NCBI GenBank assembly: GCA_000381565.1
Contig: KB906725.1
Location: 401,727-465,726 of the forward strand
Source of the DNA: Oxalobacteraceae bacterium AB_14
Lineage (GTDB): Bacteria; Pseudomonadota; Gammaproteobacteria; Burkholderiales; Burkholderiaceae_D
Reading direction: 5' to 3'
Length of the DNA: 64,000 nucleotides
The position numbers and the translations under genes were made by a program. This document shows positions 1-64,000 of this stretch, in pieces. Under the pieces are notes generated by a model. The model was not told the DNA's origin and did no database searches. It worked only from the letters and a program-made list of their open reading frames with translations. Every line of letters starts with the position of its first letter. Position 1 is the stretch's first letter.

Positions 1-2354
1 AGCAGCGTGAACGCCAGCGCCGCCGCCGGCGCCCAGCCGCCCAGCGGCGTGCGCGCCGCGAAGCCCGCCAGATAGCGTTCGATGGCCAGCCAGGCCAGCG
101 GCAGCCCGGCTGCTGCTGCGGCCATCGTCAGCAACAGGAACTCGCGGCTGACCAGCACCGCGATCGCCCTGCGGCCGGCGCCGTGCAGCTTGCGCAGCAC
201 GATCTCGCGCGCGCGGCGCTGCACGCTGTGCGCCGCCAGCACGTAGATGCCGAAGGCGGCCAGCGCGAACACCACCGCCGTGGCGCAGGCCAGCAGCCTG
301 GCCATGCGCACATCGTCGGCATAGGCCTGCGCGTAGTAGCTGCCGGCCCGGCGTATCACCGGTTCGCTGGCGGGGAAGTAGCGGCTCCAGGCGGCGGCGA
401 TGTCCCGTTCCAGCGCGGCGCGGCCTTGCGCATCCGGCGCGGCGCGCATGCGCACCGTCAGCAGCCGATTGTCCCTGGCGATCCGGTACATGGTCGGCCG
501 CACCGGATCGCGCAGCGTTTCCCAACGCAGGTCGGGCGTCACGCCGGCGACGCGGAACTGCGTGCCGCCGATGCGCTGCCCCACCGCTTGCTGCGCGGAC
601 GGCCAGCCCAGCGCCCGCACCGCCGCCTGGTTGAGCACGACGTTCTGCTCGCCGTCGATGGCAGCTGCTTCAATGTGCGGGTCGAACAGGCGTCCGGCCA
701 AGGCATTCAGGCCATAGACGTTGAAGAAATCCGGTCCGACAAAATGCACCGACAGCGCTGCGCTGCTGCCGTCCACACGCTTGACCATATCGCTGCCATG
801 GGTGCCGGTCTTGTCGTCGCGGCCCGGCACGTCGCGGCTGTCCGCCACGCCGGCCACGCCGGGCAGTTGCGCGATGGCGTCGCGCAGCGCGCGGGCGGCG
901 GGATTGTCGCGCAGGTTTTCCGCCATCTCCACCACCAGCAGCGGCTCGGGATCGAAGCCCGGCGGCGCCTTTGCCGCGAACTGCGTCTGCCACAAGATCG
1001 CCAGCGCCACGCTGCCCATGCACATCGCCGCGCCGAACTGCACCGCCGTCAGGCCACGGCGCAGCCACGCGCCGCTGGCGGTCTCGCCGCTGCGGTGGGC
1101 CAGGGTGATGCCCATGTCGACGCCGCGCGCCAGCCAGCCCGGATAGACGCCGGCCGCCGCGCCGACCAGCGCGCCGGCCAGCAGGCACACGCCGATCGCC
1201 GCCGGCGTGAACATGCCGTCCAGGCGGCGCTCCAGCAGGTCGGAGGCCAGCGGCAGCAGCAGCCAGGCCAGCAGCACGCCCAGCGCGGCGGCGGCCACCG
1301 ACAGCAGCATCGATTCGGCCATGAACTGCGCCAGCAGCTGGCGCGTGCTGGCGCCCAGCACGCGGCGCACCGCGATCTCGCGCTGGCGGCGCAAGGTGCG
1401 CACCGTCGCCAGGTTGACGTAGTTGACCACGGCGAGCAGCAGTATCAGCAGGCCGGTGGCGCCGAGCGCCAGCACCACGCGCATGTCGCCGCGCGGGCCG
1501 GTGCCCATGGTGTTGGCGACGCTGCGGTCGAAGTAGGCGTCGGCCAGCGGACCGAGGCCGATATCGACCATCTTGCGCTGGCCCAGCGCCGCCTTCATCT
1601 CAGGCGTGGCCAGGCTGGCCCACGGCGCGTGGTCGATCGCATCCTGCAGCGCCCGTTGCAAGGCCTGCGGACTGACGCCCTGGCCGGTCTTGACGTAGAT
1701 GCGGCCGCCGATGCCCATCCAGTTCGACAGCGCGTCCTGGCGCTCCTTCTCCGGCCACAGCGCGCTGCCCACGCCGACCAGCGCGTTGAATTGCAGCGTG
1801 CTGTTGGCCGGCCGGTCCGCCAGCAAGGCCCGTACTTGCAGCGCCTGGCGATTGATCTCGATGGTGCGTCCCAGCGCCGGCGTGGCGCCGAACAGGCGCA
1901 GCGCGGTCTGCTCGGTCACGGCCAGGCCGTCGGGTTGGGTCAGCGCCGCGCGCAGGTCGCCGGCCAGCGCCGGCAGGCCGCTGATCGACTGGAACGCCGG
2001 GTCGACCGCCGTGACCTCCAGCTGCTGCATGCGTCCGTGCAGTTGCAGCGTGGTCTGGCGCGGCCACCAGGCGCTCGCTTCCAGCGGCACGCCGCTGCGC
2101 AGCGCCACCTCGCGCAGCGCGAACGGCGTGTACTCCATCCATTGCGGTTGCGGGATGAAGTTCAGCCGGTGCTTGATGACGAACACGCGCTCGCGCTGCG
2201 GCACGTCGCTGTCGTAGCTGAAGGAGTAGGCTACAAACCCAAGTAGCAGGAAGCAGACGGCGAAGCCGGTCGCCAGTCCCAGTATCTCCACGGCGGAATG
2301 CAGCGGATGGCGCAGCAGCAGGCGCCAGCCGATGCGAAAGTCGCTTGGTTTCAT
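1..2354 (-). CDS. ABC transporter permease, MacB/FtsX type (3' end outside window)
   Basis: Integral membrane subunit of a MacB-like (mechanotransmission) exporter. The ATG is at 2354 and the frame stays open to the window edge; 784 codons are visible. The last visible residues (TPLGGWAP...) align with APIGVWTL in the paralogue just upstream (2368-4758), so only about 24 C-terminal residues are missing. The N-terminus (MKPSDFRIGWRLLLRHP) parallels the paralogue's MNLRDFRIGWRLLLQQP, followed by a first membrane helix, a periplasmic MacB_PCD-like part and later FtsX helices. It is the fourth gene of the adaptor-ATPase-permease-permease operon, 13 bases after its twin. The pair probably forms a heterodimer or an alternative permease set; substrate unknown. 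Confidence 0.85.
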   Translation of the reverse strand, partial: MKPSDFRIGWRLLLRHPLHSAVEILGLATGFAVCFLLLGFVAYSFSYDSDVPQRERVFVIKHRLNFIPQPQWMEYTPFALREVALRSGVPLEASAWWPRQTTLQLHGRMQQLEVTAVDPAFQSISGLPALAGDLRAALTQPDGLAVTEQTALRLFGATPALGRTIEINRQALQVRALLADRPANSTLQFNALVGVGSALWPEKERQDALSNWMGIGGRIYVKTGQGVSPQALQRALQDAIDHAPWASLATPEMKAALGQRKMVDIGLGPLADAYFDRSVANTMGTGPRGDMRVVLALGATGLLILLLAVVNYVNLATVRTLRRQREIAVRRVLGASTRQLLAQFMAESMLLSVAAAALGVLLAWLLLPLASDLLERRLDGMFTPAAIGVCLLAGALVGAAAGVYPGWLARGVDMGITLAHRSGETASGAWLRRGLTAVQFGAAMCMGSVALAILWQTQFAAKAPPGFDPEPLLVVEMAENLRDNPAARALRDAIAQLPGVAGVADSRDVPGRDDKTGTHGSDMVKRVDGSSAALSVHFVGPDFFNVYGLNALAGRLFDPHIEAAAIDGEQNVVLNQAAVRALGWPSAQQAVGQRIGGTQFRVAGVTPDLRWETLRDPVRPTMYRIARDNRLLTVRMRAAPDAQGRAALERDIAAAWSRYFPASEPVIRRAGSYYAQAYADDVRMARLLACATAVVFALAAFGIYVLAAHSVQRRAREIVLRKLHGAGRRAIAVLVSREFLLLTMAAAAAGLPLAWLAIERYLAGFAARTPLGGWAPAAALAFTL

Positions 2355-2367
2355 TTAATTCTCCGGT

Positions 2368-4758
2368 TCAGTCGCGCAATGCCAATGCGGGCGACATGCG
2401 CAAGGCCGTCGCCGTATGGCGGGTGGTGGCCAGCAGCGCCACCAGAAGGGCCATCGCCAGCGCCGCCGCCAGCGTCCAGACGCCAATCGGCGCATGCTCG
2501 GTGTAGGCGGCCAGATAGCGCTGAATGGCCACCGCCGCCAACGGCAGACCGATCAACGCACCGGCGCCCACCAGCGCCGAGAATTCGCGGCCCATCATCA
2601 GCGCGATATCGACGTGGGCGGCGCCGTGCAACTTGCGCATCACGATCTCGCGCCGGCTGCGCTGCACGCTGTAGGCCGACAGCACGTAGATGCCGAACGC
2701 CGCCAGTGCGATGGCGATCACGCTGGTGGCGGCCAGTATGCGGATCAGCCGCGCTTCGGTGGCGTAACGTTCTTCGAGCACGGCCTGCTGCGTCTTCATC
2801 TCCATGATGGCGTTGGGGAAGTGGCGCCGCCACAGCGGTTCGATCTCGCTGCACGCCGTCTCCAGGTTGTCGCTGGTGCGTATCATCAGTACGCCGCCGG
2901 GACGGACGAAATAGACGATCGCCTTCGGTGGCTGGTGCAGTCCCTGGTAGCGCACGTCGGGCGCCACGCCGACGATCTCCATGCCGCCCGGTACCACCTG
3001 GCCGACCGCGTCCTGCGGCGCCGCATACCCCAGCGCCAGCGCGGCGGCGCGGTTGACCACCACGCGCGGTGCTTTGCCGTAGTCGACATCCTGCGCCGCG
3101 CGGAACAGCCGTCCGTGCAGCGCCTGCAGGTGGCTCACCTCAAACCAGTTGGCGCTGACGTTCTTGCCCTCCAGAGGTATCTCGCGGCCGTCCCTGGTGG
3201 TCACGGTATTGGTCAGCTTCATGCCGTCGCGGCCCACCGCCTCCGAAATGGACGACACGCCTTCAACGCGCGGCAGCCGCGCCAGCTGCTCCATGAAGGC
3301 GACCGCCTCCTGCTTGCCCTCCGCATCGGATGGCAGGTCCAGCACCAGCAGGTGCGCGGGATCGAATCCCGGCGAGGCATGGGTGGCGTAGTACGTCTGC
3401 CAGCCGACCGCCAGCGCCGTCGCCGACAGCGCCATCGCGCTGGAAAACTGCAGCACGGTGAGCACGCGCCGCACCCACAGGCCGGCGGCGGTTTCGCTGT
3501 TGCCGCGTCCCGCGAGCGCGGGTCCCGGCAGCGCATGCTGCGCCAGCCAGGCGGGATAGGCGCCGGCGCACACGCCGATCAACAGGCCGAACGCCAGTGC
3601 GGTCACGCAGCGGACAGGCGTGAACATGCCGGCCAGCGGACGGTTCACCAGCTCCGCGAAGGTCGGCAGCAGCAGCCACGCCAGCACCAGGCCGGCGATG
3701 GCCGCCAGCAGGGATGTCAGTGCCGCCTCGCTGAGGAACTGGCGCACCAGCCGCGTCGAGCTGGCGCCCAGCAGCTTGCGGATGCCGATCTCGCGCTGGC
3801 GGCGCAGGGTGCGCACCGTCGCCAGGTTGATGTAGTTGATCGCGGCCAGCAGCAGGATCAGCAAACCCGCCGCCGCCAGGCCGAAGACGCTGCTGCGCTG
3901 CCCATACTGCTCGCCCGCGCGGCTGTTGGCCAGGCCTTCGTCGAAGTAGGCGTCGTGCAGCGGCAGCAGGCTGATATCGGCCACATTGCGGCCGTTCAGG
4001 CCTTTGCCCAGCGGCCCGCTTTTAACTCGCTGGTTGATGGGCGATTTTTCACTGGCTTCCTGCAGCAGCGCCGTCAGCGCTGGCATCGAGGCGCCGGGCT
4101 TGAGTTTCATGTAGACGATGCCGCGCCCCCATTTGCTGATCGCGGTTGCGCGCTCCGGCCATGCGCTGCTGCCGGTGCCGACCAGCGCCTCGTACTGCTG
4201 GCTGCTGTTGGCCGGCGGATCGGGCATCAGCGCCCGCACCTGCAATACCGTGCCATCGACGCGGACGGTCTGGCCGACGGCGGGATGGTCACCGAACAGT
4301 TTCTGTGCGCCGGTCCGCGTCAACGCCAGGCCATCGGGCTGCGCCAGCGCGGCGCCCAAGTCGCCCTGTAGCGCGACGATGCCGAACATGGTGCGGAAAT
4401 CGGGATCGACCGCCAGCAGGTTCAGCGCGCGCAAATCGCTACCGGCGCGCAACGGCGACTCGATGGGCTTGGCGACGCTGGCTTGCGACACCATGCCGCT
4501 GGCCAGGGCCACATCGCGCAAAGGCATGAAGGCCCAGGCCTGCCATTCCGGGCGCGGGAAGACGTTGATGCGCTGCTTAACCACCAGTACGCGGTCGTTG
4601 TCCGGTATGGCGCTGTTGAAGTTCAGGCAGAATTCGACAAAGCCGAACAGCAGGAAGCAGGCGGCAAAGCCGATGGCCAGGCCGCCGATGACCACGGCGG
4701 AATAAGCCGGCTGCTGCAACAGCAGCCGCCAGCCGATGCGAAAGTCGCGCAGGTTCAT
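2368..4758 (-). CDS. ABC transporter permease, MacB/FtsX type
   Basis: A 796-residue membrane protein with two MacB_PCD/FtsX halves: an N-terminal helix near residues 18-40, a long extracytoplasmic region to about 280, a three-helix FtsX block near 285-420 containing the typical LRRQREIGIRKLLGAS coupling segment, then a second extracytoplasmic part and a final FtsX block with QRSRREIVMRKLHGA. The two REI-x(1-2)-RKL-GA segments are the sites that contact the ATPase in this family. It lies 18 bases after the ATPase gene and 13 bases before a paralogous permease, so all are co-transcribed. Two-FtsX permeases of this length are common in macrolide/peptide exporters. The transported compound cannot be read from the sequence. 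Confidence 0.88.
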   Translation of the reverse strand: MNLRDFRIGWRLLLQQPAYSAVVIGGLAIGFAACFLLFGFVEFCLNFNSAIPDNDRVLVVKQRINVFPRPEWQAWAFMPLRDVALASGMVSQASVAKPIESPLRAGSDLRALNLLAVDPDFRTMFGIVALQGDLGAALAQPDGLALTRTGAQKLFGDHPAVGQTVRVDGTVLQVRALMPDPPANSSQQYEALVGTGSSAWPERATAISKWGRGIVYMKLKPGASMPALTALLQEASEKSPINQRVKSGPLGKGLNGRNVADISLLPLHDAYFDEGLANSRAGEQYGQRSSVFGLAAAGLLILLLAAINYINLATVRTLRRQREIGIRKLLGASSTRLVRQFLSEAALTSLLAAIAGLVLAWLLLPTFAELVNRPLAGMFTPVRCVTALAFGLLIGVCAGAYPAWLAQHALPGPALAGRGNSETAAGLWVRRVLTVLQFSSAMALSATALAVGWQTYYATHASPGFDPAHLLVLDLPSDAEGKQEAVAFMEQLARLPRVEGVSSISEAVGRDGMKLTNTVTTRDGREIPLEGKNVSANWFEVSHLQALHGRLFRAAQDVDYGKAPRVVVNRAAALALGYAAPQDAVGQVVPGGMEIVGVAPDVRYQGLHQPPKAIVYFVRPGGVLMIRTSDNLETACSEIEPLWRRHFPNAIMEMKTQQAVLEERYATEARLIRILAATSVIAIALAAFGIYVLSAYSVQRSRREIVMRKLHGAAHVDIALMMGREFSALVGAGALIGLPLAAVAIQRYLAAYTEHAPIGVWTLAAALAMALLVALLATTRHTATALRMSPALALRD

Positions 4759-4776
4759 GAAGATGATCCTGACGCT

Positions 4777-5457
4777 TTAAGCGGCTTGCAGTACGTCGAC
4801 CATGATGCGGCCGTCCAGCAGATTCAGTGTGCGCGAAGCCTGCGCGGCATGGTCCGGCGAGTGCGTGACCATCACCACGGTGGTGCCTTCGGCGTTGATC
4901 TCGCGCAGCAGGCGCATGACTTCATCGCCGTGCGCGGTGTCCAGGTTGCCGGTCGGTTCATCGGCCAGCAGGACGGCGGGGCCGGCCACCAGCGCGCGCG
5001 CGATCGCCACCCGCTGCTGCTGGCCGCCCGACAGTTGCGAAGGGCGGTGCGAGGCGCGGTGCCCTACGCCCAGTTTGTTGAGCATGGCCGTCACGCGCTC
5101 GCGCCGTTCGCGCGCCGGCGTGCCGTTGTATTCCAGCGCCAGTTCGACGTTCTCGAACACGGTCAGCTCTTCGATCAGGTTGAAGCTCTGGAAGATGAAG
5201 CCGATGCGGCCGCGCCGCAGCTGGTTCAGTTTCGATTCGCTCCAGCCGGCCACGTTCTGGCCCTCGAACCAGTATTCGCCGTGGTTAGGCACGTCCAGCA
5301 GGCCCAGTATGCCCAGCATGGTCGACTTGCCGCAGCCGGACGGCCCGGTGATGGCGACGTATTCACCCGCTTCGATTTCCAGGTCGATGCGATCCAGCGC
5401 GGTGGTCTGGATTTCTCCTGCCTGGTGGATTTTGCTGATGCCGACGAGTTTGAGCAT
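4777..5457 (-). CDS. ABC transporter ATP-binding protein, MacB/LolD type
   Basis: Cytoplasmic ATPase of the exporter, 226 residues, the usual length for LolD/MacB-type nucleotide-binding subunits. Walker A GPSGCGKST (about 38-46), signature LSGGQQQR, Walker B VLLADEPTGNLD and the switch histidine in VMVTHS are all intact, so it should hydrolyse ATP. It starts 31 bases after the adaptor gene and precedes the two permeases by 18 bases. The architecture (separate adaptor, ATPase and permeases rather than a MacB fusion) resembles exporters that energise an outer-membrane channel of TolC type encoded elsewhere. Confidence 0.92.
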   Translation of the reverse strand: MLKLVGISKIHQAGEIQTTALDRIDLEIEAGEYVAITGPSGCGKSTMLGILGLLDVPNHGEYWFEGQNVAGWSESKLNQLRRGRIGFIFQSFNLIEELTVFENVELALEYNGTPARERRERVTAMLNKLGVGHRASHRPSQLSGGQQQRVAIARALVAGPAVLLADEPTGNLDTAHGDEVMRLLREINAEGTTVVMVTHSPDHAAQASRTLNLLDGRIMVDVLQAA

Positions 5458-5488
5458 GGGGTTTGCCTTTAGTGATAGTGATGGGAAT

Positions 5489-6733
5489 TTACTGCGTTAT
5501 TTGCAGCCGTGGTGAATTTCCGTAGGCCGCGTAGCTCGACAGGATCACCTTGTCGCCGACGGCCAGGCCTTCGAGCACTTCGAGCTGGCTGTTGTTGCGG
5601 CGGCCGACGCGCACCGCGCGCCGCTGCGCCGTGCGTCCGCCGGCGTCCAGCACATAGACCCAGGCGCCGCCGCTGTCGTTGATGAAGGCGCCGTTCGGCA
5701 GCAGCAGCGCCTTGGCCGGCTCGCCCAGGGTGATGCGCGCGTCCAGGCTCTGGCCGGGATTGAGCACCGGCGGCTGGCCGCCGGTGAACACCAGTTCCAC
5801 CATGAAGCGGCCCTCCTTGATCTGCGGGTAGATGGCGCGGATATCGACCGCGTAATTGCGCTCGTCCTGCTTGACGCTGCCGTGACGGCCGACCGCCATG
5901 CGGTTCAGGTAGTACTCGTCGACGCTGGCGGCGAGCTTGAAGCGCGCCGGATCGTCGATGCGGCCGATATTCTTGCCGGTGCTGATCGATTCGCCCACCT
6001 GCAGGCGGAAGTTGGTCAGCCGGCCGTCGACCGGCGCCCGCACGGCCAGCGCGTCGACCGTGGCGGCGACCAGCTTCAGGCCGGAGTTCAGGCCGCCGAT
6101 CGCCGTTTCCAGCTGCGTTGCGGCGTCGCGGCGCACGCTTTCCTCGGTATTGGAGGCGCGTTCTTCCTGCGCCAGCAGCCGGCGCTGTTGCTGCAGCTTG
6201 TCGGCCGATTCCTCCAGCGCGACGGCGGAGATATAGCCCTGCGCCGCCAGCCGCACATTGCGTTCGTGCTGCTTGCGGACCTGCTCCAGCGCGAACTGGA
6301 GGTCTTCGCGCCGCCGCTGGTGGTCGCTGGCGCTGGCCTCCTGCGCCACCCGCAGGTTGGACAGGTTGAAGATGCTGACCGCGTGTTCCGACTGGCGCGC
6401 CAGCAGTTCCAGGTTGCGCTGCGGGTTGGAGATGCGGAACAGCAGCTGGCCTTTCTTCACCAGCGTGCCGTCGATGGCGAAGACTTCTTCGACGCGGCCC
6501 GATTCGACCGAATCGAGTATTACGGAATTGAGCGGCTCCGCATTGGCGCGCACGACGATTTCGTCGACGAAGATGCCGCGCGCGGCCTGGCCGATGCGCA
6601 GGTCGGCGCCGTCGATCTGCAGGCCGCGCGGCATCCATGACCACAGCGCGTAGCCGGCGGCCGCCACGGCCAGCGTGGCCGCCAGCCCGATGGCGATGGC
6701 CTTGCCGCGTTTGCGGGGCACCACGACGTCCAT
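5489..6733 (-). CDS. HlyD/MacA-like periplasmic adaptor subunit
   Basis: Membrane-fusion protein linking the inner-membrane ABC transporter to an outer-membrane channel. From the ATG at 6733 it is 414 residues: a single N-terminal anchor helix (about residues 13-30), a barrel/lipoyl segment, a long helical hairpin rich in Q, E and R (about 110-220), a second lipoyl half (VRAPVDGRLTNF) and a C-terminal beta-barrel. In-frame ATGs at 6793 and 6802 exist, but a sigma-54 promoter at 6805-6820 predicts transcription starting near 6795. Those starts would be missing from, or at the very tip of, the mRNA, so 6733 is preferred. It is the first gene of the four-gene exporter operon and divergent from the two-component genes at 6985-9604. 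Confidence 0.86.
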   Translation of the reverse strand: MDVVVPRKRGKAIAIGLAATLAVAAAGYALWSWMPRGLQIDGADLRIGQAARGIFVDEIVVRANAEPLNSVILDSVESGRVEEVFAIDGTLVKKGQLLFRISNPQRNLELLARQSEHAVSIFNLSNLRVAQEASASDHQRRREDLQFALEQVRKQHERNVRLAAQGYISAVALEESADKLQQQRRLLAQEERASNTEESVRRDAATQLETAIGGLNSGLKLVAATVDALAVRAPVDGRLTNFRLQVGESISTGKNIGRIDDPARFKLAASVDEYYLNRMAVGRHGSVKQDERNYAVDIRAIYPQIKEGRFMVELVFTGGQPPVLNPGQSLDARITLGEPAKALLLPNGAFINDSGGAWVYVLDAGGRTAQRRAVRVGRRNNSQLEVLEGLAVGDKVILSSYAAYGNSPRLQITQ

Positions 6734-6804
6734 CGCCGCGCCGCTGGAGGGCAAGTGGGAAGGAGAGGGGCCGAGATTTTTTTTGATGTGCATGCAGGCC
6801 ATAC

Positions 6805-6820
6805 AGCAAACCCTGTGCCA
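6805..6820 (-). promoter_or_regulatory. Sigma-54 (-24/-12) promoter of the exporter operon
   Basis: Read on the minus strand the bases are TGGCACAGGGTTTGCT. This matches the RpoN consensus TGGCACG-N4-TTGCW at every position but one (A for G at position 7), with the invariant GG and GC correctly ten bases apart. Transcription should begin around 6795, giving a leader of about 60 bases before the adaptor ATG at 6733. The adjacent divergent gene encodes an AAA+ sigma-54 activator, which makes the assignment coherent. Confidence 0.8.
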
Positions 6821-6882
6821 TGACCAAAAAGCCCATGTTGACGGTCTGTTTGGCCCGGATTGGCCGTTCGCTGTCCGCTTAT

Positions 6883-6900
6883 GAACAGCGGCCACTGTTC
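6883..6900. promoter_or_regulatory. Inverted repeat, candidate upstream activator site
   Basis: Arms GAACAG and CTGTTC are perfect inverted complements separated by six bases (CGGCCA). The centre lies about 75 bases upstream of the -24 element of the adaptor promoter, within the range for enhancer sites of sigma-54 activators. A related GGAACTGAACAC run follows at 6900-6912. Binding by the regulator at 6985 is inferred. Confidence 0.45.
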
Positions 6901-6984
6901 GGAACTGAACACTTGCGGCGCGCGCCCGTGGCCCGCGGCCGGAAGCCATGTCCGGCGCCTGTTGGCGGCTGCTAGAATGCCTGC

Positions 6985-8370
6985 ATGAACGCCTACGTAC
7001 TGATACTCGATGATGACGCCGATGTCGCCACGGCCGCGCAGCTGCTGCTGCGGCGGCGCCATGGCAAGGTCGCCACGCTGTGCGATCCGGCGGGCTTGCC
7101 GGCCTTGCTGGCGCGGGGCGTGCCGGACGTGGTGCTGCTGGACCTGAATTTCACGCCCGGCTTCATCGACGGCGGCGAAGGCCTGGCGCTGCTCGATCTG
7201 CTGCGCTCACAGGCGCAGCCGCCGGCGGTGATCGCGATGACCGCCTACGCCGACGTGCCGCTGGCGGTGGAAGCGCTGAAGCGCGGCGCCGGCGATTTCA
7301 TCACCAAGCCGTGGGACAACGCGCGGCTGGTGGCCGCCATCGACCAGGCGCTGGCCCGCCGTGCCGCCATGCGCGGGCCGGGCGCGGCGACGCCCGACCT
7401 GATGGGCGAGTCGGCGGCGATGCGCGAGTTGAAGGCCTTGATCGCCAGCGTGGCGCCGACCGAGGCGAACGTGATGGTGCTGGGCGAGAACGGCGTCGGC
7501 AAGGAGCTGGTGGCGCGCGCCATCCATGCGCTGTCGCGCCGCGCGGCCGGCACCCTGCTGGCGGTGGACATGGGGGCACTGCCGGAATCGACGTTCGAGA
7601 GCGAATTGTTCGGCCATCGCAAAGGTTCGTTCACGGACGCCAGGGCCGACCGCGCGGGGCGCTTCCAGGCCGCGCGCGGCGGCTCGCTGTTCTTGGACGA
7701 AATCGGCAACATGCCGCTGGCGGCGCAGGCCAAGCTGTTGACCGCGCTGGAACGGCGCGAGGTGACGCCGATCGGCGCCGACAAGCCGGAAGCCATCGAC
7801 GTGCGCATCATCAGCGCCACCAACCTGGACGAGGCGCGGCTGTTCGATCCCGCCGTGTTCCGGCCGGACTTGCTGTTCCGCCTGAACACCATCGTGATCC
7901 GCGTGCCGCCGCTGCGCGAACGGCGCGAGGACATTCCGCTGCTGCTGGCGCATTATCTGAACCTGTACGCCTTGCAGTACGACCGGCCGGTCCGCAACGT
8001 GAACGCGGCGGCGATGGACGGCCTGCTGCGCCACGACTGGCCGGGCAATGTGCGGGCGCTGCGCCACGCCTGCGAACGCGCCGTGATCCTGGGGCAGGGC
8101 GTTGAATTGTCGCTGGGCGATTTCGGCCTCGGCGCCGGCGCTGCGGCACTGGACGACGGCGACGATTTCATCGCGCCACCGTGCGTCGCCGCTTCGGTGC
8201 GCGCCGCCATCAACGGCGGCGTCGCCGGCGACATGACGCTCGACACGCTGGAACGCGCAGCCATCGCCTCGGCGCTGGCCCAGTTCAACGGCAATATCAG
8301 CCATGCCGCGAAATCGCTGGGCGTGAGCCGCGCCGCGCTGTACCGCAAGCTGGGCAAGCATGGCATCTGA
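6985..8370 (+). CDS. Sigma-54-dependent response regulator (NtrC family) for the exporter
   Basis: A 461-residue activator with three domains: receiver (1-120, phospho-acceptor D53, K108 in FITKPW), AAA+ domain (about 138-365; Walker A GENGVGKE 167-174, Walker B GGSLFLDEI 232-240) and a C-terminal Fis-type helix-turn-helix (GNISHAAKSLGVSRAALYRKL). The sigma-54 contact loop reads GSFTDA (214-219) in place of canonical GAFTGA. The kinase gene begins inside its last codons (11-base overlap). It is divergent from the exporter operon, whose sigma-54 promoter it very likely activates. A TAGAAT -10-like hexamer ends only six bases before the ATG, so the mRNA may be leaderless. No good ribosome binding site is visible. 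Confidence 0.9.
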   Translation: MNAYVLILDDDADVATAAQLLLRRRHGKVATLCDPAGLPALLARGVPDVVLLDLNFTPGFIDGGEGLALLDLLRSQAQPPAVIAMTAYADVPLAVEALKRGAGDFITKPWDNARLVAAIDQALARRAAMRGPGAATPDLMGESAAMRELKALIASVAPTEANVMVLGENGVGKELVARAIHALSRRAAGTLLAVDMGALPESTFESELFGHRKGSFTDARADRAGRFQAARGGSLFLDEIGNMPLAAQAKLLTALERREVTPIGADKPEAIDVRIISATNLDEARLFDPAVFRPDLLFRLNTIVIRVPPLRERREDIPLLLAHYLNLYALQYDRPVRNVNAAAMDGLLRHDWPGNVRALRHACERAVILGQGVELSLGDFGLGAGAAALDDGDDFIAPPCVAASVRAAINGGVAGDMTLDTLERAAIASALAQFNGNISHAAKSLGVSRAALYRKLGKHGI

Positions 8371-9604
8371 ACGCCTGCTCAAGCTGGGCGCTGCCGCCAG
8401 CGTCGCCGGCTTGATGGCGCTGAGCGCCGTGGCCGACGTCCTGTCCGCCACGCCGGAGCCGCGCCGCATGGTGCTGTGCGGCCTGGCCGCGCTGCTGCCT
8501 GCCGCCGCGCTGTGGCAATGCCTGCGCCGCCTGGCGCCCCGCACCCCGCGCATGGAGGCGCACGACAGCGCGCTGCATCACGGCGCGCCTGCGGGCCGCG
8601 AACTGTCCGACACCATCCACGCGCTGGAAGCCCGGCTCGAACACGCGCCCATCGCGCTGTTCAGCATCCAGAACGCGGCCGGCGCCGGCGCGGTGGCGCC
8701 GTTGAACGCCAGCGCGCGCCGCCTGCTCGCACCCGGCCGCGCCAGCGTGCCGCAGGACCTGCACCAGCTGCTGGCCGCGCAGACCGCCGGCCAGCGGCAG
8801 CTGATCAGCTTTGACACCGAGCGTGGCGTGGAGCGCGCGCTGGTCGCCGTCGCCGCGCTGACGATGCAGGGCACGGCCCAGCGCCTGGCCGCGCTGATGC
8901 CGGTGGAGAGCGAACTGGAAGCCGAAGCCCTGAACGCCTGGCGTGAACTGGTGCAGGTGCTGACCCACGAGATCATGAACTCGCTGACCCCGGTGGCGTC
9001 CCTGTCGCGCACCGCCTGCGGCTTGCTGGACGAAGCGGGTGCCGGACTGCCGGCCGACATCCACGCCGACCTGGGCACCGCGCTGGACGCCATCTCGCGC
9101 CGCGCCGCCAGCCTGGTCGATTTTGTCGGCAGCTACCGCAGCCTGTCGACCGTGCCGCAGGCGCAGCCGCAGCGCGTGCTGCTGGAGGAATTGTTCGAAC
9201 GGCTGTCGATGCTGATAGCGCCGCAGTGGCAGGCCCTGGGCGGCAAGGTATCATTCTCGGTGGAGCCGGCGTCGCTGGCGGTGATGATCGATCCCGGCCA
9301 GCTGGAACAGGCGCTCATCAACCTGCTGAAGAACGCGTCGGAAGCCATCACCGGCAAGGCGCCGGAAGCGCAGGTGCGCGCGCGCTTCAGCCGGGGCGGC
9401 CGCCTGCGCATCGAGGTGGTGGACAACGGCCCCGGCGTGCCGGAGGCGCTGGCCGCGCACATCTTCACGCCGTTCTTCTCGACCAAAAAACAGGGCCGGG
9501 GCATCGGCCTGGCGATGGTGCGGCACCTGGTGCACGCCAACGGCGGCACGGTGCGCTACGCGCGCTCGGTCAGCGCCGGCGCGCGCTTCATGCTGACTTT
9601 TTAA
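8360..9604 (+). CDS. Sensor histidine kinase partner of the adjacent sigma-54 regulator
   Basis: 414 residues. Two N-terminal hydrophobic segments (about 10-30 and 37-54) anchor it with little periplasmic sequence between them, followed by a PAS-like linker (about 85-185). The phospho-accepting histidine is H203 in LTHEIMNSLTP, an E-I-M-N-S-L-T-P variant of the H-box. The ATPase domain follows with N-box NLLKNASEAI, DNGPGVP and GRGIGLAMV. The start ATG at 8360 overlaps the end of the regulator gene by 11 bases, implying translational coupling. The lack of a sizeable sensor domain suggests it senses a membrane or cytoplasmic signal. It faces the convergent gene at 9614 with only nine bases between. 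Confidence 0.88.
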   Translation: MASERLLKLGAAASVAGLMALSAVADVLSATPEPRRMVLCGLAALLPAAALWQCLRRLAPRTPRMEAHDSALHHGAPAGRELSDTIHALEARLEHAPIALFSIQNAAGAGAVAPLNASARRLLAPGRASVPQDLHQLLAAQTAGQRQLISFDTERGVERALVAVAALTMQGTAQRLAALMPVESELEAEALNAWRELVQVLTHEIMNSLTPVASLSRTACGLLDEAGAGLPADIHADLGTALDAISRRAASLVDFVGSYRSLSTVPQAQPQRVLLEELFERLSMLIAPQWQALGGKVSFSVEPASLAVMIDPGQLEQALINLLKNASEAITGKAPEAQVRARFSRGGRLRIEVVDNGPGVPEALAAHIFTPFFSTKKQGRGIGLAMVRHLVHANGGTVRYARSVSAGARFMLTF

Positions 9605-9613
9605 CGGCAGGTC

Positions 9614-10066
9614 TTAGCGCACCATGTCGATGTGCAGGATGCCGTCTTCGTCGTACGGCTCGGTCACCGTCCTGAAGCCGTAGCCGCCGTAGAATTTTTC
9701 CAGGTGCGCCTGCGCGCCGATGCGGAAGCCGTGGCCGGGATGCAGCGCCTCGGCCAGCGGGATCGCCTTGGCCAGCAGCTCGCGGCCGATGCCGCTGCCG
9801 CGCGCGGCCTGGGTGGTCAGCACGCGGCCGAGCGACATTTCGTCATACTTCACGCCGGGCGGCACGCAGCGCAGATATGCGACCAGCGTGCGCTTGCCGT
9901 CGATCTCGCGCCAGGCCATCAGGTGCTGGCACTGCGGATCGCAGCCGTCGATGTCCGGGTACAAACAGGTCTGCTCCAGGATGAACACCTGCTGGCGTTG
10001 CAGCAGCACTTCATACCAGTCCAGGCGGGGGATGTCGTCAAAGGCCAGCCATTGCCACTCAATCAT
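9614..10066 (-). CDS. elaA: GNAT N-acetyltransferase, ElaA family
   Basis: A 150-residue single-domain acetyltransferase. The N-terminal EWQWLAFDDI...LLQRQQVFILEQ..YPDIDGCD block is characteristic of ElaA, and the acetyl-CoA loop is in GRVLTTQAARGSGIGRELL (about 81-99). C-terminal FYGGYGF resembles the FYxxxGF motif of GNAT proteins. Cytoplasmic; the substrate of ElaA is not established. It is transcribed away from ohr's terminator and convergent with the kinase gene at 8360-9604. Confidence 0.85.
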   Translation of the reverse strand: MIEWQWLAFDDIPRLDWYEVLLQRQQVFILEQTCLYPDIDGCDPQCQHLMAWREIDGKRTLVAYLRCVPPGVKYDEMSLGRVLTTQAARGSGIGRELLAKAIPLAEALHPGHGFRIGAQAHLEKFYGGYGFRTVTEPYDEDGILHIDMVR

Positions 10067-10104
10067 TGCGTGTCCCGTTGCGGTTCAAAACAACGATTGT
10101 ATGT

Positions 10105-10140
10105 GAAAAAAGGCCGGCCCCTCGGAGGAGGGACCGGCCT
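10105..10140 (-). terminator. Rho-independent terminator of ohr
   Basis: On the minus strand a GC-rich stem (AGGCCGG...CCGGCCT, one mismatch) is followed by TTTTTTC, directly after the ohr stop codon at 10162. Confidence 0.8.
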
Positions 10141-10161
10141 GTCATGCGGGGACCGTATCGA

Positions 10162-10587
10162 TTAAACGATGGTCAGCGTCACGTCGATGTTGCCGCGGGT
10201 GGCGTTCGAGTATGGGCACACGATGTGGGCGGCGGCGACCAGTTTCTCGGCTTCTGCGCGGTCCAGGCCTGGCAGCGAGATTTTCAGTTCGACTTCGATG
10301 CCGAAACCGGTAGGGATGGCGCCGATGCCGACGATGCCTTCCACCGACACGTCCGCCGGGACGGCGATCTTGTCGCGGCCGCCGACGAATTTCATCGCGC
10401 CGATGAAGCAGGCCGAGTAGCCGGCAGCGAACAGCTGCTCAGGGTTGGTGCCGACGGCGCCGGCGCCGCCCAGTTCTTTCGGGGTGGTCAGCTTCGCGTC
10501 CAGCACGCCGTCGGAGGAGACGGCACGGCCTTCGCGGCCACCGGTTGCTTTTGCGTTTGCGCGGTACAGAACTTGTTGGATCGACAT
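10162..10587 (-). CDS. ohr: Organic hydroperoxide resistance protein Ohr
   Basis: A 141-residue thiol peroxidase that reduces organic hydroperoxides in the cytoplasm. The two catalytic cysteines of the OsmC/Ohr fold are present, C60 in GYSACFIGA and C124 in [11 protein letters not shown], with the Ohr-type spacing that separates it from OsmC. Length and both motifs are standard. Ohr genes usually sit beside the MarR-type repressor ohrR. None is encoded within this neighbourhood: the upstream side is an AT-rich stretch leading to a Hip module. A long palindrome at 10693-10727 may be the regulator's operator. Confidence 0.93.
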
Positions 10588-10692
10588 GATGATATTCCTT
10601 TGAATGAGTGAGAATGATTAGTTTACTATTTAATCGCTAGCTACCTACTTCTACTACTATCCGGCGCCGTTTGCAGCGCCCATGGACACACT

Positions 10693-10727
10693 ATAAATCG
10701 TGTGCTATTTAATAGCAAGCGATTTAT
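10693..10727. promoter_or_regulatory. 35-base palindrome, candidate operator
   Basis: Nested arms are symmetric about 10710: an outer ATAAATCG / CGATTTAT pair and an inner perfect GCTATTTAATAGC, separated by three non-matching bases on each side. The CTATTTAAT core recurs at about 10626 next to the ohr start. A MarR/OhrR-type site is plausible from the position and symmetry but is inferred. Confidence 0.5.
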
Positions 10728-10871
10728 GAAAATATTTTTTGGATGTTCGATGCGCTGGCCACTACCCCAACGATACCGAAAAGCTGCTGTCACGAAGCGA
10801 GGCAGCCCCTCCCTCTGTAGCGCCCTATTATTGTCAATAAGTTACGAATATACTTTTTCGATTGTGGACGA

Positions 10872-10954
10872 TAATCTAAAAAGTATTTACGTTGCTTACT
10901 TGTCATTATCGATTTGCTTTTTCATTTATGTGCTGTAATCTAAATAGTATTTAC
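10872..10954. promoter_or_regulatory. Direct-repeat operator pair before the Hip module
   Basis: Two 19-base copies differing at one position (TAATCTAAAAAGTATTTAC at 10872-10890 and TAATCTAAATAGTATTTAC at 10936-10954) start 64 bases apart. Within its 20-base context the second copy has GTAA...TTAC half-inverted ends. The second copy ends 15 bases before the antitoxin start codon, where an autoregulatory HipB-type repressor would act. Confidence 0.6.
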
Positions 10955-10969
10955 ATCTAGGGGATGGTT

Positions 10970-11296
10970 ATGGGACGCAGGCGAATCGAGGAAGCAGACT
11001 TCCCGACTTTGGTATGCGATCGACTCAAGGAATGGGGTTTGAGCATTAGGAAGCAGCGAGTGGCTCAAGGGATACTTGCAGTAGACTTGTGCAGCAGATT
11101 GGGGATCTCGCATCCCACACTACGCCGACTTGAACTCGGTGAGCCAACCATTGGAGCTGTCCACTACTTGTCGGCACTTCACGTGCTGGGCGTCATGGAA
11201 GCGATGGCGCCGCAACCGGATCCCGCCCTTTGGCGCATGACCGATGAAGCTCCGCGTGCGCGCGCACCCAAGAAAAATGACGATGAGTACTTCTGA
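10970..11296 (+). CDS. XRE-family regulator, HipB-like antitoxin
   Basis: A short DNA-binding protein of 108 residues from the ATG at 10970. That start is preferred over 10964 because TAGGGG lies at a normal distance before 10970 but abuts 10964. A helix-turn-helix of the XRE type spans about residues 22-75 (RKQRVAQGILAVDLCSRLGISHPTLRRLELGEPT). The tail (DEAPRARAPKKNDDEYF) is charged and probably flexible. The stop codon lies inside the downstream kinase gene, a typical antitoxin-toxin overlap. Likely role: represses the module through the direct repeats upstream and neutralises the HipA-like kinase. Function inferred from family and context. Confidence 0.78.
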   Translation: MGRRRIEEADFPTLVCDRLKEWGLSIRKQRVAQGILAVDLCSRLGISHPTLRRLELGEPTIGAVHYLSALHVLGVMEAMAPQPDPALWRMTDEAPRARAPKKNDDEYF

Positions 11297-12578
11297 AAGA
11301 ATCACCCAGATGGTATACGTGTATTTACAACGCCCCGATAACGGGCAGTGGGTCGTCGTCGGAAGATACGCACACGACCGCGGCGGAATTGGACGATTCA
11401 GATACGCGCCGAGCTACATCGAGAGCGGCGCGCGATGGACGATCGACCCTGTCAATCTCCCTCTGGTCGCCGACAGGGAATGGACTGCACCGCGGTATGC
11501 TGGACTGCATGACATTCTCCGCGATGCAAGTCCGGATGCGTGGGGGCAGGGATTGATTCGTCGCGAAACCGGCGTTGGAGAGAATGCTACACCCTTCCAT
11601 TACCTGCTCAACTCCGGTAATGGTGATCGGTGGGGGGCTCTTGCTGTGGGTACTGGTAGGAAGCCGAACATCGCGGGCCTGGGATCACCACGCATAGACA
11701 CATTAGATGACCTGGTCAAAGAGCTGCTGGCGATCGCGAATCATCAGCCGGCCATCAACCCAAGTGTGCGAAGGCGCTTATTTGCAACAGCGAGTTTGGG
11801 AGGTGTTCGGCCTAAGCTAACTGTGAGAGACGGCGACACATATTGGCTGGCCAAGCCAACCATCCATACCGACATTACTGACATCGCCAGGCTAGAAGCA
11901 GCTACACAGCGCTGGGGATCGGAAGCCGGGTTGAACTTCGCGCAAGCCACATACCGCTCTATGGAGGGCGGTCGGGGAGTTGTGCTTGTCAAGCGCTTCG
12001 ACCGTGAAGGGCCGCAGCGATTCATGACCGCTAGCAGCGCAACGCTGTTACAGGTTCAGTATCCACCGGTAACGCCTGCAGACGTCGCGGGGGCAAGCTA
12101 CCCCAGGTTAGCCGAGGAGCTGCGCCGTATCGGCGCCCCATCAGAAGACTGGAAGGAACTTTTCGGACGCATGGTATTTAACGCGATGGTTGGAAACGAC
12201 GACGATCATTGCAGGAACCACGCTGTGTACTACAGAGAGCGAGATGGAGCTTGGCGCCTGTCTCCCGCGTTCGACGTCGTTCCGAGCACAGAAGACACGC
12301 CAAAAACGCTGCAACTTCAATTGAGCAGGGGTAGTCGCGAGATTTCGAGAGTATCGATTTTGGCCGACTACCGACGCTTTGGCTTTCACGCTATCGAGGA
12401 AGCTCAGCGATTCATGGGCACACTTATTGAACGGATCGCGGACACATTCGACATCATTCGGGATCAGTTGCCGCCCGACATGGTCGAGGTAATGGAGCTG
12501 CGCGTCCAGACCAATAAGGTCTTGCTGCTGGGTGAGGCCGGCCCTGAAAATAAGCCTGCGCGCAAGCCGAAGCCCTGA
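11283..12578 (+). CDS. HipA-like serine/threonine kinase (toxin)
   Basis: 431 residues from the ATG at 11283 (alternatives at 11277 and 11307). It has an N-terminal HipA_N1-like beta domain (VYLQRPDNGQWVVVGRY...), the glycine-rich SLGGVRPKL loop, and the HipA active-site motif GNDDDHCRNH (304-313, catalytic Asp expected at D307), followed by PAFDVVPS as the metal-binding DFD equivalent. These are the marks of an active HipA kinase, which in characterised members phosphorylates aminoacyl-tRNA synthetases such as GltX. It overlaps the antitoxin gene by 14 bases. Base composition is less GC-biased than neighbours, consistent with acquisition. The target here is unknown. Confidence 0.85.
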   Translation: MSTSERITQMVYVYLQRPDNGQWVVVGRYAHDRGGIGRFRYAPSYIESGARWTIDPVNLPLVADREWTAPRYAGLHDILRDASPDAWGQGLIRRETGVGENATPFHYLLNSGNGDRWGALAVGTGRKPNIAGLGSPRIDTLDDLVKELLAIANHQPAINPSVRRRLFATASLGGVRPKLTVRDGDTYWLAKPTIHTDITDIARLEAATQRWGSEAGLNFAQATYRSMEGGRGVVLVKRFDREGPQRFMTASSATLLQVQYPPVTPADVAGASYPRLAEELRRIGAPSEDWKELFGRMVFNAMVGNDDDHCRNHAVYYRERDGAWRLSPAFDVVPSTEDTPKTLQLQLSRGSREISRVSILADYRRFGFHAIEEAQRFMGTLIERIADTFDIIRDQLPPDMVEVMELRVQTNKVLLLGEAGPENKPARKPKP

Positions 12579-12611
12579 TCTGCCTTGGCGATTCAACCTG
12601 GGATGTGGCGA

Positions 12612-13436
12612 CTACGCTTTGACTTCCAACTCACCCAGCAGCGCCAGGCAGGCGCGCGCGGCCGCGTTGTCCAGGTCCTTTTCCTCATGCCAGGCCGACA
12701 CCGATACGGCGACGATGTCAGGCCCGCGCAGCGAGCGGAACAAGGCCGCCATGTCGGCGTAGCTCGGTCCTGATTTGACGTGGTATTTCAGCGCCGGTAT
12801 TTCGGCTTCCGCGTCCATCACGTCGCTGTCGAAATGCAGGTAGAGGCGCTCGCCCGGCTTCACATGCTCGCCGATCTGCGCGATGCTGCAGCAGGTGATG
12901 CCGGAGCTTCGCACCGCCTCCAGCTCACCCGGATCGAGGTCGCGCGCGTCGGACAGGATCACCTGCCGTTCGGGGAAGGGCGTGACGCCGATGGCCGCCA
13001 ACATCGCACCGATGGCGTCGCGGCTTTGCTTGCGGCGGTCGCCGCGTCCCACCAGGATCGCCAGCGGCATGCCGCCGAGGTATTTGGTCTGCGTGGTTTC
13101 CCAGGTGTGGAAGTCGCCATGGGCGTCGAGCCACAGGATGCGGTCCGGCGGGCGTCCGCTGCGCTGCAGGCCGCCCAGCATGCCGAGCGTGGACATGCAG
13201 TCGCCGGAGATGCTGACCGGGACCCGGCCCGCGTCGACGATCCGCTCGACGCGCTCGGCCATGCCGGCGTAGATCCTGCCCATCCTGCGCAGCTTTTCGT
13301 TGGGATCGCTCAGCGTTGTCTCGGCAAAGTCGGGCACGTCGACGACGTCCCACTCATGGCGGTCGAGGTCGGTGACGCGGCGCAGGCCGTCGCGGCGCTG
13401 CCCGATCAGGAAGGGCAGCAGCAGGTGATTGTTCAT
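12612..13436 (-). CDS. Arginase/agmatinase-fold (ureohydrolase-like) protein
   Basis: 274 residues from the ATG at 13436, which overlaps the stop of the preceding sulfotransferase gene as ATGA; a GTG two codons earlier is possible. Metal-binding motifs of the ureohydrolase superfamily are present but altered: SGDCMST (C80 where arginases have His in GGDH), WLDAHGDFHT (D104, H106, D108) and HFDSDVMD (D203, D205, D208). Manganese binding is therefore plausible, with one Cys ligand. It is the last gene of a coupled three-gene operon with a methyltransferase and a sulfotransferase. The substrate (guanidino or amidino compound) is inferred only from the fold. Confidence 0.75.
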   Translation of the reverse strand: MNNHLLLPFLIGQRRDGLRRVTDLDRHEWDVVDVPDFAETTLSDPNEKLRRMGRIYAGMAERVERIVDAGRVPVSISGDCMSTLGMLGGLQRSGRPPDRILWLDAHGDFHTWETTQTKYLGGMPLAILVGRGDRRKQSRDAIGAMLAAIGVTPFPERQVILSDARDLDPGELEAVRSSGITCCSIAQIGEHVKPGERLYLHFDSDVMDAEAEIPALKYHVKSGPSYADMAALFRSLRGPDIVAVSVSAWHEEKDLDNAAARACLALLGELEVKA

Positions 13437-14671
13437 GTCCACGACTCCGGATTCATCGTGTAGCCCAGCTGCTCCATCATCGCCCGCACCGGCGGGCGCC
13501 GGCCCATGTCCAATAACGCCTGTTCGCGCTTGCGCCAGCGTAGCGCGCCGGGGGCGTCGGTGGCCATCGTCACGGGCAGCCGCGCCGGCAGCGGCAGATC
13601 GGACAGGCCAAGCAGGTCGCCAATGCGCTGCAGCTGCGCCGGCGGATGGTCCAGGAAGTCCTCGAACGCCACGCGCAGCGCCGGCACGCCGCTGGCAAGG
13701 ATCGCCTCATTCGATGCCAGCCATTGGTTCAGGCACACGTCGCCCAGCTCGGACTGGATGAATTGGCGCCAGTTGGGCGGCAGGTCGAACTTCCACCAGC
13801 GCCGGCCGAACGGCGTGGCGTCGGAATAGCCGCCTATCCGCAGCGCCGTGCCGGCGCGCGCCATGTCGTGCGCGAAGAAGCCCTTGGGCGACAGCCAGCC
13901 GTCCATCAAGCCATTGACCGACTGCGCATAGCCGCGGGTGAGGTGGAGGTACTGGATATCGGCGTTCGGGAACAGTTGCTCATGCATGCCGATCCGGTAG
14001 GCGTCGCTCGGCGATTTGAACAGCAGGATCTTGCTGGCCGCGTCGTCGATGGTGAACCGGCGGCGATAGCTGCGCGGCAGCACGAACGGCGGCTCTTCGA
14101 TCTTCAGCGGCTCGTCGTAGTAGCCGCTGGGGCCCAGGCCGAAATCGCGCAGCGACGATGGCGGCTGTCCATCATAAAAATTCATGCGCCATGGCTGGTC
14201 GCGAAACACCGCCGCCAGGATCGCGCTTTCCGTCTGCTGCTTGTTCGATTGCAGGGCCAGGTCCAGCGCATCGTTCAGCTTTCGGCGCTGCGCCGGGTCG
14301 ATGAACAGCAGCGGGTACTGCAACAGCAGGCGCCGCCGCCAGCGGTCCTTGAGTTGCTCCGGCGGCGGCAGCGTGGGACTGGGTACGCCGAGCTCGGCGA
14401 AGATGTTGTCGGCCAAGAGGTCCGGCTGCGCCAACATGCCGATGGCGTCACTGTCGGCGTGGACGCCGAAGCTGTTGCCGGTGAGCGCCAGGTACGGTTC
14501 CATCTCGCCATCGAGCGAGGCGATGTCCGGATGTTCGGCCAGCACGTGCTTGACCAGGCTGGACCCCGCGCGCGAATTGCAAAGTATCACCACCACACGC
14601 CGCACCAGCGGTCGCCACGGCGCATGGGCGACCGCGCGCAAGCCGGCGATGGTATCGAACACCTCGTTCAT
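13433..14671 (-). CDS. Sulfotransferase-family protein
   Basis: 412 residues from the ATG at 14671, which shares ATGA with the stop of the methyltransferase gene; upstream in-frame codons back to 14902 lie inside that gene and are ignored. The N-terminal beta-strand plus loop VVVILCNSRAGSSLV (26-40) matches the 5'-phosphosulfate loop of PAPS-dependent sulfotransferases, and a 3'-phosphate-binding region is likely near the later LHLTRGYAQS segment. No signal peptide. It is longer than typical small-molecule sulfotransferases (about 300), with an extra middle segment. Reaction expected: sulfuryl transfer from PAPS to a small hydroxylated or amino compound. The acceptor is unknown. Confidence 0.72.
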   Translation of the reverse strand: MNEVFDTIAGLRAVAHAPWRPLVRRVVVILCNSRAGSSLVKHVLAEHPDIASLDGEMEPYLALTGNSFGVHADSDAIGMLAQPDLLADNIFAELGVPSPTLPPPEQLKDRWRRRLLLQYPLLFIDPAQRRKLNDALDLALQSNKQQTESAILAAVFRDQPWRMNFYDGQPPSSLRDFGLGPSGYYDEPLKIEEPPFVLPRSYRRRFTIDDAASKILLFKSPSDAYRIGMHEQLFPNADIQYLHLTRGYAQSVNGLMDGWLSPKGFFAHDMARAGTALRIGGYSDATPFGRRWWKFDLPPNWRQFIQSELGDVCLNQWLASNEAILASGVPALRVAFEDFLDHPPAQLQRIGDLLGLSDLPLPARLPVTMATDAPGALRWRKREQALLDMGRRPPVRAMMEQLGYTMNPESWT

Positions 14672-15369
14672 ACGCTTGCGGTGTGAGGCAATCGCTTGAT
14701 GAGGAAGGCGTAGAACTCCTTGGTTTCGTCGGCGCGCGCGCGGGCCACCATGCGCATGCTGTAGCCGTTTTCCTTGGCCAGCTTGCGCACTTCCTTGACC
14801 GCGCCGAAATTGGAGTGTGCGAAATAAATGCGCCCGTCCGGTTTCAGATACTTGCCGACCTGCTGGAAGAACTGGGTATTGGTTCGGAAGTCGGTGTCCC
14901 ACTGCGAACGCGCGACGACGTCGGGAGCCTCCTTGTTGCGGAAGGGGAGGTTGGCGGTGATGACGTCGAACTGCTCGTCGCCGATGCCGTCGAACAGGCA
15001 GGAATAGCGCACTTCCATCGTCTCGCCGAAGCCGTGCTCGGCGGCGTTGTGCAGTGCGCTCTTCAGCGCGGCGGGGTTGATGTCGACGGCCAGCACGCGG
15101 GCGGCGCCGCCATAGCAGGCGAAGACCGCGATGACGCCGGAGCCGGTGCCGACATCGAGCACGCTGTCGCCCGGCTTGACGCGCAGGCTGGTGACCAGCG
15201 GCTGGCTATCCGTGTAGGGCCAGAAGGTATTGGGGAAGACGTGGAATTCCTTGCCGAGATAGCGGAATGTCTTGCCGTCGTCGGGTATTATTTTGAAAGC
15301 CTTCTGGCGGTCTTTCTGCCAGCGATCGATGTGCGCCAATTTGCCTGGGGAATGGTCCATTTCTATCAC
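14668..15369 (-). CDS. Class I SAM-dependent methyltransferase
   Basis: 233 residues. The SAM-binding motif DVGTGSG is at 72-78, the acidic ribose-binding residue is D96 in AVDINPAAL, and the catalytic-type motif is NLPF (140-143), a variant of the NPPF/NPPY signature of N-methyltransferases that act on amide or amino nitrogen. It is the first gene of an operon whose three members overlap as ATGA, so the products are probably made in fixed ratio. Its promoter must lie in 15370-15486, shared divergently with the TolB-like gene. A small-molecule substrate is inferred from the neighbours rather than from the sequence. Confidence 0.8.
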   Translation of the reverse strand: MIEMDHSPGKLAHIDRWQKDRQKAFKIIPDDGKTFRYLGKEFHVFPNTFWPYTDSQPLVTSLRVKPGDSVLDVGTGSGVIAVFACYGGAARVLAVDINPAALKSALHNAAEHGFGETMEVRYSCLFDGIGDEQFDVITANLPFRNKEAPDVVARSQWDTDFRTNTQFFQQVGKYLKPDGRIYFAHSNFGAVKEVRKLAKENGYSMRMVARARADETKEFYAFLIKRLPHTASV

Positions 15370-15486
15370 CTATCGGATGAAGGAAAGCAAAGTTGGATAG
15401 TACACCGATAATTTATCATTGGAAAAACAATTGAATACCGAAAGCGAAGTGGCTCGCGCCGGCGATTGCGACTATCCTTCACTTCC

Positions 15487-16356
15487 ATGAAGAAACTCAG
15501 TCACTACCTCGTCTTCGCCGCCACGGCCGTCGTCATCAACGCCGCGCAGGCGCAGATGCGGATTGAAATCAGCGGCGTCGGCAGCAATCAGATTCCTGTT
15601 GCCGTGGCCGGCTTCGCCGATGAAATCCTGGCGCCGCAGCAGATCTCCGCCATCATCAAGGCCGACCTGGAACGCGGCGGCATGTTCAAGCTGATCGATG
15701 CCGGCGCCATCACCGACCTCCACAACATCGACTACGCCGGCTGGAAAGCCAGGGGCGCCGATGCGCTGGTGGTGGGCACGGTGTCGGCGCTGGCCGACGG
15801 CCGCTACGACGTGCGCTACCAATTGTTCGACACCGTCAAGGCCAGCCAGCTGTCGCGCCAGGAGCAGTCGGTGTCCGGCCTGGCCGCGCGCCTGGCGGCG
15901 CACAAGATCGCCGACGATGTGTTCCTCAAGCTGACCGGCGTGCCCGGCGCGTTCGCCACCCGCATGGCCTACGTCAAAGAGGAGGGCGGCGCCTACCGGC
16001 TGGCCGTGGCCGACATCGACGGCGAGGGCGAGCAGACGGCGCGGCGTTCGAATACCCCCATCATTTCGCCGGCCTGGTCGCCGGACGGCGCCCGGCTGGC
16101 CGTGTCGCTGTCGATGGACGGCCATACGCAGATCTACACCGTCAACGCCGACGGCAGCGGCTTGCGCCGCGTGTCCGACGGCACCGACGACCTGTCGCCC
16201 AGTTTCGCGCCGAACGGCAAGTACCTCATCTACGCCACCGAGGCGGCCGGGCGCAAGTCGCTGATGGTGGTGTCGGTCGATGGCCGCGTGAAGCAGAAGC
16301 TCAGCGCCCAGGATGGCGACATCAGGCAGCCAGCTTGGGGGCCTTTCCGGCCCTGA
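15487..16356 (+). CDS. TolB-like protein with shortened beta-propeller
   Basis: 289 residues from the ATG at 15487: a signal peptide ending at ...INAAQA, a TolB N-terminal domain (about 23-152; VAGFADE, DLERGGMFKLID, DYAGWKARGADALVVG) and only two to three propeller repeats (155-287) in place of the six blades of a normal TolB (about 430 residues). The segment PIISPAWSPDG runs directly into a blade with DGHTQIYTVNADGSG and then into the last-blade motif SPSFAPNGKYLIYAT. The canonical TolB ending GDIRQPAWGPF is kept. This looks like in-frame loss of inner blades. tolQRA and pal are not adjacent, so it is a stand-alone paralogue. The 3' end overlaps the convergent gene at 16322 by 35 bases. Confidence 0.82.
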   Translation: MKKLSHYLVFAATAVVINAAQAQMRIEISGVGSNQIPVAVAGFADEILAPQQISAIIKADLERGGMFKLIDAGAITDLHNIDYAGWKARGADALVVGTVSALADGRYDVRYQLFDTVKASQLSRQEQSVSGLAARLAAHKIADDVFLKLTGVPGAFATRMAYVKEEGGAYRLAVADIDGEGEQTARRSNTPIISPAWSPDGARLAVSLSMDGHTQIYTVNADGSGLRRVSDGTDDLSPSFAPNGKYLIYATEAAGRKSLMVVSVDGRVKQKLSAQDGDIRQPAWGPFRP

Positions 16357-17113
16357 CCGACATCAGTCGCTTGACGCCCACCTGGACCAGCAGCGCGCAG
16401 AAGAAAGCGAAGCAGAAGGCCAGCGGGATTGAACCCTGGCGTAGCGACACCGCGATCGTCAGGCAGAACACGGCAAAGGCGTAGTAGCCGAACACCATGC
16501 CGCGCAACAGCGTCACCGCGAACGCGCGTCCCGAGCGCGCGTGCGAGAATCCGACCAGCACCGTGCTCATGATGGGGAACATGGCGAAGAAGCCGCTCAG
16601 GCGCGGGCCGATGCGCGAGGCGGCAAACGTCACCGTCAGCACCAGCAGCGCCCCGGCAACCATGCGCCACGGCACGTCGCTGGCGCCGGCCGCCGTCGGC
16701 CGGGACTGCGGCGGAATCGTGGGAAACAGCCGCGGCGACACCAGCAAGGCGCACACCACCAGTCCAAAACACAGCGGCAGTTGCGGATGAACCGCGTTCA
16801 ATCCCGCCACCGCGACGCCATACGCCAGCATCGCGCACAACATCGCTCCGGCGATGCCGAAGCAGGCGGAGGCCCACGCGTAGGCGATGCTGAAGACCAG
16901 GATGGCCACCACCGCCAGCAGCGTCCCTTCCGCCGCCGTGGCGGCGAAGGCCGGCCCCTGCTCCAGGGTGATGGTCAGTAGAATCGGGCCGGAAATGATG
17001 GGAAACGCCGAGAGCCACCCGGCCACGCCGGCGCCCCATTTTCGTCCCGCCAAGGTCACGAAATAAATCAGGCAAGGGACGAGCAACAGCTTAAGCAGCA
17101 GGATGGAGGTCAT
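16322..17113 (-). CDS. Polytopic membrane protein with internal repeat (GlpM-like halves)
   Basis: 263 residues from the ATG at 17113, with about eight hydrophobic segments. Two halves look related: GWLSAFPIISGPILL...GPAFAATAAEG (about 32-70) and GFFAMFPIMSTVLVGF...GRAFAVTLLRG (about 174-210) share a G-x5-FPI-S pattern followed by a G-x-AFA-T motif. The small inner-membrane protein GlpM has a comparable G-x3-FP segment, so this may be a duplicated version; that link is tentative. It overlaps the GGDEF-like gene by 23 bases and is likely the last gene of the gshA-deacetylase-GGDEF operon. No function can be assigned. Confidence 0.68.
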   Translation of the reverse strand: MTSILLLKLLLVPCLIYFVTLAGRKWGAGVAGWLSAFPIISGPILLTITLEQGPAFAATAAEGTLLAVVAILVFSIAYAWASACFGIAGAMLCAMLAYGVAVAGLNAVHPQLPLCFGLVVCALLVSPRLFPTIPPQSRPTAAGASDVPWRMVAGALLVLTVTFAASRIGPRLSGFFAMFPIMSTVLVGFSHARSGRAFAVTLLRGMVFGYYAFAVFCLTIAVSLRQGSIPLAFCFAFFCALLVQVGVKRLMSVRAGKAPKLAA

Positions 17114-17858
17114 GTTTAATGATGAGATTTCGTTCGGAGATTTTGTGGAGTTCGGCCAGCGTCTGCGCGTCTTCCGGCCAGCGGGCCAGGCCCAGCCTGA
17201 CGGGCACATGCCCATCGGCGTTGAGGCGCGCCAGCAGGCGGTCGGCGATCTGCTGGCCCTGCACCTGCGACACCCACGGCACCAGCACGCAATAGCTGTC
17301 GTCGCCGAAGCGGAACGCCCAGTCGCTGGCGCGGCACACTTCCTCGATCAGGCGCGCGGCCTCGATCCGCCGGGCGTCGTCGGCGCCGGGCGCCAGCGCC
17401 ACCAGCATCATCGTCAGCGATTGCGGCTTGCCGCGCTGGCTGCGCGTGAGCTGGCTGAATATCGATTCCAGATACAGATGGTTGTGCAGGCCGGTCAGCG
17501 GATCGAGCGAGGCGGTGCGGCGCAATACCGCCGCCAGCGCCGCGCGCCGCGCCTCGAACCAGTGCGACAGCAGGCCCGTGCCCAGCACGGCGGCGGCGCT
17601 GCCCAGCAGCGCCTCGCTGGAGCTGCCCGGACGCAGCACCAGCACGGCCAGGCCCAGCACCGACCAGCCGATGCTGTACACCATGCCCATGTGACGGCCC
17701 AGCATCAGGTAGGAGGCCAGCGGCACCACGCACAGCAGGCTGGCGAGCGGCGGCAGCAGATACAGCGCCGCCAGCAGGGCGCTGAAACAGCAAAACAGCA
17801 CGGCGCACCAGATGGTCAGGTGCGGTGTGTCGTCGGCCCAGGGCAGAGGTTGGTTCAT
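17091..17858 (-). CDS. Membrane protein with degenerate GGDEF domain
   Basis: 255 residues from the ATG at 17858. About four hydrophobic segments fill residues 12-100, followed by a GGDEF-fold domain. The entry motif DPLTGLHNH (119-127) is recognisable, with the usual Arg replaced by His, but the active-site loop reads RFGDDSYCVL (183-192), so GGDEF has become GDDSY. The metal-binding aspartate strand (usually LDIDHFK) is MLVALAPGADD. It should therefore not make cyclic-di-GMP and may bind nucleotide or partner proteins. It starts seven bases after the deacetylase stop and overlaps the next membrane-protein gene by 23 bases. Confidence 0.75.
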   Translation of the reverse strand: MNQPLPWADDTPHLTIWCAVLFCCFSALLAALYLLPPLASLLCVVPLASYLMLGRHMGMVYSIGWSVLGLAVLVLRPGSSSEALLGSAAAVLGTGLLSHWFEARRAALAAVLRRTASLDPLTGLHNHLYLESIFSQLTRSQRGKPQSLTMMLVALAPGADDARRIEAARLIEEVCRASDWAFRFGDDSYCVLVPWVSQVQGQQIADRLLARLNADGHVPVRLGLARWPEDAQTLAELHKISERNLIIKHDLHPAA

Positions 17859-17865
17859 GGTTGGG

Positions 17866-18909
17866 TCAGAGCGCCGTCTCGTAACCTTCGAGGACATTGA
17901 CGACGTTGGTGCCCAGCTCCTTGACCGCGTAGCCGCCCTCGAAGATGAAGGCGGTGGGCAGGTTCAGCCAGGCCAGGCGCTCGCCGATTTTCAGGTAGTC
18001 GGCGCTTTGCAGCGCGAAGCGCGACAGCGGATCGCCGACGAAGGTGTCGACGCCCAGCGACACCACCAGCGCGTCCGGCGCGAAGCTGCCCAGGCGGATG
18101 CAGGCCGTCTCCAGCGCCGCGAACCAGGCCTGCGGCGAGCTGCCCGCCGCCAGCGGCAGGTTCATGTTGTAGCCCAGCCCCGCGCCCTCGCCGCGCTCGT
18201 CGGCGTGGCCCAGGTAGAACGGATATTCGTTGCGCGGATCGGCGTGGATGGAGATGAACAGCACGTCGTCGCGGTGATAGAAAATGCTCTGGGTGCCGTT
18301 GCCGTGGTGGTAGTCGATGTCGATGATGGCGACCTTGCGGGCGCCGTCGTCGAGCATGTGCTGCGCGGCCAGCGCGGCGTTGTTGAGGAAGCAGTAGCCG
18401 CCGAAGAAATCCGCGCCCGCGTGGTGGCCCGGCGGACGGCTCAACACGAAGGCGCCGCGTTCGCCCAGCCGCAGCGCGTGCGCGGCGTTGACCGCGCAAT
18501 CGGCGCCGGTCTTGGCGGCGGTCCAGGTGCCGGCCGTCAGCGGCGTGCCGCTGTCCATCGAATACAGTCCCAGCTTGGCGCAGAAGTTGTCCGGCTCGAT
18601 GTCGTCGCGCAGCGAGCGGATCGGCCAGACGGCGGGGAAGGCGTCCTTGCCGGCGTTGGCCGGATCGAGCGCCAGCCATTCGTTCCAGGCGCCGCGCAGG
18701 AAGTGCAGGTAGCGCGGCGTATGGATGCGCTCGAGCGACATCAGCGGCACGCCGTGCGGCGTGACGATCTTGCCCAGGCCGCGCCGTCCCAGCTCGGCCA
18801 GCACCGAGTCGACCCGCTCCGGCTTTTCGAAGCACGGCACCATCTCGCCGCGGAAGATCTCGTAGCGGCCGCGATGCTGCGCGTGCAGTTCGTTGTAGAA
18901 GGTGAGCAA
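17866..18909 (-). CDS. Zinc-dependent deacetylase, HDAC / acetylpolyamine amidohydrolase family
   Basis: 347 residues. The start is a TTG at 18909: conserved family N-terminal sequence (YNELHAQHRGRYEIF) precedes the first internal Met, and AGGGG lies upstream. Catalytic residues are all present: HH162-163 in RPPGHHA, D199 and H201 in DIDYHHGNGT, D288 in SLGVDTF and Y327 in EGGYAV. The NEYPFYLGHADERGEG loop resembles bacterial acetylpolyamine deacetylases more than histone deacetylases. It hydrolyses N-acetyl groups from polyamines or lysine side chains in the cytoplasm. It lies 12 bases after gshA and upstream of the degenerate GGDEF gene, so it is probably in one operon with them. Confidence 0.87.
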   Translation of the reverse strand: MLTFYNELHAQHRGRYEIFRGEMVPCFEKPERVDSVLAELGRRGLGKIVTPHGVPLMSLERIHTPRYLHFLRGAWNEWLALDPANAGKDAFPAVWPIRSLRDDIEPDNFCAKLGLYSMDSGTPLTAGTWTAAKTGADCAVNAAHALRLGERGAFVLSRPPGHHAGADFFGGYCFLNNAALAAQHMLDDGARKVAIIDIDYHHGNGTQSIFYHRDDVLFISIHADPRNEYPFYLGHADERGEGAGLGYNMNLPLAAGSSPQAWFAALETACIRLGSFAPDALVVSLGVDTFVGDPLSRFALQSADYLKIGERLAWLNLPTAFIFEGGYAVKELGTNVVNVLEGYETAL

Positions 18910-18921
18910 GGAGGCCCCTGT

Positions 18922-20520
18922 TTAGTCGCAGTCCATGCTGGAGTGACACAGGTTGCTGGCGCGGTAGGCGGCCACGTAATCGTCGAAGCTCGATTGCGGC
19001 GCGGCCTCCATTTCCGCCTGCTCGGCCAGCGAGACCGCGGCCAGGCCGTCGAAGTAGGCCGCCTGTTCGGCGCTCGGTGCGTGGCTGCGGAAGTAGGCGG
19101 CGTGCCGCTTGCTTTGCTCCAGGCCGAAGGCGGCGAACGATTTGCCGTTGGCGCGCAGCGCCGCCAGCACCTTGGCCGATGGCGTCAGGTCGGCGTCGAG
19201 CAGCTTGGCCGCCTGCTGCGCCATGGCGTCGGCGTGCACGGTGTCGCCGCGCCGGGCGTCGAGCAGGGCCGCCACCGGGCCGATGCGCTCGAGCAGCTGC
19301 TGGCCCCAGGCTTGCAGGCTGATCTCGCCGTTGTCGCTGTCGAGCGTCAGGCCCGGACGGCGGCCTTCCTTGACGGTGCGGGCGAAGTTCTCGGTGTGGC
19401 GCAGGCCTTCTTCCGGCGCGATGGCCGGGCTTTCCTCCAGCGCGCAGAACAGCAGGAAGGCGTCGAGGAAGCGGCCGGTCTGCACGCTGATGCCGACCGG
19501 CTCGAACGGGTCGACGTCCATGCAGCGCACTTCGATGTACTGCACGCCGCGCGCGCACAGCGCCTGGATCGGCCGTTCGCCGGTCTGGATCACGCGCTTG
19601 GGACGGATGGTGGAGTAGTACTCGTTTTCGATCTGCAGCACGTTGGTGCTCAGCTGTATCCATTCTCCGTCGCGCTTGGTGCCCAGCGCCGCATACGGTT
19701 CGTAGGGCTGGTTGACGGCCTTGGTCAGGGCGGCAACGTAGCTGTCCAGACAGTTTTCATGCGGGCTCAGTCCCGACTGCGCGTCGTTCTGGTAACCGAG
19801 GTCGCTCATGCGCAGGCTGGTGGCGTAGGGCAGGTAGAGCGTGTCGTCGGACAGCGTTTCGAGCTTGTGCGGACGGCCGCGCAGGAAGCCGGTCGACAGC
19901 ACCGGCGAGGCGCCGAACAGGTACATCAGCAGCCAGCTGTAGCGGCGGAAGTTGCGGATCGTCGCCAGGTAGGCTTCGGACTGGAAGGCCTTGGACGTCA
20001 GGCGCTTGTGGTTGCCCTCATGCTCGGCCAGCACGCGCCACAGGCGCTCGTCCAGCGAGTAGTTGTAGTGGATGCCGGCGATGCATTGCATGGCCTTGCC
20101 GTAGCGCAGCGCCAGGCCGCGCCGGTACACATGCTTGAGCGTGCCCATGTTGGAGCTGCCGTACCAGGCGATCTCGATGTCTTCCTCGCCCGGCAGCTGG
20201 CAGGGCATGGACTGGCTCCACAGCAGCTCGTCGCCCAGCTTGGTGTAGGCGTAGCGGTGGATGTCGTCGAGCTTGGCGAGGGTGGTGGCGATGTCCGCCT
20301 CGGCCGGGGTGATGAACTCCAGCAGCGTTTCGGCGTAGTCGGTGGTGATTTGCGGGTGCGTCAGGGCCGAGCCCATGGCCACCGGATGCGGCGTCGCCGC
20401 CAGGTGGCCACGTGCGTCCACCCGCAGGGTTTCGCGTTCGATGCCACGCAAGCCACCCAGCACCGGACGGTGCTCTGGCTGGGCCAGCAAGGCCAGGCGG
20501 CGAGTCAATAGATTGGACAA
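18922..20520 (-). CDS. gshA: Glutamate-cysteine ligase (gamma-glutamylcysteine synthetase)
   Basis: 532 residues, the length of the proteobacterial (E. coli type) GshA. N-terminal [16 protein letters not shown] and [12 protein letters not shown], then [22 protein letters not shown] and RPKRV, are the family's substrate and ATP-binding blocks. It catalyses the ATP-dependent first step of glutathione synthesis in the cytoplasm. gshB is not in the window. It heads the minus-strand cluster that continues with the deacetylase, GGDEF-like and membrane-protein genes. The 182 bases before the start contain an inverted repeat (TCGGCGCC at 20599 and GGCGCCGA at 20623) that may be part of the preceding prmC transcript's end. 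Confidence 0.95.
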
Positions 20521-20702
20521 TTGGATCTTCCTTTCGTAGTGCAGCTAGTGTTGCATCAAAGCGTGAGGTGCGAGATTAACCGAAAACCGGCAATCGCGTC
20601 GGCGCCGGCCCAAAGTCCCGACGGCGCCGAAGATCGCTTGCTAGTTTATCAAATACTGGGAGACGTGGCCGAAAGCCGGAATATTGCGCAGGGATGGCGC
20701 TG

Positions 20703-21542
20703 TCAGTGCGCCCGCGCACCGGTGACGCGCTCGATGCCGGCCAGGTCGGTCCAGCTTTGCACCTCGGTGTAGGCTTGCTCGGTCAACAAGTCGCGCACGG
20801 CGGCGGCCTGGTCGTAGCCGTGCTCCATCAGCAGCCAGCCTTGCGGCTTCAGATGGGCGGCGGCGCCGGCGACGATGATGCGCAGCGCCGACAGGCCGTC
20901 CGCGTGGTCGGTCAGCGCGCCGGGCGGTTCGTAGCGCAGGTCGCCTTCGGACAGATGGCGGTCGCCGCTGGCGATGTAGGGCGGGTTGGAGGCGATGACG
21001 TCGAACGGCGGCTGGTCTTGCAGCGCCGCGTACCAGTCGCTCTGCAGGAAATCGACGTGGGCGTTGTTGGCGGCGGCGTTGCGGCGCGCCACGGCCAGCG
21101 CGTCCGGGCTGACGTCGAGCGCGGTGACGGCGGCGTCGCGCCGGGTGTGGGCCAGCGCCACGGCGATGGCGCCGCTGCCGGTGCCCATGTCCAGCACGCG
21201 GCCTTGCGGCGGCAGGCGGTCCAGGGTCAGTTCGACCAGCAGTTCGGTGTCGGGGCGGGGGATCAGCACGGCGCCGTTGACTTCAAACGGCAGGCCGAAA
21301 AATTCGCGCTGGCCGACGATGTAGGCGACCGGTTCGCCGGCCACGCGGCGCTGCACCAGCGCGGCGAAACGCGCGGCCTGTTCGGCGTCGAGTGCGCGCT
21401 CGGACTGGGTGATCAGGCTCACGCGCGACAGGCCCAGCGCGTGGCACAGCAGCACGCGGTTGTCCAATGGGTCCAGCAGGGACTGCACTTGCAGCGCGCC
21501 GATGGTGACGCCGGCGGCGATGGCGCTGAGATCGTTGATCAT
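20703..21542 (-). CDS. prmC: Release factor glutamine N5-methyltransferase
   Basis: 279 residues. It has the PrmC N-terminal helical domain, GxRxFFGLPF-like segment (QREFFGLPFEV), SAM motif VLDMGTGSGAIA (117-128), D143 and the catalytic NPPY at 186-189. It methylates the GGQ glutamine of release factors RF1 and RF2. It belongs to the hemA-prfA-prmC neighbourhood but is separated from prfA by dsbB and a REP doublet. The start ATG is 10 bases after the dsbB stop. Confidence 0.95.
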   Translation of the reverse strand: MINDLSAIAAGVTIGALQVQSLLDPLDNRVLLCHALGLSRVSLITQSERALDAEQAARFAALVQRRVAGEPVAYIVGQREFFGLPFEVNGAVLIPRPDTELLVELTLDRLPPQGRVLDMGTGSGAIAVALAHTRRDAAVTALDVSPDALAVARRNAAANNAHVDFLQSDWYAALQDQPPFDVIASNPPYIASGDRHLSEGDLRYEPPGALTDHADGLSALRIIVAGAAAHLKPQGWLLMEHGYDQAAAVRDLLTEQAYTEVQSWTDLAGIERVTGARAH

Positions 21543-21552
21543 GCGGAGATCA

Positions 21553-22020
21553 TCAGCGTGCGCGGCGGATCAGCAGCCAGGCCAGGCCCAGCGTGAACAG
21601 GCCGAAGCCGAGGAAGGACCACTGCGGAATCGACAGGCCGAACCACGGCGCCAGCGCGTCCTCGCACAGGCCGTCGGCGCGGAACAGGACGGGCAGGTAG
21701 GTCGCGGTGGGGATCTTGTTGAGGAAGGTCTCCATCGGATCGATGCCGCACGACAGGCCGGGATGGGCCAGGATGTACAGGTGCTTGCCAGCGGTGTACA
21801 GGCCGCCCAGCGCGGCCATCAGGCCCAGGCCGGCGCCCAGCCTGGGCTTGCCGTAGGCGCCGAACAGGCAGCAGAGGCCGATGGCGATGAACAGGTAGCG
21901 CTGGATCACGCACAGCGGGCACGGCAGCATGTCCAGGCCGATCTGCAAATACAGGGCGACGCCGATTAGGCCGAAGCAGGCGATGGCGATGGACAGCAGC
22001 AGTGAGCGGGTATGTAGCAT
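21553..22020 (-). CDS. dsbB: Disulfide bond formation protein DsbB
   Basis: 155 residues from the ATG at 22020; an upstream in-frame ATG at 22062 would add a non-conserved tail. Four membrane helices are visible. The first periplasmic loop carries C34-P-L-C37, and the second loop carries C91 and C119, the two cysteine pairs that pass electrons from DsbA to quinone. It oxidises DsbA in the inner membrane. It sits between prfA and prmC on the same strand, an unusual insertion in that conserved cluster, and a REP doublet separates it from prfA. Confidence 0.92.
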   Translation of the reverse strand: MLHTRSLLLSIAIACFGLIGVALYLQIGLDMLPCPLCVIQRYLFIAIGLCCLFGAYGKPRLGAGLGLMAALGGLYTAGKHLYILAHPGLSCGIDPMETFLNKIPTATYLPVLFRADGLCEDALAPWFGLSIPQWSFLGFGLFTLGLAWLLIRRAR

Positions 22021-22105
22021 GGGGTGATCCGGTTCGATTGGTGTAGCGGGCAATTCTCGCACAAAGTTGTCGCTTCAGCCTTAGGCCGGTGTTAACTTCA
22101 GCTAC

Positions 22106-22184
22106 GTCGTTCCCGCGCAGGCGGGAACCCATACTTCGCCGGGCGTGATGCTCGGCATGGATTCCCGCCTGCGCGGGAATGACG
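22106..22184. repeat. REP doublet (REPIN-like), copy 1
   Basis: Two inverted TTCCCGC-x4-GCGGGAA palindromes (TTCCCGCGCAGGCGGGAA at about 22110 and its partner at 22162) are joined by about 30 bases, and the whole element is bounded by CGT...ACG. The same unit occurs at 24777, 28306 and 48413. It lies between prfA and dsbB. Confidence 0.85.
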
Positions 22185-22210
22185 GCTTGGTGCGGGAATG
22201 ACGACAGGCT

Positions 22211-23287
22211 TTAGTCGCCCAGCGCCGCCAGCAGCTCGGCCTGGTGTTCGGCGGCCAGCGCATTGGTCAGCTCGGTCAGGTCGCCGTCCATGATGAAGTC
22301 CAGCTTGTACAAGGTCAGGTTGATGCGGTGGTCCGTCATGCGGCCCTGCGGGTAGTTGTAGGTGCGGATGCGTTCGCTGCGGTCGCCCGAGCCGATCAGG
22401 CTCTTGCGGGTGGCCGCCTCCTTCGACTGCTGCTCGCGCAGCTGCACGTCCTTGATGCGGGCCGCCAGCACCTTCATCGCCTGCGCCTTGTTCTTGTGCT
22501 GCGAGCGGTCGTCCTGGCACTCGACCACGATGCCGGTCGGCAGGTGGGTGATGCGCACGGCCGAGTCGGTCTTGTTGATGTGCTGGCCGCCGGCGCCGGA
22601 AGCGCGGTAGGTGTCGATGCGCAGGTCGGCCGGGTTGATGTTGACGTCCTCCACCTCGTCCGCCTCCGGCATCACCGCCACCGTGCAGGCCGAGGTGTGG
22701 ATGCGGCCCTGGGTTTCGGTGGCCGGCACGCGCTGCACGCGGTGGCCGCCGGATTCGAACTTCAGCTTGGAGTAGACGCTGTTGCCGATCAGGCGCACGA
22801 TCACCTCGCGGTAGCCGCCCAGGTCCGACGCCGATTCCGACACCACCTCCACCTGCCAGCGATTGCGCTCGGCGAAGCGGGTGTACATGCGCAGCAGGTC
22901 GCCGGCGAACAGCGCCGACTCGTCGCCGCCGGTGCCGGCGCGGATCTCCAGGAAGATGTTGCGCTCGTCGTTGGCGTCCTTCGGCAGCAGCATCTTCTGC
23001 AGCTCCAGTTCCAGTTCCGCCAGGCGGGTCTTGGCCGCCTCGATCTCGTCCTGGGCGAAGTCCTTCATCTCCGGATCGGCCAGCATCTCCTGCGCGGCGG
23101 CCTGGTCGCCGACGGCTTCCTGGTAGGACTGGTACAGCGCCACCAGCGGGCCCAGTTCGGCGTGCTCGCGGGTCATCTTGCGGTAGGCGTCCATATTACT
23201 GGTCGCGCCTTCGCTCATCAGCAATTCATCGAGTTCGACCAGGCGGTTTGCCAATTGATCGAGCTTGCCCAGCATGGATGGTTTCAT
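22211..23287 (-). CDS. prfA: Peptide chain release factor 1
   Basis: 358 residues from the ATG at 23287; the open frame extends far upstream but that part is antisense to other coding sequence and not conserved. RF1 marks: the PxT codon-recognition tripeptide (VPATET), the GGQ motif ([10 protein letters not shown]) that triggers peptidyl-tRNA hydrolysis, and the [17 protein letters not shown]-terminal block. It terminates translation at UAA/UAG. It lies 98 bases downstream of hemA on the same strand and is a substrate of PrmC encoded nearby. Confidence 0.96.
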
Positions 23288-23385
23288 AGCGTATTCGGTA
23301 AAGGAGTTGGAGCAGATGCCGCGCGGTGGCGGCGGGGAGTGCGCGGCGGCGTGGCGCGCGCGCGGCGCGGGGTCGGGCAGTGGCG

Positions 23386-24660
23386 CTAACGACGGCCGCG
23401 GAACAGCTGCGGCAGCAGCTCGGCCAGGTGGGCGCGTTCCTCGCCCTGCGCGCGGTGCAGCGCCTGCTGCGGTCCGTGCATGAATTTCGCGGTCAGGCCC
23501 TTGGACAGGGCTTCCAGCACGGCGTCGATGTCTTCGCCCTTGGCCAACATCTTGCGGGCGCGTTCCAGTTCCAGCTGGCGCAGCGCTTCGCCGTTTTCCT
23601 GCAGGCTCTGGATGATGGGCACCACGGCGCGGTCGTCGATCCAGTGCATGAAGGACTGCACGCGGGTTTCGATGATCGCTTCGGCCTGGGCCACGGCGGC
23701 CTGGCGGTTTTCCATGCCGGTCTGGACCACTTTGCCCAGGTCGTCCACGGTGTACAGGAAGACGTCGTTGAGGCGGCCCACTTCGGTTTCGATATCGCGC
23801 GGCACGGCCAGGTCGACCATGAACATCGGCTTGTGGCGGCGCGCCTTGATCGCGCGCTCCACCATGCCCAGGCCGATCAGCGGCAGCGACGAGGCGGTGC
23901 AGGAGATGACGATGTCGTACTGGTGCAGCTTGTCCTGAAGCTCGGCCAGGCGGATGGCGCGGCCGCCGAAGCGGTGCGCCAGGATCTCGCCGCGGTCCAG
24001 CGTGCGGTTGGCGATGGTGATGCTTTTCGGATTCTGCGCCGCGAAGTGGGTGGCGCACAGCTCGATCATCTCGCCGGCGCCGATGAACAGCACGTTCTGC
24101 TCGGCGATCTTGTCGAAGATGCGCTGCGACAGCCGCACGGCGGCGGCCGCCATCGACACGCTGTGGGCGCCGATCTCGGTGGTGCTGCGCACTTCCTTGG
24201 CGACCGAGAACGAGCGCTGGAACAGCTGGTGCAGATAGGTGCCCAGGCCGCCCGCCTCGTCGGCGGTGCGGATCGCGTCCTTGATCTGGCCGAGGATTTG
24301 CGTCTCGCCCAGCACCATCGAATCGAGCCCGGAGGCGACGCGGAAGGTGTGGCGCACGGCGTCGTGCTGCGGCAGCAGGTACAGGTGCGGGCGCAGTTCG
24401 GCGTAGTTCAGCTGGTGGAAATCGGCCAGGAAGTGGGCGCCGGCGTCGAGCGAATCGGGCACCCGGCTGGCCGCGTACAGCTCGGTGCGGTTGCAGGTCG
24501 ACAGGATGGCGGCCTCGTCGCTGCCGCGATGGTCGATGCGCTCGAACCAGGATCGCGCCGCCAGCACCGCCTGCCCCAGTTGTTCAGGGGCGAACGCCAG
24601 CTGCTCGCGCAGCGAGACGGGGGCGGTGTTGTGGTTGAGGCCGACGGCAAGCAGCTGCAT
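23386..24660 (-). CDS. hemA: Glutamyl-tRNA reductase
   Basis: 424 residues from the ATG at 24660 ([14 protein letters not shown] is the usual family start); an ATG at 24690 would add ten residues and neither has a strong ribosome binding site. Catalytic C56 is in [10 protein letters not shown], the NADPH-binding loop is in [11 protein letters not shown], and the C-terminal dimerisation domain follows. It reduces glutamyl-tRNA to glutamate-1-semialdehyde, the first step of haem synthesis. It is followed by prfA. Confidence 0.95.
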
Positions 24661-24776
24661 TTCGGGTCCGTGCGTTGAGTGTTCGGACATTATACCGTGT
24701 TGTACCCGTAGGTTGCCTGTGGCTGCCTATATCGCAGGCAGCATAGCGTGCATAGTGAGCGGCCTAAGTGACACGC

Positions 24777-24857
24777 CGTCATTCCCGCGCAAGCGGGAAT
24801 CCATAGAACGCTTGCCGTGGAGACGCTCCATGGGTTCCCGCCTGCGCGGGAACGACG
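24777..24857. repeat. REP doublet (REPIN-like), copy 2
   Basis: ATTCCCGCGCAAGCGGGAAT is at the left end and an inverted TTCCCGCCTGCGCGGGAA at the right, with CGTC...GACG termini. It occupies the space between hemA and the orphan response-regulator gene, ending nine bases from the latter's stop. Confidence 0.85.
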
Positions 24858-24865
24858 GGCAAGGA

Positions 24866-25555
24866 TCAGGCGCCCAGTTTTTCCAGGCGGTAGCCGTAGC
24901 TGTAGACCGGCACCAGGCGGTAGCCGTTTTCTGGCTTTAACTGCAATTTATTGCGGACGCGCGACACGTGGGTGTCCATGGTGCGCGACGGCACGGCGGT
25001 CTCGCGTATCCACACCGCCTCGTGGATGTAGGCGCGCGACAGCGGCCGGCCGATGTTGCGGAAAAATAACAGTGCCAGGTAGAACTCTTTGTGGGTGACG
25101 TCCAAAACGATGCCATCCATCAACAAACGGCCGGGACGGGTCTCGAACACATATTGACCGAATTGTAATTGTTCGGCGCCATTTTGCGCCGGGTAGGCGC
25201 GCCGCAGCAAAGCTTGCACGCGGGCCACCATTTCGCTGCGGCGCAGCGGTTTGATCATGTAATCGTCGGCGCCGGCGGCCAGGCCGGCGACGATGTCGTC
25301 CTCGCCCGAGCTGGTGGTCAGGAACAAGACCGGGGCGCTGTCGGGCAGTTTTTCGCGGGCGCGGCGCAGCACTTCCGCCCCGCTGAGATCGACCACTTGC
25401 CAGTCGAGTATCAGCATGTCATAGCTGTCCTTGCGCAATTGCGCCAGCACGTCCTTGGCGGTCTGGAAGCTGTGGCAGACATGGCCTGCCGAGGTCAGCA
25501 CCTGGCAAATCAGTTCGGCTTGGCTGCGGTCGTTGTCAAGTACGGCGATTCTCAT
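24866..25555 (-). CDS. OmpR/PhoB-family response regulator (orphan)
   Basis: 229 residues: receiver domain with acceptor D51 (LILDWQ), conserved T and K (FLTTSS, YMIKPLRR), and a winged-helix output domain (about 130-225; FRNIGRPLSRAYIHEAVW, RTMDTHVSRVRNKL, GYRLVPVYSYGYRL). It binds DNA as a phosphorylated dimer. No histidine kinase gene is adjacent, so its partner must be elsewhere. Its 5' side faces a 238-base AT-rich gap shared divergently with the gene at 25794. The pathway controlled is unknown. Confidence 0.9.
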   Translation of the reverse strand: MRIAVLDNDRSQAELICQVLTSAGHVCHSFQTAKDVLAQLRKDSYDMLILDWQVVDLSGAEVLRRAREKLPDSAPVLFLTTSSGEDDIVAGLAAGADDYMIKPLRRSEMVARVQALLRRAYPAQNGAEQLQFGQYVFETRPGRLLMDGIVLDVTHKEFYLALLFFRNIGRPLSRAYIHEAVWIRETAVPSRTMDTHVSRVRNKLQLKPENGYRLVPVYSYGYRLEKLGA

Positions 25556-25793
25556 ACTACTGCCTGTAGGAAATTATGTTAAGGAGAAGTCACTACAAAT
25601 ATAACAGAGATTTACAAAAATAGTTAGCAAAATAGCCAATTATTTTTCCTAATGCACTAATATTTCCCTGACGACAACCCGATAATCCACCGTGCGTACC
25701 TGCACAACCATTACACGGTACACTGGAAAAACGCCGAATTCAATGAAGAAGTTGAAAAAAGGAAAGAAAGTCGGTGGACCGCAAGGAGCACGC

Positions 25794-26306
25794 ATGGGAC
25801 TGAAAAAAGACACAAACTGGACGCTGGTGCCGGGGACCGAGCGCGATATCGCGGCCGTGCGCGAGCGTTGCCGCAAGCTGGTGCGGCGGCGCGCGATGGT
25901 CTCGGCCGGCGTGGCGGCGGTGCCGATACCGGGGCTGGACGTGGTGTCCGACCTGCGCCTGTTCGCGCTGCTGATCGACGACGTCAACCATGAGTTCGGC
26001 CTGACGGCGCAGCAGATCGAGCGCATGCAGCCGGAGTTCCGGCTGATCGCCTACGAGGCCGCGATCGGCGTCGGCGGCATGCTGGTGGGGAAACTGGTGA
26101 CGCGGGAAGTGGTGTTGCGGCTGCTGCGGCGCAGCGGCCTGAAGTCGGTGGCGCGGCAAGCCGGCAAGCTGGTGCCGCTGGCCGGACAGCTGGTCTCGGC
26201 CGGCATCGGCTTCGTGGCCTTCAGCCAGATCGGCTACCAGCATGTGGACGCCTGCGCCAAGGTGGCGCAGGAACTGGCGACGGCCGGGATCGCCCGGCCG
26301 CTGTAA
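25794..26306 (+). CDS. Uncharacterised protein with two hydrophobic segments
   Basis: 170 residues from the ATG at 25794, chosen because AAGGAG sits five bases before it; in-frame ATGs at 25692 and 25743 lack such a site. The sequence has a basic region (RERCRKLVRRRAMVSAGVAAVPIPGLDVVSDL), a Gly-rich hydrophobic stretch (AAIGVGGMLVGKLV) and a second one (LVPLAGQLVSAGIGFVAF). The AVPIPGLD and GLKSV...GKLVPLAG pattern recalls small GTPase-associated membrane proteins of the DUF697 kind, but the resemblance is weak. It is convergent with minE, 13 bases apart. Function unknown. Confidence 0.65.
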   Translation: MGLKKDTNWTLVPGTERDIAAVRERCRKLVRRRAMVSAGVAAVPIPGLDVVSDLRLFALLIDDVNHEFGLTAQQIERMQPEFRLIAYEAAIGVGGMLVGKLVTREVVLRLLRRSGLKSVARQAGKLVPLAGQLVSAGIGFVAFSQIGYQHVDACAKVAQELATAGIARPL

Positions 26307-26319
26307 CGCGCTGGTATGC

Positions 26320-26571
26320 CTAAGCGTCCGGCAGCACCACGTTCACGTCCAGCACCTCCAGGTTGCCCTGGCGGTCCAGCGAGATCTTGATGTCGTCGGC
26401 GTTGACCTTGGTGTACTTCGAGATCACCTCGATCAGTTCCTTGTGCAGCGCCGGCAGGAAGTCCGGACCGCTGCGGCCATTGCGCTCGCGCGCGATGATG
26501 ATCTGCAACCGCTCCTTGGCCGCGGTCGCGGTTTTCGGTTTTTGCGGGAACAGGAAAGAAAGCAGGGCCAT
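26320..26571 (-). CDS. minE: Cell division topological specificity factor MinE
   Basis: 83 residues, standard length. The N-terminal amphipathic membrane-targeting segment ([11 protein letters not shown]) and the MinD-contact helix ([14 protein letters not shown]) are followed by the dimerisation domain. It stimulates MinD ATPase and drives pole-to-pole oscillation. It is two bases downstream of minD. Confidence 0.95.
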
Positions 26572-26573
26572 GA

Positions 26574-27389
26574 TTACTTGCTCCCGAAAATACGCTGCAG
26601 CAGGCCGGGCTTTTCGTAGTTAGTGAAGCGCAACGGCAATTCCTGGCCGAGGAAGCGCGACACCACATCTTCGTAGGCTTCCGCGACATCGGTGCCCTTG
26701 AAGTGAATCGCCGGGTTGCCCTGGTTCGATGCGTGCAGCACCGATTCCGATTCCGGAATGATGCCGATCAGTGGAATGCGCAGGATTTCCTGCACATCTT
26801 CGTACGACAGCATTTCGTCCGCTTCCACCCGTTTCGGCGAGTAGCGGGTGATCAGCAGGTGCTCCTTGACGGGCTCGCCGCCGGTCTGGGCGCGGCGCGA
26901 CTTGGCCTGGATGATGCCGAGGATGCGGTCCGAATCGCGCACCGACGACACTTCCGGATTGGTGACGATGATGGCTTCGTCGGCGAAGGTCAGCGCCATC
27001 AGCGCGCCGTGCTCGATGCCGGCCGGCGAATCGCAGATGATGAACTCGAAGCCCATGTTGATCAGTTCGTGCAGCACGACTTCCACGCCGTCTTCCGACA
27101 GCGCATCCTTGTCGCGCGTCTGCGACGCCGGCAGGATGAACAGGTTGTCGCAGTGCTTGTCCTTGATCAGCGCCTGGGTCAGCGACGCCTCTTTATTGAT
27201 CACATTGATCAGGTCGTACACCACGCGGCGTTCGCAGCCCATGATCAGGTCGAGGTTGCGCAGGCCGACGTCGAAGTCGATCACCGCGGTTTTATGGCCG
27301 CGCATGGCCAGCCCGGTGGAGAAGCTGGCGCTGGAAGTCGTCTTACCGACACCGCCCTTACCGGACGTTACAACAATAATTCTCGCCAC
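26574..27389 (-). CDS. minD: Septum-site determining ATPase MinD
   Basis: 271 residues. The deviant Walker A motif [10 protein letters not shown] (9-18), switch regions and the C-terminal amphipathic membrane-targeting helix ([14 protein letters not shown]) are all present. It recruits MinC to the membrane and oscillates with MinE. It lies between minC (28 bases upstream) and minE in the canonical minCDE order. Confidence 0.96.
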
Positions 27390-27417
27390 AAAAAAATCCT
27401 TTTCAGAGAGTTGCTAC

Positions 27418-28182
27418 TCAAGCGCGGTTTGCAGAATTGACAGATAGTATATCGATTCGGTCGCCGACCAAGCGAATTTGCGCAGGGGAACGTGCATATT
27501 CGGCCGGGAAACCGTCTTCAAAAGTGCGGTAAACGCCGGCAATGGAGACTAACTCCGGCGACATATTCATGGCGAAGATGCGCGCCTCGGCATTGCCGGA
27601 AGCGCCCGCCAGCGCGCGGCCGTTCAGCGTGGCGTACACGTGGATGCTGCCGTCGGCGATGATCTCGGCGCCGTTGTTGACCACGGCGGTGATGATCAGG
27701 TCGCAGCCGCGCGCGTAGATGCGCTGGCCGGCGCGCACCGGGGTGTCGATGATCATCACGCCGGCGTTGCCGGGCTGGGCTTCGGCCGGCGCCGCTGGTG
27801 CGGCGGCGGGGGCGGCCTTGACCGGCGCCGGCGCGGGCGTGTCTGCCTGCTCTTCGCGCGGCTTGGCCGCGGTCTCCACGCTCAGGCCGTGAGAGGCGAT
27901 CTCGGCGGCCATGGCCGGCGGCGCGTTGCGCACGGCGACCGGATTCAGGCGGTATTTCTTCAGCAGGGCGATGATGCCGGCCCAGTCGATCTCGCTGCCG
28001 GCCGGCAGCGCGGCGACGTCGATCACGGTCAGGTCGTCTTCGAAGAAGTCGGTGGTGCCGCCGGTCATTTCGGCCAGCGCGGCGTCGAGGGCCAGGCGGT
28101 CCGCCGTGGACAGGATGGCCGAGACTGCGACTACGGTGGAAATCTTGATTTCTATGGGCTTTTGAAACAGGCTCTTGGACAT
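27418..28182 (-). CDS. minC: Septum site-determining protein MinC
   Basis: 254 residues from the ATG at 28182 (MSKSLFQKPIEIKIST); an upstream in-frame ATG at 28233 is not conserved. It has an N-terminal FtsZ-inhibiting domain (to about 105), an Ala/Pro/Glu-rich linker (about 115-150), and the C-terminal beta-helix that binds MinD (RAGQRIYARGCDLIITAVVNNGAEIIADGSIHVY). It inhibits FtsZ polymerisation away from midcell. A REP doublet separates its promoter region from metE. Confidence 0.95.
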   Translation of the reverse strand: MSKSLFQKPIEIKISTVVAVSAILSTADRLALDAALAEMTGGTTDFFEDDLTVIDVAALPAGSEIDWAGIIALLKKYRLNPVAVRNAPPAMAAEIASHGLSVETAAKPREEQADTPAPAPVKAAPAAAPAAPAEAQPGNAGVMIIDTPVRAGQRIYARGCDLIITAVVNNGAEIIADGSIHVYATLNGRALAGASGNAEARIFAMNMSPELVSIAGVYRTFEDGFPAEYARSPAQIRLVGDRIDILSVNSANRA

Positions 28183-28305
28183 GGGCGACAGTAATAGAGG
28201 GTTAACCTCGCGCGCATGCGCAGGCACGAGCATTTTACTGTGGAAAACGACGGATGGGGAGGGCTGACACCGTACTGGGCCAGTAAAAATGCGGGATGGC
28301 GTGAG

Positions 28306-28386
28306 ACGTCATTCCCGCGAAGGCGGGAATCCATATTTCGCCGAACTAGGCAGCGGTCTATGGATTCCCGCTTTCGCGGGAACGAC
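28306..28386. repeat. REP doublet (REPIN-like), copy 3
   Basis: ATTCCCGCGAAGGCGGGAAT at the left and inverted ATTCCCGCTTTCGCGGGAA at the right, with ACGTC...GAC termini. The central arms (CGCGAAGGCG / CGCTTTCGCG) differ from the GCAGG version of the other copies. The element ends two bases from the metE stop codon. Confidence 0.85.
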
Positions 28387-28387
28387 A

Positions 28388-30745
28388 TCAGTAGATCGCG
28401 TGTTCGGCGCGCAGCTGGCGGGCGGCGGCCACCATGTTGCGCAGCGCGGTTTCCGTTTCCGCCCAGCCACGGGTTTTCAGTCCGCAATCCGGATTGACCC
28501 ACAGATGGTCCGGCGGGATCACCGCGCTGGCCTTCTGCAACAGCCGCACCATCTCGGCCTGGCCCGGCACGCGCGGCGAGTGGATGTCGTACACGCCGGG
28601 GCCGATCTCGTTCGGATAGCGGAACTGGCCAAAGCCGTTCAGCAGCTCCATGTCCGAGCGGCTGGTCTCGATGGTGATGACGTCGGCGTCCATGGCGGCG
28701 ATCTGCGGCAGGATGTCGTTGAACTCGGCGTAGCACATATGGGTGTGGATCTGCGTGCCGTCGGCCGCCGCGCTGGCCGACACGCGGAAGGCGCGCGTGG
28801 CCCAGTCAAGGTACGCGTCCCAGCGGCTGCGGCGCAGCGGCAAGCCTTCGCGCACGGCCGGCTCGTCGATCTGGATGATGCCGATGCCGGCCTGCTCCAG
28901 GTCGGCCACCTCGTCGCGGATCGCCAGCGCGATCTGCAGCGCGGTGAGCGCGCGCGGCTGGTCGTCGCGCACGAACGACCATTGCAAAATCGTGATCGGG
29001 CCGGTCAGCATGCCCTTCATCGGCTTGGCGGTCAGGCTTTGCGCATGCACGGTCCAGTCCACCGTCATCGCTTTCGGGCGGCTGACGTCGCCGTAGATGA
29101 CGGGCGGCTTGACGCAGCGCGAGCCGTACGATTGCACCCAGCCCAGCTGCGTGAAGACCAAGCCTTGCAGCTGTTCGCCGAAGTATTCGACCATGTCGTT
29201 GCGCTCGGCTTCGCCATGGACCAGCACGTCCAGGCCCAGGTCTTCCTGGCGGCGCACGGCGTAGGCGATTTCTTCGCGCATCTTGGCGTGGTAGTTGGCG
29301 GCGCTCAGTTCGCCGCGCTTGAAGCCGGCGCGGGCGGCGCGGATGTTGGCCGTCTGCGGGAACGAGCCGATGGTGGTGGTCGGGAAGGCTGGCAGCTTGA
29401 AGCGTGCGCGCTGCTCGGCCTGGCGCTGGGCGAAGGTCGAACGGCGCTGGTCGGCATCTTCCGGCAGCGTGGCGATGCGCTCGCGCACCGCGTCCTGGTG
29501 CACGCGCGGGCTGGCGCGGCGGCTGGCGATGGCGGCGCGCGACACGTCGAGCGCGTCGGTGGTGGCGGCGTCGTATTCACCCTGCAGCGCTTGTTTCAAT
29601 ACATACAGCTCGTCCAGCTTTTCGGTGGCGAAAGCCAGCCATGAGCGGATTTCAGGATCGAGCGCGCTTTCCGCCGCCAAGGTGAACGGCACGTGCAGCA
29701 GCGAGCACGAGGACGACAGCCACAGCTTGCCGCCGCGTTTCTCCACGATCGGCGCCAGGGTGGCCAGCGCCGCGTCGAGGTCGGTACGCCAGATGTTGCG
29801 GCCGTCGACGATGCCGACCGACAGCACTTTGTGCACCGGCAGCCAGTCGGCAATGCTGGTCAGTTCCTGCGGCGCGCGCACGCCGTCCACGTGCAGGCCG
29901 GCCACCGGCAGGCGGCAGGCCAGGCTGAGGTTTTCCTCCAGCGGCGAGAAGTAGGTGGCCAGCAGCAGCGGCACACCGACCTGGTTCAGCTGCCAGTAGC
30001 TGTTTTCGAACGCGCAGCGCCACGGCGCCGGCAGGTCGAGTCCGAGGATGGGCTCGTCGATCTGCACCCATTGCACGCCTTGCGCCTTCAGGCGGTCCAG
30101 CACCTGGCCGTAGACCGGCAGCAGCCGGTCCAGCAGCCTGAGGCGATCGAAGCCGGCGTCCTTGGCCTTGCCCAGCCACAGGAAACTCAACGGTCCCAAC
30201 AGCACGGCCTTGACCGCATGGCCCAGCGCCAGCGCTTCGTCGACCTGGTCGAACAGGCGATCGCAGGCCAGCGAGAAGACGGTTTCCGGCGTGAACTCCG
30301 GCACCAGGTAGTGGTAGTTGGTATCAAACCACTTGGTCATTTCCAGCGCGGCCGAGGCATGCGCCTGGCCGTCGTCATGCGCGTGGTCGTGGCCGCAGGC
30401 GGCCGGTTCGAGCTTGGCGCCGTTGCCGCGCGCCATGGCGAAATAGCGGCTCAATTGCGACTGATCGGCGCTGAAGCCGTAGCGGGCCGGTTCGCAGCCC
30501 AGCAGCTGGATGTGGTTGGCGACCTGGTCGTAGAAGGCGAAATCGCCGACCGTGACGAAGTCCAGCCCGGCCCGCTGCTGCAGGGCCCAGTGGCGGGCGC
30601 GCAGGTCGCGGCCGACGGTTTCCAGCTCGGCGTCCGGCAGTTCGCCGCGCCAGTTGGCTTCCAGCGCGAACTTCAGTTCGCGCGCCGCGCCGATCCGTGG
30701 AAAGCCCGGAACGTGGCTTTGTATGGCTTTATTCGATGTTGTCAT
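28388..30745 (-). CDS. metE: Cobalamin-independent methionine synthase
   Basis: 785 residues from the ATG at 30745. Two tandem barrel domains follow a conserved N-terminus ([19 protein letters not shown]). The zinc/homocysteine site is visible in [12 protein letters not shown] and in the C-terminal PDCGLKTR, and the methyltetrahydrofolate-binding region is in [12 protein letters not shown]. It transfers a methyl group from 5-methyltetrahydrofolate-triglutamate to homocysteine. An insert with a His-rich [13 protein letters not shown] stretch near residue 120 is a family variable region. It is divergent from metR, which activates metE in related bacteria. Confidence 0.95.
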
Positions 30746-30832
30746 TTTGATGTCATCCGCATTTAATATTGGTGATATAAAGTGTGCGGCAATCCGGTCT
30801 ATAATCAAAACGAAAGATTTTGCGGCTTCACA

Positions 30833-30845
30833 TGAAAAATTTTAA
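30833..30845. promoter_or_regulatory. Possible MetR-binding site
   Basis: TGAAAAATTTTAA matches the MetR consensus TGAA-N5-TTCA except for one base in the right half. It lies seven bases before the metR start, in the shared metE/metR promoter region, where autoregulation and metE activation would occur. Confidence 0.4.
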
Positions 30846-30851
30846 TAGACC

Positions 30852-31760
30852 ATGCTAGAGATACGTCATCTGCGCACCCTGAGTGCCCTCCGCTCCGCCG
30901 GCAGCCTGGTGCGTGCTGCGCAACTGCTGAATCTGACGCAGTCTGCCCTGTCGCATCAAATCAAGTTGCTGGAAGATCGCTACGGCGGACCGCTTTTTGA
31001 GCGAAAATCCGTGCCGATCGGGTTTACCGCCACCGGCGCCCGGCTGCTCAAGCTGGCCGATCTGCTGCTGCCGGAAATCGAGTCGGCCGAGCGCGAAGTG
31101 GCGCGCCTGACCCAGGGCGACACCGGCCAGTTGCGCGTGGTGTTGGAGTGCCATACCTGTTTCGACTGGCTGATGCCGGTGATGGATGAATTCCGCAAAC
31201 GCTGGCCGGAAGTGGAAATCGACCTGGTGTCGGGCTTTCACAGCGAGCCGGCCGAGCTGCTGCGCAGCGGCGCCGCCGACCTGGTGATCGGTTCGCCCTA
31301 CGGCCCGGAGTTCGCCACCTTCCCGCTGTTCCGCTTTGAAATCCTGGTGGTGATGGCGCAGAAACACCGGCTGGCGGCCCAGCGCCGCCTGCAAGCGGCG
31401 GATTTTGAAGGCGAAACGCTGATCACCTACCCGGTGCCGGAAAGCCGCATCGACCTGATCCGCGAAGTACTGCAACCGGCCCATATCCATTTCGAACGCC
31501 GCACCGCCGAGCTGACGGTGGCGGTGCTGCAACTGGTGGCCAGCCGCCGCGGCATCGCCGCGCTGCCGAACTGGGCGATCAAGAACTACGTCGACTACGA
31601 CTACGTGATCGCCAAGCCGATCGGCGAGCAGGGCTTGTGGAGCGATTTGTTCGTGTCGGTGCCGGAGGCGCAGAAGCACAAGGCCTACGTGCTTGATTTC
31701 GTCAACGTGATACGCGAACAGTGCGCCGGCACCCTGGACGGTATCAAATTATTATCGTGA
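30852..31760 (+). CDS. metR: LysR-family regulator of methionine biosynthesis, MetR
   Basis: 302 residues. It has an N-terminal LysR helix-turn-helix (MLEIRHLRTLSALRSAGSL...LTQSALSHQIKLLE), then the ligand-binding domain (RVVLECHTCFDWLMPVMDEFRKRWPEVEIDLV), a segment typical of MetR, which senses homocysteine. It is divergent from metE with 106 bases between the starts. It probably activates metE and represses itself. Confidence 0.92.
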   Translation: MLEIRHLRTLSALRSAGSLVRAAQLLNLTQSALSHQIKLLEDRYGGPLFERKSVPIGFTATGARLLKLADLLLPEIESAEREVARLTQGDTGQLRVVLECHTCFDWLMPVMDEFRKRWPEVEIDLVSGFHSEPAELLRSGAADLVIGSPYGPEFATFPLFRFEILVVMAQKHRLAAQRRLQAADFEGETLITYPVPESRIDLIREVLQPAHIHFERRTAELTVAVLQLVASRRGIAALPNWAIKNYVDYDYVIAKPIGEQGLWSDLFVSVPEAQKHKAYVLDFVNVIREQCAGTLDGIKLLS

Positions 31761-31864
31761 CAGACTGACATTGTTTCTTCAAAATGAATGCGGCGCCTTT
31801 GACGCATGTCAAAGTTGCCACCATGTGCGACGCTTACGATGGGTGCCCAACGATTGCTGGTCGT

Positions 31865-31880
31865 TGGCACGGATGCTGCT
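31865..31880 (+). promoter_or_regulatory. Sigma-54-like promoter upstream of phaA
   Basis: TGGCACGGATGCTGCT fits TGGCACG-N4-TTGCW except for C in place of the first T of the -12 box; GG and GC are ten bases apart. The -12 box shows the same one-base deviation as the promoter at 58157. Predicted transcription start is about 31891, leaving a 130-base leader to the phaA ATG. No dedicated activator gene is adjacent. Confidence 0.5.
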
Positions 31881-32023
31881 AGAGAAATCCTGTCACACCC
31901 TGGGAAAGTTCTCGCGGCGACGCACCATCGAAACACCGCACGACCCTGTCGCTCGAAGCGTATTATCGAAGTTCGCGTTGTTGCTAAACTAAGCCGGCCC
32001 CGGCCGGCGCATTGGAGAATCAA

Positions 32024-33202
32024 ATGGATGATGTAGTTATCGTGGCCGCAGGCCGTACTGGTGTCGGCAAATTCGGCGGCAGCCTGGCCAAGACGCCAGC
32101 TTCCGAATTGGGCGCACACGTGATCAAGGGCCTGCTGGCCCAGACCGGTATCGATCCGAACCTGATCAGCGAAGCCATCCTGGGCCAGGTGCTGACCGCC
32201 GGCGTCGGCCAGAATCCGGCCCGCCAGGCCGTCATCAAGGCGGGCTTGCCGAATACCATACCCGGCTTCACCATCAACCACGTGTGCGGCAGCGGCCTGA
32301 AAGCCACCCACCTGGCGGCGCAGGCGATCAAGGCCGGCGACGCCGAGATCGTCATCGCCGGCGGCCAGGAAAACATGAGCGCCTCGCCGCACGTGATGAA
32401 CGGTTCGCGCGACGGCTTCCGCATGGGCGACTTCAAGATGGTCGACTCGATGATCGTCGACGGCCTGTGGGACGCCTACAACCAGTACCACATGGGCACC
32501 ACCGCCGAGAACGTCGCGAAGAAATACGAGATTTCCCGCACCGAGCAGGACGAGTTCGCGCTGAACTCGCAGCTGAAGGCGGAAGCCGCGCAAAAGGCCG
32601 GCAAGTTCAAGGATGAGATCCTGCCGCTGGAAATCGTCCAGAAAAAAGGCAGCATCGTGTTCGACAGCGATGAATACGTCAAACCGGGCTCGACCATCGA
32701 AGCGCTGTCCGCCCTGCGCCCGGCCTTCGCCAAGGATGGCTCGGTCACCGCCGGCAACGCCTCCGGCCTGAACGACGGCGCCGCCGCCGTCATCATGATG
32801 TCCGCCACCAAGGCCAAGGAACTGGGCCTGCCGGTGCTGGCCAAGGTCAAGGCTTACGCCTCGTCCGGCCTGGACCCTGCCTTCATGGGCATGGGCCCGG
32901 TCTCGGCCACCAGACTGTGCCTGAAAAAGGCCGGCTGGACCCCGGACGACCTGGACCTGATGGAAATCAACGAAGCCTTCGCCGCCCAGGCCGTGGCCGT
33001 GAACAAGGAAATGGGCTGGGACACCAGCAAGATCAACGTCAACGGCGGCGCCATCGCCATCGGTCACCCGATCGGTGCATCCGGCGCCCGCATCCTGGTC
33101 ACGCTGATTCACGAAATGGTGCGTCGCGACGCCAAGAAGGGCCTGGCCTCGCTGTGCATCGGCGGCGGCATGGGCGTGGCGCTGGCGATCGAACGCGCTT
33201 AA
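32024..33202 (+). CDS. phaA: Acetyl-CoA C-acetyltransferase (beta-ketothiolase)
   Basis: 392 residues from the ATG at 32024, preceded by GGAG at six bases. The thiolase triad is complete: C88 in [11 protein letters not shown]348 in GHPIGASG and C378 in CIGGG. It condenses two acetyl-CoA to acetoacetyl-CoA in the cytoplasm. The reductase gene phaB follows 89 bases downstream, so together they supply (R)-3-hydroxybutyryl-CoA for polyhydroxybutyrate. The polymerase phaC is not in the window. Confidence 0.93.
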
Positions 33203-33291
33203 TCAGCAGTATCCGCAGCAGCAGTGCCGCACCGGGCTGGTCACGGTGCGGTGTCAGATGATTTTTGGTGTCAATTGAAGAGGGGACGAAA

Positions 33292-34032
33292 ATGGCAAGA
33301 GTTGCATTAGTAACCGGTGGCATGGGTGGTCTGGGTGAGGCAGTATGTTTTAAACTGTCGGCACTAGGCTATTGCGTCGTTACCACGTATTCCCCTGGCA
33401 ATCCGAAGGTCGAGCAATGGCTCGCAACTACCCGCGATCAGGGCTTTAATTTCCGCGCTTACCCGTGCGATGTGGCCGATTACGATTCGGCCCAGGCGTG
33501 CGTCGCCGCGATCGAAAAAGATATCGGTCCGATCGACGTGCTGGTGAACAACGCCGGCATCACCCGCGACATGACTTTCAAGAAGATGGACAAGCCGAAT
33601 TGGGACGCCGTCATGGCCACCAATCTGGACTCCGTGTTCAACATGACCAAGCCGGTGTGCGATGGCATGGTGGAACGCGGCTGGGGTCGCATCATCAATA
33701 TCTCGTCGGTCAACGGCCAGAAGGGCGCGTTCGGCCAGACCAACTATTCGGCCGCCAAGGCCGGCATGCACGGCTTCACCAAGGCGCTGGCGCTGGAAGT
33801 GGCGCGCAAGGGCGTGACCGTCAACACCATTTCGCCGGGCTACATCGGCACCAAGATGGTGATGGAGATCCCGCAGGAAGTGCTCGACACCAAGATCATT
33901 CCGCAAATTCCGATGGCCCGCCTGGGCAAGCCGGAAGAAGTGGCGGGCCTGGTGGCCTACCTGTCGTCGGACGAAGCGGCTTTCGTCACCGGCGCCAATA
34001 TCGCCATCAACGGCGGCCAGCACATGTCCTAA
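33292..34032 (+). CDS. phaB: Acetoacetyl-CoA reductase (NADPH)
   Basis: 246 residues from the ATG at 33292 with a GAGGGG ribosome binding site; this is the exact length of characterised PhaB enzymes. Short-chain dehydrogenase marks: GGMGGLG (9-15) nucleotide loop, NNAG (86-89), and the catalytic S139, Y152 and K156. It reduces acetoacetyl-CoA to (R)-3-hydroxybutyryl-CoA. It is followed by a strong terminator, so phaA-phaB ends here. Confidence 0.94.
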   Translation: MARVALVTGGMGGLGEAVCFKLSALGYCVVTTYSPGNPKVEQWLATTRDQGFNFRAYPCDVADYDSAQACVAAIEKDIGPIDVLVNNAGITRDMTFKKMDKPNWDAVMATNLDSVFNMTKPVCDGMVERGWGRIINISSVNGQKGAFGQTNYSAAKAGMHGFTKALALEVARKGVTVNTISPGYIGTKMVMEIPQEVLDTKIIPQIPMARLGKPEEVAGLVAYLSSDEAAFVTGANIAINGGQHMS

Positions 34033-34055
34033 GCGGCATGATGTTGTAGCCTCGG

Positions 34056-34087
34056 GCCAGGATCGTTCGCGATCCTGGCTTTTTTTT
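34056..34087 (+). terminator. Rho-independent terminator of phaAB
   Basis: GCCAGGATCG-TT-CGCGATCCTGGC stem-loop followed by an unbroken run of T, 24 bases after the phaB stop. Confidence 0.9.
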
Positions 34088-34121
34088 CGTACAATCTGCT
34101 ATCGATGCCTAAAGGATAGCC

Positions 34122-35078
34122 ATGTTCGACCCGACTTCGCCCCTGTTTCCGCCCGTCCTGCCGTCGCGCCACGGCATGCTGGCGGTCGACGACCTGCACA
34201 CCATTTACTGGGAGGAGGTCGGCAATCCACAGGGCATACCGGTGGTCTTCCTGCATGGCGGGCCGGGCGCCGGCCTGTCGCCGCAGCACCGCCGCTTCTT
34301 CGATCCGGAACAGTACCGCGTGATCCTGTTCGACCAGCGCGGCGCCGGCAAGTCGCTGCCGCTGGGCGAGTGCCGCAACAACACCACCCAGCTGCTGGTC
34401 GAGGACATCGAGCGCCTGCGCGTCATGTGCGGCATCGAGCAATGGCTGGTGTTCGGCGGTTCCTGGGGCTCGACGCTGGCGCTGGCTTACGGCCAGGCGC
34501 ATCCCGAGCGCTGCCTGGGCTTCATCCTGCGCGGCATCTTCCTGTGCACGCAGGCCGAAGTGGACTGGTTCCTGCACGGCGCGCAGTGGTTCCATCCCGA
34601 GGTGCACGCCGAATTCGTCGCGCCGATTCCGCCGGCGGAACGCGGCAACCTGCTGCAGGCCTACGTCGACCGCATCATGAGCGACGATCCCTCCATCCAC
34701 TGGCCGGCGGTGCGCGCCTGGAGCCGCTTCGAAGGGCGCCGCGTGTTCCTGATGCCGCAGGCCGAAGATCCGCCGTCCGACACGCTGGACCTGGGCGTGG
34801 GCCGGCTGGAATCGCACTACATGGCCCACCTTGGCTTCTTCAGCGAGGACCAGCTGCTGCGCGATATGGAGCGCATCGGCCACCTGCCTGCGGTGATCGT
34901 GCAGGGCCGCTACGACGTGATCTGCCCGCCGGTATCGGCCTGGCGCCTGCACCAGGCCTGGCCCGGATCGGTGCTCAATATGGTGCCGGACGCCGGTCAC
35001 GGCGCGATGGAAAAAGGCATTTCGCGTGCCCTGGTGGGCGCCACCGAGCAGTTCAAGCGGAGCCGCGGATTTGTTTGA
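34122..35078 (+). CDS. pip: Proline iminopeptidase (alpha/beta hydrolase)
   Basis: 318 residues. Family S33 marks are the oxyanion motif HGGPGAG (45-51), DQRGAGKS (71-78), nucleophile S114 in GGSWGSTLAL, and late D/H residues in GRYDVICPP and DAGHGAM. It releases N-terminal proline from peptides in the cytoplasm. A start at 34122 fits the family (FDPTSPLFPP...LPSRHGMLAVDDLHTIYWE). The gene stands alone between the phaAB terminator and a DUF2721 gene. Confidence 0.93.
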   Translation: MFDPTSPLFPPVLPSRHGMLAVDDLHTIYWEEVGNPQGIPVVFLHGGPGAGLSPQHRRFFDPEQYRVILFDQRGAGKSLPLGECRNNTTQLLVEDIERLRVMCGIEQWLVFGGSWGSTLALAYGQAHPERCLGFILRGIFLCTQAEVDWFLHGAQWFHPEVHAEFVAPIPPAERGNLLQAYVDRIMSDDPSIHWPAVRAWSRFEGRRVFLMPQAEDPPSDTLDLGVGRLESHYMAHLGFFSEDQLLRDMERIGHLPAVIVQGRYDVICPPVSAWRLHQAWPGSVLNMVPDAGHGAMEKGISRALVGATEQFKRSRGFV

Positions 35079-35148
35079 TCCGGCCCGGAATCGGCGGACA
35101 CCCGCACCGGGCTGATACACTACCGATAATTCCAGCTACAACGCATCC

Positions 35149-35592
35149 ATGAATATACAAATCGGCGATATCGGCCACATCATCCAGCTGGCGATCGCGC
35201 CGGTGTTCCTGCTGACCGGCGTATGCACCAAGCTGATGGTGCTGACCAACCGCCTGGCGCGCATCATCGACCGTTCGCGGGTGCTGGAGGACAGGCTCGA
35301 TATCGGCTACAGCGACGTTTATCTGAACGAACTCGATGTGCTGTACCGGCGCTCGCACCTGATCAACGCCGCGATCACCCTGTCGACCGCCTGCGGCCTG
35401 CTGATTTGCCTGTTGATCGCGATGCTGTTCCTGGGCGATATCACCAACCTCTCGCTGGATAAATACATCGCCGGCATGTTCGTGGTGGCGATGCTGGCCC
35501 TGATCGGCAGCTTCGTCTTCCTGCTGCGCGAGATTTTCATCGCCTCGGCGGCGATGCGCTCGCACCGCCACGTGCGCCGCACGATCAAATAA
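35149..35592 (+). CDS. DUF2721 family membrane protein
   Basis: 147 residues with an N-terminal hydrophobic helix (about 7-30), a cytoplasmic charged loop containing TNRLARIIDRSRVLED (typical of DUF2721), and two further helices (about 75-100 and 108-128). No enzymatic motif is seen. The family is widespread and uncharacterised. It precedes the gene at 35617 by 24 bases and may be co-transcribed with it. Confidence 0.85.
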   Translation: MNIQIGDIGHIIQLAIAPVFLLTGVCTKLMVLTNRLARIIDRSRVLEDRLDIGYSDVYLNELDVLYRRSHLINAAITLSTACGLLICLLIAMLFLGDITNLSLDKYIAGMFVVAMLALIGSFVFLLREIFIASAAMRSHRHVRRTIK

Positions 35593-35616
35593 CTTTGCAA
35601 AGAATAGAGTACCGAC

Positions 35617-36069
35617 ATGCACGATTACAAACGCCCTCCGACCCTGTACCGCTACGGCGTGCGCGAAGACCTGGAACTGGCGCTGACCCAGGGCCAGTTT
35701 ATCCTGACCCCGGCCAACAGCTGCCTGACCCTGAGCTTCTCGCAGGCGTGGGACCGCAAGCTGTTCGAGCTGTTTTCGTCGGACACCTGCCTGGTCATCC
35801 ACAACACCGAGGAATTCGGCGAGCGCCTGCACCGCGCGGTGCAGCGCACCCTGCCTAGCTGGGCCGGCATCGACGGCGCCATCGAATACGGCACCCGCGC
35901 CGCCCTGGGCGCGGCCTTCACCAAGACCGCCGCCGAAGCGCAGGAACAGGAATGGCAGTTCGCCTGGCGCGCCATGCAGGCCAAGCTGAGCCTCAATCCG
36001 GTGCTGGTGAAGATCGGCAGCCTGGAAAACTTCGCCGAGCTGCGCGACCGCGATACCTACTTGGCTTGA
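35617..36069 (+). CDS. Uncharacterised cytoplasmic protein
   Basis: 150 residues, no signal peptide and no membrane helix. It begins MHDYKRPPTLYRYG and contains QFILTPANSCLTLSFSQAWDRKLFELF and IEYGTRAALGAAFTKTAAEAQEQEWQFAW. Composition and codon use match the neighbours, and it is spaced like an operon partner of the DUF2721 gene. I recognise no family. It is convergent with the gene at 36083, 13 bases away. Confidence 0.65.
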   Translation: MHDYKRPPTLYRYGVREDLELALTQGQFILTPANSCLTLSFSQAWDRKLFELFSSDTCLVIHNTEEFGERLHRAVQRTLPSWAGIDGAIEYGTRAALGAAFTKTAAEAQEQEWQFAWRAMQAKLSLNPVLVKIGSLENFAELRDRDTYLA

Positions 36070-36082
36070 ATTCGTCGCTTAA

Positions 36083-36658
36083 CTACCTGGCGTCTTCGCG
36101 GCGATCGAGCCGCGCCAGCACGGCGCTCATCATGCGCTCGATATCGCCGCGTACCATCTTCGCGCCGAGGATGCCGGGCACATAGAAGTTCGGCATCAGC
36201 TTGCCGCTGTAGACCACCTTGGTGCCGCCGGTTTCTGGCACCGGTATCAATTCCCAGTGCGATTCGTAGTGCTTCATGTCGCCGGAGATCAGCGAGATGT
36301 CGATCGACGACATCGGCTGCTCGGTCGCGCGCACGATCAGGTGGATGGATTTGGACATGAACAGGAAGCGGGCCACGCCGAATTGTTCAATGATGACTTC
36401 ATTGCCATTGCGCGACAGGACCCTGCACGACTCCATGTCGGGCACGAATTCGGACATGCGTTCATAGCCGGTCAGGATGCGCCATACCTTCGGCAGCGGC
36501 GCCGCCACCGTGCCGGTGGCGTCCACTTCGTACATATGCTGCCCATCGAGCTCCACCCGGTTGACCGACACCTCCAGCTTGGGCAATTCAAGCCTAGGTG
36601 CCTGCGCCATCACCGGGGCGGCTACACCTAGCATCAAAAACAGAAGGAATCGCATCAT
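36083..36658 (-). CDS. Exported SRPBCC/START-like domain protein
   Basis: 191 residues with a signal peptide (MMRFLLFLMLGVAAPVMAQA). The rest reads as a polyketide-cyclase/COQ10-type fold: TGTVAAPLPKVWRILTGYERMSEFVPDMESCRVL...IIEQFGVARFLFMSKSIHL and a C-terminal SGKLMPNFYVPGILGAKMVRGDIERMM helix. Such folds bind hydrophobic ligands; here the location would be periplasmic. Ligand unknown. No linked gene on the same strand. Confidence 0.78.
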   Translation of the reverse strand: MMRFLLFLMLGVAAPVMAQAPRLELPKLEVSVNRVELDGQHMYEVDATGTVAAPLPKVWRILTGYERMSEFVPDMESCRVLSRNGNEVIIEQFGVARFLFMSKSIHLIVRATEQPMSSIDISLISGDMKHYESHWELIPVPETGGTKVVYSGKLMPNFYVPGILGAKMVRGDIERMMSAVLARLDRREDAR

Positions 36659-36773
36659 CTTTCCAGCGTAAGGGAAAGGGTGGCAGAATACAAGAGCGCT
36701 GCAGCACCCACGGCCAAATTCAGGGGCGGGCGCCGGGACTTTAGAAGCCCAGGTCTAGAGAATTGCGTTTTAA

Positions 36774-38882
<2,109 letters not shown>

Positions 38883-38888
38883 CGCTGT

Positions 38889-39857
38889 TTATCCTGCGGG
38901 CAGCTGGTCCACCATGCGGACCACTGCCTGCTCGAAGGTCTGCTTGCCGTTCATGTAGGAGCGCCATTCGCTCTCCACCAGCGGTATGAGCGGGGACCAA
39001 TAACCTTTGAACAGGCCGGCCTTGTCCGCGTAGGGTTCGTATTCCATGCCGTCGCGCCGTTTGTAGGCATCCTTCACCACGCTGCCGACGGTGTAGAACT
39101 GCACCACGTGCCACAGGTCCGAATCGGGCTTGCGTTGCGTCGCCTTCAGGCGCGCTTCGATGGCGTCTTCCAGCTTCGTCGTCGATTCGATGTGCGATAT
39201 TTCGTGATACACCATCTCCAAAGACGCCAGGCCTTGATAGCTGGGGCGTCCGCCTGGCATCACCGTTTGTGTGCCGGTGTAGGCGCCCTGGCGCTTGCCG
39301 GTTTCCACCACGATGTCGATGCGGATGGGCGTCAGCGGGAATGGCGCTTGCAGATAGCGGGCGACGCCTTCCTGCACTTCGGCGCCGTAGCGCCCGTCGA
39401 GCCGCTTCGCTTCAGCTATCCATTGCCGGTTGCTGGCGTCGTGCTGCGCCCATAGGCAGCGCGCGTACGCGGGGGCCACGCTGTCCAGCGCGGCCGCCAG
39501 TTGCGGCGGCAGTGCCAGGCCGCTGGTGTGGCGCCGGGCATCGGCCACGCTCAGCGCGGTTTTGATGGCGGTCATCTGCTCGTCGAACAGCAGGTCGCGC
39601 TTGGCGTAGTTGTCGCGATACCAGGCGACGGCGCCGCGCAGCGCCGCCATCTCGTCGGCGGAGGGCGTGGCCGTCCAGCCGATCTTTTCCAGCTGCTCCG
39701 GATGCACCCCCAGGTTGAACAGGAAGTGGTGCAGGTTCATCAGGAACGCGCTGTGGAACTCCAGCTTGACACGTGTTGGTGATGCGCTTGCACCTGCAAC
39801 GACGATGGACAACGGCAGCGCCGCCGCACAGCGCATCATCGCGCGTCTAGTGAGCAT
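38889..39857 (-). CDS. Exported protein with HExxH zinc-site motif
   Basis: 322 residues. The N-terminus MLTRRAMMRCAAALPLSIVVAGASA is an export signal with an RR pair, possibly Tat-type. A HEISH motif (218-222) sits in a helix-like context, VYHEISHIEST, as in zinc metallopeptidases; no clear third ligand or family assignment can be made. The middle is rich in helical segments. The start codon overlaps the end of the antiporter gene by 11 bases on the same strand, so it is probably its operon partner. Function unknown. Confidence 0.72.
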   Translation of the reverse strand: MLTRRAMMRCAAALPLSIVVAGASASPTRVKLEFHSAFLMNLHHFLFNLGVHPEQLEKIGWTATPSADEMAALRGAVAWYRDNYAKRDLLFDEQMTAIKTALSVADARRHTSGLALPPQLAAALDSVAPAYARCLWAQHDASNRQWIAEAKRLDGRYGAEVQEGVARYLQAPFPLTPIRIDIVVETGKRQGAYTGTQTVMPGGRPSYQGLASLEMVYHEISHIESTTKLEDAIEARLKATQRKPDSDLWHVVQFYTVGSVVKDAYKRRDGMEYEPYADKAGLFKGYWSPLIPLVESEWRSYMNGKQTFEQAVVRMVDQLPAG

Positions 39858-41574
39858 GGGGACCTCCGCCTCTTTTCATATTGGCCAGCACGAATTCCGT
39901 CATCCCTTTTGCCAGTTCCTGCTCGCCGATGAAGATCTCGCCCGCGCGCTCGCCGCGCAGCAGTTCCGCCACTTCGTCGCTGTGGGTGCGCACCACGGTC
40001 TTGATGTTGGGGTTGAGCGCGCGCGCGGTTTCGATCATGGTCCGCACGTCGAAGGTGTCCGGCGTGGCGATCACCAGCATCGCGGCGCGCGCGATGTGCG
40101 CCTGGATCAGCACCGCCGGCTCGCCCGCGTTGCCGGCCACCGCATGCGCGCCTTCCTTGCGCAACTGGTCGACCAGTTCGCGATTTTGTTCCGCCACCAC
40201 GAAGGGGATGCCACGCTCGGCGAGCACTGCGGCGATGCGCCGGCCCACGCGGCCATACCCGACCAGCACCACCTGTCCCGACAGATGCTCCTGCGGCACC
40301 GATGCCGGCAGCTCCGCCAGCGGATCGGCGGGCCGCTCGAACCTGGCCGCCAGCGCCACGTTCTTGCCCAGCCAGCGCTCCAGCGGCTTGGTGATGCGGA
40401 ATACCACCGGATTGAGCGCGATGGAGACGATGGCGCCGGCCAGGATCAGGCTTTGGCCTTCTGCCGGCATCAGGCCCAGCGACAGGCCCAGCGCCGCCAG
40501 GATGAAGGAGAACTCGCCGATCTGCGCCAGGCTGGCCGACACCATCAGCGCGGTCTTGACCGGGTAGCGCAGCAACAGCACCAGCAGGAAGGCAGCCACC
40601 GATTTGCCGACCACGATGATGGTGACCACCGCCAACAGCTTGAGCGGCTGCTCGACCAGGATCGACGGCTCGAACAGCATGCCCACCGAAACGAAGAACA
40701 GCACCGCGAACGCATCGCGCAGCGGCAGCGATTCCTCGGCGGCGCGGTGCGCCAGTTCTGATTCGCGCAGCACCATGCCGGCGAAGAAGGCGCCCAGCGC
40801 GAAGGAGACGCCGAAATAGTGCGTCGACGCATAGGCGATGCCGACGGCGGCGGCGATCACGCACAGCGTGAACAGCTCGCGCGAGCCGGTGCGCGCCACC
40901 TGCCACAAGATCCACGGGAACAGCTTGCGGCCGACCACCAGCATCAGCGCGATGAAGGCGCCGACCTGGCCCAGCGTGATGGCCAGCGTGGTCCACAGGT
41001 TCGCTTCGCCCATGGCCGTGACGCCGTGGCTTTCGCCGTGCGTGCCGCCCAGCGAACCGGCCAACGCCGGCAGCAGTACCAGCACCAGCACCGTCACCAG
41101 GTCCTCCACCACCAGCCAGCCGACCGCGATGCGGCCGTTGAAGCTATCGAGGATGCCGCGCTCCTCCAGCGCCCGCAGCAGCACCACCGTGCTGGCCACC
41201 GACAGGGCGAGTCCGAACACCAGCCCACCGCCCATGCTCCAGCCCCAGAAGTGCGCCAGCGCCATGCCGAGCGCGGTTGCCACCGCAATTTGCAGCACGG
41301 CGCCCGGCAGCGCCACGCGTCGCACGGCCCACAGGTCGTCGAGGGAAAAATGCAGGCCGACGCCGAACATCATCAGCATCACGCCGATTTCGGCCAGTTG
41401 ACCGGCCAACGCCGTATCGGCCACGAAGCCCGGCGTGGCGGGGCCGATGATGATGCCCGCGGCCAGATAGCCCACCAGCGCCGGCAGCTTGAGGCGCGTT
41501 GCGATATAGCCGAACAACAGGCCGAAGCCCAGTGCGGCCGCGATGGTGGTGATCAGGCTGATGTTGTGGGGCAT
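39847..41574 (-). CDS. ybaL: Cation:proton antiporter, YbaL/KefB (CPA2) family
   Basis: 575 residues. About 12 hydrophobic segments form the Na+/H+ exchanger domain (1-395), with the CPA2 motif GVMLMMFGVGLHFS and GWLVVEDLVTVL. A C-terminal TrkA-N nucleotide-binding domain follows (VVLVGYGRVGRRIA, 435-448). The tail ends GGGPHAH. YbaL-type proteins are predicted K+ or cation efflux systems gated by NAD(H). The next gene starts within its last codons, so both are translationally linked. Confidence 0.9.
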   Translation of the reverse strand: MPHNISLITTIAAALGFGLLFGYIATRLKLPALVGYLAAGIIIGPATPGFVADTALAGQLAEIGVMLMMFGVGLHFSLDDLWAVRRVALPGAVLQIAVATALGMALAHFWGWSMGGGLVFGLALSVASTVVLLRALEERGILDSFNGRIAVGWLVVEDLVTVLVLVLLPALAGSLGGTHGESHGVTAMGEANLWTTLAITLGQVGAFIALMLVVGRKLFPWILWQVARTGSRELFTLCVIAAAVGIAYASTHYFGVSFALGAFFAGMVLRESELAHRAAEESLPLRDAFAVLFFVSVGMLFEPSILVEQPLKLLAVVTIIVVGKSVAAFLLVLLLRYPVKTALMVSASLAQIGEFSFILAALGLSLGLMPAEGQSLILAGAIVSIALNPVVFRITKPLERWLGKNVALAARFERPADPLAELPASVPQEHLSGQVVLVGYGRVGRRIAAVLAERGIPFVVAEQNRELVDQLRKEGAHAVAGNAGEPAVLIQAHIARAAMLVIATPDTFDVRTMIETARALNPNIKTVVRTHSDEVAELLRGERAGEIFIGEQELAKGMTEFVLANMKRGGGPHAH

Positions 41575-41636
41575 GCGTGCGGGGTTCCTGCGATAGGGGG
41601 GGAACCCTAGCGTAGCACAATCATGCCCGGCGCGGA

Positions 41637-42089
41637 CTACATGGCCAGTGCGGCCGGCGCCATGCGCATGCTGACGCCGAAGCGGTTGAAGGCGTTCATC
41701 AGCGAGACGGCCACGGTCAGGTCGGCCAGTTCTTTTTCACCGAGAACGGCCAGTGCCTGTTGATAGTCCTGGTCCGGCACATTGGTCTGGGCCACGCGGG
41801 TCACGCTTTCGGCCCAGGCCAGCGCGGCGCGCTCCTTGTCGCTGAACAGCGCGGCCGCTTCCTCCCACACCGGCACCAGCGCCACCTTGTCGATCCGGAC
41901 GCCCTGGTTCAGCAGGTCGCGGGTGTGCATGTCGATGCAGTAGGCGCAGCCGTTGATCTGCGATACGCGCAGGTAGACCAGTTCCACCAGCTCGGCCGGC
42001 AGGCCGCAGGTCTGGACGTAGCTTTTGACGGCGGCGAAGCCCTTGTAGGCCTCCGGTGCGTGTTTGAATACTTCGAGGCGCTTGCTCAT
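41637..42089 (-). CDS. Carboxymuconolactone decarboxylase / AhpD-like protein
   Basis: 150 residues from the ATG at 42089. The AhpD-type active site ECxxC-like element appears as NGCAYCIDMHTRDL (C-x2-C-x3-H), the redox site of alkylhydroperoxidase-like proteins. Such proteins reduce peroxides or act as thiol oxidoreductases. Single gene on the minus strand beyond the MocR gene; no dedicated reductase adjacent. Confidence 0.85.
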   Translation of the reverse strand: MSKRLEVFKHAPEAYKGFAAVKSYVQTCGLPAELVELVYLRVSQINGCAYCIDMHTRDLLNQGVRIDKVALVPVWEEAAALFSDKERAALAWAESVTRVAQTNVPDQDYQQALAVLGEKELADLTVAVSLMNAFNRFGVSMRMAPAALAM

Positions 42090-42184
42090 GACGGTTCCCT
42101 GATGGATTTTGCGAATGAGCGTATTTTGCCGGCCCATGGCTCAGTCGTGAAGAGCCAAGAATATGCTACTCGACTAGGCCATGT

Positions 42185-43615
42185 TTACAGCAGCTTGAGT
42201 ATCCGTTTGCCCAGTTCGCGCGCCCGCTGCGGCGTGTCGATGTTGGTGAAGGCCAGCAGCAAGGCCGACGACGCATGCGGCAGCAGCGTGCGCTCGGACA
42301 GCGCCAGCGCCGCCATGCCGTCCTGCCGCATGCGTTCGGCCAGGGCGCGGTCGGTGTGGCGGCCCTTCATGCGCAGCACCAGGTGCATGCCGCCCGGCTG
42401 CGGATCGATGCGCAGGTGCTTGCCCAGCACCGCATGCAATCCTTCGGCGGCGATCTGGCGGCGTTCGGCGTAGAGGCGCCGCATGCGCTGGATGTGGCGG
42501 GCGAAGTGGCCTTCGTTCATGAAATCGCTGACGATGGTTTGCGTCAGCGCTGGTCCGCCGGCGGCAAAGGTATGGCAGGTTTGCTCGAAGCGCCGCGCCT
42601 GCGCCTCCGGCACCACCAGGTAGGCCAGCCGCACCGCGGGGAACAGCACCTTGCTGAAGGTCCCGGCGTACAGCACGCGGCCGTCGCGGTCCAGGCTTTG
42701 CAGCGCCGGCAGCGGGCGGCTGGCGTAGCGGTATTCGCCGTCGTAGTCGTCCTCCACGATCCAGGCGCCGGCCTGCGCCGCCCAGTCCAGCAGGGCGAGG
42801 CGGCGCGGCAGCGACAGCGACACGCACAGCGGGCTTTGATGCGCCGGTGTGACGATGGCGGCCCTGGCGCGCGGCGCCGTCGCCACGCCATGCGACACCA
42901 CCAGGCCTTCCGCGTCGACCGCCACCGGGGCCAGGTTCATGCCGGCTTGCGTGAGCAGCGCGCCGGTGGGCGGGAAGCCGGGGTCTTCCACCCACACGTC
43001 GTCGCCCGGTTGCAGCAGCGTACGCACGACCAGTTCCAGCGTGTTGCGGTAGCCGGACGTGATGAACACCTGCGACGGCGAGCAGTTGATGCCGCGCGAT
43101 AGCTGCAGGTAGGTGGCGATGGCCGCGCGCAGCGGCGCCTGGCCGGCGAATGGTGGGTAGACCATGTCGTCGCCCTGGGTGGCGCGGATCGCGCGCGCCG
43201 CCAGCCGCGCCCACACCTTGCGGGGAAAGGCGTCCAGCGCCGGCAGGCCCATTTGGAAGGGACGGTTCAGCGCCTCATGCACGGGGGAGGGCGGCGCGCC
43301 GGCGGGCGTGCGCCGCGCGCGCGTGGCCGGCTTCGAAACCGCCGTCGCCGCGTGGCCAGCCAGCGCCGGCGTGACCACGGTGCCTGCCTGGCCGCGCGTT
43401 TCGACGTAGCCTTCGGCGGCCAGCAGCGAGTAGGCCGCTTCCACCGTGCCGCGCGCCAGGCCCAGTTCCAGCGCCAGCGCGCGGGCAGACGGGATGCGGG
43501 CCTCCGGCAGCAGCAGGCCGTCGGCGATGGCGCTGCGGAAGCGGGTGTAGATCTGCCGGTACAGCGGTTCGGCGGCGGCGTTGTCGAGCTGGAGGAAGTC
43601 GGGCTTGGTTTTCAT
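42185..43615 (-). CDS. MocR-family transcriptional regulator (GntR-HTH fused to aminotransferase fold)
   Basis: 476 residues. It has a GntR winged-helix domain (about 15-80; YRQIYTRFRSAIADGLLLPEARIPSARALALELGLARGTVEAAYSLL) followed by a class I aminotransferase fold. PLP-binding motifs are visible (IVEDDYDGEYRY and the Schiff-base lysine in GTFSKVLFPAVRLAY). MocR proteins use PLP or an amino-compound adduct as effector. It is divergent from an acetyltransferase/azoreductase pair across 79 bases that carry three TTATGSC elements, the probable operator. Confidence 0.9.
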   Translation of the reverse strand: MKTKPDFLQLDNAAAEPLYRQIYTRFRSAIADGLLLPEARIPSARALALELGLARGTVEAAYSLLAAEGYVETRGQAGTVVTPALAGHAATAVSKPATRARRTPAGAPPSPVHEALNRPFQMGLPALDAFPRKVWARLAARAIRATQGDDMVYPPFAGQAPLRAAIATYLQLSRGINCSPSQVFITSGYRNTLELVVRTLLQPGDDVWVEDPGFPPTGALLTQAGMNLAPVAVDAEGLVVSHGVATAPRARAAIVTPAHQSPLCVSLSLPRRLALLDWAAQAGAWIVEDDYDGEYRYASRPLPALQSLDRDGRVLYAGTFSKVLFPAVRLAYLVVPEAQARRFEQTCHTFAAGGPALTQTIVSDFMNEGHFARHIQRMRRLYAERRQIAAEGLHAVLGKHLRIDPQPGGMHLVLRMKGRHTDRALAERMRQDGMAALALSERTLLPHASSALLLAFTNIDTPQRARELGKRILKLL

Positions 43616-43635
43616 GGCCTAGTCGGGATGTCATT

Positions 43636-43670
43636 TTATGGCTCTGGAGATTATGCCATTGCCGCCATAA
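43636..43670. promoter_or_regulatory. Candidate MocR operator (TTATGSC repeats)
   Basis: TTATGGC at 43636, TTATGCC at 43651 (direct, 15 bases apart) and inverted GCCATAA at 43664 lie in the 79-base divergent promoter between the MocR gene and the acetyltransferase gene. Two direct half-sites with an inverted third are typical of MocR-type sites. Confidence 0.5.
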
Positions 43671-43694
43671 GATGGTGTTTTCAAAGGAGCGGCC

Positions 43695-44138
43695 ATGCAC
43701 GAAAAGCTGAAGGATGTGGAGACGGTTGAGCAGCTGCGCGCCTGCTATCCGGTGATGAGGGAACTGCGTCCGCACCTGCAATCCGAAGAGGAATTCGTGG
43801 CGCGGGTGACGCGCATGAACGCGCAAGGCTACCGCATCCTGGCCGCCTGGGAAGGCGGCGAAGTGGTGGCGCTGGCCGGCTATCGGCTGGAGGAGAACCT
43901 GGTGTATGGCCGTTTCCTGTACGTCGACGACCTGGTGGCCGGCGAGCAGACGCGCGGCCAGGGCTGGGGCGCGCGCTTGCTGGAGCGGTTGACCGCCTAC
44001 GCCGACCAGGCCGAGTGCGCCAAGCTGGTGCTCGACACCGGGCTGGCGAATGCTCGGGCGCAGCGCTTCTACTTCCGCGAGGGCTTGATGACGGGCGCGA
44101 TGCGCTTCGGTAAATTCCTGAAGGCGGGTGCGGCATGA
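43695..44138 (+). CDS. GNAT family N-acetyltransferase
   Basis: 147 residues. Acetyl-CoA loop QTRGQGWGARLLERL (about 89-103), then a C-terminal LDTGLANARAQRFYFREG segment with the usual FY-x2-G ending of the fold. The substrate is unknown. It is divergent from the MocR gene, and its stop overlaps the ATG of the azoreductase gene (ATGA at 44135), so both are co-expressed. Probably controlled by the MocR regulator. Confidence 0.85.
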   Translation: MHEKLKDVETVEQLRACYPVMRELRPHLQSEEEFVARVTRMNAQGYRILAAWEGGEVVALAGYRLEENLVYGRFLYVDDLVAGEQTRGQGWGARLLERLTAYADQAECAKLVLDTGLANARAQRFYFREGLMTGAMRFGKFLKAGAA

Positions 44139-44779
44139 AGATCCTGCACATCACCTGCAGCCCGCGTGGACAGCAATCGGTGAGCTACCGCCTGTCCCAG
44201 CGCGTGATGGACCGGCTGCTGTCGCGGCATCCCGCCGCGCAGATCGTCACGCGCGATCTGTGGGCCGAGCCGCTGCCGCATGTCGATGGCGAGTATGCGG
44301 GAGCATTGGGCGGCGCGCGGGATGGCGCGAGGGCGGAGCATGGGCGCGCCATGTCCTCGCTGGCGCTGTCGGAGCGCCTGATCGCCGAACTGCGCGACGC
44401 CGATTGCGTGATCATCGCCACGCCGATGCACAACTTCACGGTGCCGTCGGCGCTGAAGGCCTGGCTGGATCATGTGGTGCGCATCGGCGTCACCTTCAAC
44501 GCCACGCCGGAGGGCAAGGTCGGCACGCTGGCGGACCGTCCGGTGTACATCGCCGTCAGCTCCGGCGGCTACCGCACCGGCGAGCGCGCCCGCCAGCCCG
44601 ACTTCCTCGAACCCTATCTGCGCGCCATCCTGCCGACGATAGGCCTGAAGAACCTGAGCTTCTTCTCGGTCGAGTCCACCGCCGCCGGGCCGGAAGCGAC
44701 GACGGCCGCGTTCGCGGCCGTCGAGCGGGAACTGGACGTCGCTCAGATCCGGCGCACCACCACGCAACCGATCGAGTAG
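44135..44779 (+). CDS. azoR: FMN-dependent NADH-azoreductase (flavodoxin fold)
   Basis: 214 residues. The FMN-binding loop SPRGQQSVSYRLSQ is near the N-terminus, with TPMHNFTVPSALKAWLDHVVR and SSGGYRTG as further AzoR blocks. It reduces quinones and azo compounds by two-electron transfer from NADH. It is coupled to the preceding acetyltransferase gene by an ATGA overlap. The last 37 bases overlap, on the opposite strand, the end of the FabH-like gene (44743-45864). Confidence 0.9.
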   Translation: MKILHITCSPRGQQSVSYRLSQRVMDRLLSRHPAAQIVTRDLWAEPLPHVDGEYAGALGGARDGARAEHGRAMSSLALSERLIAELRDADCVIIATPMHNFTVPSALKAWLDHVVRIGVTFNATPEGKVGTLADRPVYIAVSSGGYRTGERARQPDFLEPYLRAILPTIGLKNLSFFSVESTAAGPEATTAAFAAVERELDVAQIRRTTTQPIE

Positions 44780-45864
44780 CCGGCGCCGAAGGAGCAGATC
44801 ACGCCCAGCTGGCCGGGCGCCATGTCGTCCGAGTGCTTGTGGAAGGCGATCACCGAACCGGCCGACGAGGTGTTGGCGTAGGTGTCGAGGATCACCGGCG
44901 CTTCGCCCGGCTCGGCGTCGCGGCCCAGCACCATGCGGCTGATCAGCAGGTTCATGTTCAGGTTGGCCTGGTGCAGCCAGTAGCGGCTCACCTGCGGCAC
45001 TTCCAGGCCGGCGCCGGCGATGGTGGTCTTGATCATCTCGGCGGCCATCGGGCACACGTCCTTGAACACCTTGCGGCCCTGCTGGCGGAACAGCTTGTCC
45101 GGCTGGCCGATGCCGGCTTCGTCGAAGCGGTTCAGGAAGCCGAAGTTGTTGCGGATGTTGTTGGAGAAGCTGGTCTTGAGCTTGGTCTCGACGATTTCCC
45201 AGCGGTGCGAGCCCTTGGCGGTGTCGGCCGCCTCGATCACCATCGCCGTGCAGGCGTCGCCGAAGATGAAGTGGCTGTCGCGGTCGCGCCAGTTCAGGTG
45301 GCCGCTGGTGATTTCAGGATTGAGCACCAGCACCGCGCGCGCCTGGCCGCTCTGCACCGCCGCCACCGCCTGCTGGATGCCGAAGGTGGCCGACGAGCAG
45401 GCCACGTTCATGTCGAAGCCGTAGCCATCGATGCCCAGCGCGCCCTGCACCTCCACCGCCATCGCCGGATAGCCGCGCTGCATGTTGGAGCAGGCCACCA
45501 GCACCATGTCGATATCGGCCGGCACGCGGCCGGCGCGGTCCAGCGCCTGGCGCGCCGCCGCGACGCAGATTTCCGCCTGCAGCGACAGTTCCTCGTCGGC
45601 GCGCTCGGGGATGCGCGACACCATGCGCTGCGGGTCCAGGATGCCGGTCTTTTCCATCACATAGCGCGATTTGATGCCCGACGCCTTCTCGATGAAGGCC
45701 ACGCTGGACAGTTCCAGCGCCGTGACGGAGCCGTCGGCGATGGCGGCGGCGTGGTCGGCGTTGAACTGTTCGGCGTAGGCGTTGAAGCATTCGACCAGCT
45801 CTTCGTTGGAGATCGACTGGGCTGGCGTAAAGAGACCGGTACCGCTGATGACCGCTTGTTTCAT
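44743..45864 (-). CDS. Beta-ketoacyl-ACP synthase III-like enzyme (FabH-like)
   Basis: 373 residues, longer than housekeeping FabH (about 320) and close to the FabH2/PA3286 type. The C-H-N triad is present: C156 in NVACSSATFG, H298 in WLHQANLNMN and N331 in YANTSSAG. It condenses an acyl-CoA or acyl-ACP with malonyl-ACP. It is not linked to other fab genes, so a role in shunting beta-oxidation intermediates or a special lipid is possible but inferred. Convergent with azoR. Confidence 0.88.
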   Translation of the reverse strand: MKQAVISGTGLFTPAQSISNEELVECFNAYAEQFNADHAAAIADGSVTALELSSVAFIEKASGIKSRYVMEKTGILDPQRMVSRIPERADEELSLQAEICVAAARQALDRAGRVPADIDMVLVACSNMQRGYPAMAVEVQGALGIDGYGFDMNVACSSATFGIQQAVAAVQSGQARAVLVLNPEITSGHLNWRDRDSHFIFGDACTAMVIEAADTAKGSHRWEIVETKLKTSFSNNIRNNFGFLNRFDEAGIGQPDKLFRQQGRKVFKDVCPMAAEMIKTTIAGAGLEVPQVSRYWLHQANLNMNLLISRMVLGRDAEPGEAPVILDTYANTSSAGSVIAFHKHSDDMAPGQLGVICSFGAGYSIGCVVVRRI

Positions 45865-45950
45865 GTTTAAACTTTCAAATTAAGCAATGGCGCATGCCAA
45901 TAATGAGGCAAATTCTACACAATGACTGCACGATCGGAGAAAAAGCCGCG

Positions 45951-45980
45951 AAAATAAAAGCGGCGCCCTTGAGGCGCCGC
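45951..45980 (-). terminator. Rho-independent terminator of the protease gene
   Basis: GCGGCGCC-CTTGA-GGCGCCGC hairpin (45960-45980) with AAAATAAAA on its left, which is a U-rich tract on the minus-strand transcript, 38 bases after the stop at 46019. Confidence 0.8.
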
Positions 45981-46018
45981 CGAGTTCGCTACAACAAATC
46001 CGGGGTCAGACCCGGAGC

Positions 46019-47464
<1,446 letters not shown>

Positions 47465-47826
47465 GTTTCACCTATCGAAGCTGTTGCCGATAGCCGTCGC
47501 CGGTGGGCCACCCCGCCGCAACGCGCTTGAGCTGAGTATAAACCTGATTCTCGGCAAACGTAGTAGCCGTCGCGAAATCATTTATACCTTTACGAGAATT
47601 TACAACGCTGGCCGTTGACATTTGAAGTACACCTGCGCCCGCTTGGCCTTGCGTCAAGTTTGCTGTTTTGTACGCAGTGTATCCTTCACGTTCACGTCCG
47701 TAAGCAATTGTAAGAAGTCCTGTAGCGGCGGGGGGCGCGACCTAAACTGAACTCGTATTTCTCTCTACCCTGAAGTGGTTTTCGCCTGCGCCCCAAGCGC
47801 AGGCTTTTTTTTTCGACGGAGCGCCC
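47465..47826. other. Long leader region before the Spy-like gene
   Basis: 362 bases without a gene, holding the ctpA promoter on one strand and the leader of the gene at 47827 on the other. A strong terminator hairpin sits 14 bases before that gene. A possible competing element is CCTGC-GCCC-GCTTGG at 47632-47646, whose two outer blocks together complement CCAAGCGCAGG inside the 3' terminator arm. Confidence 0.55.
47784..47813 (+). terminator. Intrinsic terminator in the leader of the Spy-like gene (possible attenuator)
   Basis: GCCTGCGC-CCCAA-GCGCAGGC stem-loop followed by nine T. The U-run ends at 47813, five bases before the GGAG ribosome binding site of the gene starting at 47827, so it can only act on that gene's transcript or on a short upstream RNA. 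Confidence 0.8.
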
Positions 47827-48402
47827 ATGCGTACCCATTTCTGTTCCACATTGCAGCGCGCGGCTGTCGCGCTGGCCCTGAGCGCGGCCCTGCTGCCGGC
47901 CTTCGCGCTGCCTGTCATGGACATGCGCGCCGAGGATTTCCTGCCGATGGCGGCCGAGCTGAAAAAATCGCTGAACCTGAACGCCAACCAGCAAGTGCTG
48001 TGGCAGCAGACCGAAAGCAAGACCCGCAAGCTGCTGCGCGAGCGCCAGTCGCGCCGCGAGCGCCTGCAGGCGGCCACGCTGGAGGGCGCCAAGGGCGCCA
48101 ATGTCGAGCTGCGCGACCTGGCCAAGGCGGTCGACGAGGAAACCACCGCCAGCGCGCTGGAGGAAAAGCTGATGCGCGAATGGTGGCTGACCGTCAACGA
48201 TGCCTTGAATGAAACCCAGCGCCAGGCCGTGGCGCAACTGCTCGCCGAGCAGCTGATGCGGGTGCCGGACAATGGCGCCCGCAGCGGCGGCGCGCCGCGC
48301 AGGGAAGAGGGCGGCGAACAGCATCGCGGCGGCCGCAAGGGCGGCATGGGCGGCAGCATCGGCGGCCCCGGCGGCGCCAGCATCAGCCTGCCGGGCGGTT
48401 AA
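47827..48402 (+). CDS. Periplasmic Spy/CpxP-like (LTXXQ-type) protein
   Basis: 191 residues with a signal peptide (RAAVALALSAALLPAFA). The mature part is helical and charged: LKKSLNLNANQQVLWQQTESKTRKLLRERQSRRERLQ, which recalls the LTxxQ repeats of Spy/CpxP chaperones and metal sensors. The C-terminus is Gly/Arg-rich and low complexity (GGRKGGMGGSIGGPGG). A periplasmic stress or chaperone role is inferred from family resemblance only. GGAG at 47818 is its ribosome binding site, immediately after a terminator. Confidence 0.72.
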   Translation: MRTHFCSTLQRAAVALALSAALLPAFALPVMDMRAEDFLPMAAELKKSLNLNANQQVLWQQTESKTRKLLRERQSRRERLQAATLEGAKGANVELRDLAKAVDEETTASALEEKLMREWWLTVNDALNETQRQAVAQLLAEQLMRVPDNGARSGGAPRREEGGEQHRGGRKGGMGGSIGGPGGASISLPGG

Positions 48403-48412
48403 GCAGCCTCCC

Positions 48413-48479
48413 CGTCGTTCCCGCGCAGGCGGGAACCCATGCCGAGTATCCTGGCCGGCGAAGTATGGCGGGAACGACG
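48413..48479. repeat. REP element, copy 4 (one arm decayed)
   Basis: The left palindrome GTTCCCGCGCAGGCGGGAAC is intact; the right partner keeps only ATGGCGGGAACGACGG. The spacer is, in reverse complement, related to that of copy 1 (CCATACTTCGCCGG...TCGGCAT). It lies between the Spy-like gene and the receptor remnant. Confidence 0.75.
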
Positions 48480-48490
48480 GCAGCGCGGGC

Positions 48491-48903
48491 ATGTATCGTA
48501 AAGTAAAAATCAGCCTGCTGGCCCTGCTGGGCGCCTCCGATGTTTATGGGCAAGCCGACGCGGCCACCGCCAAGCAGGTCCATGGCCGCGAAGAGCTGGA
48601 CCGCAACGGCGACAGCAAGCTCGGCGACATCCTCAAGCGCCTGCCGGGCGTGACCACCGGCGGCAAGTTCACCACGCCGATCGGCAAGGAGCACTCGCTG
48701 GCGGCCGGCTGGGATGTCGAGCTGGGCCCTACGGCCTGTGGAAGTTCAACGCCCGCAATCAAGTCCGCATTTCTGCAAATAATTTAATGGCGGAAGACGC
48801 GCCGGGTAGTAATATCGTGGCCACCCATGGCCTGGCACAACTGGCCGACACGAGCAACCAGACTTACGTGGTCTGGAGCGTCAACTACGAGATGAAATTC
48901 TGA
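48491..48903 (+). pseudogene. TonB-dependent receptor remnant (large internal deletions, frameshift)
   Basis: The frame opening at 48491 encodes a signal-like start (MYRKVKISLLALLGASDVYGQ) and the plug-domain start VHGREELDRNGDSKLGDILKRLPGVTTGG. It then jumps to a barrel-like segment (KFTTPIGKEHSLAAGWDVE). Reading continues only in another frame from about 48730 (YGLWKFNARNQVRISANNL...WSVNYEMKF, stop at 48901), the classic C-terminal strand ending in Phe. Only about 130 codons of an expected 700 or more survive, from three separate parts of the protein. A REP element sits just upstream and the first M13 peptidase gene starts 16 bases after. Confidence 0.78.
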
Positions 48904-48919
48904 CCAAGAAGGAAATGCA

Positions 48920-50950
48920 GTGAAACGATACTTGCTGAGCACGCTTACCCTGAGCCTGATGACCGCCTTTGCCGGCGCCGCCGACACCGTCCCGCTGTCC
49001 GGCATCGCCACCCAATACATCGACGCCAGCGTGCGTCCGCAAGACGACTTCTACCACTACCTGAACGGCGAGTGGCTGAAGAGCACGCAAATCCCCGAAG
49101 ACAAATCCAGCTGGGGCACCTTCGCCAAGCTGCGCGACGACGTGCTGCCGCAGCTGCGCGCCATCATCGAGGCGGCCGAGGCCGACAAGACCCGCAAGGC
49201 CGGCAGCGACGCCCAGAAAATCGGCGACCTGTACGCCAGCTTCATGGACGAGAAAAAACTGCAGGCGCTGGGCGTCAAGCCGCTGGCCGGTGAACTGAAC
49301 CGCATCCGCGCCATCAAGGACAAGAAAGCCTTCCCGATGCTGATCGCCCACCTGGACGAGATCGGCGTCGGCGCGCCGTACGGCCTCTACGTCAGCCAGG
49401 ATGCGCGCGAATCGACCAAGTACGCGGTCGGCGTCTCGCAAAGCGGCCTGGGCCTGCCGGACCGCGACTACTACCTGAAAAAGGACGACGCCAGGCTGGC
49501 CGACACGCTGGTCAAGTATGAGGCGCACGTGGCCAGGATCCTGGCGCTGGGCGGCGACAAGCACGCCGCCGCCAGCGCCAAGGCCGTGGTCGCGCTGGAA
49601 ACCGAGCTGGCCGAGGCGCAGTGGACCAAGGTCGAGAACCGCGACCCGGTCAAGCGCTACAACAAGATGGCTATCGCCAGGCTGGCCGAGCTGGCGCCGG
49701 GCTACGACTGGCAGCACGCGCTGGCGGCGGCCGGCGTGGCCAACAAGATCGACTACGTCATCGTCAACCAGCCGAGCTACCTGGCCGGCTTCAACGCCGC
49801 GCTGGAAAAGACCGACCTGGCGACCTGGAAATCCTACTTCGAATGGCAGCTGCTGCGCCGCGCCTCGCCCTACCTGTCGAAGGACTTCGCCGACGCCAAC
49901 TTCGATTTCTACAGCACCGTGCTGACCGGCGTGGCCGTCAAGCCGCCGCGCTGGAAATCGGCGGTGGGCCTGGTGGAGCGCAGCCTGGGCGAAGTGCTGG
50001 GCAAGCTGTACGTGGGACAGCACTTCCCGCCGGAGCGCAAGGCGCGCATGGAAGAGCTGGTGAAGAACCTGCTGGCCTCGTACAAGGCCAGCATCGACAC
50101 GCTCGACTGGATGAGCCCGGAAACCAAGCAGCAGGCGCAAGCCAAGCTGGCCAAGTTCACGCCCAAGATCGGCTATCCGAACAAATGGCGCGACTACTCG
50201 TCGCTGGCCATCGTCAAGGGCGACCTGGTGGGCAACGTCATGCGCGCCTCGGTGTTCAGCCACCAGCGCATGGTCAACAAGCTGGGCAAGCCGGTCGACC
50301 GGGAAGAGTGGGGCATGACGCCGCAGACCATCAACGCCTACTACAACGCGACGATGAACGAGATCGTGTTCCCGGCCGCGATTCTGCAGCCGCCGTTCTT
50401 TGACGCCAAGGCCGACGACGCCGTCAACTACGGCGCCATCGGCGCGGTGATCGGCCATGAAATCAGCCACGGCTTCGACGACAAGGGCAGCCAGTCCGAC
50501 GGCGACGGCAACCTGCGCGACTGGTGGACCAAGGAAGACCGCGCCAACTTCAAGGCCAAGGCCGACGCGCTGACCAAACAGTACGACGGCTACAGCCCGA
50601 TCAAGGGCTACAACGTCAACGGCTCGCTGACCCTGGGCGAGAACATCGCCGACAACAGCGGCGTGTCGATCGCCTACAAGGCCTACAAGCTGTCGCTGGG
50701 CGGCAAGGAAGCGCCGGTGATCGACGGCCTGACCGGCGACCAGCGCTTCTACATGGGCTTTGCGCAGGTATGGCGCAGCAAGACGCGCGACGCCCAGCAG
50801 ATCGTGCTGATCAAGACCGATCCGCACTCGCCTGGGCAGTTCCGCGCCAACGGCACCATGGTCAACCAGCCGGGCTTCTACGAAGCCTTCGGCGTGAAGC
50901 CGGGCGACAAGATGTATGTTGCGCCGGAACAGCGCGTGATCATCTGGTAA
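48920..50950 (+). CDS. M13 family zinc metallopeptidase, copy 1
   Basis: 676 residues from the GTG at 48920, with AAGGAA before it. A signal peptide (MKRYLLSTLTLSLMTAFAGA) directs it to the periplasm or outside. Neprilysin/PepO motifs: HEISH at 513-517 followed by GFDDKGSQSDGDGNL, GENIADNSG with the third zinc ligand, and the ending RVIIW. It cleaves peptides on the amino side of hydrophobic residues in known relatives. First of three tandem paralogues; this copy differs from the others by K-S-Q-S in place of Q-A-Q-Y after the zinc motif. Confidence 0.92.
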   Translation: MKRYLLSTLTLSLMTAFAGAADTVPLSGIATQYIDASVRPQDDFYHYLNGEWLKSTQIPEDKSSWGTFAKLRDDVLPQLRAIIEAAEADKTRKAGSDAQKIGDLYASFMDEKKLQALGVKPLAGELNRIRAIKDKKAFPMLIAHLDEIGVGAPYGLYVSQDARESTKYAVGVSQSGLGLPDRDYYLKKDDARLADTLVKYEAHVARILALGGDKHAAASAKAVVALETELAEAQWTKVENRDPVKRYNKMAIARLAELAPGYDWQHALAAAGVANKIDYVIVNQPSYLAGFNAALEKTDLATWKSYFEWQLLRRASPYLSKDFADANFDFYSTVLTGVAVKPPRWKSAVGLVERSLGEVLGKLYVGQHFPPERKARMEELVKNLLASYKASIDTLDWMSPETKQQAQAKLAKFTPKIGYPNKWRDYSSLAIVKGDLVGNVMRASVFSHQRMVNKLGKPVDREEWGMTPQTINAYYNATMNEIVFPAAILQPPFFDAKADDAVNYGAIGAVIGHEISHGFDDKGSQSDGDGNLRDWWTKEDRANFKAKADALTKQYDGYSPIKGYNVNGSLTLGENIADNSGVSIAYKAYKLSLGGKEAPVIDGLTGDQRFYMGFAQVWRSKTRDAQQIVLIKTDPHSPGQFRANGTMVNQPGFYEAFGVKPGDKMYVAPEQRVIIW

Positions 50951-50975
50951 GCGCTTAACCGCCGGAAAAACCCAC

Positions 50976-51002
50976 AAAAAGGCCACCCAGTGTGGCCTTT
51001 TT
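50976..51002. terminator. Bidirectional-looking terminator between M13 copies 1 and 2
   Basis: AAAAAGGCCAC-CCAGT-GTGGCCTTTTT, with U-tracts possible on both strands, 26 bases after the stop of copy 1. It implies that copy 2 has its own promoter in the next 45 bases. Confidence 0.82.
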
Positions 51003-51046
51003 GCTATTGTTCGAAGACTAGGCTATACAACCGTGGAGAGATAGAC

Positions 51047-53074
51047 TTGAAAGCACAATTGTTAAGCGCGCTGATGCTGGCGCTGCTGGCTTCGGCCGGC
51101 GTTCAGGCACAACAAAAAGTTTCGGGCGTGGACCTGGGCGAAATCAACGCCGCGGTGCGTCCGCAGGACGATTTCTTCCTCAACCTGAACGGCAAGTGGC
51201 TGGCCAAGACCGCCATCCCGGCCGACAAATCGAGCTGGGGCTCGTTCGAGAAGCTGGACGACGACACCAAGCCGCAGCTGCGCGCCATCATCGAGGCGGC
51301 CGCCGCCGACCCGAACAAGACACCCGGCTCGGACGCCCAGCGCATCGGCGATTTCTTCGCCAGCTATATGGACGAGGCCAAGCTGGCCGAGCTGGGCCTG
51401 ACCCCGCTGCGCGCCGACCTCGACCGCGTGGACGCGCTCAAGGACAAGAAGGAAATTCCGGCCCTGATCGCCCATTTCAACCGTTACGGCGTGACTGCGC
51501 CCTACGGCTTCGGCATCCACCAGGACAACAAGGACTCGACCAGGTACGTGGCCGACCTCGGCCAGGACGGCCTGAGCCTGCCGGACCGCGACTACTACCT
51601 GAAGAAGTCGGACAAGAAGATAGCCGACACCTTGGCCAAATACCAGCAGCACGTGACCAGGATGCTGACCCTGGCCGGCATCGCCAACCCGGCGGCCGAC
51701 GCCAAGGCCATCGTCGCGCTGGAGACCGGGCTGGCCAAGATCCAGTGGACCAAGGTCGAGCTGCGCGACCCGGTCAAGGCCTACAACAAGGTGGCGCTGG
51801 CCGACCTGCCCAAGCTGGCGCCGGGCTACGACTGGACCACCTGGCTCAACGACACCGGCATCGCCGGCAAGGTGGACTACGTCATCGTCAGCCAGCCCAG
51901 CTTCATCAGCGGCTTCAACAAGGTGCTGAACCAGACGCCGCTGTCGACCTGGCAGGCGTGGTTCCGCTGGCAGGTGATCCACGCCAGCGCGCCCTACCTG
52001 TCGAAGGATTTCGCGCTGGAGAACTTCGCCTTCTACGGCACCGTGCTGAGCGACACCAAGGAACAGGAGCCGCGCTGGAAGCGCGCGGTCAACGCCACCG
52101 ACGGCGCGCTGGGCGAGACCCTGGGCAAGCTGTACGTCGAGCAGCACTTCCCGGCCGAGCGCAAGGCGCGCATGGAGGCGCTGGTGCAGAACCTGCTGGC
52201 GGCCTTCAAGCAAAGCATCACCACCTTGGACTGGATGGGCCCGGCCACCAAGGAACAGGCGCAGGCCAAGCTGGCCAAGTTCATGGTCAAGATCGGCTAT
52301 CCGAACAAGTGGCGCGACTACTCGTCGCTGGTGGTGGTCAAGGATGACCTGGTGGGCAATGTGCGCCGCTCGCGCGAGTTCGACTACAACAAGGAAGTGA
52401 ACAAGCTCGGCAAGCCGGTCGACCGCGACGAATGGGGCATGACGCCGCAGACCATCAACGCCTACTACAACCCGGAGCTCAACGAGATCGTGTTCCCGGC
52501 CGCCATCCTGCAACCGCCGTTCTTCAACGCCGACGCCGACGACGCCGTCAACTACGGCGCCATCGGCGCGGTGATCGGCCACGAGATCAGCCACGGCTTC
52601 GACGACCAGGGCGCCCAGTACGACGGCGACGGCAACCTGCGCGACTGGTGGACCAAGGCCGACCACAAGAACTTCGCGGCCAAGAGCAAGATGCTGGTCA
52701 AGCAGTACAGCGCCTTCAGCCCGGTCAAGGGCTACCACGTCAACGGCGAGCTGACCCTGGGCGAGAACATCGCCGACAACTCGGGCGCGGCGATCGCGCT
52801 CAAGGCTTACCAGATCTCGCTCAACGGCCAGCCGTCGCCGGTGATCGACGGCCTGACCGGCGAGCAGCGCTTCTACATGGGCTTTGGCCAGGTGTGGCGC
52901 AGCAAGATCCGCGACGCCCAGCAAATCGTTTACCTCAAATCCGATCCGCATTCGCCGGACCGGTTCCGCGCCAACGGCACGGTGCGCAACCAGCCGGGTT
53001 TTTACAACGCTTTTGGCGTAAAACCCGGCGATAAAATGTATCTGGCGCCAAAAGACCGCGTCATCATGTGGTAA
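51047..53074 (+). CDS. M13 family zinc metallopeptidase, copy 2
   Basis: 675 residues from a TTG at 51047, selected because GGAGAG precedes it by six bases and it yields a proper signal peptide (KAQLLSALMLALLASAGVQA). An in-frame ATG at 50990 falls inside the terminator hairpin and is rejected. Zinc motif HEISH at 512-516 with GFDDQGAQYDGDGNLRDWW, GENIADNSG, and ending RVIMW. Secreted endopeptidase. It is collinear with copies 1 and 3, with long identical runs, and separated from copy 3 by 88 bases containing an inverted repeat. Confidence 0.92.
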   Translation: MKAQLLSALMLALLASAGVQAQQKVSGVDLGEINAAVRPQDDFFLNLNGKWLAKTAIPADKSSWGSFEKLDDDTKPQLRAIIEAAAADPNKTPGSDAQRIGDFFASYMDEAKLAELGLTPLRADLDRVDALKDKKEIPALIAHFNRYGVTAPYGFGIHQDNKDSTRYVADLGQDGLSLPDRDYYLKKSDKKIADTLAKYQQHVTRMLTLAGIANPAADAKAIVALETGLAKIQWTKVELRDPVKAYNKVALADLPKLAPGYDWTTWLNDTGIAGKVDYVIVSQPSFISGFNKVLNQTPLSTWQAWFRWQVIHASAPYLSKDFALENFAFYGTVLSDTKEQEPRWKRAVNATDGALGETLGKLYVEQHFPAERKARMEALVQNLLAAFKQSITTLDWMGPATKEQAQAKLAKFMVKIGYPNKWRDYSSLVVVKDDLVGNVRRSREFDYNKEVNKLGKPVDRDEWGMTPQTINAYYNPELNEIVFPAAILQPPFFNADADDAVNYGAIGAVIGHEISHGFDDQGAQYDGDGNLRDWWTKADHKNFAAKSKMLVKQYSAFSPVKGYHVNGELTLGENIADNSGAAIALKAYQISLNGQPSPVIDGLTGEQRFYMGFGQVWRSKIRDAQQIVYLKSDPHSPDRFRANGTVRNQPGFYNAFGVKPGDKMYLAPKDRVIMW

Positions 53075-53090
53075 CACTTTATCCCGTGGC

Positions 53091-53119
53091 GGCCCTGTGA
53101 TATAAAGCGCAACAGGGCC
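53091..53119. repeat. Inverted repeat between M13 copies 2 and 3
   Basis: GGCCCTGT (53091) and ACAGGGCC (53112) flank a 13-base loop. There is no U-tract, so this is a hairpin of uncertain role, not a clear terminator. Confidence 0.45.
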
Positions 53120-53162
53120 AAACATCGTGGATTGGTCTTTATTAAATCAAGAGGATATTTTC

Positions 53163-55229
53163 GTGAAACGTCATCTCGTAAGTGCATTGACCCTGAGCCT
53201 GATCGCAGGCCTGGCGGGCGCCGCCGACAACACCACAAGTGTAGCTCCGGCCAGCGCCCAAGTAGCAAACGCCAAGCTCGCTTCCGGCATCGCGGTGGAA
53301 TACATCGATCCAGCGGTACGCGCGCAGGACGACCTGTTCACCCATATGAACGGCAAATGGCTGGCCACGACTGAAATCCCGGCGGACAAAGCCAGCTGGG
53401 GCAGCTTCGCCAAGCTGCGCGACGACATCCAGCCGCAACTGCGCGCCATCATCGAAGGCGCCGCCGCCAACAAGGCCGGCGGCCCTGAAGCCCAGCGCAT
53501 CGGCGACTTCTACAGCAGCTTCATGGACGAAGCCAGGCTGGAACAGCTGGGCCTGACCCCGCTGAACGCGGAACTGGCGAAGATCGCCGCCGTGAACGAC
53601 AAGAAGCAGCTGCCGGCGCTGATCTCGCACCTGAACAAAATCGGCGTGACCGCGCCCTACGGCTACGGCATCCACCAGGACAACAAGGATTCGACCAAGT
53701 ATGTGGTCGACATCGGCCAGGACGGCCTGGGCCTGCCGGACCGCGATTACTACCTGAAGGCGGACGACAAGAAGATGGCCGATGCGCTGGCCAAGTATGA
53801 ACTGCACATCGGCAAGATGCTGACCATGGCAGGCGACCAGCACGGCGCCGTCACCGCGCACGGCATCGTTGAATTCGAAAAAGAACTGGCCAAGATCCAG
53901 TGGACCAAGGTCGAACTGCGCGACCCGGTCAAGGCCTACAACAAGGTCGACATCGCCAAGCTGGGCAAGGTCGCGCCGGGCTTTGACTGGAACGCCTACC
54001 TGACCGACGCCGGCGTGACCGGCAAGGTCAAGTACGTGATCGTCGGCCAGCCGAGCTACCTGAAGGGCATGACCGCGCTGCTGGCCAAGACCCCGCTCGA
54101 TACGCTGAAGTCCTACTTCCGCTGGCAGCTGCTGCGTTCGGGCGCGCCTTACCTGAGCAAAGCCTACGTCGATGAGAACTTCGCCTTCTACGGCACCGTG
54201 CTGAGCGGCGTGACCGAACAGCGTCCACGCTGGAAGCGCGGCGTGTCCGTGACCGAAGGCGCGCTGGGCGAAGCCGTCGGCAAGATCTACGTCGAGCAGA
54301 ACTTCCCGGCCGAGCGCAAGGCGCGCATGCAGGCGCTGGTCAACAACCTGCTGGCCGCGTACAAGGTCAGCATCGACCAGCTGGACTGGATGAGCCCGGT
54401 CACCAAGAAACAGGCGCAGGAAAAGCTGGCCAAGTTCACCACCAAGATCGCGTACCCGGACCACTGGCGCGATTACTCCAAGCTGACCGTGGCCAAGGAT
54501 GACCTGGTGGGCAACGTGATGCGCTCGCGCGAGTTCGAGTACAACAAGGAACTGGCCAAGCTGGGCAAGCCGATCGACCGCGCCGAGTGGGGCATGACGC
54601 CGCAAACCGTCAACGCCTACTACAACCCGGAAATGAACGAGATCGTATTCCCGGCCTCGATCCTGCAGGCGCCGTTCTTCAATGCTGACGCCGACGACGC
54701 GGTCAACTACGGCGCCATCGGCGGCGTGATCGGCCACGAAATCAGCCACGGCTTCGACGACCAGGGCGCGCAGTACGACGGTGACGGCAACCTGCGTGAC
54801 TGGTGGACCGCTGCCGACCACAAGAACTTCGCGGCCAAGACCAAGATGCTGGTGGAACAGTACAACCAGTTCAGCCCGCTGCCTGGCTACCACGTCAACG
54901 GCGCACTGACCCTGGGCGAGAACATCGCCGACAACAGCGGCGTGGCGATTGCCTACAAGGCCTACAAGCTGTCGCTGGGCGGCAAGGAAGCGCCTGTCAT
55001 CGACGGCCTGACCGGCGACCAGCGCTTCTACATGGGCTTCGCGCAGGTATGGCGCTTGAAGATGCGTGAAGCGCAGCAGATCGTGCAGATCAAGACCGAT
55101 CCGCACTCGCCCGGCCAGTTCCGCGCCAACGGCCCGATGCGCAACCAGCCAGGCTTCTACGACGCCTTCAACGTCAAGCCGGGCGACAAGATGTACCTGG
55201 AACCAAAAGACCGCGTGATCATGTGGTAA
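53163..55229 (+). CDS. M13 family zinc metallopeptidase, copy 3
   Basis: 688 residues from the GTG at 53163, preceded by GAGG at eight bases. Signal peptide KRHLVSALTLSLIAGLAGA, then a short Ser/Ala-rich insertion (NNTTSVAPASAQVANAKLAS) absent from copies 1 and 2. Zinc motif HEISH at 525-529, GFDDQGAQYDGDGNL, GENIADNSG, ending RVIMW. Exported endopeptidase; all three copies start with non-ATG codons. A terminator follows at 55251. Confidence 0.92.
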   Translation: MKRHLVSALTLSLIAGLAGAADNTTSVAPASAQVANAKLASGIAVEYIDPAVRAQDDLFTHMNGKWLATTEIPADKASWGSFAKLRDDIQPQLRAIIEGAAANKAGGPEAQRIGDFYSSFMDEARLEQLGLTPLNAELAKIAAVNDKKQLPALISHLNKIGVTAPYGYGIHQDNKDSTKYVVDIGQDGLGLPDRDYYLKADDKKMADALAKYELHIGKMLTMAGDQHGAVTAHGIVEFEKELAKIQWTKVELRDPVKAYNKVDIAKLGKVAPGFDWNAYLTDAGVTGKVKYVIVGQPSYLKGMTALLAKTPLDTLKSYFRWQLLRSGAPYLSKAYVDENFAFYGTVLSGVTEQRPRWKRGVSVTEGALGEAVGKIYVEQNFPAERKARMQALVNNLLAAYKVSIDQLDWMSPVTKKQAQEKLAKFTTKIAYPDHWRDYSKLTVAKDDLVGNVMRSREFEYNKELAKLGKPIDRAEWGMTPQTVNAYYNPEMNEIVFPASILQAPFFNADADDAVNYGAIGGVIGHEISHGFDDQGAQYDGDGNLRDWWTAADHKNFAAKTKMLVEQYNQFSPLPGYHVNGALTLGENIADNSGVAIAYKAYKLSLGGKEAPVIDGLTGDQRFYMGFAQVWRLKMREAQQIVQIKTDPHSPGQFRANGPMRNQPGFYDAFNVKPGDKMYLEPKDRVIMW

Positions 55230-55250
55230 CGACCGCATAGACGCAACAAG

Positions 55251-55275
55251 GGGCCGCAGCGATGCGGCCCTTTTT
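55251..55275 (+). terminator. Rho-independent terminator after M13 copy 3
   Basis: GGGCCGCA-GCGA-TGCGGCCC followed by TTTTTC, 21 bases after the stop codon. Confidence 0.88.
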
Positions 55276-55323
55276 CATTTCAGGGTAAACTACGGGCTTC
55301 GAGTCACAAGAAACCGGTATCCC

Positions 55324-55881
55324 ATGCGCCTGCGTTATTCCGCACTCCTCGCTTTGCCCCTGCTGCTGGCCGCTTGCGGCGATTCGTTCACGCCGGTCGA
55401 TGTCTACATGGCCAAGACGCCGGAGTGCGCCACCTGGCAGCAGGGCTCGCGCTACGACTTGCCGCGCGGGATCAGCGTGTCGACCACGCCGCCGGTGACG
55501 CTGCCGGACGGCGGCGCCGAGTTCACCTTCGTCTACCTGGTGCCGCGCGGCGAGCGGGCCATGTTTCTGAGCCGTGAATACCACGTCACCACGCCCAAGG
55601 GCCCGGTGATCGCCAAGGCGGAACTGGTCAGCTTCTACCAGCGCGCCACCAACTCGCGGCCGGAAATCGTCGATGTGATCCCCAAGGTGCCGGACATGCT
55701 GGTCGCTGGCGCCACCAGCGACGACACGATCTGGCGCGTGCGCCTGCGCGTGAAGGACAAGCTGCCGGAACGCTTCGACGTGGTGCCGCCCGCTTTCGAG
55801 ATCGCGCTGACCAAGTACCCGATGCGCACCTTCACCTACCGCTACTTCGCCGACCGCAGGGCCTTCGGCCTGTGCAGGTGA
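55324..55881 (+). CDS. Putative lipoprotein
   Basis: 185 residues beginning MRLRYSALLALPLLLAACGDS, a lipobox (LAAC) with Cys at about position 18, so it is probably a membrane-anchored lipoprotein. The mature part has no family I recognise; it has predicted beta strands (FTFVYLVPRGERAMFLSREYHV). No linked function beyond lying downstream of the peptidase array and its terminator. Confidence 0.78.
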   Translation: MRLRYSALLALPLLLAACGDSFTPVDVYMAKTPECATWQQGSRYDLPRGISVSTTPPVTLPDGGAEFTFVYLVPRGERAMFLSREYHVTTPKGPVIAKAELVSFYQRATNSRPEIVDVIPKVPDMLVAGATSDDTIWRVRLRVKDKLPERFDVVPPAFEIALTKYPMRTFTYRYFADRRAFGLCR

Positions 55882-55906
55882 ACGGAGCAGTAGAGCTTGC
55901 GTTGGC

Positions 55907-56557
55907 TTATTTTTTTCCAGTCAGCTTCGGTAGATTGAGAGGGGTCAGGATTTTATTGACTTTATCTAAATCTGATAGCCATTGTGTCAGTGCGGCTGGT
56001 GGCTGGATTTGGCGTTGCATTTTCTCGGCCGCACTGATTACTTGGCCCGCCTTTGCGATCGCCTCGATTTCTTTTTGTAGGGCGCGTGTTGAATCGGTTA
56101 CTTTTAGATTCGATTCAAGATTTTTCAGTAGCTCTTGAAGTTCTGTGGATGGACTGGCGAGGTTTTTGATGTCTTCCAGTCTTAGCATAAGATTGCGCGC
56201 ATCGTCCACGGGGTCTCGCATTGTCGCTGGCGGTGGAGGTACTTCGGCCGTTGCCAACTGCGGTTTCTGTCCACGCAGACTTTCGCTGCGAACAAATGCA
56301 ACCTCCAGTCCAAAAAACTGCCCGATGCGGTTGAGAGTTTGTACCGTTGGATTACCTTTTCCGCTCTCGATTTCCTTGATTGTTTTCGTGCTGACGCCGC
56401 GATGTGTGGCGAATTCGGCCTGGGTCAAGCGGGATATGTTGCGCATTTCTTTTACCGCATGTTGGAGCGTAAGTTCTCCTTTGGCGATTGCATCGTAAAG
56501 TTCAGCCCGACGTTGCCGAAGATGTTCCTTATCGACAGGTTTTTTAGTTCGCGCCAT
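55907..56557 (-). CDS. XRE-family regulator with C-terminal helical extension (HipB-like)
   Basis: 216 residues. The XRE helix-turn-helix is at about 44-95 (SRLTQAEFATHRGVSTKTIKEIESGKGNPTVQTLNRIGQFFGL). The C-terminal half (about 110-210) is a charged helical, coiled-coil-like tail (ELQELLKNLESNLKVTDSTRALQKEIEAIAKAG), not present in short HipB. The gene lies downstream of its kinase and overlaps it by 14 bases, so order is toxin then antitoxin. Codon and base composition are AT-richer than the surroundings. Antitoxin role inferred. Confidence 0.78.
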   Translation of the reverse strand: MARTKKPVDKEHLRQRRAELYDAIAKGELTLQHAVKEMRNISRLTQAEFATHRGVSTKTIKEIESGKGNPTVQTLNRIGQFFGLEVAFVRSESLRGQKPQLATAEVPPPPATMRDPVDDARNLMLRLEDIKNLASPSTELQELLKNLESNLKVTDSTRALQKEIEAIAKAGQVISAAEKMQRQIQPPAALTQWLSDLDKVNKILTPLNLPKLTGKK

Positions 56558-57848
56558 GATGTTCCTCGTCTAGCGACTGCAGTTGCTGGATTTGTACGGC
56601 AATGTGAGGCCGCAGGAAGGCGACAATATCGTCGTCGATTCCCGCTTCTTGCATGTGGTGTTCCAGTGCGGTGAGTTGGTGACCGAAGCGGTAGAGTTCA
56701 AGACGGATTTGATTTCTCTCTTCGTCCGGCAATTCAAGGGTGGCTAAGATATCTCGCCAATGTTGAAGCTCCTTGTTTGTGTCCGGGTGATACCAGCGGG
56801 CGGCCCGCGGAATGCCTGCCGGGTCCAAATACATAGGGGCAAAATCAAACAAGGGCGTGAGGCGCACGTACCCGTCATTTTTTTGTACGGCGGTATTGCG
56901 CGCATGATTGTCTGTATTGCGCATAGCCAGATTTAATACGTCGCGCTTCAGGAATTCGATTGTTTCAGTCAGTTTATCGTCAACCACGGAGCATATTGCT
57001 TTCAATAGATTGAATTGGCTTGGAGTCGTCTCGAATCCCACAATGCCAGCTATGGATGCGACGCTCTCTTGATGCAGTCGAAGCACCTGATTATCTTTGA
57101 CAAGTCGGTCAAAGCGTGGAATGAACAGAGTGTCGTCTTGATAGCGGAGCTCGCCCGAAGTACGCAAGCCCATTGCTCTGGCCACCTTCATATAGCTCGC
57201 TTCATTTTTCAAAACTTTAAAGTCGTTGGGCGCCTTACCGCGAGGACGCTTCACGATGAAATGTTCAAATGCCTGTTGATCCGGCAATGCGCCGTCCGCA
57301 TGCCATTTGCCCTCATGGTCGGTCGTCAGCAAATATTTCGGAGCCGCTCCCTGTACTCCCAAACTGCCGGCCGCCAACATACTGTGTATCAGCATTCGTT
57401 CGTTAAATGCGTCTCCACGTCCGATTATTTCCTCCAGCGAAAATCCATGCAGCGGCTTGCCGCCGTCATGTCGCGCTATGTGATTTGCATAGTACTGCAC
57501 GGCTTCCACGACGCGCACTCGTCCTATCGGGCCGAATGCTCCGGCACACATCAGCGGGAAGTCAGCGGTCGGCCCGTCGTTGAGAGCTAGTTGCCCTAGC
57601 AGATAGGTGCGACCGCTCCCTTGGGGAATGAGATCGAAAATGAAGGCTGGCCATTGATCCAGCTTTTGCATTTCTGCTGTAACGGGGAAATGCAATGACA
57701 CCGGCTCTGCACCTGGCTCGAAGGCATAGTCCAGATCGTATTCAAAGATGCATGACGTGCGTGGATCGCCAGCGGCAGGATTGAGTAAGGTTAACAAAGC
57801 ACAATCTTTCCAAGTGTTGTCTTGAAAGATTTGGAAGCGACACTCCAT
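56544..57848 (-). CDS. HipA-like kinase, second module
   Basis: 434 residues from the ATG at 57848, preferred because GGAG lies six bases upstream inside the codons that follow a 57860 ATG. The N-terminal domain (FQDNTWKDCALLTLL...FEYDLDY) is followed by SLGVQGAAPKYLL (glycine-rich phosphate loop) and active-site motifs RNTDNHARNTAVQ and PLFDFAPMYLD, the HipA catalytic D/N/D set. It is predicted to phosphorylate a translation-related protein, target unknown. It forms a reversed-order operon with the regulator at 55907-56557. Not closely similar by eye to the kinase at 11283. Confidence 0.85.
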   Translation of the reverse strand: MECRFQIFQDNTWKDCALLTLLNPAAGDPRTSCIFEYDLDYAFEPGAEPVSLHFPVTAEMQKLDQWPAFIFDLIPQGSGRTYLLGQLALNDGPTADFPLMCAGAFGPIGRVRVVEAVQYYANHIARHDGGKPLHGFSLEEIIGRGDAFNERMLIHSMLAAGSLGVQGAAPKYLLTTDHEGKWHADGALPDQQAFEHFIVKRPRGKAPNDFKVLKNEASYMKVARAMGLRTSGELRYQDDTLFIPRFDRLVKDNQVLRLHQESVASIAGIVGFETTPSQFNLLKAICSVVDDKLTETIEFLKRDVLNLAMRNTDNHARNTAVQKNDGYVRLTPLFDFAPMYLDPAGIPRAARWYHPDTNKELQHWRDILATLELPDEERNQIRLELYRFGHQLTALEHHMQEAGIDDDIVAFLRPHIAVQIQQLQSLDEEHHGAN

Positions 57849-58209
57849 TTTCGACTCCATTGGCTATCATAAGGACTATCGATGGTTAGTGTACGTCAAA
57901 AATAGACCTTATACGATCCAAAATTCCTTGATGTAACTTTTTTGAAATTTTTTTAGGGTGTTATAGGGGCTATTTTTCAAAGAATTTCGGCAGGATTGGG
58001 ACTTATAGTGGCTAAGTAAACGTGCGACACGTTATTGTAATCTTGGCGAACTTCCGCACAGCTATCTGGTGGAATTGCGGATTTCCGCGTAGCGCACGGA
58101 GCGCTGCAACAGTAACACTCCTTGAAAATCAATGGGTTGCATGATACGGCCATGCTTGGCACGGAAGCTGCAATGTCTCCCGGTAACTACAACCACAAAG
58201 GAGACAAGC
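57849..58209. other. Intergenic region between the second Hip module and the importer operon
   Basis: About 360 bases without a gene. The left half is AT-rich and carries an inverted repeat ATAAGG (57869) / CCTTAT (57907) near the Hip promoter. The right half has short inverted repeats, GCGGA-TT-TCCGC (58077-58088) and AGCGC-ACGGA-GCGCT (58091-58105), lying 50-80 bases upstream of the sigma-54 promoter at 58157, where activator sites would be expected. Confidence 0.55.
58157..58172 (+). promoter_or_regulatory. Sigma-54 (-24/-12) promoter of the importer operon
   Basis: TGGCACGGAAGCTGCA fits TGGCACG-N4-TTGCW except C for the first T of the -12 box; GG and GC are ten bases apart. Transcription should start near 58183, just upstream of the AAAGGAG ribosome binding site and the ATG at 58210. 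A sigma-54 activator (62617-63942) is encoded in the same gene cluster. Confidence 0.82.
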
Positions 58210-59181
58210 ATGTCCAAGTTCCGTCTGTTATCCCTGACGCTCGCCATCGCCGCCGCTGCGTCCACCGCACAGGCCCAGGAAGTGGTCCGCCTCGGCAACC
58301 TCAAGTTCGCCCACTACGGCGCCGTCTCGTACATCAAGGAAATCGCGCCCAAGTGCGGCATCAAGGTGGAGGAGCACGTCTTCGCCAAGGGCCCGGACGT
58401 GATGCAAGCCATCCTGGCCGGCGAGCTCGACGTCGGCGCCACCGCCTCCGAGGCCGCCATCTCCGGCCGCGCCAACGGCGCGCCGATCTATGTGGTGGCC
58501 GGTTTCGCCAAGGGCGGCGCGCGCCTGGTCGCCCGTCCCGGCAGCAACATCAAGTCGGTCAAGGACTTGAAGGGCAAGAAGGTCGGCGTCACGCGCGGCG
58601 GCATCCACGAGGTGCTGCTGATCGCCGAACTGGCCCAGGCCGGCCTGACCGCCTCCGACCAGCCGGGCAAGGATGTGCAACTGATATTCCTGGCGTTCGC
58701 CGACCTGAACCAGGCACTGATGGGCAAGAACCTCGACGCCATCATGCAAAGCGAACCGCAATCCTCGCAAGCCATCAACAAAGGCTACGGGGTGGAAGTG
58801 ATGAAGCCCTACGATACGCCGATCGGCGCGCCGGTGCGCACCATGGTGATGAGCGAGAAGTTCTACAAGGAGCACCGCGCCACCGCCGCCAAGTTCATGA
58901 ACTGCTTCGTGCAGGCCACCAAGCTGTTCATCGATAACAAGCCGGTCGCCGAGAAATACGTGCGTGAAGTGATCTTCAAGAACCAGATCAGCAAGGACGA
59001 TTTCGACGACGCCATCAGCAACTCGCCTTACAGCTACGACATCACCGCCGAGCACATCCAGATCACCACCGACGTCATGGCCAAATATGGCACAGGCAAG
59101 ATGCGCGCCGCACCGGTGGCCAAGGACTGGGTCAAGACCGACCTGCTGGACGCGGCCAAGAAGAGTCTCGGCATTCAATAA
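58210..59181 (+). CDS. ABC importer substrate-binding protein, SsuA/NMT1-like
   Basis: 323 residues from the ATG at 58210 (AAAGGAG at seven bases). Signal peptide KFRLLSLTLAIAAAASTAQA, then an NMT1/SsuA-type fold: VRLGNLKFAHYGAVSYIKEIAPKCGIKVEEHVF, ILAGELDVGATASEAAISGRANGAPIYVVAGF, IKSVKDLKGKKVGVTRGGIHEV. Such proteins bind sulfonates, taurine, nitrate, thiamine precursors or similar. The ligand cannot be deduced. It is the first gene of the importer operon, under a sigma-54 promoter. Confidence 0.88.
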   Translation: MSKFRLLSLTLAIAAAASTAQAQEVVRLGNLKFAHYGAVSYIKEIAPKCGIKVEEHVFAKGPDVMQAILAGELDVGATASEAAISGRANGAPIYVVAGFAKGGARLVARPGSNIKSVKDLKGKKVGVTRGGIHEVLLIAELAQAGLTASDQPGKDVQLIFLAFADLNQALMGKNLDAIMQSEPQSSQAINKGYGVEVMKPYDTPIGAPVRTMVMSEKFYKEHRATAAKFMNCFVQATKLFIDNKPVAEKYVREVIFKNQISKDDFDDAISNSPYSYDITAEHIQITTDVMAKYGTGKMRAAPVAKDWVKTDLLDAAKKSLGIQ

Positions 59182-59208
59182 CTGCGTTCAATAAAACGGA
59201 GACACATC

Positions 59209-60030
59209 ATGAGCAAGCAAGACTGGCTGCAATCCGCCTCGGGCGCGGTCGTGCCCATCCTTATCGTCGCCCTGTGGCAAGCCAGCGCCATGCTGGGCTG
59301 GGTCAACCCCCAGGTGCTGCCGTCGCCGCTGGCGGTGGTGCACAAGTGGATCGAATACCTGCTGCCGCTGACGGCCTACGATCCGGCCGCGCAATCGTGG
59401 CTGGGCTGGGCGTTGTCCGGCGAGCTGCTGGGCGACACCTTCAGCAGCATGTACCGCGTGATCGTCGGCTTCGCCATCGGCGCCGGCCTGGCGCTGCCGC
59501 TGGGCTTGCTGATGGGATCGAGCCAGCGCATGTATGCGTGGTTCAATCCGCTGATGCAGGTGTTGCGGCCGATTCCGCCGATCGCCTACATTCCGCTGGC
59601 GATTTTATGGTTCGGCCTGGGTAATGCGCCGGCCGTGTTCCTGATCGCGCTGGGCGCCTTCTTCCCGGTGCTGGTCAACACCATCGCCGGCGTGCGCCAG
59701 GTGGACGGCATCTACATCCGCGCCGCCCGCAACCTCGGCGTCAGCCAGCGCACCATGTTTGTCCGCGTGATGCTGCCGGCCGCCGTGCCCTACATCCTGT
59801 CCGGCGTGCGGATCGGCATCGGCACCGCCTTCATCGTGGTGATCGTGTCGGAGATGATCGCCGTGAACAACGGCCTCGGCTTCCGCATCCTCGAGGCGCG
59901 CGAATACTTCTGGTCCGACAAGATCATCGCCGGCATGATCAGCATCGGCCTGCTGGGCCTGGTCATCGACGTCGGCATGAACAAACTGAACAATCATTTG
60001 CTGCGCTGGCACCGCGGCCTGGAGAACTGA
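59209..60030 (+). CDS. ABC importer permease, SsuC/TauC-like
   Basis: 273 residues with about six membrane helices and the BPD_transp_1 EAA loop (AARNLGVSQRTMFVRVMLPAAVPYILSGVRIGIG). It forms the channel of the importer, 27 bases after the binding-protein gene and one base before the ATPase gene, so all three are co-transcribed. Confidence 0.9.
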   Translation: MSKQDWLQSASGAVVPILIVALWQASAMLGWVNPQVLPSPLAVVHKWIEYLLPLTAYDPAAQSWLGWALSGELLGDTFSSMYRVIVGFAIGAGLALPLGLLMGSSQRMYAWFNPLMQVLRPIPPIAYIPLAILWFGLGNAPAVFLIALGAFFPVLVNTIAGVRQVDGIYIRAARNLGVSQRTMFVRVMLPAAVPYILSGVRIGIGTAFIVVIVSEMIAVNNGLGFRILEAREYFWSDKIIAGMISIGLLGLVIDVGMNKLNNHLLRWHRGLEN

Positions 60031-60031
60031 C

Positions 60032-60823
60032 ATGAGCCATATCGAAGTCCAAGCCGTCAACAAGGTCTTCAAGACCGACAGCCGCGAAGTGATCGCGCTC
60101 AAGGACATCAACCTGGAGATCCCGCAAGGCCAGTTCGTCTGCCTGCTGGGGCCTTCGGGCTGCGGCAAGTCGACGCTGCTGAACGCGATCGCCGGCTTCT
60201 CGCTGCCGTCGTCCGGCACCATCGCCGCCGATAGCAAGCTGGTCACCGGCCCCGGCCCGGAACGCGGCATGGTGTTCCAGGAGTACGCGCTGTTCCCCTG
60301 GATGACGGTGGAAAAGAACATCGCCTTCGGCCTGGAAATCAAGGGCATGCCGCAGGCCGAAATCACGGCCAAGGTCGATCAGCTGCTGGGCATGCTGTCG
60401 CTGAGCGATTTCAAGCACCGCTTCCCGAAAGACCTGTCCGGCGGCATGCGCCAGCGGGTCGCCATCGCCCGCGTGCTGGCGCTCGATTCGCCGATCATGC
60501 TGATGGACGAACCGTTCGGCGCGCTCGACGCGCTGACGCGCCGCAACCTGCAGGACGAACTGCTGCGCATCTGGGCCGAGCTGAAGAAGACCATCATCTT
60601 CGTCACCCACAGCATCGAGGAAGCGATCTATCTCGCCGACCGCATCGTGGTGATGACCTACCGTCCCGGCACCGTCAAGCGCGACCTGATGGTGGACTTG
60701 CCGCGCCTGCGCGACCCGTCCGCCGCCGAGTTCAACGCGCTCAAGCGCGAGCTGGGCCAGCTGGTGATGGAAGAGCAGCAGCGCCACCACAACGACGAGA
60801 TGCGCATGGCGGCGGTGGACTGA
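60032..60823 (+). CDS. ABC importer ATP-binding protein, SsuB/TauB-like
   Basis: 263 residues. Walker A GPSGCGKST (about 41-49), signature LSGGMRQR, Walker B PIMLMDEPFGALD and switch IFVTHSIEEA are intact. It powers import by the permease at 59209. It ends 22 bases before the kinase gene. Confidence 0.92.
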   Translation: MSHIEVQAVNKVFKTDSREVIALKDINLEIPQGQFVCLLGPSGCGKSTLLNAIAGFSLPSSGTIAADSKLVTGPGPERGMVFQEYALFPWMTVEKNIAFGLEIKGMPQAEITAKVDQLLGMLSLSDFKHRFPKDLSGGMRQRVAIARVLALDSPIMLMDEPFGALDALTRRNLQDELLRIWAELKKTIIFVTHSIEEAIYLADRIVVMTYRPGTVKRDLMVDLPRLRDPSAAEFNALKRELGQLVMEEQQRHHNDEMRMAAVD

Positions 60824-60845
60824 GCAGGTGCAGTAGAATCAGCGT

Positions 60846-62615
60846 ATGCGCGCTCAAAAAAACCTGCTACTGCTGTTCGCACTCGTGTGCGCGCTGGGCG
60901 TGATGGCCGGGTCCTACCTGGCCGGCACCTGGCGCGCGCGCGAGGAACTGCGGCGGCAGGGCCAGCGCCAGCTGCAACTGATGGCGCCGGACCTGCAATC
61001 GCTGCTGCAAAAATATGAAACGCTGCCTTTTGTACTGGGCTTCCAGCCCGACCTGATCGAAGCGCTGGCCCATCCGTCCGATGCGACGGCGATCACCCGC
61101 CTCAACAGCGCGCTGCAAACCATCCAGCAGCAAGCCAAGGTGGGCGCCATCTACGTGATGGACCGCGACGGCCTGACCATAGGCGCCAGCAACTGGGACC
61201 AGCCGCTGGGCTTCGTCGGCAAGAACTTTTCCTATCGCCCCTATTTCGACGCCGCGCTGCATGGCAGGGCGGGGCGCTTCTACGGCATCGGCACCAGCAC
61301 CAGCGAGGCCGGCTACTTCATCGCGCAGCCGGTGTACCGCAACGGCACCGCCGGCGGTCCGGTCGCCGGCGTGGTGGCGGTGAAGATCAGCCTGGCCGAT
61401 TTCGAACGCACCTGGCGCAGCAGCGACGACGCCATCGTGCTGGCCGACAGCACCGGCGTCATCTTCCTCAGCAACCGCCCGGACTGGATCTACCGCAGCC
61501 TGCACGCGCTGGACGCGGCCACCGAGCGCCAACTGGCGCATACCCAGCAGTACACCGGCCAGAAGATCACGCCGCTGGGCGGCCATTCCGACCTGTTCGT
61601 CACGCAGCCGGTGGGCCAGCTGGGCTGGCAGCTGATGCTGTTTCCCGGCCAGTCGCGCGTGGTGCGCACCGGCGTGCAGTGGGCCGCTGCGGCGGCGCTG
61701 CTGCTGGCCTGCGCGGCGGTGTCGAGCTGGGCGCTGCACCAGCGCCGCCGTCGCCTGGAAGAGCGCATGGCCTCGGCCGCCGCGCTGCAAAAGGCGGCCG
61801 ACGAACTGGACGACAAGATCGTCGAACGCACGCAACAACTGCGCACCACCAATCAGCATCTGGAGAGCAAGTACGCCAAGCTGCAGGAGACCGAGCATCT
61901 GCTGCGCTCCACGCAGAACGAGCTGGTCCAGGCGGGCAAGCTGGCGATGCTGGGCCAGATGGCGGCCGGCATCACCCACGAACTGAACCAGCCGCTGGCC
62001 GCGATCCGCGCCTTCGCCGACAACGCCCGCGTGTTCCTGGCGCGCGGGCAGGGCGGGCAGGTCGAGGGCAACCTCGGCCACATCAGCGAGGCCAGCGCGC
62101 GCATGGGCGCCATCATCGGCCAGCTGAAGGGCTTTGCGCGCAAGGATGAAACGGTGGCCGTGGTCGACCTGGCGGCCTCGGTGCGGGCTTCGGCGTTCTT
62201 GCTGGAGAGCGAGTTCCGCCGCCACGCCGTCGCGCTCGACATCGCCGCTGCCGACGGCCTGCAAGTGACCGGCAGCAGCGTGCGCATCGAGCAGGTGCTG
62301 ATCAACCTGCTGCGCAACGCGCTCGACGCGGTGGAGACGGCCGAGCGGCGCGAAGTGGCTATCCGCCTGGAGCGCGACGGCGCCTGCGCGCTGGTGAGCA
62401 TCAGCGACAGCGGCGCCGGCCTACCGGATCAGGTGGTGGCGCATCTGTTCGAGCCGTTCTTCACCACCAAGCCGTCCGGCAAGGGGCTGGGCCTGGGGCT
62501 GGCGATCTCGTCATCCATCGTGCAGGCCATGAACGGCCAGTTGACGGCGCATAATCAGGCCGGTGGCGGCGCGCGCTTCGAGCTGCGCCTGCCACTACAA
62601 CAAGAGGGAGCATAA
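60846..62615 (+). CDS. Sensor histidine kinase, DctB-like
   Basis: 589 residues. N-terminal anchor (about 7-27), periplasmic double-Cache-like region (about 30-275), second membrane helix (about 277-298), a helical linker, then HisKA with the phospho-acceptor H378 in ITHELNQPLAAIRAFADNARVFLARG, a block nearly identical to DctB kinases. The ATPase domain has DSGAGLP and GKGLGLGLAISSSIVQAMNG. A TAGAAT hexamer ends six bases before the ATG. It probably senses the importer substrate or a related ligand. Confidence 0.9.
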   Translation: MRAQKNLLLLFALVCALGVMAGSYLAGTWRAREELRRQGQRQLQLMAPDLQSLLQKYETLPFVLGFQPDLIEALAHPSDATAITRLNSALQTIQQQAKVGAIYVMDRDGLTIGASNWDQPLGFVGKNFSYRPYFDAALHGRAGRFYGIGTSTSEAGYFIAQPVYRNGTAGGPVAGVVAVKISLADFERTWRSSDDAIVLADSTGVIFLSNRPDWIYRSLHALDAATERQLAHTQQYTGQKITPLGGHSDLFVTQPVGQLGWQLMLFPGQSRVVRTGVQWAAAAALLLACAAVSSWALHQRRRRLEERMASAAALQKAADELDDKIVERTQQLRTTNQHLESKYAKLQETEHLLRSTQNELVQAGKLAMLGQMAAGITHELNQPLAAIRAFADNARVFLARGQGGQVEGNLGHISEASARMGAIIGQLKGFARKDETVAVVDLAASVRASAFLLESEFRRHAVALDIAAADGLQVTGSSVRIEQVLINLLRNALDAVETAERREVAIRLERDGACALVSISDSGAGLPDQVVAHLFEPFFTTKPSGKGLGLGLAISSSIVQAMNGQLTAHNQAGGGARFELRLPLQQEGA

Positions 62616-62616
62616 A

Positions 62617-63942
62617 GTGCAGGCTATTTTGATCGAAGATGAAGCCGCGCTGCGCCTGGCCACCAGCCAGACGCTGGAACTGGGCGGCTTCAGCGTGCAG
62701 GCCTGCGCCAGCGCTGAGGAAGCGCTGGCGCTGCTGCGCGCCGATTACCCCGGCGTGATCGTCACCGACGTGCGCCTGCCGGGCCGCTCCGGCCTGGAGC
62801 TGCTGGCGCAGGCCGCCGCGCTGGATGCGGAATTGCCGGTCATCGTGGTCACCGGCCATGGCGACGTCGAGATGGCGGTGGCGGCGATGCGCAGCGGCGC
62901 CTACGACTTCATCGAGAAACCGTTCGCGGCCGGGCGCCTGCTGGAAGCGGTGCGCCGCGCCCAGGAACGGCGCCGGCTGGTGCTGGAAAACCGCCAGCTG
63001 CGCAGCGCCCGCGCCCAACATCCGGACGTGCCCGACCTGGTCGGCCGCTCGTCAGCCATCGAGCAACTGAAAATCCTGATCCGCAACATCGCCCCGGCCG
63101 GCGTGGACGTGCTGATCAACGGCCAGACCGGCACCGGCAAGGAAGTGGCCGCGCGCCTGCTGCACGCCGCCAGCGGCCGCAAGGGCAACTTCGTCGCCAT
63201 CAACTGCGGCGCGCTGCCGGAATCGGTGTTTGAAAGCGAGATCTTCGGCCACGAGGCGGGCGCCTTCACCGGCGCCCAAAAGCGCCGCATCGGCAAGCTG
63301 GAGTACGCGCAGGGCGGCACCGTCTTCCTCGACGAGATCGAAAGCATGCCGATGGCCCTGCAGGTCAAGCTGCTGCGCGTGTTGCAGGAGCGGCGGCTGG
63401 AACGGCTGGGCGCCAACGAGACCGTCGCGCTCGATTGCTCCATCGTCGCCGCCACCAAACTTGATCTATTACAGTTGAGCGCGCAGGGCTTGTTCCGCGA
63501 GGACTTGTACTACCGCATCGGCGTGGTCAGCATCGACCTGCCGCGCCTGCGCGACCGGCGCGACGATATCCCGCTGCTGCTGGCCCACTTCGCCGCCGAG
63601 GCGGCGGCCCGCTACCATCGCCCAATGCCGGACTGGAGCGCGCAGCAGATGGCGCAATGGCAGGCGGCGGACTGGCCGGGCAATGTGCGCGAGTTGCGCA
63701 ACTTCGCCGAGCGGCTGGTGCTTGGCATCGCCGCCGCGGCGGCGCCTGTGCCGGCGCCGTTGGCCGACGGCGCGGCGCTGTCGCTGCCGCAGCAGGTCGA
63801 CCATCGCGAACGCGAGCTGATCGTGCAGGCCTTGTCGGCGGCCGACGGCAACGTCGGCCTGGCGGCGGACAACCTGATGGTGCCGCGCAAAACCCTGTAC
63901 GACAAGCTGAAGAAATACCAGATCGTCACCGGCCGCAAATGA
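62617..63942 (+). CDS. Sigma-54-dependent response regulator, DctD-like
   Basis: 441 residues from the GTG at 62617, with AGAGGGA seven bases before it. Receiver with acceptor D51 (IVTDVRLPG) and K101; AAA+ domain with Walker A GQTGTGKE (169-176), intact sigma-54 loop GAFTGA (215-220) and Walker B GGTVFLDEI; C-terminal Fis-type helix-turn-helix (GNVGLAADNLMVPRKTLYDKLKKY). It starts one base after the kinase stop. Likely activates the sigma-54 promoter at 58157 in front of the importer operon. Called DctD-like by similarity, although the linked transporter is ABC-type, not a C4-dicarboxylate carrier. Confidence 0.92.
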   Translation: MQAILIEDEAALRLATSQTLELGGFSVQACASAEEALALLRADYPGVIVTDVRLPGRSGLELLAQAAALDAELPVIVVTGHGDVEMAVAAMRSGAYDFIEKPFAAGRLLEAVRRAQERRRLVLENRQLRSARAQHPDVPDLVGRSSAIEQLKILIRNIAPAGVDVLINGQTGTGKEVAARLLHAASGRKGNFVAINCGALPESVFESEIFGHEAGAFTGAQKRRIGKLEYAQGGTVFLDEIESMPMALQVKLLRVLQERRLERLGANETVALDCSIVAATKLDLLQLSAQGLFREDLYYRIGVVSIDLPRLRDRRDDIPLLLAHFAAEAAARYHRPMPDWSAQQMAQWQAADWPGNVRELRNFAERLVLGIAAAAAPVPAPLADGAALSLPQQVDHRERELIVQALSAADGNVGLAADNLMVPRKTLYDKLKKYQIVTGRK

Positions 63943-63951
63943 TACGGGCGT

Positions 63952-63980
63952 AAAAAAACCGGCCGCTTGGGGCCGGTTCT
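63952..63980. terminator. Terminator after the DctD-like gene
   Basis: AACCGGCC-GCTTGGG-GCCGGTT with seven A on the left and TCTTCT on the right. It may act for the plus-strand operon, and on the minus strand for whatever comes from beyond the window. Confidence 0.7.
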
Positions 63981-64000
63981 TCTGGAGAGGCTGGGCTTAC

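Follow-up and report, generated by a model that had tools for sequence, protein, structure and literature searches.

A conserved methyltransferase–sulfotransferase–ureohydrolase gene trio and its association with a sensor-kinase cassette

Signalling pairs composed of a binding protein and a hybrid kinase follow a LuxPQ-like logic. DcsB, the N(omega)-hydroxy-L-arginine hydrolase of D-cycloserine biosynthesis (PDB 6lug, 7eun, 9ixe), has the arginase fold and acts as the partner of DcsA. Sulfotransferase domains have been solved from CurM and from an olefin synthase (4gbm, 4gox), in both cases as parts of polyketide synthases. DcsA belongs to the YqcI/YcgG enzymes, which hydroxylate guanidine N-H bonds in the account given in PMC12866846. 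In Streptomyces, the late steps of mediomycin/clethramycin biosynthesis, described in PMC5704753, combine a sulfotransferase with an amidinohydrolase whose gene is located 670 kb from the cluster; both enzymes work on the same giant polyketide. The open-access literature that we searched gave no pathway with the three-enzyme set described below, in accordance with what the sequence-only reading of this DNA had stated, and the mediomycin pair was the nearest case; it differs in that the genes of our set are three in number and coupled, and the annotated proteins that flank them include no polyketide synthase.

The window, the whole 64,000-nucleotide stretch of Oxalobacteraceae bacterium AB_14 DNA that was analyzed, carries on its minus strand genes for a methyltransferase (MT), a sulfotransferase (SUL) and a ureohydrolase (URE), with both of the ATGA joins that had been noted from the sequence (Table 1). 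The MT gene had been given as beginning at 15369; the gene is there, though this position is an in-frame GTG lying 9 bases upstream of the ATG at 15360. A 489-aa open reading frame from 14902 is an upstream extension of the SUL frame inside MT. In four genomes, open frames of ~700 aa that cover URE had suggested a fusion of SUL and URE; this was rejected, as these loci show separate genes with 4-nt overlaps. Simple pairwise dN/dS between the window's genes and five relatives was 0.12–0.37 for MT, 0.28–0.60 for SUL and 0.15–0.40 for URE.

Table 1. Features of the three-gene locus (positions in the window; URE residues follow the 273-residue numbering of alignment A1)
Feature	Position	Strand	Description
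MT	14668-15360	-	230 aa, ATG start, AGGTGA upstream
SUL	13433-14671	-	412 aa, ATG start, Pfam Sulfotransfer_3
URE	12612-13436	-	274 aa, ATG start, ureohydrolase fold, Cys-type metal site
ATGA overlap, MT stop / SUL start	14668-14671	-	read from sequence
ATGA overlap, SUL stop / URE start	13433-13436	-	read from sequence
URE Cys79 codon	13197-13199	-	aligned with arginase His101 and DcsB Cys86
URE Ala247 codon	12693-12695	-	aligned with guanidinium-binding Glu277 of arginase

The three genes form one conserved unit. Scattered homologues would have spoken against a shared function, and instead MT, SUL and URE stand in this order at 24/24 loci from 23 genomes in which URE is at least 54% identical, with MT broken at one of them (L011). 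The overlap between SUL and URE is 4 or 10 nt at every locus, and the MT–SUL spacing stays between -17 and +14 nt (24/24, measured from the broken MT in L011), which exceeds what chance would give. The loci were collected by scanning with peptide patterns, by which some may be missed, and L055, taken as the same genome as L009, was excluded from alignments and trees. In 240 genomes of the family, treated as one draw for the SUL, binding-protein, YqcI/YcgG and flavoprotein counts, SUL was found in 11 at E 1e-10 (the limits for SUL, the binding protein and the flavoprotein being the analyst's choice), and all 11 were also URE-positive. Among 300 genomes of the taxonomic order, 1 gave a match at E 1e-30, and it was the one the window comes from. 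Two of the 23 trio genomes are Patescibacteria bins, and 286 genomes of the phylum of one of them, G536, gave a match in G536 only. The gene trees of the trio show no well-supported conflict as judged by eye, and no SUL or URE match of at least 60% identity was found in 72,556 plasmid records. We propose that the trio is passed down as one block, with transfer on occasion. Anti-phage defence was considered and set aside: SUL and URE matched 0 PADLOC families at E 0.01, while MT matched mad2 over 150 residues plus general methyltransferase models.

MT is a class I SAM-dependent methyltransferase of HemK/PrmC-like type, with several methyltransferase models above their cut-offs. Enzymes of this type carry an (N/D)PPY-type motif, a mark of HemK-like N-methyl transfer, and the NLPF form of it picked out earlier is confirmed: N137, P139 and F140 are invariant in 22/22 members and L138 nearly so (alignment A3, which, like the MT tree, excludes the broken L011 copy). 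Against curated named enzymes the best score was 89.8 bits with a cut-off of 162 (NF011529), and no curated family reached its cut-off among the best 25 of 69 families.

SUL is, by domain, PSB loop and fold, a PAPS-type sulfotransferase, with PAPS use predicted. Its Sulfotransfer_3 match is above the cut-off (7.6e-9), PF13469 is found in 23/23 members, and the PSB-loop residues R34, G36 and S37 are invariant across all 23, so the assignment made from the sequence holds. The predicted structure resembles PAPS sulfotransferases (Z 15.2, rmsd 4.2 and 221 aligned residues to 4gbm; Z 14.3 to 4gox), and these CurM and olefin synthase domains are among the best folds; no other sulfotransferase occurs among the PDB profile matches of SUL. 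Tyrosylprotein sulfotransferases, however, tie within 1 Z unit, and the fold does not reveal the acceptor because the scores of polyketide, protein-tyrosine and heparan sulfotransferases differ little. An APS kinase was present in 4/5 genomes tested, and none was found in the Parcubacteria draft. That SUL is a carbohydrate or tyrosine sulfotransferase, and that its polymer (a surface polysaccharide, peptide or protein) is also the target of MT and URE, would agree with the nearly equal fit to tyrosylprotein and heparan sulfotransferases and with a weak NoeE similarity in 2/23 SUL members. We nevertheless consider such macromolecule decoration improbable: among open reading frames of at least 90 aa, a comparison that a small peptide gene could escape, no real non-trio family recurs in more than 7/24 loci, those that reach 7 are kinases and a binding protein, and 20 annotated flank proteins include no glycosyltransferase.

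URE belongs to the arginase fold (Pfam PF00491, 3.1e-21, 76.5 bits, cut-off 22), and its AF2 model, a confident one (pLDDT 92.1), matches both arginases (Z 28) and DcsB (Z 27.5); with 4ity it aligns over 260 residues (Z 28.4, rmsd 2.5). The altered metal site suspected from the sequence is real. Of the six-ligand set (His, Asp, His, Asp, Asp, Asp), D103, H105, D107, D202 and D204 are invariant in 28/28 sequences and the first ligand, His in the set, is Cys in all 28. DcsB, a proven PF00491 member, bears the same Cys ligand. In arginase, Glu277 holds the guanidinium and Asn130 the alpha-carboxylate; at the positions of Asn130, His141 and Glu277 URE has His109, Gly120 and Ala247, with Ala or Ser at the Glu277 place across the family. 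Since the residues holding the guanidinium and the carboxylate are replaced, an arginine-like substrate is unlikely, and with Glu277 changed to Ala/Ser and Asn130 to His throughout the URE family, the arginine-like guanidino compound that had been put forward loses its footing. Identity as an arginine or agmatine hydrolase was rejected on these substrate residues together with the equivalog scores (80 bits for the arginase equivalog TIGR01229, cut-off 227.6).

The likeness to DcsB raises a different chemistry, in which the three enzymes would act on an N-hydroxylated nitrogen, whether of a hydroxyguanidine, a hydroxyurea, a hydroxylamine or an oxime: SUL would cap the N-OH as an O-sulfate, making the nitrogen electrophilic or masking it, and URE would free the amine or a hydroxyurea-like part. 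The Cys ligand (C79 of URE, C86 of DcsB) and the change of His141 to Gly, which in URE and DcsB falls within a YLGGM stretch, are common to URE, DcsB and four family members of the DcsB-like Cys type; with these four URE also groups in a tree that carries a long-branch warning (L048, another Cys-bearing ureohydrolase, was excluded from it, and alignment A1 excluded L015, L017, L019, L020, L021 and L023, six of 11 distant URE loci). In haloarchaeal plasmid loci, moreover, a SUL homologue stands with an APS kinase (CysC) and a YqcI/YcgG protein in 9/9 cases. It is homologous to SUL over nearly its whole length (29–31% identity, 87–93% of the query covered) and shares the motifs LDGE, NGL.DGW, DLPP.W and RW. 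Here the APS kinase and the N-hydroxylase-family protein take the place of MT and URE, neither of which gave a match there at E 1e-8. From this parallel in haloarchaea comes a hint that N-oxygenated compounds may be substrates of this subfamily of sulfotransferases.

Several observations weigh against N-O chemistry. The guanidinium-binding Glu and carboxylate-binding Asn lost in URE are kept in DcsB, and a further difference is that Ser replaces the acidic residue at position 244 in URE. A DcsA-type hydroxylase encoded elsewhere in the trio genomes was also considered and rejected, as PF08892, the YqcI/YcgG family, occurs in 9/240 family genomes and in 0/11 with the trio. In the window's genus, the trio is followed in five genomes by a flavoprotein with weak similarity to Lys/Orn N-monooxygenases, which was found within this genus only beside the trio. 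The best family of the flavoprotein, however, is NAD_binding_9, not an N-hydroxylase, and it was not found in the window's genome (G000) or in G144 at E 1e-40. With homologues in 17 other genomes of the family as well, it was rejected as a general fourth member and is a lineage addition at most. A connection to N-hydroxyguanidine chemistry remains, weaker and indirect, through the Cys ligand shared with DcsB and the YqcI/YcgG neighbour of the haloarchaeal SUL homologue. We regard N-O chemistry as rather unlikely.

Apart from its own conservation, the trio is associated with a sensor-kinase cassette made up of a hybrid kinase (HK550), an SsuA-like binding protein (SBP) and a HAMP-GAF hybrid kinase (HK847). 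At five loci from at least three lineages the trio lies precisely between HK550 on one side and SBP with its kinase on the other (counted as three since L007, L010, from Undibacterium sp. TS12, and L058 form one clade in the kinase tree), and at two more it lies beside the cassette; in that tree the nested loci form no clade of their own. SBP (E 1e-60) was found in 10/11 trio genomes versus 15/229 others, and in the window's genus in 7/7 versus 1/10. Fisher tests of this link treat genomes as independent, and the genus-level test is the safer. The whole cassette was seen in 10/10 SBP-positive trio genomes; among the 15 SBP genomes without the trio, it was checked in 6. Trio and kinase distances correlate after gshA is removed (partial r 0.58, 14 genomes), where p 0.0005 is a guide only, permutation removing relatedness. 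In the window's genome the cassette is on another contig than the trio, and the larger pattern, in which the trio is embedded in the cassette of other genomes, lies outside what the window alone shows. No cassette was seen within the 6-kb flanks of six Duganella/Rugamonas loci (L002–L005, L008, L013) or of the two Patescibacteria loci. One genome (G107) has the trio and no SBP at the threshold used, and since SBP also stands without the trio in 15/229 genomes, neither requires the other. Pfam gives no DNA-binding domain for either of the two L006 kinases, so no regulatory route to the trio is visible.

The cassette resembles binding-protein/hybrid-kinase pairs in placing a binding-protein gene beside a HAMP-containing hybrid kinase, but its binding protein is of SsuA/NMT1 type and HK550 is no LuxQ by NCBIfam (268 bits, cut-off 1200). 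The best family of SBP is SsuA (aliphatic sulfonate; 110.9 bits, below the cut-off of 163.5), and its best PDB relative is a taurine-binding protein. This nearness to SsuA/TauA proteins would suit a cassette that turns the trio on when it senses a sulfonate or sulfate ester in the environment, the product being an osmolyte, a storage compound or a detoxified compound and not a signal. In support, the SBP genomes that lack the trio mean that the SBP ligand need not come from it. On the other side, the trio's nested position, seen in at least three lineages, suggests that the two have more in common than a trigger, and the 20 annotated trio-flank proteins include no ABC transporter, a weak point as free-standing cassettes lie outside that set. 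We hold such a sulfur-responsive role to be possible, if doubtful.

Taken together, the joint upkeep of the trio in distant bacteria, at some loci inside a sensor cluster, means that the three enzymes probably make one sulfated small molecule. The reading we favour, and hold with about even confidence, is that together they form a single short pathway whose product is a small metabolite, both sulfated and N-methylated, with a tie to the cassette. We infer here the three activities, the small-molecule nature of the product, the order of steps and the direction of the sensor link. In this pathway, the genes would be translationally coupled; MT would methylate, probably on nitrogen given its HemK-like NLPF motif; SUL would move sulfate from PAPS supplied through the cell's own APS kinase; and URE would cut a C-N bond through its dinuclear metal site, in which one His has become Cys, on a substrate that is presumably not arginine-like. 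In Oxalobacteraceae the trio would work with the cassette and its exported or membrane-anchored SsuA/taurine-type binding protein, and the cassette would either sense the trio's product or set the timing of its production.

The product may act as a signal or be signal-controlled. A stronger form, in which the trio acts as synthase for a small-molecule signal that is sulfated and N-methylated (possibly N-O-sulfated) and the HK550/SBP/HK847 cassette as its receptor in a new chemical signalling system, is unlikely on present evidence. Since the three-gene order is kept in 23 genomes, including the small-genome Patescibacteria bins, the pathway probably uses common precursors, and for that reason the product may be found by expressing the three genes in a laboratory strain. 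Having a Cys ligand but lacking a guanidinium anchor, the URE active site could stand for a reaction new to the arginase fold. The SsuA-like sensor link provides a concrete, testable proposal of a sulfated bacterial signal. If that reading were true, genomes with the cassette and without the trio would be listeners, and the few Patescibacteria with the trio, near which no cassette was seen, could send to their neighbours.

We examined the methyltransferase (MT), PAPS-type sulfotransferase (SUL) and ureohydrolase-fold (URE) genes, together the trio, in the window's genome (7.03 Mb, nine contigs) and in its relatives. The sequence-only reading of three enzyme genes joined by ATGA overlaps is correct at both the MT/SUL and the SUL/URE junction. 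All three proteins score over Pfam cut-offs (methyltransferase models, Sulfotransfer_3 and Arginase, respectively), while no NCBIfam family reaches its cut-off among the 25 of 69 matches listed for MT or among all matches for SUL and URE. None of the other mapped loci had an ORF that grouped as a homologue of the window's HipA, and the putative histone-deacetylase-like protein nearby, recognized by reading, belongs to a family with the same fold class as arginase.

Features of the window and of related loci (L) and genomes (G)
Feature	Coordinates	Strand or orientation	Description
MT	15360-14668	minus	230 aa
SUL	14671-13433	minus	412 aa
URE	13436-12612	minus	274 aa
TolB-like protein	15466-16356	divergent from operon	short, 296 aa; TolB_N and PD40 repeats
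HipB/HipA-like toxin-antitoxin pair	10964-12578	downstream of operon, convergent
Histone-deacetylase-like protein (putative)	17866-18909		adjoins gshA-like gene; no operon link seen
Broken MT, Parcubacteria trio locus	L011:4352-4758		middle part missing, including SAM-binding region; two ends in different frames
Flavoprotein near trio	L060:7670-9112		relatives in G155, G177, G228, G235
Haloarchaeal cluster	L119:7869-10965		sulfotransferase, adenylyl-sulfate kinase, YqcI/YcgG protein; also L120, L122, L132-L137
HK550 (hybrid kinase)			receiver-kinase-receiver
SBP (SsuA-like binding protein)			NMT1 domain; hydrophobic N-terminus (by reading)
HK847 (hybrid kinase)			HAMP-GAF-kinase-receiver

Scanning 84,980 species genomes with a URE pattern returned 23 loci. 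Twelve carry URE at 55-92% identity, each with MT and SUL directly upstream; eleven carry URE at 33-41% identity, and in the locus DNA examined they gave no match to MT or to SUL at E 1e-5. A URE search within the same bacterial family gave some match in 50 of 245 genomes at E 1e-5, of which 12, window included, have URE at 55% identity or more, and all 12 have the other two genes. The searches combined yield 24 trio loci in 23 genomes (L009 and L055 were judged one genome). Co-occurrence of the three families, the check that the sequence-only reading had proposed, is thus seen in 24 of 24 loci, with a SUL-URE overlap of 4 or 10 nt and an MT-SUL spacing of -17 to +14 nt throughout; with SUL as the query, 11 of 240 family genomes were found, all of them URE-positive. 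The gene trees show no well-supported conflict by eye, and all three genes are under purifying selection, which argues against a relic. The finding is stronger than a reader of the sequence alone could know. MT is broken in the Parcubacteria locus L011, where SUL and URE are intact.

The distribution of the trio is patchy: it occurs in 7 of 17 sampled genomes of the window's genus, and at E 1e-30 a draw of 300 genomes from the order recovered no genome but the window's. Duganella and Rugamonas are the nearest named relatives at the locus. Two Patescibacteria bins (L011 and L012) also carry the trio, with sister SUL and URE sequences; the L011 neighbours, at 41-49% G+C, include an Mfd-like helicase and genes resembling gyrase A and peptidyl-tRNA hydrolase by reading, though bins can mislead. 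SUL was found in 1 of 286 genomes of the phylum of Kerfeldbacterium, the Kerfeldbacterium genome itself.

The altered metal site proposed for the arginase-fold enzyme is borne out: the first ligand is Cys79 in all 28 aligned sequences, and the other five (D103, H105, D107, D202, D204) are invariant. The AlphaFold model of URE (mean pLDDT 92.1, 28 sequences) matches arginases (Z 28) and DcsB, the N(omega)-hydroxy-L-arginine hydrolase of D-cycloserine biosynthesis (Z 27.5), a pathway that pairs DcsB with the YqcI/YcgG enzyme DcsA. Five places were compared in 18 further arginase-family loci from the bacterial family: 13 show the classical His, Asn, His, Asp, Glu, four the DcsB pattern Cys, Asn, Gly, Glu, Glu, and one neither. 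The trio URE reads Cys, His, Gly, Ser, Ala; it shares the Cys ligand and the Gly with DcsB but differs in His for Asn, Ser for Glu and Ala for Glu. Cys79 corresponds in the alignment to DcsB Cys86, a residue that PDB titles mention, and the tree places URE with the Cys-type branch, subject to a long-branch warning. Since URE lacks the Glu and Asn kept in both the classical and DcsB-like patterns, which we take from arginase structures to hold the guanidinium and the alpha-carboxylate, respectively, we infer a live metallohydrolase whose substrate would be unlike arginine. The earlier suggestion of a guanidino substrate is weakened in its simple form by the same losses. URE relatives at 37-40% identity in Chloroflexota and Actinomycetota bins (L014, L016, L018, L022, L024) share the Cys and the His109/Trp111 pattern but lack a neighbouring MT or SUL; they form an uncharacterised, putative Cys-type ureohydrolase family.

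The SUL model (pLDDT 81.1) matches sulfotransferases, with CurM and tyrosylprotein sulfotransferases tied as best fold matches (Z 15.2 and 15.0), so the fold does not reveal its acceptor. The nearest matches of MT are enzymes of the HemK and PrmA types, together with a PDB entry for an apramycin-pathway N-methyltransferase. SUL homologues occur in ten plasmid records, one from Streptomyces and nine haloarchaeal, the latter at 29-31% identity over 87-93% of the query. In all nine haloarchaeal loci, one of them unannotated and assigned by tblastn, APS kinase comes next after the sulfotransferase and a YqcI/YcgG gene lies beside the pair, on the opposite side and strand in Halocatena. YqcI/YcgG enzymes hydroxylate a guanidine N-H, and DcsA is listed among the members (PMC12866846). 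The haloarchaeal cluster may be a dedicated pathway sulfating an N-hydroxylated compound. Together these links give an indirect triangle, connecting SUL with YqcI/YcgG in haloarchaea, YqcI/YcgG (as DcsA) with DcsB, and the DcsB-like URE with SUL here; against it counts that no trio genome of the family sample has a YqcI/YcgG gene. The four family genomes with DcsB-like Cys-type ureohydrolases (L037, L038, L040, L051) measure 2.2-3.8 Mb, and none of them is one of the nine in which a YqcI/YcgG gene was found. Five genomes of the window's genus have, near the trio, a flavoprotein with NAD_binding_9 and weak Lys/Orn N-monooxygenase similarity; the remaining 12 sampled genomes of the genus gave no match to it at E 1e-40.

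Regulators flank the trio in seven loci. Mapping showed that HK550, SBP and HK847 form one cassette, which also occurs without the trio. Five loci (L006, L007, L010 of Undibacterium, L056, L058) hold the trio exactly between HK550 and SBP, and they represent at least three lineages because L007, L010 and L058 group together; without the trio, HK550 and SBP are directly adjacent, as in L076 and L077. In L064 and L065, a cassette ordered SBP-HK847-HK550 lies convergent to the trio, and the 6-kb flanks of L002-L005, L008 and L013 contain none. The window's genome has its cassette on a different contig, ∼5 kb from the APS kinase gene. At E 1e-60, SBP is present in 10 of 11 trio genomes compared with 15 of 229 others (240-genome sample; Fisher 2.3e-10), and within the window's genus in 7 of 7 compared with 1 of 10 (4.1e-4). 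Distances of the trio and HK847 correlate after gshA removal (partial r 0.58, 14 genomes). The kinase tree gives nested loci no separate clade; they join cassettes of genomes without the trio or with it elsewhere. The nearest relatives of SBP are SsuA and taurine-binding proteins, with a score under the curated cut-off. What tells most in this pattern is the link of a sulfonate-type binding protein to an operon with a sulfotransferase.

The operon unit, the altered residues and the association with the cassette in genomes are shown. Most likely, MT, SUL and URE would modify one small precursor in sequence, with the activities and step order predicted. PAPS would come from the cell's own APS kinase, which was found in four of five genomes tested and not in the L011 draft. 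The product would leave the cell; among the few loci with annotated flanks, L064 and L065 have a gene for an RND pump 1.5 kb and 0.1 kb upstream of MT, respectively. SBP and the kinases would respond either to the product or to an environmental sulfonate calling for its production, the direction of this link being one that we infer. Of the new facts, the most valuable are that the trio is nested in a sensor cassette of SsuA-like type and that haloarchaea offer a parallel.
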